Of a DNA stretch of 45,598 bases, positions 1-45,598 are shown one piece after another. Both the position numbers and the translations under genes were made by a program. Source of the stretch: Deltaproteobacteria bacterium (GTDB taxonomy: Bacteria > Desulfobacterota > Dissulfuribacteria > Dissulfuribacterales > UBA3076). The notes beneath the pieces were generated by a model. The model saw only the letters and a program-made list of their open reading frames with translations. It was not told the origin of the DNA and made no database searches. The number at the start of each line of letters is the position of its first letter. The first letter of the stretch is position 1. Location of the stretch: assembly GCA_027004715.1 (NCBI GenBank), contig JALTHG010000090.1:1-45598 (forward strand). The letters run 5' to 3'.

Positions 1-188
1 CTAGTAAAAACTCCGCCGTCATTAACAGACCCCTGCATATACAACGCTTCCTTCAATGGAACACACTCGAAGGCCGGCGTGACCCACGGGCGGGGGGCTT
101 GGGGTTCTCCGGGTTCACCCTGAGCAGTTCGGCTTCGCTCTCTGTAAACTCTGTCAAAGGGTTGGGTTTCAATGGTCTCGGTGTTCAT
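1..188 (-). CDS. Partial RiPP precursor-like peptide, lasso/PqqA-like leader (cut by window edge)
   Basis: An open frame starts at an ATG at 186-188 behind a very strong ribosome binding site (AAGGAGG at about 194-200, minus strand) and runs off the window after 62 codons. The peptide begins MNTETIETQP and has a proline/charge-rich middle, then a segment PWVTPAFECVPLKEALYMQG (residues 34-53), followed by SVNDGGVFT. The W-x-x-P-x-F pattern resembles the YxxP leader motif recognised by PqqD-type proteins in lasso peptide systems and also the start of PqqA. It is the next gene after the B2 protease on the same strand, which is where a substrate would fit. The usual lasso hallmark, Thr at the second-last leader residue followed by Gly and an acidic residue 7-9 positions later, is not seen in the part present. 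The core may lie outside the window. No homologue is recognised; the role is inferred from position and leader. Confidence 0.6.
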   Translation of the reverse strand, partial: MNTETIETQPFDRVYRERSRTAQGEPGEPQAPRPWVTPAFECVPLKEALYMQGSVNDGGVFT

Positions 189-198
189 TTCATTCCTC

Positions 199-212
199 CT
201 TAGTTAGTTGGC
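199..212 (-). repeat. 14-bp leader repeat, copy 1 (before precursor-like gene)
   Basis: The minus-strand sequence GCCAACTAACTAAG sits directly before the ribosome binding site of the precursor-like gene. An exact copy lies at 2005-2018 directly before the HPr-kinase-like gene. Both are followed within a few bases by ATGAAC. The repeat contains TAA stops, so it may also close upstream reading frames. Confidence 0.75.
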
Positions 213-262
213 GATTAAGGGTATCGGGTATCACGTGTCAGGTCTCACGGTCTGCGCTACGC

Positions 263-736
263 TCACTCGGCACCACGCACTTCGCACGCCGTTTCCGGGT
301 AACGGGCCAGGATGTGGTAGGTCTCAGTTGTGGGGATGCCGACTACGCCCTGCGCACCGTCCTGCACCCAGACATGGGCGGTGGAGCCGTTTTTGCTGCC
401 GGTGGTCACCCCGTAGTACAGGGTGGTACTCACGCCGCGCCGCCGCAGCATGGCCTGCGCCGTTATGCCGCGCGGGAAACACACCGTCTCGCCTGGCAAA
501 AGTCTTGCGGCTTTTTCGATAGCCCAGGCCACCTCCTTTCGCAGGCGTTCGCGTTGCCTGCCTTCCACTTGCGGCCCGCGCACGGGCCGATTGAAAAAAG
601 GTTTCAATTGCCGAAAGGGTAAAAACCGCAGGCTCAGCCGCGCCAGGGTCAGCCCAAGGACTGCTTCAAGCAGCAGGCCGCGCCGTTCCGGGGTCTGGCG
701 CAGAAATTTGAGGAGAGAGTTTGTTATTCGGCGCAT
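263..736 (-). CDS. Lasso-type RiPP leader protease, B2 protein (transglutaminase-like)
   Basis: This 157-residue protein matches the transglutaminase-like B2 family of lasso peptide biosynthesis. In known systems the B2 protein is the cysteine protease that removes the leader peptide from a precursor delivered by the PqqD-like B1 protein. The visible catalytic pieces are Cys86 in the motif GETVCFPRG, followed by A-x-x-x-L-x-R-R-G, and His121 in AHVWV, with Asp126 a candidate third residue. The N-terminal half is basic and helical, as usual for the family. The start codon lies inside the end of the B1 gene (13-bp overlap), so the two are probably translationally coupled. The precursor-like peptide follows about 75 bp downstream. 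The family call is firm; whether the product is a true lasso peptide is not, because no cyclase is in view. Confidence 0.85.
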   Translation of the reverse strand: MRRITNSLLKFLRQTPERRGLLLEAVLGLTLARLSLRFLPFRQLKPFFNRPVRGPQVEGRQRERLRKEVAWAIEKAARLLPGETVCFPRGITAQAMLRRRGVSTTLYYGVTTGSKNGSTAHVWVQDGAQGVVGIPTTETYHILARYPETACEVRGAE

Positions 737-1107
737 GGTTTGTCAATCTTCCTCTTATCAGGAGGGGATTGCTTCGTCACCCCGTTTGGGTTCCTCGCAA
801 TGACATCGTTTACTAATTTGATCAGCCCGGCTTTGTGGAGGCCGTGGAGCAGATGGAGGACTTCGCGCAGGCAGGTGTCGGCGTCTACACTGAATTCCTG
901 GCAAAGACGCTCACAGACGGCTTCGACAGAGGCAGGTTCTGCGATCAGTTCCCAGACCCGGCTGGAGGTCTCATTCAGCACATAATAGTATCCGGCATCT
1001 TCATCGAGGGCCAACATCTCGTCGTGGACTCTGGTGAAGGGGATGTCCACGGCCCGATGGAGGCGGGTTTTGGGAGTAATTCGATTTGATGTGATACAAA
1101 TCTCCAT
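724..1107 (-). CDS. PqqD-like RiPP recognition protein (B1) with repeat-derived C-terminus
   Basis: The first 97 or so residues form a PqqD-type RiPP recognition element: an N-terminal strand region (RITPKTRLHRA), the segment MLALDEDAGYYYVLNETSSRVWELI, and a helical C-terminal part ending HLLHGLHKAGLIKLV. Such proteins bind the leader peptide and hand the precursor to the protease or cyclase. The last 30 residues (from about NDVIARNPNG) are not family-like and come from a dispersed repeat in the DNA (761-804). The gene starts inside the 3' end of the kinase-like gene (107-bp overlap) and overlaps the B2 start by 13 bp. Gene order kinase, B1, B2 matches that of kinase-containing lasso clusters such as paeninodin. 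Confidence 0.85.
   Translation of the reverse strand: MEICITSNRITPKTRLHRAVDIPFTRVHDEMLALDEDAGYYYVLNETSSRVWELIAEPASVEAVCERLCQEFSVDADTCLREVLHLLHGLHKAGLIKLVNDVIARNPNGVTKQSPPDKRKIDKPCAE
761..804 (-). repeat. Dispersed CATTGCGAGG...GAAGCAATC repeat forming the end of the PqqD-like gene
   Basis: On the minus strand the segment reads TGTCATTGCGAGGAACC, then a G-rich middle, then GACGAAGCAATCCCC. This belongs to a widespread class of intergenic palindromic repeats in bacteria with TTGCGAG and GAAGCAA arms. Here it lies inside the reading frame and supplies the last 30 or so residues of the PqqD-like protein. No second copy was seen in this window, which fits a foreign origin for the left 2 kb. Confidence 0.6.
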
Positions 1108-2002
1108 TTTTCATCCAGTGATTTTGCAAGTAACGCACGGCCTGATCCATGAGGGCCAGATCCCTAGGGCGCTGGAACTGCCAGATGGGAATGCGCCGGA
1201 TCAGTTCCAGGCATTGGCGGTAATACCAGCCCATCTTGCCCATCGGCTCCAGCAGCGTGCCGCGATAGGTGGCCGCGCTGACCAATCCATGCAGGGCTGC
1301 CTGGCCGGTCCGTTGGGTGATGCCCAATTCGCCCCATTCCAGGACGTAGATGGCGTGTAATGGCAAGGGTTGAATCTGGCCGTTCCCGTCCAGCGGTAAA
1401 TAGAATTTCTCGAAGCGGTAGTGGTCGCGTACCATCGAGGGGGATTGCCAGCCCAGGGCATCGAGGGCGTCCCACCACAATTTCAGGTGACGGGCGGCGG
1501 GGTAGATCAGAGGCAGCCCCTGGGCGGGAATCTCGATGCGGGTCAGGTCATCGCTGACCAGGGGATGGCCTGCTTCCGTTAAATAAGCCGCCAGGGTAGA
1601 TTTGCCCTTCTGCGGATGAGCGCAAAAAGCAATCGCGCCATTGTCCACGCGCACCGCGCTGACGTGCAGCGCCAACAGCTCACGCTGGTAACACAGCGCG
1701 CCCCAGGCCGACCCCAACAAAAACAGGCGCACTTCCCGCCAACAGGTTCCGTGGTCAGGGGCAATGCGGATCTCACGGCCATGCGTCACCCGGTAAGCGC
1801 CCACTTCCGGCACACTGAAGCAGTACTCATCGGTGCTCACTATTGGGGCATCCGGCGCGGGCATTTCCCAGTCCCGCGAGCCGTTCTCCAGGCGAATGTA
1901 AACATCGGCCCCGTCTGAATCAGCGCATTCGAACGCGGCCCATTCCGGGATTGGAAGGGCCGATTGGATGTGCAGTCCGGCGTAGACGTAAGCGTAGTTC
2001 AT
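1001..2002 (-). CDS. HPr kinase/phosphorylase-like protein of a RiPP cluster
   Basis: This 333-residue protein resembles the HPrK C-terminal kinase domain proteins found in lasso peptide and related RiPP clusters. A P-loop is seen at about residues 127-137 (FCAHPQKGKST) and the HPrK-like acidic site at 149-153 (LVSDD). The N-terminal 110 residues are the usual strand-rich region of cluster-borne HPrK homologues. In paeninodin-type systems the kinase phosphorylates the precursor, which is the likeliest role here. The start ATG (2000-2002) follows the 14-bp leader repeat but lacks a clear Shine-Dalgarno sequence. The last 35 or so residues overlap the PqqD-like gene in another frame; this tail may be non-conserved, or a small frameshift may have removed the original stop. 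Confidence 0.75.
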   Translation of the reverse strand: MNYAYVYAGLHIQSALPIPEWAAFECADSDGADVYIRLENGSRDWEMPAPDAPIVSTDEYCFSVPEVGAYRVTHGREIRIAPDHGTCWREVRLFLLGSAWGALCYQRELLALHVSAVRVDNGAIAFCAHPQKGKSTLAAYLTEAGHPLVSDDLTRIEIPAQGLPLIYPAARHLKLWWDALDALGWQSPSMVRDHYRFEKFYLPLDGNGQIQPLPLHAIYVLEWGELGITQRTGQAALHGLVSAATYRGTLLEPMGKMGWYYRQCLELIRRIPIWQFQRPRDLALMDQAVRYLQNHWMKNGDLYHIKSNYSQNPPPSGRGHPLHQSPRRDVGPR

Positions 2003-2004
2003 CG

Positions 2005-2018
2005 CTTAGTTAGTTGGC
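2005..2018 (-). repeat. 14-bp leader repeat, copy 2 (before HPr-kinase-like gene)
   Basis: This is an exact copy of the minus-strand GCCAACTAACTAAG found before the precursor-like gene at 199-212. Here the GGAGGAATGAA segment that follows copy 1 is missing, and the repeat runs almost directly into ATGAAC. The pattern suggests that one leader arose by duplication of the other, followed by a small deletion. Confidence 0.75.
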
Positions 2019-2055
2019 CATGCGGAATAATCCCTACGTATTACTTATATTACTC

Positions 2056-2239
2056 AAGTTTCGGAGTTAATATATCAGCCTGTAATTAAAGAGTTTTTTC
2101 ATGCAACACACGAATTAGCTTTATGTTGCTACATTAAACGTATAATATAAACTATAATAGTTATATATTCTTATTGAATACTGCAACAAAAAATGTATTT
2201 TTACTTAATTTTCAAGAGGTTAATCCAACTCCGAAACTT
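2056..2239. repeat. AT-rich segment bounded by a 13-bp inverted repeat (possible MITE or excised element)
   Basis: AAGTTTCGGAGTT at 2056-2068 is matched by its exact reverse complement at 2227-2239. The 158 bp between is very AT-rich with no credible gene. The layout is that of a miniature inverted-repeat element or the ends left by a lost insertion sequence. The whole spacer 2019-2359 holds no coding region that I can support; promoters of the minus-strand RiPP genes may lie here but none is clear. Confidence 0.5.
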
Positions 2240-2359
2240 AAATAATATTATTACAAGTGTACCCCATAGTCAAGAGAGAAAACCACGTTATTTAAGGTGT
2301 AATATTTTGGGCATGTCCCATATAAGGACCACCTCTATTAATCGCTTTGGTCTCAAAGA

Positions 2360-2694
2360 CTACCTTCCATTCTCCAGGAAACTCCCGGCAGAGCCAGAAA
2401 CGAAATCATGGATGGGTTTATTCGATTTTGAACCAGGTAAAATAAGACCTGCCTTTGGGATACCGAGGTATTCCATTTTGGCCTTCTCAAGAGCCAGCTG
2501 ATGCCCATAGTAGACCTCAGCAGGGACATGATAGCCCAGAGACTGGTGCAATCATCTGTTGTAAAACTGAAAATACTGGCCAAGCCTGTTCCTGGCCTCA
2601 CGTACCTCATGGTAATCGTTCAGATAGACCTCCTCGTACTTTACGCTGCGCCACAGACATTCCACACAGATGAAAAGAAATCATCTGCTGACAT
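2360..2694 (-). pseudogene. IS3-family transposase remnant (C-terminal integrase part)
   Basis: Read on the minus strand, the frame gives ECLWRSVKYEEVYL, then NDYHEVREARNRLGQYF, QFYNR, a TGA stop, and HQSLGYHVPAEVYYG. This is the conserved end of the IS3-type orfB integrase core (ERLWRSVKYEEVYL ... YFxFYNxxRxHQSLGYxTPAEVY). The in-frame TGA at about 2551-2553 and a likely frameshift before ECLWRS make it a dead gene. Only the C-terminal third is left, ending at the TAG at 2360. It abuts a second dead transposase on the other strand. Confidence 0.8.
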
Positions 2695-2696
2695 TA

Positions 2697-3116
2697 TAAC
2701 CACTCGAAAGGCTGCAATGTTAAAGGGATCAATTTTATTACCACAATGTACTAGGCCTGAGGCATGGCTTTGCCAGTTGGCCTTGCGATTGTCTTCAGAA
2801 CAGAGAAATATATTGACGAGAAAACAGGCCAAGAAAGACGTAAGACCAGTAAGAACGAACTTGCTCGCAATATGTTACAGGCTCTCACAAAAACAAGATT
2901 CCATAGAACTGATATCTGGTTTGCTTCAGCAGAAAACATGCGCTTTGTGAAATTGGACCTGAAGAGGGATCTTATTATGGCTCTCAAGAGTAATTGCAAG
3001 GTGGCCTTGTCCGATACCCGTTAAAAACTCAACTGTACTTTGCAGCCTTACAGCAGGCCTCTCAGGAGTTGCGAAAGCTGAGAGCTGAATTCTCCCAGCA
3101 GCCTTTGACTGCGTAA
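2697..3116 (+). pseudogene. IS701/IS4-like DDE transposase remnant
   Basis: The plus strand reads HSKGCNVKGINFITTMY, two stops (TAG, TGA near 2750), then ALPVGLAIVFRTEKYIDEKTG, SKNELARNML, WFASAENMRFVK and MALKSNCKVAL, all typical of the C-terminal DDE region of IS701-like transposases. A TAA follows at 3022-3024. A shifted frame then gives the typical tail QLYFAALQQASQELRKLRAE up to a TAA at 3114-3116. At least three disabling changes are visible and the N-terminal half is absent. With the neighbouring IS3 remnant it marks a transposon graveyard between the GC-rich left edge and the host chromosome. Confidence 0.8.
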
Positions 3117-3210
3117 CATGAGTTAGTGAGTTAAATCAGTGATGAATTGAATCTGTTATTACTTATGAGGTGTATCTGACTCTATTTCGTAAAGTCGGGC
3201 TAGAGAAGGA

Positions 3211-4038
3211 ATGCACAAGATGCTCTCAACTAAAAAAGAGAGGCCTCTAAGTCTGGAGATACTTGGAGCAGAATCTCTAGGGGTTCGTAGTCTCTGCTGT
3301 CTGGTAAGACTCGATAGACGTAAAATCGTTATTGATCCAGGGATTGCCCTGGGATATATGCGCAATGGCCTGCTTCCACATCCAACTCAGGTAGCAGTAG
3401 GGATAAAGGTCAGGCAAAAGATTATAGAGGCTCTAGAGACTGCTACAGATATTGTTTTCAGTCACTTCCATGGTGACCATATACTTTAGCCAATGCCAAC
3501 CCCTTTCAGCTCTCATTTCGGCAGATTCCGGCACATTGTCGAGATATACACTGTTGGAGCAAATCTAATGCAGACTTGACACCTAAAATTCTGCAGCGTC
3601 CATAGACCTGCGTGAACTCTTGGGCCTGAATATGGAGATTGCAGAGGACTGTTCAGAAGGGCCTCTGAGCTTTTCCAGTGCAGTGCCCCATGGCACATGA
3701 CCCGAATCGACATGGGAAGCCGTATCTTTGTTCATGCATCTGATATTCAGCTTTTGGATGCTGAGACCATAGACAAGATCTTGGAGTGGCAACCAGATAT
3801 TGTACTTACTTCTGGTCCACCTATCTATCTAAGATCACATAGTTATGTACAGCAGAGGCAGGCATGGGATAATGCTCTGCGTCTGGCACAGAACCTGGAT
3901 ATCCTTATCCTTGACCACCATCTACTCCGTTGTAGACAGGGTATCAGGTGGCTAGATAGCCTGAGAGAGGCTTCTGGAAGGAGAGTCTGTTGCAGTGCAG
4001 ACTTTATGGGTAGGCCACGTCTCTTTCTAGAGGCCTGA
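3211..4038 (+). pseudogene. Decayed metallo-beta-lactamase-fold protein (UPF0282-like)
   Basis: The 5' part starts at ATG 3211 behind GAGAAGGA and reads LEILGAESLGVRSLCCLVR, IVIDPGIALGYM and IVFSHFHGDHI, the N-terminal half of an MBL-fold hydrolase of the UPF0282 type. A TAG follows at 3487-3489. Homologous sequence then continues in other frames: ANANPFQLSFRQIPAHC, then SIDLRELLGLNMEIAEDC up to PHGT, then MTRIDMGSRIFVHASDIQ, PDIVLTSGPPIYL, ILILDHHLL and a C-terminus ending in TGA at 4036-4038. At least three frame changes are needed, so the gene is dead unless the sequence has several indel errors. The motif H-F-H-G-D-H and the later LDHHLL keep the metal-ligand histidines recognisable. Confidence 0.75.
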
Positions 4039-4125
4039 TCAGATCTATATAAAAGATGCCTGTACCAAGGGGTTGGCATCAAGATTACGGTCTGGGCAGG
4101 GCCGGTGTTACAGACTATGATCTCG

Positions 4126-4168
4126 ATTCTCCTGGGGAGAGGGCAGAGTGAGGGTTAGCCCCTTAGAG
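4126..4168. repeat. C-rich/G-rich palindromic repeat, partial copy
   Basis: The segment CTGGGGAGAGGGCAGAG followed by TGAGGGTTAGCCCCTTA matches, in reverse complement, the element at 38721-38750 (GGGCTAACCCCTCACCC then TGCCCTCTCCCCAGG). Only one arm is present here. It lies between the dead MBL-like gene and the tRNA-Glu promoter. Confidence 0.65.
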
Positions 4169-4217
4169 AAAAGCAGCCTGTAATCGGTTATCAATATGTA
4201 TATTTTTGTCATAGGAC

Positions 4218-4246
4218 TTGACACAATAGGAAGTCACATTTACTCT
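4218..4246 (+). promoter_or_regulatory. Sigma-70-type promoter of tRNA-Glu
   Basis: A perfect -35 box TTGACA (4218-4223) and a -10 box TACTCT (4241-4246) are separated by 17 bp. The predicted start falls within a few bases of the tRNA 5' end at 4254. Confidence 0.75.
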
Positions 4247-4253
4247 ATTCTCT

Positions 4254-4326
4254 GGTCCCATCGTCTAGTGGCCCAGGACGCTGGCCTCTCACGCCAGAAA
4301 CAGGGGTTCGAGTCCCCTTGGGACCA
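4254..4326 (+). tRNA. tRNA-Glu (anticodon CTC)
   Basis: The acceptor arms GGTCCCA (4254-4260) and TGGGACC (4319-4325) pair fully. The anticodon arm is CTGGC, loop CTCTCAC, GCCAG, giving anticodon CTC. The T arm is AGGGG-TTCGAGT-CCCCT, starting near 4301. The discriminator is A4326 and the CCA end is not encoded. The gene stands alone. Confidence 0.95.
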
Positions 4327-4426
4327 TATCTCCTGATATATATCCTCCCTGTAGTGCCTTATGTCTATTGACTTAGCTCCGAAGCTATGCGTGCATTGGG
4401 GATAAAGGGTATTGGAGGCAGTGAGA

Positions 4427-6088
4427 GTGGAGGACAAGATACCCCGTACATGTGTAGACCCGTCAGGGATATTTATATGTGGTCTGCACCAACCGTGTTA
4501 TAGGGTCATAAACCATAGACAGAGCGAGGCCTTGGCCGTGATTGGCCACGGCCCTGATGGCAGAAAAGTCAATAATCAGGCCAATTTCCCTTCAGGTGAT
4601 CTGGCCGTGGCCCATGCCAATGGGGTATATGAGATACCAAATCCCTTTCCATTCTGGGGTACTACATATATCCTCTACAGGCAGGCCGGGTACTTCTCTG
4701 AGTACCCGGAAAGGCTGAGACTCAGGACCGGGTACAGGGAATCAGATCGGTCTATTCCGCTGCTGAAAGACCTGTTAGCTGGCTCCTTAAAAGGCACGAG
4801 CAGAGAAAGCTATTCCATAAAGGACCTTCCAAGGAGCCTACTCCTGGCCCTGGCTCAGACATCCAGAGATCCTGAGGTCCTCAAGGCCATTGCCCATCTG
4901 GCATGTGACTTTGAACTGGACAACAGGAAAGAACCGATTGGCCTGAGATATAGAGACAGTGGATCTGGAGAGATGAGGCCTATTATCCATGACCATGAAC
5001 TCTTTGATGTCCTTGGAAATAATATTGCGCTTCCGGATAGATATAAAGTGACCATGTTATTGATGCCTGGGGTCCAGGGAGACAGCCCAATAGTAGGTGA
5101 GTATATCTCTGGGCCTCAGACACACATCTGGGAGTATCTCAGGGCAAACAGCTATATCCCTTGGGGCCACTATGCAGCCAATATGGCCCAGGATTCTGTG
5201 AGATATAGGGCAGAGGACCTGACCTCTGAAGACATAATAGGTCTGCGTCAGCTCTATTATCAGCGGGTCTATACACAGATGGCCCTCAATCTCAATATAG
5301 CATACGTCAGAGAGGTTGGTTCCATGTGCGAGTCTGAGCTCGAATCGTTGAGGAAGGCAGTTACACAGGAGGTGGTAGAGAGGCAGGGTAGGGGAGAAAA
5401 GATTCCGTACACGGCCACTCTCTGGGGCTGGAATTATGGCTTTGACTTCTCTCCTTCTGGCTATAGACTACATGCATCTCACCAACAGATTCACCAACAG
5501 TATGCCCTTATCCCCCCTTATATAGAGACAGTAGATCCTGGAAATAGTCCTGCAGAATCAATACCTACCTATGCGGTAGGAGATCAGGTGGCATATTTTG
5601 CTGCCATTTATAAGAAGAGCTATGGTGTCCCATTTTTTGATACCTATCTGAGGGCAATCCATTCCAATACCCGTCTGGACGGGAAGAAGGACCTGCCTGC
5701 CAGCCTGGTTCTCTATGAGGACAAAAATGTCATGGTCCATGTGCCAAAGGCCCAGCGTTGCCATGGCGAGGTCCAGATAATGACCACTGGTCATGTGGGA
5801 AACATACTTGAGGCAGGCCCAGAGACCAGGAGGTCCCTGGACATGTGTATCAGGCTGGTTATCCAGACCCTTGCCAGACTTGGTGCCCAGATGATCACAT
5901 GCTATGAGGTCTCAAAACGCTTTGACAGTCTCGATCCAGACCAGCGTCTCTTTTATTGCTTCTTGCCCAGGCTCCCAGGCTCTCCTGGTGCCTTTAGCGA
6001 AAGGCAGGGTAGGTGGATCACAGGTCATTATCCCGAAGACTATGCAGAGGCCTTCAGGAAGACAATGGAATCAATCCACCTTGACTGA
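4427..6088 (+). CDS. Uncharacterised protein with GalT/HIT-like C-terminal half
   Basis: A 553-residue soluble protein with no signal peptide. I do not recognise an exact family. Two parts recall the HIT/galactose-1-phosphate uridylyltransferase superfamily: a histidine cluster in the segment LHASHQQIHQQYALIP (around residue 347 on), and the later VHVPKAQRCHGEVQIM, followed by HVGNILEAGPETR and a helical segment, which runs like the GalT lines (F-P-Y-E-V-x-I ... H ... L-L-E-L). The canonical H-x-H-x-H or HPH-x-Q is not intact. The first 300 residues show a strand-rich region (PFWGTTYILYRQ) without clear motifs. GTG 4427 is chosen as start because GGAGG (4414-4418) lies 8 bases upstream; TTG 4412 and GTG 4421 are in frame but fit worse. 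It stands alone between the tRNA and a converging RACo gene, with ends overlapping by 18 bp. Nucleotidyl transfer is only a guess. Confidence 0.6.
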   Translation: MEDKIPRTCVDPSGIFICGLHQPCYRVINHRQSEALAVIGHGPDGRKVNNQANFPSGDLAVAHANGVYEIPNPFPFWGTTYILYRQAGYFSEYPERLRLRTGYRESDRSIPLLKDLLAGSLKGTSRESYSIKDLPRSLLLALAQTSRDPEVLKAIAHLACDFELDNRKEPIGLRYRDSGSGEMRPIIHDHELFDVLGNNIALPDRYKVTMLLMPGVQGDSPIVGEYISGPQTHIWEYLRANSYIPWGHYAANMAQDSVRYRAEDLTSEDIIGLRQLYYQRVYTQMALNLNIAYVREVGSMCESELESLRKAVTQEVVERQGRGEKIPYTATLWGWNYGFDFSPSGYRLHASHQQIHQQYALIPPYIETVDPGNSPAESIPTYAVGDQVAYFAAIYKKSYGVPFFDTYLRAIHSNTRLDGKKDLPASLVLYEDKNVMVHVPKAQRCHGEVQIMTTGHVGNILEAGPETRRSLDMCIRLVIQTLARLGAQMITCYEVSKRFDSLDPDQRLFYCFLPRLPGSPGAFSERQGRWITGHYPEDYAEAFRKTMESIHLD

Positions 6089-7954
6089 TGGGAAAAGATC
6101 AAGATCTGTATGTGGCAAAAATAGAGAAGACACATAGTGGTCCATAAACCGGGGATTGCTGCTGAGATCAAAGTGCGTCATCATCTTGGCTACTCTGTGT
6201 AGTTCTCTTGTAACTGGCAATGAAATGGCAGATGCCTTTGCCCCAAGGAGTGAGGTATTTCCTGCAAAAAAGAAGCGGTCTCGTGGGATGTCTGGGAGCA
6301 GACCTATAGTAATGGCCTGGTCCAGGTCCAGGTAACTGCCAAAGTTGCCGGCGAGTATTACCCGTTCCAGGTCCTCAAATCCCATGCCCAGTGATTCCAA
6401 TAGGGTGAGATATCCAGCGAACATGGCCCCCTTGGCCCTTATGAGGTTTTCAATATCTGCCTCTGTGAATACTATATCTTGGTCTATTGCATTTGATTTT
6501 GCATCTATCACCACATACTCCCAGCCGTCTCTGCCTGACCGGACCCTATCTGTATCCAGGTCCCTGTAGAACTTTCCCCTCTGATCCAAGACGCCCGCCA
6601 TAAACAGGCCTGCAAGTAGACTGATTATACCTGAGCCACATATGCCCTTTGCCCTCTTCCCGCCTATGGTCAGGATCATGGGTTCAAAGGTATTGGGGTG
6701 GATATGTACTACCTCTATCGCCCCTGTAGTGGCACGCATTCCATGCTTCATACCACCACCTTCAAAGGCTGGGCCTGCTGAACATGCAGCACATGCCATC
6801 CAGTCCTGATTTCCAAGCACGATCTCTCCATTCGTCCCTATGTCAATAAAGAGCGTGAGTTCGGGGTGGCGATTGATTCCTATACCTACTACTCCTGCCA
6901 CGATATCTGCGCCTACATAGCTTGCAACACACGGTGCGAGAAAGAGATATACGTGTCTTGGGACATCTATTCCCAGATCTACTGCCCTTACTGGAGGGAA
7001 GTGGGTGGCAACAGGTGTGTAGGGATTGGATCTCAGAAAACGGGTATCGAGCCCGAGGAGAAAGTGGATCATTACTGTATTTCCAGCCAGGCTTATCAGG
7101 CTCAGGGCCTCTATTTCCTTGCCCGATTTTGAACAGAGCTCTCCTATGAGTCTATTAAGGCACTCGATTATCTTTTTCTGTAGTATCTGGTGGCCGTCTC
7201 CCTTCCTGGCAAATTCCATCCGAGATATGACGTCTTCTCCATAACTGATCTGAGGATTGTAATCCGATACCTCTTCAAGTGTCTCTCCAGTATTGAGATC
7301 TATTAACTGCGCAGATACTGTAGTAGTACCTACGTCTACAGCTACAGCCAGATGTTTGCCAGTGGTGTCTCCTGGCTCTACGCGGATGAGACGGTGGACT
7401 TCTCTCTCTGTACATTCCATCAGGCTGATCGTGGCATCCCAATTTTTCTTTCTGAGCGATTCTGATAGATTAAAGAGCACTTCGCTGTCTACTCCCAGAG
7501 AGATGGCCTGTGACCTATCCTGTCCGAGTTCACGTCTCAGTCTGTCAAGGTCACTTAGATTGTCCTGGAGACTTGGCCTGGGCAGGTGTACAAGAGACTT
7601 CTGTATCACAGGATGGAGTTCCCATCTCATAGATTCGGCCTGGGTCTTGATCCAGGAGGCAGCTTTTTGTATTATTGGTCGTCTGAGTACCCTCCTGTCT
7701 ACCTCAGACTCAACTGGCACACGGACCACTACGTCTGATACAGGAAAGGTCTGGCAGGCCTTCCATCCACCTTCTGGCAGGGTCTCTCCCTTGACCTCAC
7801 CCTGTTCTACAAAGATACGGCACTTATTGCATACTCCAGCACCACCACATGAAGAGTTGATATGTACCCCGGCCTTCATGGCCGCTCTCAGGAGGTTTTC
7901 ATCTGAATCTATCTCTATAGAGACATTGGCAGGAAGAAAAGTTATGTTGGGCAT
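6071..7954 (-). CDS. RACo-like corrinoid protein reductive activator (2Fe-2S + ASKHA domain)
   Basis: A 627-residue protein of the RACo/DUF4445 family, which uses ATP to drive low-potential reduction of Co(II) corrinoid proteins back to active Co(I). The N-terminus is a [2Fe-2S] ferredoxin domain with Cys36, Cys42, Cys45 and Cys68 (C-x5-C-x2-C-x22-C). A middle linker follows to about residue 200. The ASKHA-type domain then starts with VAVDVGTTTVSAQLIDL (phosphate-1-like loop) and continues with LAGNTVMIHFLLGL, FIDIGTNGEIVLGN and ILAGNFGSYLDL, all typical. No corrinoid methyltransferase or corrinoid protein is in the window, so its partner is unknown. The gene diverges from the epimerase gene downstream and converges on the GalT-like gene. 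Confidence 0.9.
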   Translation of the reverse strand: MPNITFLPANVSIEIDSDENLLRAAMKAGVHINSSCGGAGVCNKCRIFVEQGEVKGETLPEGGWKACQTFPVSDVVVRVPVESEVDRRVLRRPIIQKAASWIKTQAESMRWELHPVIQKSLVHLPRPSLQDNLSDLDRLRRELGQDRSQAISLGVDSEVLFNLSESLRKKNWDATISLMECTEREVHRLIRVEPGDTTGKHLAVAVDVGTTTVSAQLIDLNTGETLEEVSDYNPQISYGEDVISRMEFARKGDGHQILQKKIIECLNRLIGELCSKSGKEIEALSLISLAGNTVMIHFLLGLDTRFLRSNPYTPVATHFPPVRAVDLGIDVPRHVYLFLAPCVASYVGADIVAGVVGIGINRHPELTLFIDIGTNGEIVLGNQDWMACAACSAGPAFEGGGMKHGMRATTGAIEVVHIHPNTFEPMILTIGGKRAKGICGSGIISLLAGLFMAGVLDQRGKFYRDLDTDRVRSGRDGWEYVVIDAKSNAIDQDIVFTEADIENLIRAKGAMFAGYLTLLESLGMGFEDLERVILAGNFGSYLDLDQAITIGLLPDIPRDRFFFAGNTSLLGAKASAISLPVTRELHRVAKMMTHFDLSSNPRFMDHYVSSLFLPHTDLDLFPSVKVD

Positions 7955-8074
7955 AGCATATCTCTTTCAATCTATAGGAATTATTAGTCCTCTCTTGGAC
8001 AGTCTGTGATACTATCGAGATATGGATACGATGTCTACAGGTTTTGAGTATTTTTTTATACTTAAGCCTCCAAA

Positions 8075-8089
8075 ATGCCAGCACTGGCC
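8075..8089. repeat. ATGCCAGCACTGGCC repeat, copy 1
   Basis: This 15-bp hairpin-forming sequence recurs exactly at 36630-36644. Similar CTGGCC/GCCGGC blocks lie at about 11549-11560, 33312-33320, 34366-34377, 38813-38820 and 44873-44910, mostly between genes. An upstream ATG that would extend the epimerase lies inside this repeat, which argues against that start. Confidence 0.6.
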
Positions 8090-8128
8090 GGCGAGATGGA
8101 GGGTTGCAACATAGGAGGAGTCAGTAAG

Positions 8129-9088
8129 ATGAAGGTCCTTGTAACCGGAGGGGCAGGTTTTATAGGTTCAAATGTAGTGGATGCCTATATAGAAGCAGGC
8201 CATGAGGTAGTAGTAGTAGACAATCTCTATACGGGAAGGCGAGAAAATATCCATCCCAAGGCAAGGTTTTACCTGATGGATATCAGGTCCCGAGAGCTTT
8301 ATAAACTCTTAGAATACGAGAGACCAGAGGTAATAAACCACCATGCAGCACAGATCTCTGTGCCGGCTTCAGTCAGAGATCCAATCTTTGATGCCTCAGT
8401 AAATATTGAGGGCTTTATCAATGTCTTAGAGGCAGCCAGGAGAGTCAAGACCCATAAGATTATATTTATATCTTCTGGCGGCGCTATCTATGGAGAGGCC
8501 AAAGAGTATCCTACCTCTGAGGCCTATCCCCCACAACCCCTGTCTCCATATGCCATTGCAAAGGCAGTCTCTGAGGATTATTTAGCCTTTTACCAACATC
8601 AGTATGGACTGGACTATACAGTACTCAGATATGCAAACATCTACGGCCCCCGCCAGATACCAAATGGTGAGGCAGGTGTAGTGGCCATCTTTATGGACAC
8701 ACTCCTTCAAGATAGACCCTGTACTATATATCACTTTTCCTCTGATCCAGGGGGGATGATCAGGGATTACTGCTATGTAGGAGATGTCGTAAGGGCAAAT
8801 CTCCTTGCCCTGGAAAGAGGAAGCAGGACTGCAGTAAATATAGGAACAGGAAAGGAGACCCAGACCCAGACCCTCTTTGAGACCATTTTTGAGGCCGTCT
8901 CCAGGAGACACCCTATGAATAATGCTCTTAGAATGCCAGACAGGGCCCCTGCAAGGCCAGGAGATATCCAGAAGAGCTGTCTCAATATAGACCTTGCCAG
9001 GACAGTGTTAGGCTGGATACCTGAGATAGATCTTGTTGATGGAATTAAAAAGACCCTGGACTGGAGAATTGGGGAGTCTATTGTGTGA
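8129..9088 (+). CDS. NAD-dependent sugar epimerase/dehydratase (GalE-like)
   Basis: A 319-residue short-chain dehydrogenase/reductase of the extended type, which probably changes the sugar of a nucleotide-sugar precursor (UDP-glucose 4-epimerase-like). The N-terminus has the Rossmann motif VTGGAGFIGSNVVDAY, the acidic end of strand 2 (VVDNLYTG), the HHAAQISVPASVRDP segment, the Ser region ISSGGAIYGEA and the catalytic YAIAK, followed by RYANIYGPRQ. ATG 8129 is chosen because AGGAGG lies at 8113-8118; the in-frame ATG at 8075 lies in a repeat. The stop overlaps the GTG start of the next gene (GTGA), so both are coupled. Coupling to a heptose-adenylyltransferase fusion suggests cell-envelope polysaccharide work. 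The exact substrate is not visible. Confidence 0.8.
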   Translation: MKVLVTGGAGFIGSNVVDAYIEAGHEVVVVDNLYTGRRENIHPKARFYLMDIRSRELYKLLEYERPEVINHHAAQISVPASVRDPIFDASVNIEGFINVLEAARRVKTHKIIFISSGGAIYGEAKEYPTSEAYPPQPLSPYAIAKAVSEDYLAFYQHQYGLDYTVLRYANIYGPRQIPNGEAGVVAIFMDTLLQDRPCTIYHFSSDPGGMIRDYCYVGDVVRANLLALERGSRTAVNIGTGKETQTQTLFETIFEAVSRRHPMNNALRMPDRAPARPGDIQKSCLNIDLARTVLGWIPEIDLVDGIKKTLDWRIGESIV

Positions 9089-10368
9089 AACAGACAGGAT
9101 CGACCTTTAATTTGGGGGTCTTCCAGTTTACTCCCAGAAAGGGAGATGTCCAGGCCAACTGGAGAAGGGTTGAGTCTGCAGTCAAGAATGCAGTAGGGGC
9201 TGGAGTAGAGCTATTACTGCTCCCTGAACTATGGGCCACAGGGCCTATAGATAGCTCAGATATGGATCTGGTTCATGGGGTCTCAGAGGTCCTGTATAGA
9301 CTCAGGGCCCTGGCACAGGCAGAAGGGATCTTTATAGTCGGTACACTCCCCGAGTCTATAAAACAGGGAGCAGGTGAGAGGTGCTTTAATACCACTCATG
9401 TAATCGGGCCCAATGATACCTTTTATAAGTATAGAAAGATACATCTCTTTGCCCAAATGAGAGAAGACCTTGTCTTTAGCCCAGGTTCCCTTCCTGTTTA
9501 TCTATGGTTGACCCTTAGGCATACCGAAGTGGGTATAGGGCTGATAACCTCCTTCGACTTATGTTTCCCAGAACTCACACGCTATCTCATGTATCAGGGT
9601 ATAGACCTGATACTTGTCTCTGCTCTATGGCCTCTTAGCCGAGGGATGTCTTTTGAGCTCTTGATGAGATCAAGGGCCATTGAGAATCAGTGTTTTCTGG
9701 CAGGGGCAAATGTCTGGGGCAATTCAGGGGGCATGGAATTTGCCGGAAGATCAGCAATTATAGGACCACAAGGGGAGGTCCTCGCCCAGGCCAACAGAGA
9801 AGAGGAGGTCATCATGACCAGGCTGGACCTGCATAGAATAGAGTCTTCACGGAGGGATTTCTTTACTGCACATCCCCCAAGGGCCTGGTGGCCAATGGCC
9901 TGTTCCAAGATTCTGGACCTGTCTTCTCTTATAGATAGAGTCCATAAAAGGCGTATGGCAGGTCAGAAGATGGTCTTCACTAATGGGTGCTTTGATCTTC
10001 TGCATGCAGGCCATGTCTCGTATCTGGAGTCGGCCAGGCAACTGGGTGACTATCTAGTAGTAGGCCTGAACAGTGACAGATCTGTAAGTGAGATCAAGGG
10101 TCCAGAACGCCCTATAAATCCTGAAGCCATGAGGGCCAGGGTACTGGCAGGTCTTGCTGCCGTAGACTATGTAGTAATCTTTGATGACCCAACCCCTTTG
10201 CGCCTTATTGAGGCCACTCTCCCAGAGGTCCTGGTCAAGGGTGCTGACTGGAGGGAAAGAGACATAGTGGGGGCCAAAATAGTGAAAGAGGCCGGTGGAT
10301 ATGTAGCAAGGATAGCTTTTGCCCATGATATCTCTACTACCCAAATTTTAAAGAACATACGTGGTTGA
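9085..10368 (+). CDS. Nitrilase-like domain fused to heptose 1-phosphate adenylyltransferase (HldE2-like)
   Basis: A 427-residue two-domain protein. Residues 8-265 form a carbon-nitrogen hydrolase (nitrilase) domain with Glu48 (LLLPELW) and Lys118 (YRKIHLF) of the catalytic triad. The expected catalytic Cys of the family motif (G-x-x-x-C-Y-D-x-R-F-P-E) is Ser156 here (GLITSFDLCFPEL), with a Cys at 160 in the usual Arg position. This domain may therefore be inactive or altered. Residues 283-427 form a complete HldE C-terminal/RfaE2 nucleotidyltransferase domain, with FTNGCFDLLHAGH (HxGH 307-310), GLNSDRSV and STTQIL; this family makes ADP-heptose for LPS. The GTG start overlaps the epimerase stop, with GGGGAG 8 bases upstream. 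I do not know this fusion as standard; amidase regulation of heptose synthesis, or amide modification, is only conjecture. Confidence 0.85.
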   Translation: MKQTGSTFNLGVFQFTPRKGDVQANWRRVESAVKNAVGAGVELLLLPELWATGPIDSSDMDLVHGVSEVLYRLRALAQAEGIFIVGTLPESIKQGAGERCFNTTHVIGPNDTFYKYRKIHLFAQMREDLVFSPGSLPVYLWLTLRHTEVGIGLITSFDLCFPELTRYLMYQGIDLILVSALWPLSRGMSFELLMRSRAIENQCFLAGANVWGNSGGMEFAGRSAIIGPQGEVLAQANREEEVIMTRLDLHRIESSRRDFFTAHPPRAWWPMACSKILDLSSLIDRVHKRRMAGQKMVFTNGCFDLLHAGHVSYLESARQLGDYLVVGLNSDRSVSEIKGPERPINPEAMRARVLAGLAAVDYVVIFDDPTPLRLIEATLPEVLVKGADWRERDIVGAKIVKEAGGYVARIAFAHDISTTQILKNIRG

Positions 10369-10641
10369 GGTACCAATTGGTAAAAAAATGTCACCTTGGG
10401 TCAAAATATTGACTTATCTATAAGTTCCACCCTGCGAGACCTGTCTGGTGCAATAGCGGCCCTGTCCAAGACCTCCCATTCTCAAAGGGGGAAGGGCCTT
10501 TTGAATTATCTGGTATAGATGTTGCTGTTCTGATCTATCTAAGATCAGAGTCTAAGGGATAGGAGATCAGAATGGTCCGATCTGGAGCCAACTGATGGCC
10601 ATGGGTCCAGTAAAGAGCCCGGATTGGGCAAGGAGAAGTGG

Positions 10642-11508
10642 ATGAACATGTTGATGCCAGCATCAGATCTCGATAGAGATATCTTTTCAAAAGATAAGGA
10701 AATAAAACCAGACTTTTCCAGGATAGTAATTAAGGACTATACCAATACATTTTTCAGTAAAGGAAAGGCCATTACCCCAGAGAGGCGTAAAGAATTGATC
10801 CTCAAGTATCAGCCTCTGATAAGATATATTGCTGGAAGACTTGCCAGGCATCTTCCTTCTAATCTATCTCCAGACGACCTCATAAGTTCAGGTGTCATAG
10901 GCCTGATGGATGCCATTGAAAAATTTGATCCAACAAAGAGGATCCGTTTCAAGACCTATGCAGAGTTTCGCATCCGTGGGGCCATGTTGGATGAACTTAG
11001 GTCTCTAGATTGGGTCCCAAGGTCTATACGCAAAAAATCTACAGAGTTGGCAAAGACATATCAATGTCTAGAGAAAGAACTTGGGCGTCCTGCAGAAGAT
11101 GAGGAAGTAGCCGAGGCCATGGGACTCAGTCTGGAGGAATTTTATAGACTATTGGATAAGACAAAAAATGTAAGCTTTCTCGATATAAATATGATCAGGA
11201 GAGATACGCAGGAGAAAAATAACAAAGACCCATTTGAGCTGGTAGCAAGCGGTAGTGAGACAGATCCCTTTAATATACTGAAGAAAAATGAGGTCAAAAA
11301 GATCCTGGTAGAGGCTATAACTGCCCTTCCGGAAAAAGAAAAGCTTGTGGTCTCTCTCTATTACTATGAGGACCTCACCATGCGTGAGATAGGAGAGGTC
11401 ATGGGATATACAGAGTCACGTATCTCTCAGATGCATACCAAGGCCATGTTGAGACTGAGAGGCCGTCTAGACCCTATTATGGAAGAGCTTATCCACAGTC
11501 TTGAGTAG
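10642..11508 (+). CDS. fliA: FliA/WhiG-type RNA polymerase sigma-28 factor
   Basis: A 288-residue sigma factor of the flagellar FliA family. Region 2 shows LILKYQPLIRYIAGRLARHL, DDLISSGVIGLMDAIEKFDP and the 2.4-like KTYAEFRIRGAMLDELRSLDWVPR. Region 3 follows (ELGRPAEDEEVAEAMGLS). Region 4 has LVVSLYYYEDLTMREIGEVM and the helix-turn-helix ESRISQMHTKAMLRLR. A 35-40-residue N-terminal extension precedes region 2. ATG 10642 is preferred because AGGAG lies at 10631-10635. It is not within a flagellar operon here. The 273-bp spacer upstream holds the palindrome TACCAATTGGTA (10371-10382) and a weak hairpin near 10482-10506, but no firm promoter. An FlgM-like anti-sigma frame occurs at about 36.4 kb. 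Confidence 0.9.
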   Translation: MNMLMPASDLDRDIFSKDKEIKPDFSRIVIKDYTNTFFSKGKAITPERRKELILKYQPLIRYIAGRLARHLPSNLSPDDLISSGVIGLMDAIEKFDPTKRIRFKTYAEFRIRGAMLDELRSLDWVPRSIRKKSTELAKTYQCLEKELGRPAEDEEVAEAMGLSLEEFYRLLDKTKNVSFLDINMIRRDTQEKNNKDPFELVASGSETDPFNILKKNEVKKILVEAITALPEKEKLVVSLYYYEDLTMREIGEVMGYTESRISQMHTKAMLRLRGRLDPIMEELIHSLE

Positions 11509-11563
11509 ATCTCTATCATAACTGTTCAGACACTCTGTCCATTAATCCGCTGGCCGGCAGAGA

Positions 11564-12247
11564 TTAATCTCCACCATATATCTCTTTGTAACGCATCTTT
11601 CTCTCAATTTCCCTGATCTTGGCGGATAGAAGATTCTCTATCTTTCTGTCAAGATGCAGAAATTGGATGGCTACGGACTCCAGTCTTTTCGCCATCCGGC
11701 CACTGATCGACGAAACTCTCATTGACTGTGCCTCAATATTATAGGCCTGTCCATCTATCTGTAGGCTCAACTTTAGTCTCTCTTTCGGCATCACAGGATG
11801 ATCTTTGCTATGAGTAAACTTGGCACCGCCCAGCGAGATATTGACAATATTCACCTTTTCTCTTCTAAGAAAGAGGGCCAGACCGCAGTCAAGCGGCGGC
11901 TCCAATCTGTAAGACAATCTCAGATTAAAGGGCTCATATCCAGGCTTTGGTATTATTACTATTGCCTGCACGGTTTTAGACCCAGACAGCCTGTAGTCCC
12001 TGACAATCTCTATCAGTCTTCCGTCAGTACCATATCGGACCCAACCATCTCCTTCCCTTACGAGGTAAGTAATCTTGACCTTTTTCCCAATATTATAGCT
12101 TGCGGCAGGGGGGGTAGTTTGGGATATCACTATTCTCTCATTATTGATATCATAGACTGTTGCCCTCCTGACATCGACTCTCTCTCTTATCCAGTCAAAC
12201 TCAAAGACAATATCTAGATTCGATCCTGGGACAATCTCCATTGCCAC
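11564..12247 (-). CDS. PilZ-domain protein (probable c-di-GMP receptor)
   Basis: A 227-residue protein with a YcgR-like layout: an N-terminal strand-rich domain (about 1-100) and a C-terminal PilZ domain. The c-di-GMP binding signature is visible: RxxxR as RLSYR (in FNLRLSYRLEPP) and N-x-S-x-x-G as NISLGG (VNIVNISLGGAKF). The last 35 residues are charged and helical. It likely links cyclic-di-GMP to motility or the envelope, which fits the adjacent FliA gene on the other strand. Start may be GTG 12247 or ATG 12241; GAGGG lies at about 12252-12256. No catalytic domain is present. Confidence 0.85.
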   Translation of the reverse strand: MAMEIVPGSNLDIVFEFDWIRERVDVRRATVYDINNERIVISQTTPPAASYNIGKKVKITYLVREGDGWVRYGTDGRLIEIVRDYRLSGSKTVQAIVIIPKPGYEPFNLRLSYRLEPPLDCGLALFLRREKVNIVNISLGGAKFTHSKDHPVMPKERLKLSLQIDGQAYNIEAQSMRVSSISGRMAKRLESVAIQFLHLDRKIENLLSAKIREIERKMRYKEIYGGD

Positions 12248-12292
12248 ATACCCTCAGCCAGAGTAGCCTTTTTCAGGGTCTCAGTGCGGAGA

Positions 12293-12616
12293 CTATTCAG
12301 CCTCTTTCCCTTTAGGAGAGATATCTTTAGGAAAATGGCCTTCAGAAGGCCTATTTAGAGGCCTGGCCTTCTTTTTCAATAACTCTATAAAGGGATTTGG
12401 TGCCGTTGTATTCGCATGGAGTCCCTTTTTATCCCTCTTCTTTGCCTCTTCAAGGGCCTTCAAAAAAGGATTGTCTATCTTCTGTGTCACCACCTTGCCC
12501 TCCAAGATACCTCTTTTTTTTGTCTGTGGGACAGCCATAACAGATCTACTCAGAGATAATAATATTACAAGAGAGATAGGTACAAAAAATACTGCCATGT
12601 CTCTGATCCTGGTCAT
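12293..12616 (-). CDS. Small exported protein of unknown function
   Basis: About 107 residues from ATG 12616, preceded by AAAAGGGGG. The N-terminus MTRIRDMAVFFVPISLV continues into a hydrophobic stretch ending SRSVMAV, a plausible Sec signal peptide. The rest is lysine-rich and low in complexity, with two repeats of a short pattern: NPFLKALEEAKKRDKKG and NPFIELLKKKARPLN. An in-frame extension up to 12709 would add a poor, hydrophobic leader and is not favoured. It lies just upstream of the PilZ gene on the same strand (46-bp gap). I do not recognise the family. Confidence 0.6.
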   Translation of the reverse strand: MTRIRDMAVFFVPISLVILLSLSRSVMAVPQTKKRGILEGKVVTQKIDNPFLKALEEAKKRDKKGLHANTTAPNPFIELLKKKARPLNRPSEGHFPKDISPKGKEAE

Positions 12617-12754
12617 CTGGATCCCCCTTTTACTTATTTGATGGTATTTTTTGAATAGGTGATTAATATATAAAATAAGATATTTTATCTGCAACCACAA
12701 TCCTTGCATATCTTACAAAACTCTAGTCTGCCTGAGAAGGGAGGAGGTCCTGAC

Positions 12755-13768
12755 ATGAAAGAGGCCCTTTTTTATAACGTTGAAGACAATGGAAAAGTAC
12801 AGTGTCGACTCTGTAACCATCACTGTCACATCAGGCCTGGGAAGAGAGGAATCTGTGGAGTCCGGGAGAACAGGGATGGCAGGCTCTATAGCCTTGTCTA
12901 TGGAAGATTGATATCGGCCAATTCAGATCCCATTGAAAAGAAACCCCTCTTTCATTTCTTGCCTGGTTCAGCCTCTTACTCTATCGCTACAGTAGGCTGT
13001 AACTTCAGGTGTCTGCACTGTCAAAACTGGCAGATCTCTCAGTATCCACATATACATGGAGGGGAGATAGCAGGAGAAGATACAGGGCCAGGGGACGTTG
13101 TGAGTGCCGCTCTATTAGATGGGGCAAAAAGCATCAGCTATACATATGTTGAGCCCACAATCTTTTATGAGCTGGCCTATGACTGTGCAGTCTTGGGGAA
13201 GAAAAAGGGACTCAAGAACGTATTTGTCAGCAATGGCTACATGAGTCCAGACGTGACCCGGCATCTGGCTCCAGTACTGGATGCAATAAACATCGACATA
13301 AAGGGCTTTACAGAGAAGTTCTATCATGAGGTGTGTGGGGCAAGGCTCCAGCCTGTACTTGACAATGTATCTCTGATGCATGAACTGGGGGTATGGGTAG
13401 AGGTAACGACCCTTGTCATTCCTGGATGGAATGATTCTAAAGAAGAGCTTAGGGATATAGCCAGATTTATCAAGGGAGTCGATCCATCAATTCCATGGCA
13501 TGTCACTGCCTTCTATCCCACCTATAAAATGTTAGACAGGCCACCTACTCCAGTTAATACCCTGCGTACTGCAAGGGAGATAGGCCTTGAGGAGGGACTG
13601 CGATTTGTCTACGAAGGCAATGTCCCGGGTGAAGGGGGAGAAAATACCTATTGTCCGGCCTGTGGTGCTGAAATAATCAAGAGATATGGCTTCACAATAC
13701 TGGAGAATCGCCTGTTAAATGGAAGATGTGCCAGGTGTGGAGAGACCATCCAGGGTGTATGGGCGTGA
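12755..13768 (+). CDS. AmmeMemoRadiSam-system radical SAM enzyme
   Basis: A 337-residue radical SAM protein of the PflA-like COG1180 group. The N-terminal cysteine cluster CRLCNHHCHIRPGKRGICGV (from residue 14) and the phrase FHFLPGSASYSIATVGCNFRC are typical of the AmmeMemoRadiSam radical SAM subfamily. The radical SAM cluster is C-N-F-R-C-L-H-C (C-x3-C-x2-C). A C-terminal zinc-ribbon-like CPACGAEI ... CARCGETI is also present. ATG 12755 follows GGGAGGAGG; the upstream in-frame start is weak. The usual partners (AMMECR1-like and Memo-like proteins) are not in the window. The substrate of this system is not established. Confidence 0.85.
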   Translation: MKEALFYNVEDNGKVQCRLCNHHCHIRPGKRGICGVRENRDGRLYSLVYGRLISANSDPIEKKPLFHFLPGSASYSIATVGCNFRCLHCQNWQISQYPHIHGGEIAGEDTGPGDVVSAALLDGAKSISYTYVEPTIFYELAYDCAVLGKKKGLKNVFVSNGYMSPDVTRHLAPVLDAINIDIKGFTEKFYHEVCGARLQPVLDNVSLMHELGVWVEVTTLVIPGWNDSKEELRDIARFIKGVDPSIPWHVTAFYPTYKMLDRPPTPVNTLRTAREIGLEEGLRFVYEGNVPGEGGENTYCPACGAEIIKRYGFTILENRLLNGRCARCGETIQGVWA

Positions 13769-13855
13769 TTACAGTCCTGAGGTAACCTCTACATTCTGGC
13801 AGTAAGGGAATGTGAATACTTGTTTTGAGTTAAAGGGTATAAGAGCCAGTCTGCT

Positions 13856-14989
13856 CTAATCAGTACATGGGATTAGTTGAAAGATCAACCTTTCAATTAT
13901 TACCCTATCTGAGACATGGTTTCCCTTGATCTCGAGGTCTAACTCGGCCATAGAAGACATCAGGGCCAGCATATTTTTTAATTCAAAGCCCTCTACGTGT
14001 CTGCTCATCTTATAGAGCACATAGGGATGTAGGGTCTTAAAGTCTATAGGCAGGACGTCTTCCAGAGATTCCTTGATCTGGGGAAGGGTCTTATTCTTGA
14101 AGCCCTCATAGCTCAAATCTTTGACTGCCTCAAGGCCTGGCCCGTACTCAATAGAAGACCTCAATATTATCATCTTCTGTAAAAAATTTGCAATGGTCTG
14201 GAGTATGGCCAGGGGATGGACCCCCTGGTCTAATAATCTATCGAGGCTGCTGAGACAGCTATCCAGGTCCCTATTTCCAAGGGCATCAGTAAGCCGATAT
14301 AGCTCTTCCTCTCTGTGTCTTACTACCAGATCTTGGACATCCTTGATCCCTATACTGGTATGTCTCTTTGCCTGCGATAAAAGTTTTTTGACCTCTGTCT
14401 TAAGGGCCACAAGGTCTTCATCTCCAACCTGCTCCAAGATATAATTGATTGCCTGAGTCCCTATCTTCACTTCTCTATCCCTAAACCACATAGTGATAAG
14501 ATCCCTTACAAGTCTTGCCCTCTGTCTCTTATCCCTCTTCTCCCTGTCCAGGTCGAGTATAGGCCCATACCCCTTGACGCCTCTATAAAAAGGACCTCTC
14601 CTGTCTACCAGCTCAGACTCGATAATAAGCACTGAATAAGACGGGTCAGCCCTCTGGACAAGCCATGAAAGGATGCCTCTGCCTTCTGTAGTGCCTGCAG
14701 ATACCAGAAAGGGCGGGTCCTGGAGCAAGACCACCTTACGACCTGGAAATAGCCCTCTAGTATCAAGGAGCTCCAGTGTAGTACCTTCTGAAAAGGAATC
14801 TGCAGGCAGGATATCGAGGTTGAAGTCGTCTATCCCTTCAGGTATCAGGCAGCCTATCAATCTCTCTATATGTGGAGATATAATCGGCCTGTCACCTATA
14901 AACAGATAGACAGGATAGACCTTCCCGCTCTCTGCCATCTTGAGGACCTCTTCGAGCTGATCCAGATATCTCTTTGATTTAATAGCCAT
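13856..14989 (-). CDS. holA: DNA polymerase III delta subunit
   Basis: A 377-residue protein matching HolA, the clamp-loader subunit that opens the sliding clamp during replication. The N-terminal domain reads VYPVYLFIGDRPIISPHIERL and DIRGLFPGRKVVLLQDPPFL-like strands; the middle carries the YILEQVGDEDLVALKTEVKKL segment typical of HolA (helical lid region); the C-terminal collar includes YRLTDALGNRDLDSCLSSLDRLL, then QGVHPLAILQTIANFLQKM. ATG 14989 (MAIKSKRYLDQL) is chosen because the upstream in-frame extension to 15022 lacks a good ribosome site. It diverges from the MFS gene. Confidence 0.85.
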   Translation of the reverse strand: MAIKSKRYLDQLEEVLKMAESGKVYPVYLFIGDRPIISPHIERLIGCLIPEGIDDFNLDILPADSFSEGTTLELLDTRGLFPGRKVVLLQDPPFLVSAGTTEGRGILSWLVQRADPSYSVLIIESELVDRRGPFYRGVKGYGPILDLDREKRDKRQRARLVRDLITMWFRDREVKIGTQAINYILEQVGDEDLVALKTEVKKLLSQAKRHTSIGIKDVQDLVVRHREEELYRLTDALGNRDLDSCLSSLDRLLDQGVHPLAILQTIANFLQKMIILRSSIEYGPGLEAVKDLSYEGFKNKTLPQIKESLEDVLPIDFKTLHPYVLYKMSRHVEGFELKNMLALMSSMAELDLEIKGNHVSDRVIIERLIFQLIPCTD

Positions 14990-15054
14990 ACTCAATTGTC
15001 CTCTATACAGATCTCCTGGCACAGCCAGGCCAGGTGTGTTTTATTTGGCAGTCT

Positions 15055-16260
15055 ATGGCACCATACAGTCAGAATAATATACACCTATCAAGGCCTGGTC
15101 TCCTCAAAGACCAAAGTACGATCTTTCTTTTTATCACGTTCCTGGGGGCCCTTGCCAGTGGAATCTTTTTTACCAGCCTCAATAACTTTTTGGTAGATGT
15201 CTATGACATAGGGGCCGATCAGAGGGGTATCCTGGAGAGTATCAGGGAGGTGCCTGGGGTGTTGCTCTTTGTCTTCTTGGCATCAGTAAACACAATGAAG
15301 GAGGGAAGGATCCTGTTTTGGGCCAGCTCTATTACTGCCCTGGGTCTCTTTGGGATTGCCAGCCTCTCGCCTGATGTCATTAAGGTAACAATTTGGTTGT
15401 TTGTCTGGTCAGTAGGGGCCCACATAGTAATGACTATCAGAGAGAGCTTCAGCGTGGCCCTCAGTGAGCCTGAGAACAGAGGACAGCTCTTTGGAATGGT
15501 CAGAAGCCTCAGGAGCCTGGGTACTATAATAGGCACTATCTGTATCTGGACAGGTATGGACAGCCTGGGACTTGGCTATAAAGAACTCTATTGGATCGCT
15601 GGTGTAATCATGGCCTTTTCTGCCCTGGTTGCCCTTCTTCTCAAGGAAAAGGGGCATACTGGGATACGACGTAAGAGATTTGTCTTCAACAGGAAATACA
15701 CCCTCTTTTATTCCCTGGCCATCCTCTTTGGTGTACGAAAGCAGATCTTCCTTGTCTTTGGACCATGGGTACTCATCAGGATCTTTCACCAGGACGCAAC
15801 AGATATGGCAAGACTTGTGCTTGCCTCCTCTCTAGTAGGCCTGTTTGTAAAGCCCTATCTTGGAAGACTCATTGACCTGCTCGGAGAGAGAATAGTCCTC
15901 ATGGGTGATTCTGTGATACTCCTATTGATCTGTTCATGTTATGGCCTGGCAGAAGAGATACTTCCTCAAGCTGTTGTCCTCCCGTGTCTGTTTGCCTGTT
16001 TTATCGTAGATGACTGCCTCTTTTCTCTACGTTCGGCCCACGTGACCTATCTCTCAAAGATCGTTGAGTCTGCAGACGAGCTGACGGCCTCTATATCTAC
16101 CAGCTATTCTATTGAGCACCTGGTATCCATAATGGCCCCAACAGTCGCAGGCCTTATCTGGATGCGTTTTGGCTATCCATGGGTCTTTTTTGTATCTGCA
16201 ATAGTCGCAGGCCTCATGTTTTTGACCTCATCGAGATTACCTCGCCAGGCAACAAGATAG
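15055..16260 (+). CDS. Major facilitator superfamily transporter
   Basis: About 401 residues with some 11-12 hydrophobic segments, in two halves separated by a basic central loop (KEKGHTGIRRKRFVFNRKY), as in MFS carriers. The first segment (TIFLFITFLGALASGIFFT) is followed by NNFLVDVYDIGADQRGILES, like MFS proteins with a DIGADQRG-type loop before helix 2. No substrate signature is clear. ATG 15055 is preferred over the in-frame GTG 15034. It ends 10 bp before proC on the other strand (convergent). Confidence 0.75.
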   Translation: MAPYSQNNIHLSRPGLLKDQSTIFLFITFLGALASGIFFTSLNNFLVDVYDIGADQRGILESIREVPGVLLFVFLASVNTMKEGRILFWASSITALGLFGIASLSPDVIKVTIWLFVWSVGAHIVMTIRESFSVALSEPENRGQLFGMVRSLRSLGTIIGTICIWTGMDSLGLGYKELYWIAGVIMAFSALVALLLKEKGHTGIRRKRFVFNRKYTLFYSLAILFGVRKQIFLVFGPWVLIRIFHQDATDMARLVLASSLVGLFVKPYLGRLIDLLGERIVLMGDSVILLLICSCYGLAEEILPQAVVLPCLFACFIVDDCLFSLRSAHVTYLSKIVESADELTASISTSYSIEHLVSIMAPTVAGLIWMRFGYPWVFFVSAIVAGLMFLTSSRLPRQATR

Positions 16261-16270
16261 CTGTTTCCAC

Positions 16271-17101
16271 TTATCCACCAAGTTCTCTAGACCTCTCAGT
16301 TGCAGCCCTAACCGCATCCATTAAGACCCCACGAAAGGCACCTCGTTCCAGGGCATATAGACCTGCAATAGTGGTCCCTCCAGGGCTAGTTACCATTGAG
16401 GTGAGTTCTGCCGGTTGCCTGCCCGTGCTCTGGCACATGAGGGCCGCCCCCAGTACGGTCTGAGATACCAATTTCTGGGCAACAGGTCTTGGCAGTCCCT
16501 CTCGTACCCCTGCATCAATAAGTCCTTCCATAAATGTAAAGACATATGCCGGCCCACTACCACTGAGCCCTGTGACTGCATCCATTAAGTCCTCTGATAC
16601 CTTGACTGCACTGCCTACTGCCTCCAATATCTGAAGGACTATATCCAGGTCTCCTTTATGGATATTCCTTCCCCCACAGAATGCAGCGGCTCCTGCCTGG
16701 ACCAGTGCAGGGGTATTAGGCATCACCCGTACTATCCTTGTATTTGGAGGGAGACCTGCCTCTAAAAAGGCCAGGGTGATTCCTGCAGCTATAGATATGA
16801 CGAGATGACCCTTTTTTATATAGGGGCAGATATCTTTGAGGACTGCGTCCATGACCTGGGGCTTTACTGCCAGGACTATGGCCTCGGATGCCAGGACTAC
16901 TTCTCTGTTCCTCTGTGTTGTCCCTATATCATATGTCTCTTTGAGGTGATTCCTTCTCACCTCAGATGGATCAGATGCCTGGATTTGGTCTGGTTCTAAA
17001 AGCTCTTTGGATAAGATCCCCTTTATTAGGGCCTCTGCCATCTGTCCTCCGCCAATGAAACCTAAGGTCTCAATTCCCTCTATCCGTCTCTTTGTATGCA
17101 T
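16271..17101 (-). CDS. proC: Pyrroline-5-carboxylate reductase
   Basis: A 276-residue enzyme for the last step of proline synthesis, reducing pyrroline-5-carboxylate with NAD(P)H. The Rossmann motif is LGFIGGGQMAEALIKGI. Next come VLAVKPQVMDAVL, the ISIAAGITLAFLE segment, RVMPNTPALVQAGAAAFCGG, and the C-terminal dimer region with GLSGSGPAYVFTFMEGLIDAG and TSPGGTTIAGL. Length is normal for the family. The start follows a short basic lead (MHTKRRIEGIE). It lies about 50 bp downstream of the Gate-domain gene on the same strand. Confidence 0.95.
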   Translation of the reverse strand: MHTKRRIEGIETLGFIGGGQMAEALIKGILSKELLEPDQIQASDPSEVRRNHLKETYDIGTTQRNREVVLASEAIVLAVKPQVMDAVLKDICPYIKKGHLVISIAAGITLAFLEAGLPPNTRIVRVMPNTPALVQAGAAAFCGGRNIHKGDLDIVLQILEAVGSAVKVSEDLMDAVTGLSGSGPAYVFTFMEGLIDAGVREGLPRPVAQKLVSQTVLGAALMCQSTGRQPAELTSMVTSPGGTTIAGLYALERGAFRGVLMDAVRAATERSRELGG

Positions 17102-17150
17102 AATAGACTCCTCTTGTAAGCATTCATACCCCTCTATTCTATTTAGAAGT

Positions 17151-18092
17151 TTATCGAAAACTGATCAATACAAAGATGGCTATCAATACCAGACCCTGTC
17201 TCAGGGCAGTAGAGATTACCATGAGTTCCAGTCCCAGGCGTAGACCGAAGATACCTATATAGTAAGGGACAATATATCGCAGTCCTGTGATAGTGCTCAA
17301 TATATTCCCCACAAGGAGAACGACTATTATTTGATAGCCAGAGAGTACCCCATTGATCAAGAGGTTGGAGGCCACTGTATAGGCCGCTATACTGCTAACA
17401 AACTGTGCGACAATAACAGGGATCCCCTCTGGAGCTATTGGGAGATATTTGGCTATATCTTTTATATGGCTAGACAGTGCATCAAAGGCCCCAAGATCGA
17501 TCAGGACAAAGGTGGCTATGGTAACCGGGACAGTGACAATTATTATCTTCATAATTAGTTTCTTTGACTGGCGAATACTCTCCCAGAGTGCTGAAGAGAG
17601 GCTTGTCCTCTTATTTATTTTATCTATCGCATAGTTATTCTTTTTTGGAGCCAGAATTATCCTCCCGGTCAGGAGTATCAGCCCGGTCTTTATCAGACCC
17701 AGAAGGGCCAGTATCCCGAAATAGGCCAGGCCTGTAGGGCCCAATAGTGGTACAAGGACAGGGAGCATAGAGCGCAGGTGCATAATAATGGCTGGAAAGG
17801 AATTGGTAAGAGAAGCCACATAGAGTTCCCTCTTTTCGATCTTGCCTTTCTGGTAGAGTTCCATCAGCATGCTGTTGGCGGCTGTCGGAGAACCAAAGGC
17901 CGTTATGAAGCTCAGACCACATTCGTCTCTCAGGTGTCCGAATCTAGTAATCGGTCTCACCAGCCAGGAGATACGGTGCAACAGTCTGAGATTGGTGACC
18001 AAATTGACCAGGACTATTCCCAGGGCCATAGTAGGGATCATTATGGCCAGATACCTGAGAGCAGAGACCAGAGGTGGCAGGATCATGTTCAT
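17151..18092 (-). CDS. Nucleoside recognition (Gate) domain membrane protein
   Basis: A 313-residue membrane protein with about eight hydrophobic segments in two halves. The first half has HLRDECGLSFITAFGSPTAANSML and ASLTNSFPAIIMHLRSMLPVL. The second repeats this idea with VIVAQFVSSIAAYTVASNLL and GYQIIVVLLVGNILSTITGLRY. This is the nucleoside-recognition/Gate-domain pattern of SpmA/SpmB-like and YjiH-like proteins. Its cargo is unknown. Start: MNMILPPLVSALRYLAIMI. It precedes proC on the same strand. Confidence 0.75.
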   Translation of the reverse strand: MNMILPPLVSALRYLAIMIPTMALGIVLVNLVTNLRLLHRISWLVRPITRFGHLRDECGLSFITAFGSPTAANSMLMELYQKGKIEKRELYVASLTNSFPAIIMHLRSMLPVLVPLLGPTGLAYFGILALLGLIKTGLILLTGRIILAPKKNNYAIDKINKRTSLSSALWESIRQSKKLIMKIIIVTVPVTIATFVLIDLGAFDALSSHIKDIAKYLPIAPEGIPVIVAQFVSSIAAYTVASNLLINGVLSGYQIIVVLLVGNILSTITGLRYIVPYYIGIFGLRLGLELMVISTALRQGLVLIAIFVLISFR

Positions 18093-18232
18093 AAAAATAC
18101 CATGATATCTATGATTCTCTTGCCATAGGATATACTACATCCATTCCACTAGAAAGGATGTAGTTTTCAGGGAAAAGGCCTTGAGTAAGTCTCTGGCCTG
18201 GATGTGGACCTTTGGCCTTGTGATTGAAGGAT

Positions 18233-19003
18233 CTATGTCTTCTGTGACCGATTGAAGGCCACTACATCTGCATAGGAGACGCCCTTGCCACCAAAGATAT
18301 CCAGTGCACTCCCAATGGTTGCATCTAATCTGTCCTGGCCGAGCTCTTTTATCAGATAGAGGTCTCTGATTGAACAGGCACCCCCTGCATATGTAGTGGG
18401 TATAGGTGTCCAGCATCCCAAAAATTCTACAAGGTCTCTCTCTATTCCTCTGCATCTCCCCTCTACGTCTGCTGCATGGATCAGGAACTCAAAGCAGTAC
18501 CTGGATAGATGCCTCAGGGTCTCAGGAGATATGACCACTTCAGTAAAGCGCTGCCATCTGTCAGTGACAATATAGTAGTCTCCAGCCCTCTTTCTACAGC
18601 TCAGGTCCAAGATCAGCCGATCTTGCCCTACGATCTCGGCAAGAGACCTGAGACGCTCCTCGTCTATACTGCCCCCGCTAAAGATATATGAGGTCACTAT
18701 AAGGCCTGCTGCTCCTTGATCTAGCCAGTATTTTGCATTATCCACTGTAATCCCGCCACCTATCTGCAGTCCACCAGGCCATGCTGAAAGGGCGTCTATG
18801 GCTGCGGCCTCATTTCCTGGCCCAAGCATAATCACATGCCCACCTGTCAGACCATCTCTCTTGAAGAGCCGTGCATAATAGGAGGGAGGCCTATCAGTGA
18901 CAAAATTTTCCTTAAGTGCCTCAGGATCTCTGTCGCTGAGGGTAGATCCAACGATCTGTTTTACTTTACCACCGTGAAGATCAATACATGGCCGGAATCT
19001 CAT
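18233..19003 (-). CDS. hisA: ProFAR isomerase of the eukaryotic HIS6 type
   Basis: A 256-residue (beta/alpha)8 barrel enzyme for the fourth step of histidine synthesis. The sequence follows the yeast/plant HIS6 pattern rather than the usual bacterial HisA: FRPCIDLHGGKVKQIVGSTL, then GGHVIMLGPGNEAAAIDAL, LQIGGGITVDNAKYWLDQGA, VTSYIF, LILDLSCRKR, HAADVEGRCRGIERDLVEFL and TYAGGACSIRDL. Asp8 and a C-terminal aspartate (HAADVEG) are the acid/base candidates. No other his gene is nearby. It follows the nuclease-like gene start-side neighbour by 20 bp on the same strand. Eukaryotic-type HisA is known from a minority of bacteria, so ancient transfer is possible. Confidence 0.9.
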   Translation of the reverse strand: MRFRPCIDLHGGKVKQIVGSTLSDRDPEALKENFVTDRPPSYYARLFKRDGLTGGHVIMLGPGNEAAAIDALSAWPGGLQIGGGITVDNAKYWLDQGAAGLIVTSYIFSGGSIDEERLRSLAEIVGQDRLILDLSCRKRAGDYYIVTDRWQRFTEVVISPETLRHLSRYCFEFLIHAADVEGRCRGIERDLVEFLGCWTPIPTTYAGGACSIRDLYLIKELGQDRLDATIGSALDIFGGKGVSYADVVAFNRSQKT

Positions 19004-19022
19004 TGGGGTACCTGAGTTTAAT

Positions 19023-20327
19023 CTAGGGCCTGACTATAAAATAAGGGCGGAGCCTCTCTAGCTTCTTAGGGCCAATCCCCCTTATTCTACGCAGATCATA
19101 TATAGTCTTATAGGGCCGTCCGGCTATAATCCTTGATGAAAGCCTGGGGCCGATTCCATTAATAGACATGAGTTCCTCTCTGCTGGCCCTGTTTAGATCC
19201 AACAGGATGTGTTGAGACCCAGGTCTTTTCTGCTCTAAATAGCCAGGTCTCTGGAAGACATTGCCCCTGTCTCTGAAATGAAAGGGCTCAGTAGAGAAGT
19301 ATGCAGAGATCGGCAGGTGATCTGAATAGCCTTTACCTTCGTGCCTGCCACTCCTGGTCTGTTGCCAGGAATAGATGAAGTTTCCCCTGAATAGATAGTG
19401 TGGGGCAAACTTGTCAAAAGAATTATCGACATAGGAGATCCCTCTACTGTCATAGAGCCCTTTAGACACGATCATGTTGTCAGGAGTCTCTTTATTGCCA
19501 GAGAACATATAAGACCAGCGCCTATCTCTGCTGACTTCAAGCCACAAATTGTACAGATATCTGTCTGAACCCTGGTGTATTAAGGTCTCCTCATCCACCA
19601 GTTTATTGCCTTTGACAGTTCCTAAGACCTGATTGATCCCTGTGATACCATGGGTATTGTCTAGGTCCTTAGAATCTAAAAAAGTCTTATATTCATTGTA
19701 GTTCGAGTTGAAATCTCCCACCAATATGAAATCTGTATTCGCCTTCAGGCCATCTATCTCCTTCTTGAGCCTCTCTGCATAGACTATTCTCATGCTCTCT
19801 GGGCCATGTTTTGACTTCCAGTGATTGACAAACACGATAAGGGGCCTTCCCTGGATGTCGATGGTTACCTCCAGTATGCACCTTGCTATCTCATCCTCAG
19901 GACACAGCTCCTTTTTCTTGACGATCGGGAATTTAGACAGGAGGGCACACTTGACTGCTGTGGGTCTAGAGTCTGCGATTGCAAGATATGGATAGTCCAC
20001 ACCGAAATCCTTCAGCCTGTCACGTAAAGAGATAAGGGCCCTCTTTGACTCGATCTCTTCCAGGGCAACGACATCAGCCCCAAGGTCCTTTATTACCCTG
20101 GCAATATTGGTATATTTGATATTGGCTATCTTTTTTGTCCATCCATATCTGGTATTCGGGATATATTCCTGATACTCTGTCCCACTCCGTGTAAGGTCAA
20201 ATAGGTTCTCTACGTTATAATCTGCAACCTTGAAGACCCTTGCCTGTGTTGGCGTGATATAACATAAGACCATCAAGATGGTCAGGATTATCGCTTTCAT
20301 TTGCCTTTTAGACATAATATTCCGCAT
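19023..20327 (-). CDS. Exported endonuclease/exonuclease/phosphatase-family protein with C-terminal HhH repeats
   Basis: A 434-residue protein. Residues 10-30 form a signal peptide (basic MSKRQMK, hydrophobic IILTILMVLCYI, cleavage near TQARV). The EEP domain follows: FKVADYNVENLFD, DVVALEEIES, PLIVFVNHWKSKHGP, ILVGDFNSNYNEY and a late YSDHLPISAYF, with the expected Asn, Glu, Asp-x-Asn and Asp-His catalytic residues. Residues from about 375 form a ComEA-like helix-hairpin-helix tail (LDLNRASREELMSINGIGP, then IRGIGPKKLERLRPYF). An exported nuclease with its own DNA-binding tail is the best reading; a role in DNA uptake or scavenging is inference. Confidence 0.85.
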   Translation of the reverse strand: MRNIMSKRQMKAIILTILMVLCYITPTQARVFKVADYNVENLFDLTRSGTEYQEYIPNTRYGWTKKIANIKYTNIARVIKDLGADVVALEEIESKRALISLRDRLKDFGVDYPYLAIADSRPTAVKCALLSKFPIVKKKELCPEDEIARCILEVTIDIQGRPLIVFVNHWKSKHGPESMRIVYAERLKKEIDGLKANTDFILVGDFNSNYNEYKTFLDSKDLDNTHGITGINQVLGTVKGNKLVDEETLIHQGSDRYLYNLWLEVSRDRRWSYMFSGNKETPDNMIVSKGLYDSRGISYVDNSFDKFAPHYLFRGNFIYSWQQTRSGRHEGKGYSDHLPISAYFSTEPFHFRDRGNVFQRPGYLEQKRPGSQHILLDLNRASREELMSINGIGPRLSSRIIAGRPYKTIYDLRRIRGIGPKKLERLRPYFIVRP

Positions 20328-20408
20328 CAGTTATTGCACATGGCATAATACCTAACTGTAGGTATCTCCAGACTTGATGTTTAAACGATGTGGCAAGAGG
20401 GCAAGGCC

Positions 20409-20633
20409 CTAGACTCCATTTGAGACTTCCTGCCATCTGCGTCGCTCTCTCCAGTAGCCTATTGTCAGGGTCAGGGCAACACCTACAGTTAATGTTGCAA
20501 AGCCCAGAAGGATCTTATTGGGAGAAAAGGCACTATGTGTCTTTATTGGCTCAAGGGCCCTGCCACAGTATCTGCATACAATGGCATCTTTTTTGATCCT
20601 CTCTTTGCAATAGGGACATATTCGACCAAACAT
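20409..20633 (-). CDS. Small zinc-ribbon membrane protein
   Basis: A 74-residue protein beginning MFGRICPYCKERIKKDAIVC, with two CxxC pairs (CPYC, CRYC) forming a zinc ribbon. A hydrophobic segment (ILLGFATLTVGVALTLTIGYW) and a basic tail follow, so it is probably anchored in the membrane with the ribbon in the cytoplasm. It starts 22 bp after tsaB on the same strand and may be the last gene of the long operon. Function unknown. Confidence 0.75.
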   Translation of the reverse strand: MFGRICPYCKERIKKDAIVCRYCGRALEPIKTHSAFSPNKILLGFATLTVGVALTLTIGYWRERRRWQEVSNGV

Positions 20634-20654
20634 AGATTCCTCCTTTGATTGTCT

Positions 20655-21377
20655 TCAGCAGAGCTCAAGATGGGGACCTGTCTCCCCCTTCACTGCCTCA
20701 AACGGGCGTGCATAGATCGGGCTCAATGTCTTGAGGCCATCAGTCCTTCTATCTCTCTGCCATATGCTCTCTGCCAGGATACCCACTGATGCAGCCCTTA
20801 CATATGCCATATGTCCGGGAAGCACAACTGCCCGTTTACCAAGGCCATGCATAAATATATCTCTATAGAGGAGGGCCCCATCTCCAAGCAGTAATATCCT
20901 GCGCCCGCGAGGTGCTGATGTCACAAACTCTTCTGGAGAAATCGCCTGATAGGGGCCTAACCTTTCCATTCTCCCTGTGTCTGTAGACTGATAGATGGCC
21001 GTGTAGACCTGAGACCTCCTGATATTCACCATAGGACATACAAGGTCTTCTCTACAAGAGACAACCTGACTTGCAAGGGCATCAATACCTGGGACACCAA
21101 CCATAGGGATCCCTGTCGCAAAGGCCAGACCTTTCGCAGTGGCAAGGGCTATCCTGAGGCCAGTAAAGCTACCAGGACCCAGGCCTACACCCAGGAGATC
21201 GATATCATACCAGTCGATCCCATAGCTCTCCATTACCCACTTGACAAGGACCATCAATCTACGGGAATGGGTCTCTCTACTGATGAGGTCTGTCTCGACC
21301 ACAGGTATTCTGTCTCTTACCAGGGCTACGCTCCCCATGCGGCCTGATGTATCTATAGATAGGATCAACATAATCAC
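20655..21377 (-). CDS. tsaB: tRNA threonylcarbamoyladenosine biosynthesis protein TsaB
   Basis: A 240-residue ASKHA-fold protein that helps TsaD place threonylcarbamoyl on A37 of ANN-decoding tRNAs. The N-terminus LILSIDTSGRMGSVALV, the THSRRLMVLVKWVM segment and GVGLGPGSFTGLRIALATAKGLA are diagnostic, as is GVPGIDALASQVV. Start may be GTG 21377 or ATG 21371 (MLILSIDTS); the latter fits the family better. It lies 7 bp after the rseP stop, so it continues the rpsB-to-rseP operon. Confidence 0.93.
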   Translation of the reverse strand: MIMLILSIDTSGRMGSVALVRDRIPVVETDLISRETHSRRLMVLVKWVMESYGIDWYDIDLLGVGLGPGSFTGLRIALATAKGLAFATGIPMVGVPGIDALASQVVSCREDLVCPMVNIRRSQVYTAIYQSTDTGRMERLGPYQAISPEEFVTSAPRGRRILLLGDGALLYRDIFMHGLGKRAVVLPGHMAYVRAASVGILAESIWQRDRRTDGLKTLSPIYARPFEAVKGETGPHLELC

Positions 21378-21384
21378 TGCATTG

Positions 21385-22464
21385 TCAATGGATTAGATGG
21401 GAATAGCCAAGGAGCCTGGCGATGTCATTGTAAAAGATCAATAACATCAAGGACCCAAGGATAATGATCCCTATCTGTTGGGCAATTCTTATCTGACGCC
21501 TGGTGGGCGGGTGCCTGGTGATGCCCTCTACTGCCAGAAAGGCCAGGTTACCCCCATCTAAGATGGGTATGGGAAGTAGATTTAGGAATCCCAGATTTAT
21601 ACTGAGCAGGGCCATGAAATAGAAGAGATTGAGAATACCCTGTGCCGCTTCCTGTCCAGCCATCTGGGCAATCATTATAGGACCGCCAAGGCTAGATAAA
21701 GGAACTACCCTCTGAATCAGCTTCACCAGGACCTCCCATGTGAGGACTGTGACCTCCCATGTACGGGAACAGGCCATCCACAGCGCATTTAATGGATTTA
21801 GTTTCTCGATCTTTATATGACCTGCTGCAATAACTCCAATTACAGGCGCCTTAGTCTCTTTACCAAAGATGTCTTTGATCTTGTGAATGGCGGGAGTGAC
21901 TCTTATAGAGATGGTCTCCTTACCCCGTTTTATGGTCAGGACAACACTGTGCCTGCCACCTGCCTTTATCAGCCTAGATACCTCTGTCCATGTATATACC
22001 TTGTGTCCATCTATAGCAATTATGTGGTCTCCAGGCATTATGCCTGCCTTCTCGGCAGGGGAGCTATTTTGGACCTTGCCAATATCTGGCAGAATAATGG
22101 GATTCCCATATAGCAAAAATATCACAAAAAAGACGATCCAGGCAAACAGAAAGTTAAAGCCAGGGCCTGCAAATACTACTGCAGCCCTCTGCCATACTGG
22201 CCTGTGGGAAAAAGACATGGATATCTCTCCTGGAGATACAGTCTCTCCTGGCTGTTCTCCCAACATCTTTACAAAGCCACCTAGAGGGAATAGAGAGATA
22301 CAGTAGTCCGTATCTCCACGTACTATACCCCAGACCCTGGGGCCAAAACCTAGAGAAAACTTCAGGACTTTAATGCCAAATCTCTTGGCTACAATAAAGT
22401 GTCCAAATTCATGGACCAGGATCAGCCCGCTTAATACCAGGATAAAAGACCAGGCAGTAGTCAT
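21385..22464 (-). CDS. rseP: RIP-family site-2 zinc metalloprotease RseP
   Basis: A 359-residue membrane protease that cuts transmembrane segments of anti-sigma factors and signal peptides. The zinc site HEFGH is at residues 18-22 (LVHEFGHFIVAKRFG). The second part of the active site, LLPIPILDGGNLAFLAVE, is near residues 295-312. A single PDZ domain lies between (SSPAEKAGIMPGDHIIAIDG). There are four hydrophobic segments. The start overlaps the dxr stop by 4 bp. The shorter single-PDZ form is common outside gammaproteobacteria. Confidence 0.95.
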   Translation of the reverse strand: MTTAWSFILVLSGLILVHEFGHFIVAKRFGIKVLKFSLGFGPRVWGIVRGDTDYCISLFPLGGFVKMLGEQPGETVSPGEISMSFSHRPVWQRAAVVFAGPGFNFLFAWIVFFVIFLLYGNPIILPDIGKVQNSSPAEKAGIMPGDHIIAIDGHKVYTWTEVSRLIKAGGRHSVVLTIKRGKETISIRVTPAIHKIKDIFGKETKAPVIGVIAAGHIKIEKLNPLNALWMACSRTWEVTVLTWEVLVKLIQRVVPLSSLGGPIMIAQMAGQEAAQGILNLFYFMALLSINLGFLNLLPIPILDGGNLAFLAVEGITRHPPTRRQIRIAQQIGIIILGSLMLLIFYNDIARLLGYSHLIH

Positions 22465-23636
22465 ATGGATCTCTCCATACCCTCTATAATAGTGTTGGCC
22501 TTTAGTCGTGCCAGGGTATCTGCCCCCATTACATCCTCAAGGTCTCTGATCTCTTCAACAGGGAAGTCTTCTAATACACCCTGGACCACTTCGGGTATCT
22601 CCATAAAGCCCAGACGTCTCTGAAGAAAGGCCTCTACTGCCACTTCATTTGCCGCATTAAGTGCAGTAGTGGCAGTCCCACCCCTCTCTGCTGCCTCACG
22701 TGCCAGCCTGAAACAGGGGAACTTTTTCACTTCTGGCCTCTCAAAGGTAAGAGGACAGACATCTATCAGGTCAAGCCTGGGGAGGTCCAGCTCCAGACGT
22801 TCAGGCCAGGCCAGGGCATATGATATTGGCAGCCTCATGTCCGGTATGCCCATCTGCGCCAACACACAGCCATCAATAAACTCCACCATAGAGTGTACGA
22901 TACTCTGTGGATGGACCAGGACATCTATCTGATCCAGGGGGGTATCAAAGAGCCATCGCGCCTCTATTACCTCCAGGCCCTTATTCATCAAGGTGGCTGA
23001 ATCCACAGAGATCTTTGCCCCCATAGTCCAATTGGGATGGCTTATGGCCTCCTCTGGAGTCACACTAAAGAGCTCATCTCTGTTCCGAGTCCTGAATGGA
23101 CCACCAGAGGCAGTGAGTATTATGCGCCTCAGGTCTTTTCTACAGTGTCCCCTGAGACACTGAAAGATGGCGGAGTGTTCGCTGTCTATGGGTATTAAGG
23201 CCACCCCTTTTTTCTTTGCCAGAGATGTGACCAGAGGGCCTGCGGTCACAAGTGCCTCCTTGTTGGCAAGGGCTATGTCTTTTCCTGCCTCAATAGCTGC
23301 AAGGGTAGGGGTGAGTGCTGCCGCACCTACTATAGCCGATACCACGAGATTTGCCTCACTGACAGTAGCCACGGCCTCATAGCCTTCTTTCCCATAGAGG
23401 ACCTCGGTATCGCTGGCCTCAGGCCTGCACCTGATCTGGTCTGCCAGTTCAGGCGTCATTACTGCCACGACCTTTGGTCTAAATTCCCTGATCTGCTCCA
23501 TGAGCAAGCGGATATTTCTCCCGGCAGCAAGGGCCACTATTGAAAATCTCTCTTTGGAACGCCTTACTACATCCAGGACACTGGTCCCAATAGAACCAGT
23601 AGACCCCAACAGTGATATGTATCTGTCTTTTGTCAT
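22461..23636 (-). CDS. dxr: 1-deoxy-D-xylulose 5-phosphate reductoisomerase
   Basis: A 391-residue enzyme of the non-mevalonate isoprenoid pathway that converts DXP to MEP with NADPH and a divalent metal. The NADPH motif is LLGSTGSIGTSVLDVV. Next come LANKEALVTAG, the metal/substrate region IPIDSEHSAIFQCL, LTASGGPFR and NPNWTMGAKISVDSATLMNKGLE-type sequence (here HPNWTMG). ATG 23636 overlaps the cdsA stop (ATGA) and removes a 14-residue non-family extension. It feeds the neighbouring uppS with isoprenoid units. Confidence 0.95.
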   Translation of the reverse strand: MTKDRYISLLGSTGSIGTSVLDVVRRSKERFSIVALAAGRNIRLLMEQIREFRPKVVAVMTPELADQIRCRPEASDTEVLYGKEGYEAVATVSEANLVVSAIVGAAALTPTLAAIEAGKDIALANKEALVTAGPLVTSLAKKKGVALIPIDSEHSAIFQCLRGHCRKDLRRIILTASGGPFRTRNRDELFSVTPEEAISHPNWTMGAKISVDSATLMNKGLEVIEARWLFDTPLDQIDVLVHPQSIVHSMVEFIDGCVLAQMGIPDMRLPISYALAWPERLELDLPRLDLIDVCPLTFERPEVKKFPCFRLAREAAERGGTATTALNAANEVAVEAFLQRRLGFMEIPEVVQGVLEDFPVEEIRDLEDVMGADTLARLKANTIIEGMERSI

Positions 23637-24451
23637 CTGATCATCACACCATCTATCTTTCCCAGGGAGAGGAACCAATACAGGAAAGGAGCGGCCAAGA
23701 GCAGGGCATCGATCCTATCAAACATGCCCCCATGCCCTGGAAGTATCTTGCCAGAGTCCTTGACTCCAGCAGAACGTTTGACTATCGACTCAGCCAGGTC
23801 GCCAACCTGACCAATTGCCCCAATGAGCAGTGCCAGAGGCACCAAAATCCTTGGGTCAATATTTTTTAGGACCATAGACCAGATAAAGAGGGCCGCTATG
23901 ACATTTACTACCAGTCCCCCAATGGCCCCCTCAAGGGTCTTTCCATTACTTATCTGGGGACACAACTTGTGCTTTCCAATACCTCTTCCTATATAATAGG
24001 CCCCTGTATCACCGCCAAAGGTGATTACCAGGAGAAACAGGACCCACTCCCTTCCCATAGGCAGAGAACGCAAGAGGCCAAGATGGGCCGCACATACACC
24101 TACATAAGTAATGCCCATAAAGAATATTGCCCAATCCCTCAGGACATGAAGCCACCTGCTGTAAGAGGCAAGGAATAAGAGGATAGTCCCTATAAAGGCC
24201 GCATAGACAGACAGGACTATAAACTCAGGGTCATCCCACAACAGGACAGAGGAGACAGGAAACAGACCAAGGAGAGTCCCAAGGCCCTGGACCAGCCATT
24301 GTCCTGGGAAACAGAGGGCAAAATACTCATACAGACAGATAGCAGATGCCACCAGGAGGACTGGATCGAAAAATCTCCTTCCGCCCCACCAGAGCACTAT
24401 AAAGAGCAGAGGGGCAAGGACCGCGGCAGTTAGGAACCTCTGGCTGTGCAT
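23633..24451 (-). CDS. cdsA: Phosphatidate cytidylyltransferase
   Basis: A 272-residue membrane enzyme making CDP-diacylglycerol for phospholipids. Eight or so hydrophobic segments are seen. The C-terminal signature of the CdsA family is clear: VITFGGDTGAYYIGRGIGKHKL, ISNGKTLEGAIGG and GDLAESIVKRSAGVKDSGKI, LPGHGGMFDRIDALL. The start overlaps the uppS end by 22 bp and the stop overlaps the dxr start. Confidence 0.95.
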   Translation of the reverse strand: MHSQRFLTAAVLAPLLFIVLWWGGRRFFDPVLLVASAICLYEYFALCFPGQWLVQGLGTLLGLFPVSSVLLWDDPEFIVLSVYAAFIGTILLFLASYSRWLHVLRDWAIFFMGITYVGVCAAHLGLLRSLPMGREWVLFLLVITFGGDTGAYYIGRGIGKHKLCPQISNGKTLEGAIGGLVVNVIAALFIWSMVLKNIDPRILVPLALLIGAIGQVGDLAESIVKRSAGVKDSGKILPGHGGMFDRIDALLLAAPFLYWFLSLGKIDGVMIR

Positions 24452-25188
24452 AGTCTAGGAAGCTGTTCACTGACCAATCCAAAGCGACGTTCTCTTCTCT
24501 GGTATTCAAAGAGTGCCTTCAAGAATTCTTCTTTGTCAAAGTCTGGCCAGAGGGTAGGGGTGACATAGAGTTCAGAGTATGCTGCCTGAAATAAGAGAAA
24601 GTTGCTGAGTCTATATTCTCCACTAGTACGGATGATGAGATCGGGGTCAGGAAGGTCAGTTGTATCCAGATTTGAGGCAAACTCGGCCTCATCTATATCT
24701 GCAGGGTCCAGGGCCCCTGAGATACATTTTTCTGCAATACGTCTCGCTGCATCTGCTATCTCTCTTCTGGCTCCATAGCTTAAGGCAAGATTGAGGATCA
24801 TGGCCTTATTACCAGAGGTCTGTCTGATGGTGTCCTCAAGGCAGGTCCTGACCTGTTTGGGTAGACGTTCGATGTGTCCAATAGTCCGCAGAGAGATCTG
24901 ATTACTAAGCATCTCATCGAGTTCACTCTTTAAGTGGTCATGCAGGAGGCCCATCAAGGCACTCACCTCTGCCTTTGGCCTCTTCCAGTTCTCCTGGGAA
25001 AATACATATAGTGTCAGTATCGATATGCCAAGCTTCCTGGATAGACGGACTATAGAACGAACGGTCTTCACCCCCTGTCTGTGGCCCATAATCCTGGGCA
25101 GACCCCGACGTCTGGCCCATCTGCCATTGCCATCCATTATAATGGCAACGTGGGTTGGGAGCTGTGTAAGATTTGGAGGCCTTACCAT
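24430..25188 (-). CDS. uppS: Isoprenyl transferase (undecaprenyl diphosphate synthase)
   Basis: A 252-residue cis-prenyltransferase that builds the lipid carrier for cell-wall synthesis. Motifs: HVAIIMDGNGRWARRRGLPR (catalytic Asp, P-loop-like), GVKTVRSIVRLSRKLGI, LTLYVFSQENWKRP, LSYGARREI and the C-terminal DPDLIIRTSGEYRLSNFLLFQ, then AYSELYVTPTLWPDF. ATG 25188 (MVRPPNLTQL) gives family length and lies just after the frr stop (25196); an in-frame start at 25230 would run back into frr. Confidence 0.95.
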   Translation of the reverse strand: MVRPPNLTQLPTHVAIIMDGNGRWARRRGLPRIMGHRQGVKTVRSIVRLSRKLGISILTLYVFSQENWKRPKAEVSALMGLLHDHLKSELDEMLSNQISLRTIGHIERLPKQVRTCLEDTIRQTSGNKAMILNLALSYGARREIADAARRIAEKCISGALDPADIDEAEFASNLDTTDLPDPDLIIRTSGEYRLSNFLLFQAAYSELYVTPTLWPDFDKEEFLKALFEYQRRERRFGLVSEQLPRLCTARGS

Positions 25189-25195
25189 TTTTCTC

Positions 25196-25753
25196 TCAAG
25201 ACTCCAGAATCTCTTTTTCTTTCTCTGCAATGATACCTTCTATCTCTTTTATATGTCTATCGGTCAATTTCTGGACATCATCCTGAGACCTGAAGAACTC
25301 GTCTTCTGAGATCTCCTTATGTTTCTTTTTGGCCTTCAGGTGTTCGATGGCATCTCTACGGACGTTCCGGATTGCTACCCTACACTCCTCTGCCATCTTC
25401 TTGACCAGTTTGACCAGCTCTTTCCTACGTTCTTCTGTCAGAGGGGGTATATTCACCCTGATGATCTTACCATCATTGGCAGGTGTAAGGCCGAGATCAG
25501 ATCTTAAGATGGCCTTCTCAATATCTTCTAATATTTTGACGTCCCAGGGCTGTATAGTCAAGAGCCGACTCTCTGGTATGGCTATAGAGGCCACCTGATT
25601 GATGGGCATAGAGGTCCCATAATAGTCAACACGAATTCCATCCAATAGGGCGCTAGATGCCCGTCCAATCCTCACTCGGGCCAGGTCTCGCTGAAAGGCA
25701 GCAATGGCCTTGCCCATCCTGTTATCTGCATCTTCAATCACCTTTTTTTTCAT
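25196..25753 (-). CDS. frr: Ribosome recycling factor
   Basis: A 185-residue protein that, with EF-G, splits the post-termination ribosome. The three-helix bundle and head domain are recognisable: [74 protein letters not shown] and [32 protein letters not shown]. Normal length. The start overlaps the pyrH end by 20 bp. Confidence 0.97.
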
Positions 25754-26480
25754 CTTTGTTCCCTCCGATCCTGGTACCTATGTCTTCACCCTTCACGGCC
25801 CGCTCTATATTGCCTGGCACCTGGATATTGAATATGAGTATCGGAAGTCCTGCCTCTCTGGCCAGAGATATGGCAGTGGCATCCATGACCTCGAGTCCCT
25901 TCTCGAGAACCTCCTGATAGGTAAGATAGTCATATCTTTGGGCATCAGGGGCGTCCTTCGGGTCTTTATCATAGACGCCATCTACCCTGGTGGCCTTAAA
26001 TAGGACCTCTGCATTGATCTCAAGGGCCCTGAGGGTCGCTGCCGTGTCAGTAGTAAAAAAGGGATTCCCTGTCCCTCCAGCAAATATGACTACCCGATTC
26101 CTGTCCAGGTGATGGAGGGCCCTTGCCCTGATAAAGGGCTCTGCTATCCGCCCTATCTCTATGGCCGAAAGCACCCTCACAGGTACACCATGTCTCTTTA
26201 AGGCATCTTGAAGTGCAAGGGAGTTCATAACTGTGGCAAGCATGCCCATCTGGTCAGCACTGGCTCGATCCATCCCCTGGGCAGAACCAGCGACCCCTCT
26301 GAAGATATTTCCTCCCCCTACCACCAGGCCCAGCTCTATGCCAAGGCCGTGGACCTGCTCTATCTCACGGGCAAGGAGATCTATTACTGCAGGAGATATG
26401 CCATAAGGTATGTTGCCTGAGAGGGCCTCACCACTGAGCTTCAACAGAATGCGTCTATATCCTGGTGGTCCCTTAGTCAT
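25734..26480 (-). CDS. pyrH: UMP kinase
   Basis: A 248-residue amino-acid-kinase-fold enzyme that makes UDP from UMP. Motifs: [66 protein letters not shown] and [16 protein letters not shown]. The start overlaps the tsf end by 8 bp. Position between tsf and frr is standard. Confidence 0.97.
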
Positions 26481-27084
26481 TCTCTTCCTTTACTCCAACC
26501 TGAAATCGTACAAAACGCTCAATAGTTATATTTTCACCCATCTTGGCAACTAACTCGTTTAAGAGGTCTTGGATAGTGATATCCGGGTCTTTTACATAAG
26601 GCTGCTCAAGTAGGCATATCTCTCTGTAGAATTTTTCCATACGGCCGTCTATGATCTTCTCAATTATATGATCTGGTTTGCCAGACTCCTCGGCCTGTCT
26701 GCGAAATATCTCCCTCTCTTTTTCAATAAGTTTTGCCGGGGTATCTTCACGTCTGATACAGACTGGATTGGCGGCTGCTATGTGCATAGCAAGATTTCTG
26801 GCAAACTCGACAAACTGATCTGTCTTTGCCACAAAATCGGTTTCACAATCGATCTCAACCAGTGTGGCCAGCTTGTTGCCAGGATGGATATAGCACTGGA
26901 TAGCACCTTCAGAGGTGGCACGTCCTGCCCTCTTTGCAGCAACACTCAGTCCCTTCTGTCTAAGCCAATCTATACTCTTTTTTATATCTCCATTACACTC
27001 TTGGAGTGCCTTTTTGCAGTCCATCACGCCTGCATTGGTCTGCTCCCTGAGCTCTTTGACCATTGCAGCAGTAACCTGTATCAT
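26473..27084 (-). CDS. tsf: Elongation factor Ts (short form)
   Basis: A 203-residue guanine-nucleotide exchange factor for EF-Tu. It has the N-terminal UBA-like domain ([19 protein letters not shown]), then [18 protein letters not shown], the core [18 protein letters not shown] (TDFV motif) and a single C-terminal core repeat ending [21 protein letters not shown]. coli EF-Ts is about 280 residues; the short form, as in Thermus, lacks part of the second core. It lies 32 bp after rpsB. Confidence 0.96.
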
Positions 27085-27116
27085 AATGTCTCCTCCAAAA
27101 CTCTAAAGATTGTTGA

Positions 27117-27932
27117 CTACTGAATTGGCTCTGTAGGAGCTGGCTCAGGGGCCTTGTCTAAAGGGATTTCCTCTTCTCCGGCAGGGCCTTCTTCTGCCTC
27201 CAGCTCTTCTTCTGCCTCCTTGTCAGTGGCTGCCTGCTGGGCCTCAACAAAACGCTCTTTACCCTCAAGGCAGGCATTTGCTATAAGGGATGAGATAAGA
27301 CGTATGGCCCGAATGGCGTCGTCATTTCCTGGTATAATATAATCTATTCCATCAGGGTCACAATTGGTATCTACTATTGCTACTACAGGGATCCCGAGTT
27401 TGTTGGCCTCTCTCACTGCAATCTGTTCTTGCTTTGCATCAACTACAAAGACCACACCAGGAAGTGAATCCATATCTTTTATACCGCCCAGATTTCGTTC
27501 AAGTTTCTGGCGTAGCCTGTCCATACGGAGGACCTCTTTTTTTGGGAAACGGTCAATAGAGCCATCTTCAAACATGGCCTCTATGCGCTTCAGGCGATCA
27601 ATACTCTTCTGGATGGTCATAAAATTAGTGAGCATTCCTCCAAGCCACCGACTATTTACAAATGGCATTCCACAGCGCCCTGCCTCTTCTGCTATAGACT
27701 CTCGGGCCTGCTTTTTGGTGCCTACAAAGAGTACCCTCTCTCCCTGGGCAACCGTATCTGCTACAAACTCATAGGCGACCTTAAGAAGTCTCACGGTCTT
27801 CTGGAGATCTATGATATAGATCCCATTTCTGGCACCAAAGATATAGGGCTTCATCTTGGGATTCCATCGTCTGGTCTGATGTCCAAAATGAACGCCTGCC
27901 TCAAGCAACTGTTTCATCGTAACGTAGGCCAT
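27117..27932 (-). CDS. rpsB: 30S ribosomal protein S2
   Basis: A 271-residue S2 protein. Motifs: [76 protein letters not shown] and [34 protein letters not shown]-terminal tail of about 40 residues is rich in Glu, Ala and Pro and is longer than in E. coli. It leads the operon; AAGGAGAG precedes the ATG. Confidence 0.97.
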
Positions 27933-28246
27933 AATCTCTCCTTAAAAATGTGGTTTTTTCCTCTCGACCAGTGATATAAATACCTTTTACTATCTGACAA
28001 TGCAGATAGACCACCTGGCTGCACTGGAGGTGTGTTATTATTGTTGCTGATATCCAAAAGGACAACCTGTGATTGGTTACCGGTCCTAGATATCAGTAAA
28101 AAATGGTTTTATGTACCATCTGGGCAGAGATTTAGCAAGCCAATATGTGTTTTTAAGATTCAGTTACTGCACAATCTGAAGACAGGGATTAGTATAGGTA
28201 GAGAAAATTACTATAAAACCAAAGAAGAGAGAGGAGTACTGGTAGA
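27933..28246. other. Divergent intergenic spacer between rpsB and the transporter
   Basis: No gene is supported in this 314-bp stretch. It must hold the promoter and 5' leader of the rpsB operon (minus) and the promoter of the transporter (plus). One sigma-70-like candidate for rpsB is listed separately; no clear promoter for the plus-strand gene or leader structure was recognised by eye. Confidence 0.6.
27972..28000 (-). promoter_or_regulatory. Candidate sigma-70 promoter of the rpsB operon
   Basis: On the minus strand TTGTCA (27995-28000) and ATATCA (27972-27977) are separated by 17 bp, about 40-60 bp upstream of the rpsB ATG. The -10 box is imperfect. Confidence 0.35.
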
Positions 28247-29752
28247 TTGCAGAGAGAGCATTGGAAAAATCAACTCGGTTTTGTCTTTGCCACTGTAGGT
28301 TCTGCAGTAGGTCTTGGAAACATCTGGAGATTCAGTTACATGGCATATAGCCATGGAGGTGGTGCCTTCCTTATTCCCTATATCATTGCCCTTTTCTCTG
28401 CTGGGATTCCCCTCCTCATATTGGAGTTTGCTATTGGTCAGGAACGCATTGGTTCAGCGCCCCTTGCCTATGCAAAGATAAGGAAAAATTGGGAGTGGGT
28501 TGGCTGGTGGTCGGTCACCTTTGTGATGTTCGGCATTGTACTCTACTATACGGTCATTATTGCATGGTGTCTGGACTTTTTTATCTTCTCTTTTGATCTC
28601 AGCTGGGGAAGAGATCCTAACGGATTTTTTTTTCATAAATTCCTGGCAGTAACCAGACTTCCGTCTGAAATAGGAGAGGTCAGGCCCCATATCGTCATGG
28701 CACTCCTTGCCGTCTGGGTCATAAACTGGGGCATTGTCTATAGAGGTGTCAGACGTGGAATAGAATATATAAATAAGATATTCATGCCCCTGCTCTTTAT
28801 CCTGACTGCTGTGCTTGTCTTTTGGTCGATTTCACTCAATGGCTCTATGATGGGTATCAAGGCCTACATTGAACCTGACTTCTCGAAGTTGTCAGACATC
28901 AGGGTCTGGATAGATGCCTACAGCCAGATCTTTTTCACTCTCAGCCTGGGCTTTGGCATTATGATAGCCTATGCCAGTTATCTCCCAAGGGTGGCCGATA
29001 TAACAAAAGATGCAATCTTGACTGCGGTCATAAACAGTGGGTATTCTCTGTTTGCAGGCATTGCCGTATTTTCTGTCCTGGGCTTTATGGCAAAGGCGCA
29101 GGGTAAGGCCATTTCAGAGGTTGTGTCTCAGAGCATAGGCCTTGCATTTGTTGCCTATCCCAAGGCCATCAGCCTCATCCCTGGAGGGAGATTTTTTGGA
29201 GCGATCTTCTTCCTCTGTCTAGTTGTAGCAGGACTCTCATCATCAATATCAATAATCGAGGCCTTTGTCTCTGCAATGATAGACAAATTTGGTTTTAGGA
29301 GAGGGGCCATTATTACACTCCTGTCTGTATTGGGTTTTTTGTGTTCGATAATCTTTACCACTCAGGCAGGACTCCTCTGGATAGATATTGTGGACCACTT
29401 TATTACCCAATATGGCCTTGTCGTGGTAGGTATTGCTGAGTGTATCCTTGTTGCCTGGTTCTCAGATATCAAGCTCCTGAGGAGACATATCAACTCTATC
29501 TCTTCTATAAAATTGGGTGGCTATTGGAATGCCGCTATCAAATACTTTATACCATTTGTGCTAGGGAGCATCCTCATTGGAGACCTCTATACTGAGCTCA
29601 GGCAGGCCTATGGAGGATATTCCTGGGTATCCATTATCTTGATTGGATGGGGCTGGTTATTTCTCACGATCATCATTGCCCTGGTCTTTGCTTCATTGCC
29701 CTGGGGGACTGATTATGCAAAGACCCTGGAAAAGGACAATAAAACAGTATGA
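28247..29752 (+). CDS. Sodium-dependent transporter, NSS (LeuT/SNF) family
   Basis: A 501-residue membrane protein with 12 predicted segments. The N-terminus has the family signature QLGFVFATVGSAVGLGNIWR, then FSYMAYSHGGGAFLIPYI, which form the sodium and substrate sites of TM1-TM2 in LeuT. TM6 shows IDAYSQIFFTLSLGFGIMI and TM8 LVVAGLSSSISIIEAFVSAM. Substrate is probably an amino acid but is not determined by sequence alone. The start is TTG 28247, with AGGAG at 28232-28236; no ATG fits. The stop overlaps the rarA start region (GTATGATG), so the two may be co-translated. Confidence 0.9.
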   Translation: MQREHWKNQLGFVFATVGSAVGLGNIWRFSYMAYSHGGGAFLIPYIIALFSAGIPLLILEFAIGQERIGSAPLAYAKIRKNWEWVGWWSVTFVMFGIVLYYTVIIAWCLDFFIFSFDLSWGRDPNGFFFHKFLAVTRLPSEIGEVRPHIVMALLAVWVINWGIVYRGVRRGIEYINKIFMPLLFILTAVLVFWSISLNGSMMGIKAYIEPDFSKLSDIRVWIDAYSQIFFTLSLGFGIMIAYASYLPRVADITKDAILTAVINSGYSLFAGIAVFSVLGFMAKAQGKAISEVVSQSIGLAFVAYPKAISLIPGGRFFGAIFFLCLVVAGLSSSISIIEAFVSAMIDKFGFRRGAIITLLSVLGFLCSIIFTTQAGLLWIDIVDHFITQYGLVVVGIAECILVAWFSDIKLLRRHINSISSIKLGGYWNAAIKYFIPFVLGSILIGDLYTELRQAYGGYSWVSIILIGWGWLFLTIIIALVFASLPWGTDYAKTLEKDNKTV

Positions 29753-31074
29753 TGCAAACTCCTCTTGCTGAACGTCTCAGACCACGTGACCTCGAGGAAT
29801 TCGTAGGGCAGTCTCATCTCTTAGGCAGGGGGAAGGTCCTGAATACCCTCCTGACCCAAGGGACTATCCCTTCATTGATTCTGTGGGGACCTCCTGGATG
29901 TGGAAAGACCACCCTTGCCAGGATATTTGCACAGAGACTAGAGGCCAATTTTGTGTCATTTTCCGCCGTACTTTCAAAGGTAAGTGAACTCAGGGCCATT
30001 ATAGAAGAGACAAAGGAGAATAGGAGGAATGGCAGGCCAGGCACCATCCTGTTTGTCGATGAGATACATCGTTTCAATAAGGCCCAACAGGATGCGTTCC
30101 TTCCCCATGTAGAGACAGGCCTTATCACCCTGATCGGTGCCACTACAGAAAATCCCTCATTTGAGATTATCTCCCCTCTGCTCTCGAGGTGTAAGGTCCT
30201 GGTCCTAAGGCCCTTAGATAGGGCCGCACTTGAGACTCTGGTAAAGAGGGCACTCACTGATAGAGAAAGGGGCCTGGGAATGCTTGAGCTCTCTATTGAA
30301 CCCGAGGCAGAAGATATCCTGATCCAGCGTTCAGATGGGGATGGCAGGACCCTCTTCAATAACCTTGAGGTGGCATCAAGACTCGCTGTATCTGCAAGGC
30401 CTGAAGGGAAGGGGGCCACTATTACCCTGGCCATGATAGAGGAGGCCATACAACAAAAGGCCCTGCGTTACGATAAGGCCGGTGAAGAACATTACAACCT
30501 GATATCTGCCTTTCATAAGAGCCTTAGAGGCAGTGATCCTGATGCAGCCCTCTACTGGATGGCCCGGATGTTGGCTGCAGGTGAGGACCCCCACTATATT
30601 GCGCGGAGGATAGTCCGCTTTGCCTCAGAAGATGTAGGGAATGCAGATCCACATGCACTGACACTGGCAGTCAATGCCTTAAAGAGCTTTGATTTCCTTG
30701 GCTCTCCAGAGGGAGAACTGGCCCTGGCCCAGGCAGCGGTCTACATGGCTACGGCCCCCAAGAGCAATGCAGTCTATAAGGCCTTTGGAAAGGCCCAGGC
30801 CGATGTCCAGAGGTTTGGCACTCTGCCTGTACCAATGCATATCAGAAATGCCCCTACCAGGCTTATGAAGGAGATTGGATATGGAAAGGGCTACCAATAT
30901 GCACATGACTATCCAGATGCCATTACAGGACAGGAATATCTCCCTAGTGAGCTCAGAGGACGTATCTACTATGAACCAACTATCCGTGGACATGAACGTA
31001 TTATCAAGGAACGACTGGACAGATGGAGAAAGATCCTGGCCAGGAGAAGGGCCCAAAAGACGATCTTTCCTTGA
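29749..31074 (+). CDS. rarA: Replication-associated recombination protein A (AAA+ ATPase)
   Basis: A 441-residue RarA/MgsA/WRNIP1-family ATPase acting at stalled replication forks with SSB. Start region LAERLRPRDLEEFVGQSHLL is diagnostic. Walker A is LWGPPGCGKTTLARIF, Walker B ILFVDEIHRFNKAQQDAFLP, sensor 1 IGATTENPSFEI. The C-terminal tetramer domain has YNLISAFHKSLRGSDPDAAL, IARRIVRFASEDVGNADP and the MPIHLRNAPTxLMK-like segment (here MHIRNAPTRLMKEIGYG). The stop codon lies within the -35 box of the tRNA promoter that follows. Confidence 0.96.
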   Translation: MMQTPLAERLRPRDLEEFVGQSHLLGRGKVLNTLLTQGTIPSLILWGPPGCGKTTLARIFAQRLEANFVSFSAVLSKVSELRAIIEETKENRRNGRPGTILFVDEIHRFNKAQQDAFLPHVETGLITLIGATTENPSFEIISPLLSRCKVLVLRPLDRAALETLVKRALTDRERGLGMLELSIEPEAEDILIQRSDGDGRTLFNNLEVASRLAVSARPEGKGATITLAMIEEAIQQKALRYDKAGEEHYNLISAFHKSLRGSDPDAALYWMARMLAAGEDPHYIARRIVRFASEDVGNADPHALTLAVNALKSFDFLGSPEGELALAQAAVYMATAPKSNAVYKAFGKAQADVQRFGTLPVPMHIRNAPTRLMKEIGYGKGYQYAHDYPDAITGQEYLPSELRGRIYYEPTIRGHERIIKERLDRWRKILARRRAQKTIFP

Positions 31075-31098
31075 CAATCCTAATGGGAGGAATATAAT
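31071..31098 (+). promoter_or_regulatory. Sigma-70 promoter of the CAT tRNA, overlapping the rarA stop codon
   Basis: A perfect TTGACA (31071-31076) and perfect TATAAT (31093-31098) are spaced by 16 bp. The rarA TGA stop (31072-31074) is inside the -35 box. The tRNA begins 17 bp after the -10 box. Confidence 0.85.
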
Positions 31099-31114
31099 TC
31101 TGAATTTAATTGAT

Positions 31115-31188
31115 GGGCCCATAGCTCAGCTGGCCAGAGCCACCGGCTCATAACCGGTTGGTCCCAGGTTCGAATCCTGGTGGGCCCA
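31115..31188 (+). tRNA. tRNA with CAT anticodon (elongator Met or Ile2)
   Basis: Acceptor arms GGGCCCA (31115-31121) and TGGGCCC (31181-31187) pair fully; discriminator is A31188 and CCA is not encoded. The anticodon arm is ACCGG, loop CTCATAA, CCGGT. The D arm is GCTC ... GAGC and the T arm CCAGG-TTCGAAT-CCTGG. A full Watson-Crick acceptor stem excludes typical initiator tRNA. Whether it is Met or the lysidine-modified Ile2 cannot be settled by eye. Confidence 0.93.
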
Positions 31189-31287
31189 ATAGAGACAAGA
31201 ACCTATAGATTTTAGAAATTTTGATCTATAAATTTTGCCTATTTTAACAGATATAAAATCAGGCCAGACTGAACGATGGAAGCAGGG

Positions 31288-31317
31288 GGTGCAACGAGGT
31301 AGAGTTGCACCTTTTTT
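31288..31317 (+). terminator. Rho-independent terminator
   Basis: GGTGCAAC (31288-31295) pairs with GTTGCACC (31304-31311) over an 8-base loop and is followed by TTTTTT. It would end transcripts from rarA and the tRNA. It lies about 30 bp before the next gene, so an attenuator role is possible. Confidence 0.85.
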
Positions 31318-31345
31318 GTTTTAAGGGCCTTAAAAGGAGCAAAAA

Positions 31346-32062
31346 TTGAAACCAGAACTCGCAATTCTAGTAAGGCTACAGGGGATAGATCTAGAAATTC
31401 GTAAATTTAATCAGGAAAAGGCCTCTTTACCTGAGCATTTCAATGCCCTTCAAGAACAGCTCTTATCCAAAGAGGCAGAATGTGACAGGCTCAATGAACG
31501 TCTCTCTGAGATACAGAAACGAAAAGTAGATATAGAGGATGAATTTGAGCTAGAAAATACACGTCTTGCTAGATCTCAGAAAAAAATTCCCTATGTAAAG
31601 ACCAATAGGGAATATGCTGCCCTACAGAAAGAGATCAATGAGATAAAAAAGGCCAATACTGCCCGGGAAGACGATCTCCTGGCCATTATGGAAGAAATCA
31701 GTTCCCTGCAGGAAGAGATCAAGGTAAAAAAGAAAGAGATTACGCAGAATCGGAGAGAGATGAAGGCTGAACAGAAGCGCATTGAGGAGTTAGGGGCAGA
31801 AATAGATGCCAAGATTGCCATCCTGACTAAAGATAGAGAGGCTGTATCTCAGAAGGTGAGGCCTGATCTGTTATCTAAATATAACTTTATAAGAGACAGA
31901 AGGGGAGGGGTTGCTGTGGCAGCAGTGAGTGAAGGCGTATGTTGCGCATGTAACATGAACATTCCGCCACAGCTCTATAACGACCTGCTGAAGGAAGAAA
32001 AAATCTTTACTTGTCCTTCATGTCAACGTCTGATATATGCATTAAAGGTAGATAAGAAGTAA
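31346..32062 (+). CDS. Coiled-coil protein with C4 zinc ribbon (COG1579 type)
   Basis: A 238-residue protein. Residues 10-180 form a long coiled coil rich in Glu, Lys and Leu, with the central KKIPYVKTNREYAALQKEIN that is typical of this family. The C-terminus is a four-cysteine zinc ribbon, GVCCACNMNIPPQLYNDLLK then FTCPSCQRLIY. Homologues are predicted nucleic-acid-binding proteins, widespread but without a firm role. The start is the codon 31346 (TTG) behind AAAAGGAGC. It is followed at once by the RNase P RNA. Confidence 0.85.
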   Translation: MKPELAILVRLQGIDLEIRKFNQEKASLPEHFNALQEQLLSKEAECDRLNERLSEIQKRKVDIEDEFELENTRLARSQKKIPYVKTNREYAALQKEINEIKKANTAREDDLLAIMEEISSLQEEIKVKKKEITQNRREMKAEQKRIEELGAEIDAKIAILTKDREAVSQKVRPDLLSKYNFIRDRRGGVAVAAVSEGVCCACNMNIPPQLYNDLLKEEKIFTCPSCQRLIYALKVDKK

Positions 32063-32070
32063 AAAATATT

Positions 32071-32446
32071 GTGCCAGAGGAGATGGCTGGTGATCGCTGG
32101 ACAGATGTCCTGTCCAGAGGAAAGTCCGGACTCCACAGGGCAGAGTGGTCTGTAACGCAGACCGGAGGTGACTCCAGGGAAAGTGCCACAGAAAATATAC
32201 CGCCGGGTATTTCCGGTAAGGGTGAAAAGGTGAGGTAAGAGCTCACCAGCTGTGGTGGTGACACCACAGGCTTGGTAAACCCCACTCGGAGCAAGACCAA
32301 ATAGGGAAGCGTTTGAGAGTGGCCCGCTCGAGGCTTCCGGGTAGGTTGCATGAGGTGTCGAGCAATCGGCATCCCAGATGAATGATCACCACCCTGGTCT
32401 ATTCCAGGGAACAGAATCCGGCTTATAACCATCTCACTGGCCTTTT
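32071..32446 (+). ncRNA. rnpB: RNase P RNA, bacterial class A
   Basis: The catalytic RNA that trims tRNA 5' ends. Universally conserved blocks are all present: GAGGAAAGTCCGGACTCC, CACAGGGCAGAGTG, ACAGAAAATATACCGCC, GGTGAAAAGGTGAGGTAAGA, then ACCCCACTCGGAGCAAGACC, AAATAGG, AGATGAATGATCACC and ACAGAATCCGGCTTAT. Stem P1 closes with GCCAG/CTGGC (32073-32077 with 32437-32441) and GAGATGG/CCATCTC. The 3' T-run CCTTTTT acts as terminator. Ends are inferred from P1 pairing. An open frame on the opposite strand here is a shadow of this RNA. Confidence 0.97.
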
Positions 32447-32467
32447 TACACGGAATAGGTCCTGAAA

Positions 32468-33289
32468 ATGACACAGATAAAGAGAGAGAAGGCAGTTACG
32501 CTCACTGAACTCCAGAGAAAGAAGTCCTCAGGCAAGAAGATTACCATGCTTACGGCATATGACTATAGCATGGCCAAAATGCTGGACGAATCTGGACTGG
32601 ATATAATTTTGGTAGGCGATTCACTTGGCATGGTGGTATTGGGATATGACTCTACTGTGCCGGTCACTATGGAGGAGATGATCCACCACTGCAAGGCGGT
32701 TCGGCGTGGGGTCTCCAGGGCCCTTCTGGTGGGTGATATGCCATATCTGTCATATCAGGTCTCTAAAGAAGAGGCAGTGAGGAATGCAGGTCGATTCTTT
32801 AAAGAGGCTGGTTGCCAGTGTGTAAAGCTGGAAGGTGGCTCTGCCATGGCCTCTACCATCAAGAGAATTGTAGAGGCAGGTATCCCTGTCATGGGACATA
32901 TTGGCCTCACTCCCCAGACCGTTACGGCCCTTGGTGGATATAGGATACAGGGAAGAGATCCGGAGTCAGCAGAGAAGCTCCTCGAAGATGCCAGGGCAGT
33001 AGCTGAGGCAGGGGCCTTTTCTCTGGTCCTGGAATGTATCCCATCTACCCTGGCAAGGGGCATAACAGAGATGATCCCTATTCCTACTATAGGCATTGGT
33101 TCAGGGCCCTACTGTGATGGTCAGGTCCTTGTGACTAATGATTTGCTTGGGCTCTTTGAGAAATTTCTCCCAAGTTTTGTAAAACGCTATGTAAACCTTG
33201 CTCCCATGATCAAAGAGGCCTTAGCCACTTACATCGATGAGGTAGAAAGGGGTATATTTCCTGGTCCAGAATATAGCCCAGGCCCATAG
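32468..33289 (+). CDS. panB: 3-methyl-2-oxobutanoate hydroxymethyltransferase
   Basis: A 273-residue enzyme making ketopantoate for coenzyme A from ketoisovalerate and methylene-THF. Motifs: [40 protein letters not shown] (metal Asp in GDS), [41 protein letters not shown] and [20 protein letters not shown]. Starts 22 bp after the rnpB terminator run. The other pantothenate genes are not in the window. Confidence 0.97.
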
Positions 33290-33321
33290 ATGCAGGATAG
33301 TTGCTCATATCCCTGGCCAGG

Positions 33322-33340
33322 AGGGAATGTGAATGGTTAC
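33322..33340 (+). repeat. GGGAATGTGAACGGTTAC-type repeat, copy after panB
   Basis: AGGGAATGTGAATGGTTAC, preceded by CCCTGGCCAGG. Matches the copies at 38611-38629 (AGGGAATGTGAACGGTTAC) and 44913-44931 with one or two changes. Shorter variants lie at 13805-13822, 34217-34234, 34378-34396 and 38841-38858. Confidence 0.7.
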
Positions 33341-33414
33341 GATGCAGGTAGTTGAATAGTCTATTTGGTCATTAGTCATTGGTCAATTGTGACTTTATTT
33401 AGGAGTTTTTTAAA

Positions 33415-33990
33415 ATGACAGAGATTAGAAGTTCTCTTGAAATTGCTATGGAAAAGGCAGATCGCCTGGGGCGCGTCACCAGAGAAGAGCTAGAGACCGA
33501 GAAATGGCTCAATTTAGGTCGACGAGTAGCCGCCAGGTATCTGCGAGACGAAGAAAAGGATCTCAAAACTGATTTTGGGGATATCCCCGCGACCAGTCTG
33601 GCAGTGGTATTGAAGGGGGCAACAGAGACACTCCTGAGGAATATAGTATTGCCCAATGATAGAGATCAGTGGTCAGTTATCAAAAAGGCCCTGGACGGTT
33701 TTGTGGAACTTAAGGGTAGTGTAGCAGATGAAATCGTCTTTCGTGTTGAGGAGGTGCTGAAGAGATATGAGCAGACCAGGGATCAATATTACAGACAGTT
33801 GCAGTCACAGATGAAGAGCCAGCTTGGCAGTATACAGCAGGCCATCTCTGAGCAATACGGCATGGACGTGAATCTTGATCTTGAGTCACTGCCTGAGTTC
33901 CAAAAAGAGTGGTCCCGTATATCTATGGAGATCAAAGAACAATTTGAGCAACAATTGACCTCTCTCAAGAAATATATGGAGCAGCTATAG
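33415..33990 (+). CDS. Conserved hypothetical coiled-coil protein
   Basis: A 191-residue soluble, mostly helical protein. It begins MTEIRSSLEIAMEKADRLG and is rich in Glu, Arg and Gln. A coiled coil is likely near the C-terminus (RYEQTRDQYYRQLQSQMKS, then EQFEQQLTSLKKYMEQL). It resembles short helical proteins seen in many anaerobic deltaproteobacterial genomes, but I cannot name a family with confidence. TAGGAG lies about 10 bases upstream of the ATG. It stands alone. Confidence 0.7.
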   Translation: MTEIRSSLEIAMEKADRLGRVTREELETEKWLNLGRRVAARYLRDEEKDLKTDFGDIPATSLAVVLKGATETLLRNIVLPNDRDQWSVIKKALDGFVELKGSVADEIVFRVEEVLKRYEQTRDQYYRQLQSQMKSQLGSIQQAISEQYGMDVNLDLESLPEFQKEWSRISMEIKEQFEQQLTSLKKYMEQL

Positions 33991-34079
33991 TCCTGGTAGG
34001 GCCCTGCTCCACTGCTTGCTATGGTTTTGGTGCAGGGGCACCTGCAGCCATGATCAATTGTGCCTGAAAAGGCATGGGA

Positions 34080-34196
34080 TCATTGGGAATTTAACGGGGG
34101 TAACAGGCCCTTCGCCCTCAGTTTACGCCGTTTCTCGCGTCTCCTACGTCTCCTTTCGATTTCCCTGCGCCTTTCGATCTTTTTATGCCTGGACAT
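34080..34196 (-). CDS. 38-residue arginine-rich basic protein
   Basis: Too short for common gene callers but well supported: ATG at 34194-34196 behind a perfect AGGAGG with a 4-base gap, and a TGA at 34080-34082. The peptide starts MSRHKKIERRREIE, runs through six arginines, then EKRRKLRAKGLLPPL. Such tiny proteins of pattern M-x-R-x-K-E-I-x-R-R-R-x-R-R-x-K occur in many bacteria and could bind RNA or the ribosome. The exact function is unknown. It is opposite in direction to its neighbours. Confidence 0.7.
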   Translation of the reverse strand: MSRHKKIERRREIERRRRRREKRRKLRAKGLLPPLNSQ

Positions 34197-34455
34197 CTAT
34201 CCTCCTGATAATATATAGGGAATGTGAAGGTTATATATCAACGCAGATACATAAGAAATTATAATAGAGAAGTCAAGTAACAAGGCTATTTCAAGACCTG
34301 CAGTGCCCTATTGACAAAGAGGGGCTTAGTGATTCTGTTATAGCTGTTATCATAATCCTCCAAGGCCAGCGCTGGCTGGGGATATGAACGGTATGAGGCC
34401 AGGTTTTTGCCCTGGCGGATAGTACAACATCATAGATATACTGGATCAGGATATT
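34197..34455. other. Spacer upstream of the DUF39 gene, with repeat motifs
   Basis: No gene is supported. It holds two degenerate copies of the dispersed motif (AGGGAATGTGAAGGTTAT at 34217-34234; GGGGATATGAACGGTATGAG at about 34377-34396), the latter preceded by a GGCCAGCGCTGGCTGG palindrome. A hairpin GCCAGG...CCTGGC lies near 34398-34416. A riboswitch was looked for because of the sulfur-amino-acid gene downstream, but none was recognised. Confidence 0.5.
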
Positions 34456-35637
34456 ATGGCCCACTATCAAGTTAACAAGACCTTTCAAGAGATAAATGAA
34501 AAGATTCGCTCAGGGAAGGCAGTTGTAGTTACTGCCGAAGAGATGGTCGGTATAGTCAGGAAACACGGAGAGGTGAAGGCAGCAAAAAAGGTAGATGTCG
34601 TGACAACTGGTACCTTTTCCCCAATGTGTTCTTCAGGGGCCTTTATCAACCTTGGCCCTGGTATCTCCGGGATAAAGGCGGCACAGGTATGGTTTAATGG
34701 TGTGCCTGCCTATGCCGGTCTTGCGGCCATAGATGTATATATAGGCGCCACTGAACCTCGATCAAACGACCCTCTAAACACCATCTATCCTGGGGAATTT
34801 CTCTATGGAGGAGGGCATGTCATACAAGACCTCTTGAGCGGGAAGACAGTACATCTGGTTGCTGAGGCCTATGGAACTCATTGCTATCCAAGAAAGTGCA
34901 TAGAAAGGGAGATTACCCTGGCAGACCTTCCCTTTGCTCGACTCTGTAATCCAAGGAATTCCTCTCAGAACTATAATTGTGCAGTAAATGTTACTGATAA
35001 GACTGTATATTCATATATGGGTACCCTGAAACCCAGGCTCGGAAATGCCAATTATTGCACTTCTGGACAGTTAAATCCCCTGTTGAATGACCCTTACTAT
35101 CAGACCATTGGTACAGGCACGCGTATCTTTTTGGGCGGTGGGGTAGGTTACGTAATCTCTGAAGGGACACAGCACCACCCTGATACCCCACGGACTGAAA
35201 GGGGCATTCCCCGAGGGACTGCAGGTACGCTCATGGTCACTGGAGATCTCAAACAGATGGATCCTCGATGGTTAGTAGGCGTAAGTATCTTGGGTTATGG
35301 CTGTTCTATGGCCGTAGGACTTGGCATACCAATACCTATCCTCAACGAAGAGATGGCCATGCGGACAGCAGTATCAGACGAGGACATCCTGGTCCCGGTA
35401 GTAGATTATGGACGTGATTACCCTGATGGCAAAAACCGGCATCTCTCAGAAGTTACTTATGCCCAGTTGAGATCAGGGAGTATATCAATAGATGGGAAAG
35501 AGGTTCCAACTGCCCCTCTATCGAGCTATATCAGGGCAAGAGAGATAGCCAAGATACTCAAAAAGTGGATTAGTGATGGGCGATTTCTGCTTGGAGAACC
35601 TCAAGAACTCCTGCCATCTCAACCCAAGCATTCATGA
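34456..35637 (+). CDS. Homocysteine biosynthesis protein (DUF39/HcyBio)
   Basis: A 393-residue protein of the DUF39 family, which in methanogens and several anaerobes takes part in making homocysteine from aspartate semialdehyde and sulfide-level sulfur, bypassing the usual acyl-homoserine route. Motifs: KTFQEINEKIRSGKAVVVTA, DVVTTGTFSPMCSSGAFINL, the GIKAAQVWFNGVPAYAGLAA segment, YPGEFLYGGGHVIQDLL and CYPRKCIE, with several conserved cysteines. Methanogen systems pair it with a NIL/ferredoxin protein; none is beside it here, and no CBS domain is fused. ATG 34456 opens with MAHYQVNKTF. Confidence 0.9.
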   Translation: MAHYQVNKTFQEINEKIRSGKAVVVTAEEMVGIVRKHGEVKAAKKVDVVTTGTFSPMCSSGAFINLGPGISGIKAAQVWFNGVPAYAGLAAIDVYIGATEPRSNDPLNTIYPGEFLYGGGHVIQDLLSGKTVHLVAEAYGTHCYPRKCIEREITLADLPFARLCNPRNSSQNYNCAVNVTDKTVYSYMGTLKPRLGNANYCTSGQLNPLLNDPYYQTIGTGTRIFLGGGVGYVISEGTQHHPDTPRTERGIPRGTAGTLMVTGDLKQMDPRWLVGVSILGYGCSMAVGLGIPIPILNEEMAMRTAVSDEDILVPVVDYGRDYPDGKNRHLSEVTYAQLRSGSISIDGKEVPTAPLSSYIRAREIAKILKKWISDGRFLLGEPQELLPSQPKHS

Positions 35638-36034
35638 CGAGGGCCTTGCTCTCCTGGAGATAGATCTGCGATTTGACTGTAACCTTTTACATCCCCGGCC
35701 AGGGGTTTCAGGGGCATCACCTTGGCTACATTTGACTTATCTGATCCTTGCATGCTACATATCAAACGAGGGAGATAGGTTGTCCTGGCAAGACTACTTT
35801 TGTCCCCTTTCTCCTCGTTTCGCCCTTCTTACCTGAGAGAGAACGGAAAGGGGATAGATGCTATCATGTCTTGCAGCCAAACTAGTTACTGGTACTATCA
35901 TAAGATCCGATTTATTAAAAAAATAGAGGTATTAGAGGATTTCCTGACAGAGATCCAGAAATTTTTCATGAAAAGGGGCTTCAAGGGCCTATTTTTCTTT
36001 ATCTGATCAAAGAGTGTAAAGGAGGGGAAACAAT
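35638..36034. other. Long spacer upstream of the HU gene
   Basis: About 400 bp with no gene that I can support; the small open frames have no family features or ribosome sites. A weak promoter-like pair TTGACT (35732-35737) and TACATA (35756-35761), 18 bp apart, lies here, but 270 bp from HU. A short inverted repeat sits near 35966-35992 (AAAAGGGGCTTCAAGGGCC). Confidence 0.4.
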
Positions 36035-36310
36035 ATGAATAAAGAACAACTGGTAGAGCGTATGGCACAGTCGGCTGGTATCTTTAAGAGTGCAGCAGAT
36101 AGGGCACTAAATGGGTTTATGGAGGCCGTTGCCGAGGCACTATCGGCAGGAGAGAAGGTGACTCTAGTAGGGTTTGGGACGTTTTCCGTATCTGAGAGAA
36201 AGGCCCGCACAGGCCGCAACCCGCGTACAGGAGAGCCCATAGAGATCTCTGCCAAGAAGGTAGTAAAATTCAAGCCTGGCACAAGACTGTCCGAATTAAT
36301 AGGAAAGTAG
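36035..36310 (+). CDS. hup: HU-family DNA-binding protein
   Basis: A 91-residue nucleoid protein. It begins MNKEQLVERMAQSAGIFKSA; the beta arm region reads VTLVGFGTFSVSERKARTGR then NPRTGEPIEISAKKVVKFKP, the classic HU/IHF signature. Normal length. AAAGGAGGGG stands about 8 bases upstream of the ATG. Confidence 0.97.
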   Translation: MNKEQLVERMAQSAGIFKSAADRALNGFMEAVAEALSAGEKVTLVGFGTFSVSERKARTGRNPRTGEPIEISAKKVVKFKPGTRLSELIGK

Positions 36311-36318
36311 ACAGTATA

Positions 36319-36580
36319 ATGCCAAAAAACAGACATAGAGGACCCGGAGATAGACTCAGGCGAGGTCATATTCCTGTCTTATCTCTGGGTTCTACCTGGC
36401 CCGAGTTTGTTAACATTGATATTGAAGACCAAAGACAATAAAAGTCCTACAGACACTGGACGACTGGCCAAGATAAGTACCCTTAAAGAACAGATAGAGC
36501 AGGGCACCTACAAGATAGATATTGAAAAGGTCGCCCAGGCCATGATAGATGACCTCATCAAGCAGAGGCCTGTCAGCTAG
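36319..36580 (+). pseudogene. FlgM-like anti-sigma-28 factor, apparent frameshift
   Basis: The 3' part (from about 36428) encodes TGRLAKISTLKEQIEQGTYK and DIEKVAQAMIDDLI, ending KQRPVS and TAG at 36578-36580. This is the sigma-28-binding C-terminal region of FlgM. In its frame there is no ATG upstream, only TTG codons at 36407, 36416 and 36422. A different frame offers ATG 36319 (MPKNRHRGPGDRL ... EFVNIDIEDQRQ, TAA near 36437). Joining the two needs a one-base shift near the AAAGACAATAAAAG tract. Either flgM is broken, the read has an indel, or a short FlgM starts at a TTG. FliA lies 25 kb away. Confidence 0.6.
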
Positions 36581-36629
36581 ATCTCATCTAATCCTTTAAT
36601 TCCTTTCTGTAATCGATCCATAATTGTCC

Positions 36630-36644
36630 ATGCCAGCACTGGCC
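36630..36644. repeat. ATGCCAGCACTGGCC repeat, copy 2
   Basis: Exact copy of the sequence at 8075-8089. The bases after it (CCTTTTCAGGGTCTCAG) recur near 12268-12284, and CACTCTGCCCATTAATC slightly further on recurs with one change near 11531-11547, so several intergenic spaces share pieces of one decayed repeat. The rest of the spacer 36581-36752 holds nothing else recognised. Confidence 0.6.
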
Positions 36645-36752
36645 TTTTCAGGGTCTCAGGAGCAACTTGATGCAAAGAAGGGCACTCTGCCCATTAATCA
36701 GTAATGTCGTATAAGATATATTATGTAAAATAATTGCCTGCTAACTGAGGCC

Positions 36753-37412
36753 TCAGGGCCTCTCGGCCACCAGGACGACAAAGCCTGCACCAGGATAAAT
36801 GCCCTCTTTAGGTCTCTCTAGATGATATCTCTTTAGACCTGGGGCCTGGAAGAGAGAAGAAATTCCCTCCCTTATCTGGAAATGCATCCTCTCAATATCT
36901 GATATCAGGTCCCTTAGACAAAAAAATGAGGCATATCTGTACAGATGGTGTCCCTCTCTCTTCTTCTGTTCATATAAAGCCCCCCACTCAGAATCTTTAG
37001 GCACAAATCCGATTATCAATAGCCCTCCCCTTTTGAGGACTGACCTTATTTCATGTAAGGCCCTCAGCGGATCTTCCAAAAAGCACAGAGAAAAGATGAG
37101 ATAGACCTGCTCCAGACTATTTCTCTTAAAAGGAAGGTCCTCAGCCCTGGCCTGTATAGTGACGATCCCACGATCTCTGGACAGCTTTAAGGGCCTGGGT
37201 GCTGGATCCACTCCATATTGTATGCCCAGGGCCTGTGAGAAACGCCCAGGACCCACACCTACCTCTAGAGATAGAGGAGGGGCTGGACGTGTCTTACGCA
37301 GAGCATCCAATTCACACTGAAAAAGTACGTTATCATCATACCATGCGTCATAAAGCTCTGCTATCTCATTAAAGGCCTCTGAGGCCCTGGGTATCTTTTG
37401 GTCTATTCTCAT
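36753..37412 (-). CDS. Class I SAM-dependent methyltransferase
   Basis: A 219-residue protein. Motif I is LSLEVGVGPGRFSQALG, followed by the acidic loop GVDPAPRPLKLS. Later motifs are ARAEDLPFKRNSLEQVYLIF and VLKRGGLLIIGFVPKDSEWG, typical of UbiE/Methyltransf_11-like enzymes. The start MRIDQKIPRASEAFNEIAEL, then YDAWYD, is also typical. Substrate unknown. The ATG overlaps the kinase stop (ATGA), so the two are translationally coupled. Confidence 0.85.
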   Translation of the reverse strand: MRIDQKIPRASEAFNEIAELYDAWYDDNVLFQCELDALRKTRPAPPLSLEVGVGPGRFSQALGIQYGVDPAPRPLKLSRDRGIVTIQARAEDLPFKRNSLEQVYLIFSLCFLEDPLRALHEIRSVLKRGGLLIIGFVPKDSEWGALYEQKKREGHHLYRYASFFCLRDLISDIERMHFQIREGISSLFQAPGLKRYHLERPKEGIYPGAGFVVLVAERP

Positions 37413-38506
37413 GGCACCTTAATGATCTTTGGGACAGTAAATGTAAAGGTCGTTTCCTCCCCTGGCTCGCTATTGACCCATACCTTTCCCCCATGGGCCT
37501 CTACGATACTCTTTACAATTGCCAGCCCAAGACCAGCTCCAGTCCTCTTTAGCTGACCCCTACTCCCCCTAAAAAAGGGATCAAAGATATGCGGGAGGTC
37601 TTTAGACTTTATCCCTTGTCCCGAGTTCTGGACCTGACACACCACATATTCAGAGGCCTCATTGGCCCTGATTACCACCTCACTACCTTCTGAGGAGTAC
37701 TTTATGGCATTGTCAAGGAGGTTATTTAAGACCCTCTGTAACTGCTCTCTGTCTGCAAGGACCATAGGCAGGGAGTCTGGCAACTCAATATTTAGATAGA
37801 TATCTTTTTCAGAGGCCTTTACTCTAAAGCCCTCTATTACCTCATATATGAGCTTACTCATGTTGCAGGGCTCAATAGAGAGGGGAATCTGCCCGAACTG
37901 CATCTTTAGAATATCCAAGAAAGAAAGGATATAACTGTCCAATTGTCTGATCTTTTCATCAATAATAGTGAGATATTCATATTGTTTTGGGGTAAGTGGA
38001 CCTGCCTTCCCCTTCAGGAGACGGATGACGAATCCCCCTGCAATGGTTATAGGGGCCTTGAGATCATGGGCAAACATCGAGATCAGGATTCTTCGATGCC
38101 CTTCTAGTCGCCGAACTTCAGAGATATCTCTAAATATTCGTATGGTACTATAGATCTGTCCCTGGTCATCTTTTAGAAACGTAGTAGAGAAGATTACAGG
38201 GATCTCTTGGTGGTCCTTTGTCTTGATGGTGGCCTCCTGATCCACTGGCCCAGGGCAAGATGGATTCTGTAATGGACAGGCAATATTACAGAGGTTACTA
38301 TTTAATATCTCGGAACACTTTCGGCCAAGCACCTCTCTTTTAGTATATCCGGTAATCTTTTCCGCAGTAGAATTAAATTCTATTATTTTATTGTCTCTGT
38401 CTAATGCAAAAAGGCCCACTGGCATACTATGTATAACCAGATTAAAAAGTTTACATTTATCAATAAATAGATTCTCTTTGATTGGATCAAGATTATCGTC
38501 CTGCAC
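37409..38506 (-). CDS. PAS-domain sensor histidine kinase (cytoplasmic)
   Basis: About 365 residues with no membrane segment. PAS domain at about 20-135 (VIHSMPVGLFALDRDNKIIE, FNSTAEKITGYTKREVLG), containing a cysteine-rich insert (C-x-E-I-L-N-S-N-L-C-N-I-A-C-P, then a further Cys), common in anaerobe PAS kinases and a possible metal or redox site. HisKA: SMFAHDLKAPITIAGGFVIR (phospho-His). HATPase: LNNLLDNAIKYSSEGSEV, GQGIKSKDLPHIFDPFFRG and TGAGLGLAIVKSIVEAHGG. GTG 38506 is preferred to GTG 38512, as GGAGG sits at 38513-38517. No response regulator is adjacent; the coupled methyltransferase is its only operon partner. Confidence 0.9.
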   Translation of the reverse strand: MQDDNLDPIKENLFIDKCKLFNLVIHSMPVGLFALDRDNKIIEFNSTAEKITGYTKREVLGRKCSEILNSNLCNIACPLQNPSCPGPVDQEATIKTKDHQEIPVIFSTTFLKDDQGQIYSTIRIFRDISEVRRLEGHRRILISMFAHDLKAPITIAGGFVIRLLKGKAGPLTPKQYEYLTIIDEKIRQLDSYILSFLDILKMQFGQIPLSIEPCNMSKLIYEVIEGFRVKASEKDIYLNIELPDSLPMVLADREQLQRVLNNLLDNAIKYSSEGSEVVIRANEASEYVVCQVQNSGQGIKSKDLPHIFDPFFRGSRGQLKRTGAGLGLAIVKSIVEAHGGKVWVNSEPGEETTFTFTVPKIIKVP

Positions 38507-38610
38507 TGCCACCTCCAGAAACCAAATTTTGACATTAAATAGCTAAATTATAATAGAAAATTAATTTAACTCCAAAGGATAACACGATAATCCACTATAA
38601 TTCCTATATA

Positions 38611-38629
38611 AGGGAATGTGAACGGTTAC
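38611..38629 (+). repeat. GGGAATGTGAACGGTTAC-type repeat, best copy
   Basis: AGGGAATGTGAACGGTTAC in the 430-bp spacer between the kinase and tlyA. A relaxed copy (AGGATATGAACGGTTAAC) lies at 38841-38858 in the same spacer. No gene is supported in 38513-38940. Confidence 0.7.
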
Positions 38630-38692
38630 ACTCAATACCCATATAGGCCTATTTTCCCTCTGTTTCACTCTTTTGGCAAATTTTATGGTAAC

Positions 38693-38787
38693 TTCTCAAT
38701 AAGTTGGGGCTCCCATTAGGGCTAACCCCTCACCCTGCCCTCTCCCCAGGGGAGAGGGTTTGGGTGAGGGAGAGGACCTATTGAGAA
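38693..38787. repeat. Composite palindromic repeat (REP-like)
   Basis: Nested inverted repeats: TTCTCAATA (about 38693) with TATTGAGAA (about 38779); CCCTCACCC (38727-38735) with GGGTGAGGG (38762-38770); CCCTCTCCCC (38738-38747) with GGGGAGAGGG (38749-38758). Related arms occur at 4126-4168 and 44931-44955. It can form one long cruciform or RNA hairpin. Confidence 0.8.
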
Positions 38788-38940
38788 TTTACATTTTATC
38801 TAACTGTTCACATGGCCGGCGACGTAGACGGTTCAACAGGAGGATATGAACGGTTAACCTTTATTACTCGACAATAAAAAATTCATTTTGCAAAGATCTT
38901 TTTAGTATATATAATAGCATTTATCATAGAAGTAGCCACT

Positions 38941-39687
38941 ATGGCAAAAAAAATACTACGACTTGACCTCTTATTATTGGAAAAAGGACTTGCTAGCTCC
39001 AGAAGCCAGGCCCAGGCCCTTATTGGTGCAGGTAGGGTATTAGTGGATGGGCAGCCCAGGGATAAGGCAGGTAATCGTTTTCCTGTTGATATCCGAGTAG
39101 AACTCAAGGGGCCTCCTAATCCCTATGTAAGCCGTGGTGGGATAAAGCTTGAACACGCCCTTGAGTATTTTGGAGTCGATGTTCAGGGTCTTGTATGTAT
39201 GGACGTCGGGGCATCTACTGGAGGATTTACAGACTGCATGCTTCAGAGAGGGGCCAGAAAGGTATATGCAGTAGATGTGGGTTATGGTCAGTTAGACTGG
39301 CGCCTAAGAAACGACACCAGGGTTATAGTTATAGAGAGGACTAATATACGTTATCTGTCTCCAGGCCTTTTGGACTCGCAGTTAGATATAATTACAATAG
39401 ATACCTCCTTTATCTCACTGAGGCTGGTAATACCCTCAGTTATTCCATATCTTTCCAAAGAGGGATTCATTATTGCCCTTGTAAAGCCTCAGTTTGAGGT
39501 GGGAAGGGGAAAAGTCGGAAAAGGTGGGATAGTAAGGCGTCCAGAGCTCCATCACCAGGTCTTGACTGAATTAAAGGGCTTTTTTTCTGGCAAATTGGGA
39601 CTGGTTACGTCAGGGATTACGGCATCGCCCATTCTTGGGGCAAAAGGTAATAAAGAATTTTTTATGTTACTTAGATATCCAGATTGA
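38941..39687 (+). CDS. tlyA: TlyA-family rRNA 2'-O-methyltransferase
   Basis: A 248-residue protein. N-terminal S4 RNA-binding domain: RLDLLLLEKGLASSRSQAQA, LIGAGRVLVDGQP. The FtsJ-like methyltransferase domain follows: PYVSRGGIKLEHALEYFGVD (catalytic Lys), CMDVGASTGGFTDCMLQRGA, KVYAVDVGYGQLDWRLRND, IDTSFISLRLVIP and LVKPQFEVG (Lys), matching the K-D-K-E tetrad. TlyA enzymes 2'-O-methylate cytidines in rRNA. Start at ATG 38941. Confidence 0.93.
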   Translation: MAKKILRLDLLLLEKGLASSRSQAQALIGAGRVLVDGQPRDKAGNRFPVDIRVELKGPPNPYVSRGGIKLEHALEYFGVDVQGLVCMDVGASTGGFTDCMLQRGARKVYAVDVGYGQLDWRLRNDTRVIVIERTNIRYLSPGLLDSQLDIITIDTSFISLRLVIPSVIPYLSKEGFIIALVKPQFEVGRGKVGKGGIVRRPELHHQVLTELKGFFSGKLGLVTSGITASPILGAKGNKEFFMLLRYPD

Positions 39688-39700
39688 TTTAGTATGCAAA

Positions 39701-40015
39701 ATGAACCAGCTCGATCTTAAAGACCAGGTCTGTTTAGAGGAGTCTACAGAACAGGAAGTCAAAGAGCCCCCTATGTATAGGGTCCTGCTCTATAATGATG
39801 ACTATACTACAATGGACTTTGTGGTGCAGATCTTGGAGGAGATATTCAATAAATCTCCATCAGATGCAGTAAGAATTATGTTGAACGTGCATCACAACGG
39901 AGTCGGGATCTGTGGCTACTATACTGGAGAGGTCGCAGAGACAAAGGTGAAGGCCGTTCATATCCGGGCAAGGGAGGCAGGTTTCCCCCTCAGGGCCGGA
40001 ATGGAAAGTATATAA
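39701..40015 (+). CDS. clpS: ATP-dependent Clp protease adaptor ClpS
   Basis: A 104-residue N-end-rule adaptor that hands substrates to ClpA. Motifs: PPMYRVLLYNDDYTTMDFVV (N-degron pocket; the Asn-Asp pair is visible), ILEEIFNKSPSDAVRIMLNV, HHNGVGICGYYTGEVAETK and REAGFPL. ATG 39701 is chosen; an in-frame extension into tlyA is unlikely. It ends 12 bp before clpA. Confidence 0.95.
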   Translation: MNQLDLKDQVCLEESTEQEVKEPPMYRVLLYNDDYTTMDFVVQILEEIFNKSPSDAVRIMLNVHHNGVGICGYYTGEVAETKVKAVHIRAREAGFPLRAGMESI

Positions 40016-40027
40016 AAGTACGGAAAA

Positions 40028-42274
<2,247 letters not shown>

Positions 42275-42281
42275 GGAGTCT

Positions 42282-44858
42282 ATGCCAATGCCCATTATCC
42301 AAAAGATCACGATCGTCCCTAATCTGCCAGAACGCCTGATGCCTCTCATGTCTATTGCACGCAACCTCTGGTGGACCTGGACACCCGAAGCAATCCACCT
42401 CTTTCAGGATATGGATCGGGAGGTCTGGGAGAGGTGTGGACACAACCCGGTGGCCATGTTGGGTACCATTGAGCAGCCACGGCTGGAGATGCTTGAGCAA
42501 GATGATATCTTTCTTACCAGGATGGAGAATGTCCAGAGGGAACTGGAAAGATATCTATCCTTTCATACCTGGTATGAAAAAAAGGTCAGTAAAGACGTGG
42601 CAGATCACGATGTAATAGCCTACTTTTCTGCCGAATTTGGCCTCCATGAGAGCCTTCCCCTATATTCCGGAGGCCTTGGGATCCTTGCTGGTGACCATAT
42701 GAAGTCTGCCAGTGATATGGGACTTCCTGTAGTAGGAATTGGACTCCTCTATAAGCATGGATATTTTCACCAATATCTCAATCCTGATGGATGGCAACAG
42801 GAGACCTATCCCTCCAATGACTTTTACAACATGCCTCTGGACCTGGTCAGAGACAAAAATGGGGATCCTCTTATGGTCAAAGTGGAGATCGAGGATAGAG
42901 AGGTCTACGTGCGGGTCTGGTCTCTGAATGTAGGCCGAATCAAGATCTACATGCTGGATACAGATGTACCCCTAAATTCTCAACCAGATAGACAGATTAC
43001 TTCCTATCTCTATGGAGGTAGTCTTGAGACCAGACTTCAGCAGGAAATAGTGCTGGGGATAGGGGGAATAAGGGCCCTCAAGGCCCTTGGCCTGTGTTAT
43101 TCAGTATGCCACATGAATGAAGGTCACTCGGCCTTTATGGCCCTGGAACGTCTGATCCAGATAATGGCTACAGAAGGTCTGTCTTACCCCGAGGCCCTTG
43201 AGGTCGTGCGGGCCACAAGTGTATTCACTACACATACACCTGTTCCTGCTGGCATAGACCACTTCCCACCAGAAATGATCCGCAGATACTTTGAAAGGCG
43301 TGCAGAACAGATAGGGATTGGGATCAATGCCTTGTTGGGTCTCGGAAGGATTCATCCCTATAATCAGACCGAAGATTTCTGTATGGCAGTACTGGCTATC
43401 AAGATGGCCTCCCAGACCAATGGTGTGAGCAAGCTACACGAAAAAGTCACACGAGAGATGTGGAGTGGCATATGGCCCCAGATCCCAAAACATGAAGTCC
43501 CAATAACACATGTAGACAATGGTGTGCATATACTCAGTTGGCTCTCAAATGAGATGTCTCGTCTCTATGAGCGCTATCTAGGATCGAGATGGATCGATAA
43601 CCCTGCCAATCACGATATATGGAAGAGAGTTGATCTGATTCCAGATTTTGAGCTCTGGAGGAGTAAAGAGAGACTCAGAGAGAGGCTTATATCATTTGCC
43701 AGGGCAAGACTCAAGAGACAGCTCAAGGCAAAAGGTGTCGCAAGTTATGAGTTAAAACAGGCCGATGAAGTCTTGGACTCTGAGGCCCTCACTATAGGCT
43801 TTGCCAGGCGCTTTGCGGCCTACAAGCGCTCCACCCTACTCTTCCGAAATCCAGAGAGACTCAGGAAGATGATAAGTCAGGAAGACCGTCCTGTACAGTT
43901 TATCTTTAGTGGCAAGGCCCATCCCAAAGATAAATATGGCAAGGAACTCATCCATAAGGTTGTGCAGATGGCCAACAAGCCCGAGTTCCGAAAGCATATA
44001 GTCTTTATAGAGAACTACGATATAGAAGTGGCCAGGTATCTGGTTCAGGGAGTAGATGTCTGGCTCAATACCCCTCTACGTCCCATGGAGGCCAGTGGAA
44101 CCAGTGGCATGAAGGTCACTGCCAACGGCGGGATCAACCTCAGTATCCTCGATGGGTGGTGGTGTGAGGGTTACAAGGGAAACAATGGCTGGGCCATAGG
44201 TGCAGGAGAAGAATACAAGGATCGTGAATACCAGGACGATATAGAGAGTCAACTTCTCTACGAATTACTGGAAAATACTGTAATACCTTTATATTACAAT
44301 AGATCTGCCCACAATGTCCCCTCTGGATGGGTAGAGGTAATGAAGAATTCTATCAAGACTATATGTCCTTTTTTCAATACAAACCGTATGGTGGAAGAAT
44401 ATGCCAACAAATTCTATCTGCCAGGTATTGCCAAATGGCATCTATTAGCAAAAGATGGCTGGAAAGAGGCAAAAAAGCTGTCTCAGTGGAAACAAAAGAC
44501 ATCAGAGGCATGGCATGGAGTCAAGATATTGGACGTCCAGGTCCCACTTAATGGGTCTCCGAAGGTGGGAGACCGCCTGCCAATCAGGAGCACAATAGAC
44601 CTCGCTGGACTGGCCCCAGAGGAGGTGCGAGTCGAGGCATACATCGGCCGTCTGGACGACAAGGGAGAGGTCCCTGAGGGTTATCCCCTGCCACTCCTTC
44701 CCACAGGGGAACAACATGAAGGAAAATTTGTCTTTGAAGGGACGATCCTCTGCCTGTCAAGTGGAAGAATAGGTTTTACTATCCGGTGTTATCCTTTTAA
44801 AAATGAACTCAGCCACAAGTTTGAACTCGGACTCCTGACCTGGTGGGAGGCCACCTGA
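42282..44858 (+). CDS. glgP: Alpha-glucan (glycogen/maltodextrin) phosphorylase, GT35
   Basis: An 858-residue PLP enzyme that releases glucose 1-phosphate from glycogen or maltodextrin. It is the DUF3417-containing bacterial/archaeal form: NLPERLMPLMSIARNLWWTW at the N-terminus. Then VIAYFSAEFGLHESLPLYSG, GGLGILAGDHMKSASDMGLP, VCHMNEGHSAFMALER, TVFTTHTPVPAGIDHFP-type sequence (here SVFTTHTPVPAG) and IGFARRFAAYKRSTLL. The PLP lysine lies in EASGTSGMKVTANGGINLSI. The C-terminal 110 residues form an extra strand-rich domain. ATG 42282 or 42288; it follows clpA by 7 bp, so it is probably co-transcribed. Confidence 0.93.
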   Translation: MPMPIIQKITIVPNLPERLMPLMSIARNLWWTWTPEAIHLFQDMDREVWERCGHNPVAMLGTIEQPRLEMLEQDDIFLTRMENVQRELERYLSFHTWYEKKVSKDVADHDVIAYFSAEFGLHESLPLYSGGLGILAGDHMKSASDMGLPVVGIGLLYKHGYFHQYLNPDGWQQETYPSNDFYNMPLDLVRDKNGDPLMVKVEIEDREVYVRVWSLNVGRIKIYMLDTDVPLNSQPDRQITSYLYGGSLETRLQQEIVLGIGGIRALKALGLCYSVCHMNEGHSAFMALERLIQIMATEGLSYPEALEVVRATSVFTTHTPVPAGIDHFPPEMIRRYFERRAEQIGIGINALLGLGRIHPYNQTEDFCMAVLAIKMASQTNGVSKLHEKVTREMWSGIWPQIPKHEVPITHVDNGVHILSWLSNEMSRLYERYLGSRWIDNPANHDIWKRVDLIPDFELWRSKERLRERLISFARARLKRQLKAKGVASYELKQADEVLDSEALTIGFARRFAAYKRSTLLFRNPERLRKMISQEDRPVQFIFSGKAHPKDKYGKELIHKVVQMANKPEFRKHIVFIENYDIEVARYLVQGVDVWLNTPLRPMEASGTSGMKVTANGGINLSILDGWWCEGYKGNNGWAIGAGEEYKDREYQDDIESQLLYELLENTVIPLYYNRSAHNVPSGWVEVMKNSIKTICPFFNTNRMVEEYANKFYLPGIAKWHLLAKDGWKEAKKLSQWKQKTSEAWHGVKILDVQVPLNGSPKVGDRLPIRSTIDLAGLAPEEVRVEAYIGRLDDKGEVPEGYPLPLLPTGEQHEGKFVFEGTILCLSSGRIGFTIRCYPFKNELSHKFELGLLTWWEAT

Positions 44859-44872
44859 ACCCCTACCCTTCC

Positions 44873-44910
44873 CTGGCCAGCGGCCTTCCTGTCAAGAGGC
44901 CGCTGGCCAG
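44873..44910. terminator. Perfect 13-bp inverted repeat between converging genes
   Basis: CTGGCCAGCGGCC (44873-44885) and GGCCGCTGGCCAG (44898-44910) flank a 12-base loop. There is no T-run, so it may be a Rho-independent-like stop in both directions or simply part of the CTGGCC repeat family. It lies between glgP and adk. Confidence 0.55.
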
Positions 44911-44912
44911 GA

Positions 44913-44955
44913 GGGGAATGTGAACAGTTACCCTCTCCCTTAAAGGGGAGAGGGT
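44913..44955. repeat. Dispersed motif plus C-rich/G-rich palindrome
   Basis: GGGGAATGTGAACAGTTAC (44913-44931), followed by CCCTCTCCCTTAAAGGGG and AGAGGG (44931-44954). Both families seen at 38.6-38.8 kb occur side by side here. Confidence 0.7.
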
Positions 44956-44974
44956 ATGGGTGAGAAGGAACTTC

Positions 44975-45598
<624 letters not shown>

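Follow-up and report, generated by a model that had tools for sequence, protein, structure and literature searches.

A truncated, probably lasso-type peptide cluster with a kinase and an Ala(-2) leader at the edge of a deltaproteobacterial contig

The window, meaning the whole stretch of 45,598 nucleotides analysed, makes up all of contig C90, part of a bin of 1.44 Mb. The first 2 kb encode, on the minus strand, a kinase, a peptide-binding protein (B1), a protease (B2), and a nearly complete precursor gene (Table 1). This region probably represents one end, the one with the kinase, of a cluster for a phosphorylated lasso peptide. Such a cluster would be truncated where the contig stops and is best placed in a lasso subgroup that has a kinase and Ala at leader position -2; the composition of the region is foreign to the host. 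The first-pass annotation was right that a lasso-like RiPP cluster has its edge here, and its HPrK-like kinase, PqqD-like B1, B2, and small gene after B2 were all confirmed by open reading frames, Pfam, NCBIfam, and homologues.

Table 1. Features of the left contig edge, in forward-strand positions of the window
Feature	Position	Strand	Evidence and remarks
Precursor peptide gene, incomplete at the contig end	1..188	-	MNTETIETQPFDRVYRERSRTAQGEPGEPQAPRPWVTPAFECVPLKEALYMQGSVNDGGVFT + AG-; ORF list, homologous peptides in seven relatives
Core region (putative) with putative cleavage site	1..41	-	YMQGSVNDGGVFT(S); alignment of relatives, leader spacing
Leader region with RRE-binding motif WVTPAF and conserved LKEAL	42..188	-	Alignment of relatives and W-to-Thr(-2) spacing of paeninodin-type leaders
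Ribosome-binding site AGGAGGA	194..200	-	Sequence
B2 leader peptidase, transglutaminase-like	263..736	-	Pfam PF13471 65.5 bits; NCBIfam lasso_biosyn_B2 NF033537 78.3 bits (cut-off 33)
B1, discrete PqqD-like RRE	724..1107	-	Pfam PF05402 67.7 bits (cut-off 23.4); alignment
Palindromic repeat-like element across the 3' end of B1	767..804	.	GATTGCTTCGTC...TCGCAATGAC; sequence
HPrK-like peptide kinase, putative	1001..2002 (conserved part 1110-2002)	-	Homology, alignment, kinase tree, HPrK structure matches
Host-lineage repeat with 13-bp terminal inverted repeats	2056..2239	.	AAGTTTCGGAGTT; copies in same MAG and relatives; host DNA starts here

The precursor frame (3-188) is open-ended. Its final two bases, AG-, imply Ser or Arg as the next residue, and all seven complete homologues end in Ser followed by a stop, which makes the gene nearly complete. 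In one of them (L027), this C-terminal Ser is the only Ser or Thr of the putative core. The ribosome site, described at first pass as very strong, reads AGGAGGA and lies five bases before the ATG. An exact 14-base repeat (GCCAACTAACTAAG, minus strand) lies directly before the precursor (199-212) and again directly before the kinase (2005-2018), and was not present in the relatives fetched. A chance open reading frame was ruled out, as a peptide with the same leader is encoded at seven related loci, at six of them directly after B2.

Scanning genome contigs with an alignment of kinases gave 80 loci; a genome scan with the single kinase protein gave no match, and plasmid searches returned distant kinases only. 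The four nearest loci belong to an Acidobacteriaceae member (L027), a deltaproteobacterial MAG (L028), Anaerolinea (L029), and Chloroflexota (L030), with kinases 40-52% identical to that of the window, and each encodes a cyclase, kinase, B1, and B2, followed directly by the same-leader peptide. Whole-genome searches added L137, L138, and L130, the last being a second cluster carried by the L028 genome. In L138 the peptide adjoins a second kinase, and no B2 was found there by profile. In all, the kinase-based search yielded seven clusters with such a peptide, spread over several phyla (Acidobacteriota, Chloroflexota, and the one deltaproteobacterial MAG). In a quick tree of 109 kinases, the window and its seven relatives form one eight-member branch with a support of 100 and no other rows, in which L028 is the sister of the window and L027 is close. 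The family is rare: for the phylum of L030, a clade-level match turned up in 1 of the 400 genomes sampled, and for the class of L027 in 3 of 329, with the genomes used as queries included. No description of a clade of this LKEAL type was found in the literature searched, where most subscription journals were absent. In the L028 genome there are three similar loci with a kinase, the third of which (L131, in G425) falls in another kinase branch and has other candidate precursors.

An asparagine-synthetase-like cyclase is encoded in all seven relatives. For those tested (L027, L028, L030, and L130), the best NCBIfam match was the lasso cyclase model NF033535, at 330-401 bits and under the cut-off of 525. 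No cyclase is present on the window's contig, the exporter and the last precursor codon are absent from the window, and a cyclase search of the rest of the bin returned two weak asparagine-synthase matches only, all of which counts against the preferred reading. The absence of a cyclase on the kinase side had been correctly noted before; host-lineage repeats start about 50 bases upstream of the kinase. Since seven of seven relatives have a cyclase, its lack in the window is best explained by the contig end. The earlier suggestion of a different peptide class is therefore unsupported: all relatives combine a cyclase with a same-leader peptide, and this, together with an Asp at position 7 or 8 of the putative core, makes a variant lasso peptide the more likely product. 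Comparable peptides recur in seven clusters with a ring-closing enzyme, which points to an unusual branch of a known family and not to a new class.

It is improbable that the kinase, B1, and B2 phosphorylate and trim a linear peptide that never forms a macrolactam, as is the case for linear polyphosphorylated peptides (LPP) of Bacillota. A contig without a cyclase and an unusual first core residue would fit such a product, and cyclase-free kinase-RRE systems exist (PMC13381572), but the cyclase occurs in 7/7 clade members, and the linear family relies on a protease resembling signal peptidase and on a YxxP leader, not on the lasso-type B2 and WxxP leader found here.

All eight members of the clade share the leader W-x-[TK]-P-x-[FLV]-x4-L-x2-A-L, with WxxPxF as the RRE-binding motif of the window precursor. 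The first-pass annotation had regarded Trp instead of Tyr as non-canonical, but Trp is established as usual in paeninodin-type leaders, with a shared spacing that places it at -15 (PMC13381572), and occurs in 43 of the 47 Bacillota precursors compared here. The missing Thr that it also pointed out is real: leader position 14, counted from Trp as 1, is Ala in 8/8 clade precursors and Thr in 47/47 of the Bacillota type. With Trp at -15, position 14 corresponds to -2 and position 16 is the first of the core. Ala is also found at position 14 in nine alphaproteobacterial precursors; because these were picked by eye for having it, their count adds no independent support. In the alphaproteobacterial kinase clusters L016:9989-10216 and L031:9027-9227, which include an asparagine-synthase gene, the candidate precursor core (GPSTFSSGQAAHVS or GPSTFGSGQAAHVS) has neither Asp nor Glu, which would preclude a normal lasso ring.

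Judged by this spacing, the window leader would end after Leu49. Counted from the leader, the putative core reads YMQGSVND-GGVFT(S), with Asp at position 8 if it starts at Tyr and at position 7 if it starts at Met; the earlier claim that no acidic residue lies at 7-9 took the Gly of GSVNDGG as the first core residue. A core start at 16 places an acidic residue at core positions 7-9 in 6/8 clade precursors (Bacillota controls, 40/47), and a start at 17 does so in 7/8 (controls, 47/47). The two starts cannot be told apart in the clade, an ambiguity shared by the Bacillota precursors. A start at 18, following the spacing of BsfA, was rejected, with an acid at 7-9 in just five of eight. Further points count against the preferred lasso reading: Ala stands in for Thr(-2), two relatives need a 10-residue ring with start 16 and one needs a 6-residue ring with start 17, and the implied first residue of the window core, Tyr or Met, is outside the set seen experimentally (Gly, Cys, Ser, Ala, and, in metanodin, Asn; PMC12670498).

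The kinase shows full-length homology to those found in lasso clusters, and HPrK structures match its P-loop region. Library matches are weak, with HprK_rel_A (HprK-related kinase A, TIGR04352) scoring 38.7 bits, under the cut-off of 200. His113, Lys134, Ser135, Asp151, and Asp152 are retained, but two of the three P-loop Gly residues are lost, as are two in L028, which counts against a phosphorylated lasso product. Lasso B1 proteins are among the PDB matches of B1, and its scores with the narrow NCBIfam lasso PqqD models are under their cut-offs. The last residues of B1, about 27, are an extension from the repeat-like insertion. Alignment shows that Cys86 and His121 of B2 are conserved.

For the preferred truncated lasso cluster, we infer phosphorylation, cleavage site, ring, and threading. 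B1 would bind the WVTPAF leader and present the precursor to the kinase, which would phosphorylate its C-terminal Ser; B2 would cleave after LKEAL or one residue further; and an off-contig cyclase would link the newly exposed N-terminus with the side chain of Asp, giving a Y1-D8 or M1-D7 ring followed by about six tail residues. In paeninodin-type systems the kinase targets the precursor's C-terminal Ser (PMC9266682), but the related kinase BsfK targets Ser3 and not the C-terminus (PMC10368454), which counts against a C-terminal target. More speculatively, the clade might make very short phosphorylated lasso peptides (13-16 residues) with rings starting at residues not seen before (for example Tyr, Leu, or Lys), B1 and B2 reading Ala-Leu instead of Thr(-2), and sugar and sulfate in some clusters. 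If true, an entire branch of the lasso pathways with kinases, in phyla that are poorly cultured, would manage without Thr(-2), which would inform how B1/B2 pairs read leaders and imply that precursor finders demanding Thr-x-Gly overlook such peptides.

The GC content of the first 2 kb is 58-60% vs about 47%, and the GC3 of B1, B2, and the kinase is 0.63-0.71 vs about 0.5, higher than in all other window genes tested; the short peptide frame has a GC3 of 0.55. A host-lineage repeat begins at about 2049-2056 and is followed by IS3-like remnants, and sequence in common with a same-genus genome starts at 4212. No close B2 or kinase was found in host relatives, whose weak B2 matches and kinases were rejected as close kin of the window genes. 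The foreign composition indicates either horizontal transfer or an assembly chimera. It is nearly an even question whether the contig end of another organism was joined to the host contig at the repeat, in which case the cluster is real but not in the host. The composition, the lack of close genes in host relatives, a junction within about 50 bases of the host repeat, and the palindromic element, which has no other exact match in the bin, all favor such a joining, but horizontally acquired clusters next to insertion elements look alike, and the clade itself is scattered over several phyla. A chimera concerns the origin of the DNA and is compatible with a truncated lasso cluster. Further along the contig, 3211-4038 holds a broken metallo-beta-lactamase-fold gene with similar DNA in other genomes of the host family, and at the right contig end (44975-45598) an adenylate kinase gene has a GC3 of 0.60, higher than other host genes.

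With the paeninodin-type clusters of Bacillota, the window shares an HPrK-like kinase, a discrete B1, B2, and a WxxP leader, and its relatives also share the C-terminal Ser and the cyclase. The clade differs from them in having Ala and not Thr at -2, short cores of 13-16 residues, a precursor that sits after B2 and not after the cyclase, and, in some relatives, genes for family-2 glycosyltransferases and sulfotransferases; earlier work also records a sulfotransferase gene next to lasso clusters with a kinase (PMC8498205). The LPP systems (PMC13381572) have in common with it an HPrK-like kinase, a discrete RRE, and a similar leader motif, and differ in their protease, YxxP motif, and lack of a cyclase. 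Kinase lasso precursors with Ile or Val at -2 are established in Bradymonadales (BsfA) and have been reported in Acidobacteriaceae and Sphingomonadales as well (PMC10368454); they share with the window the kinase, lasso B1 and B2, and a non-Thr penultimate leader residue. BsfA has YxxPxL at -17 to -12 and Gly1, whereas in the window clade the motif is WxxPx[FLV] and the aligned residue is Ala. Putative Ala(-2) precursors had already been predicted (Kretsch 2023, as cited in PMC10368454), so the window represents a variant and not a new class.
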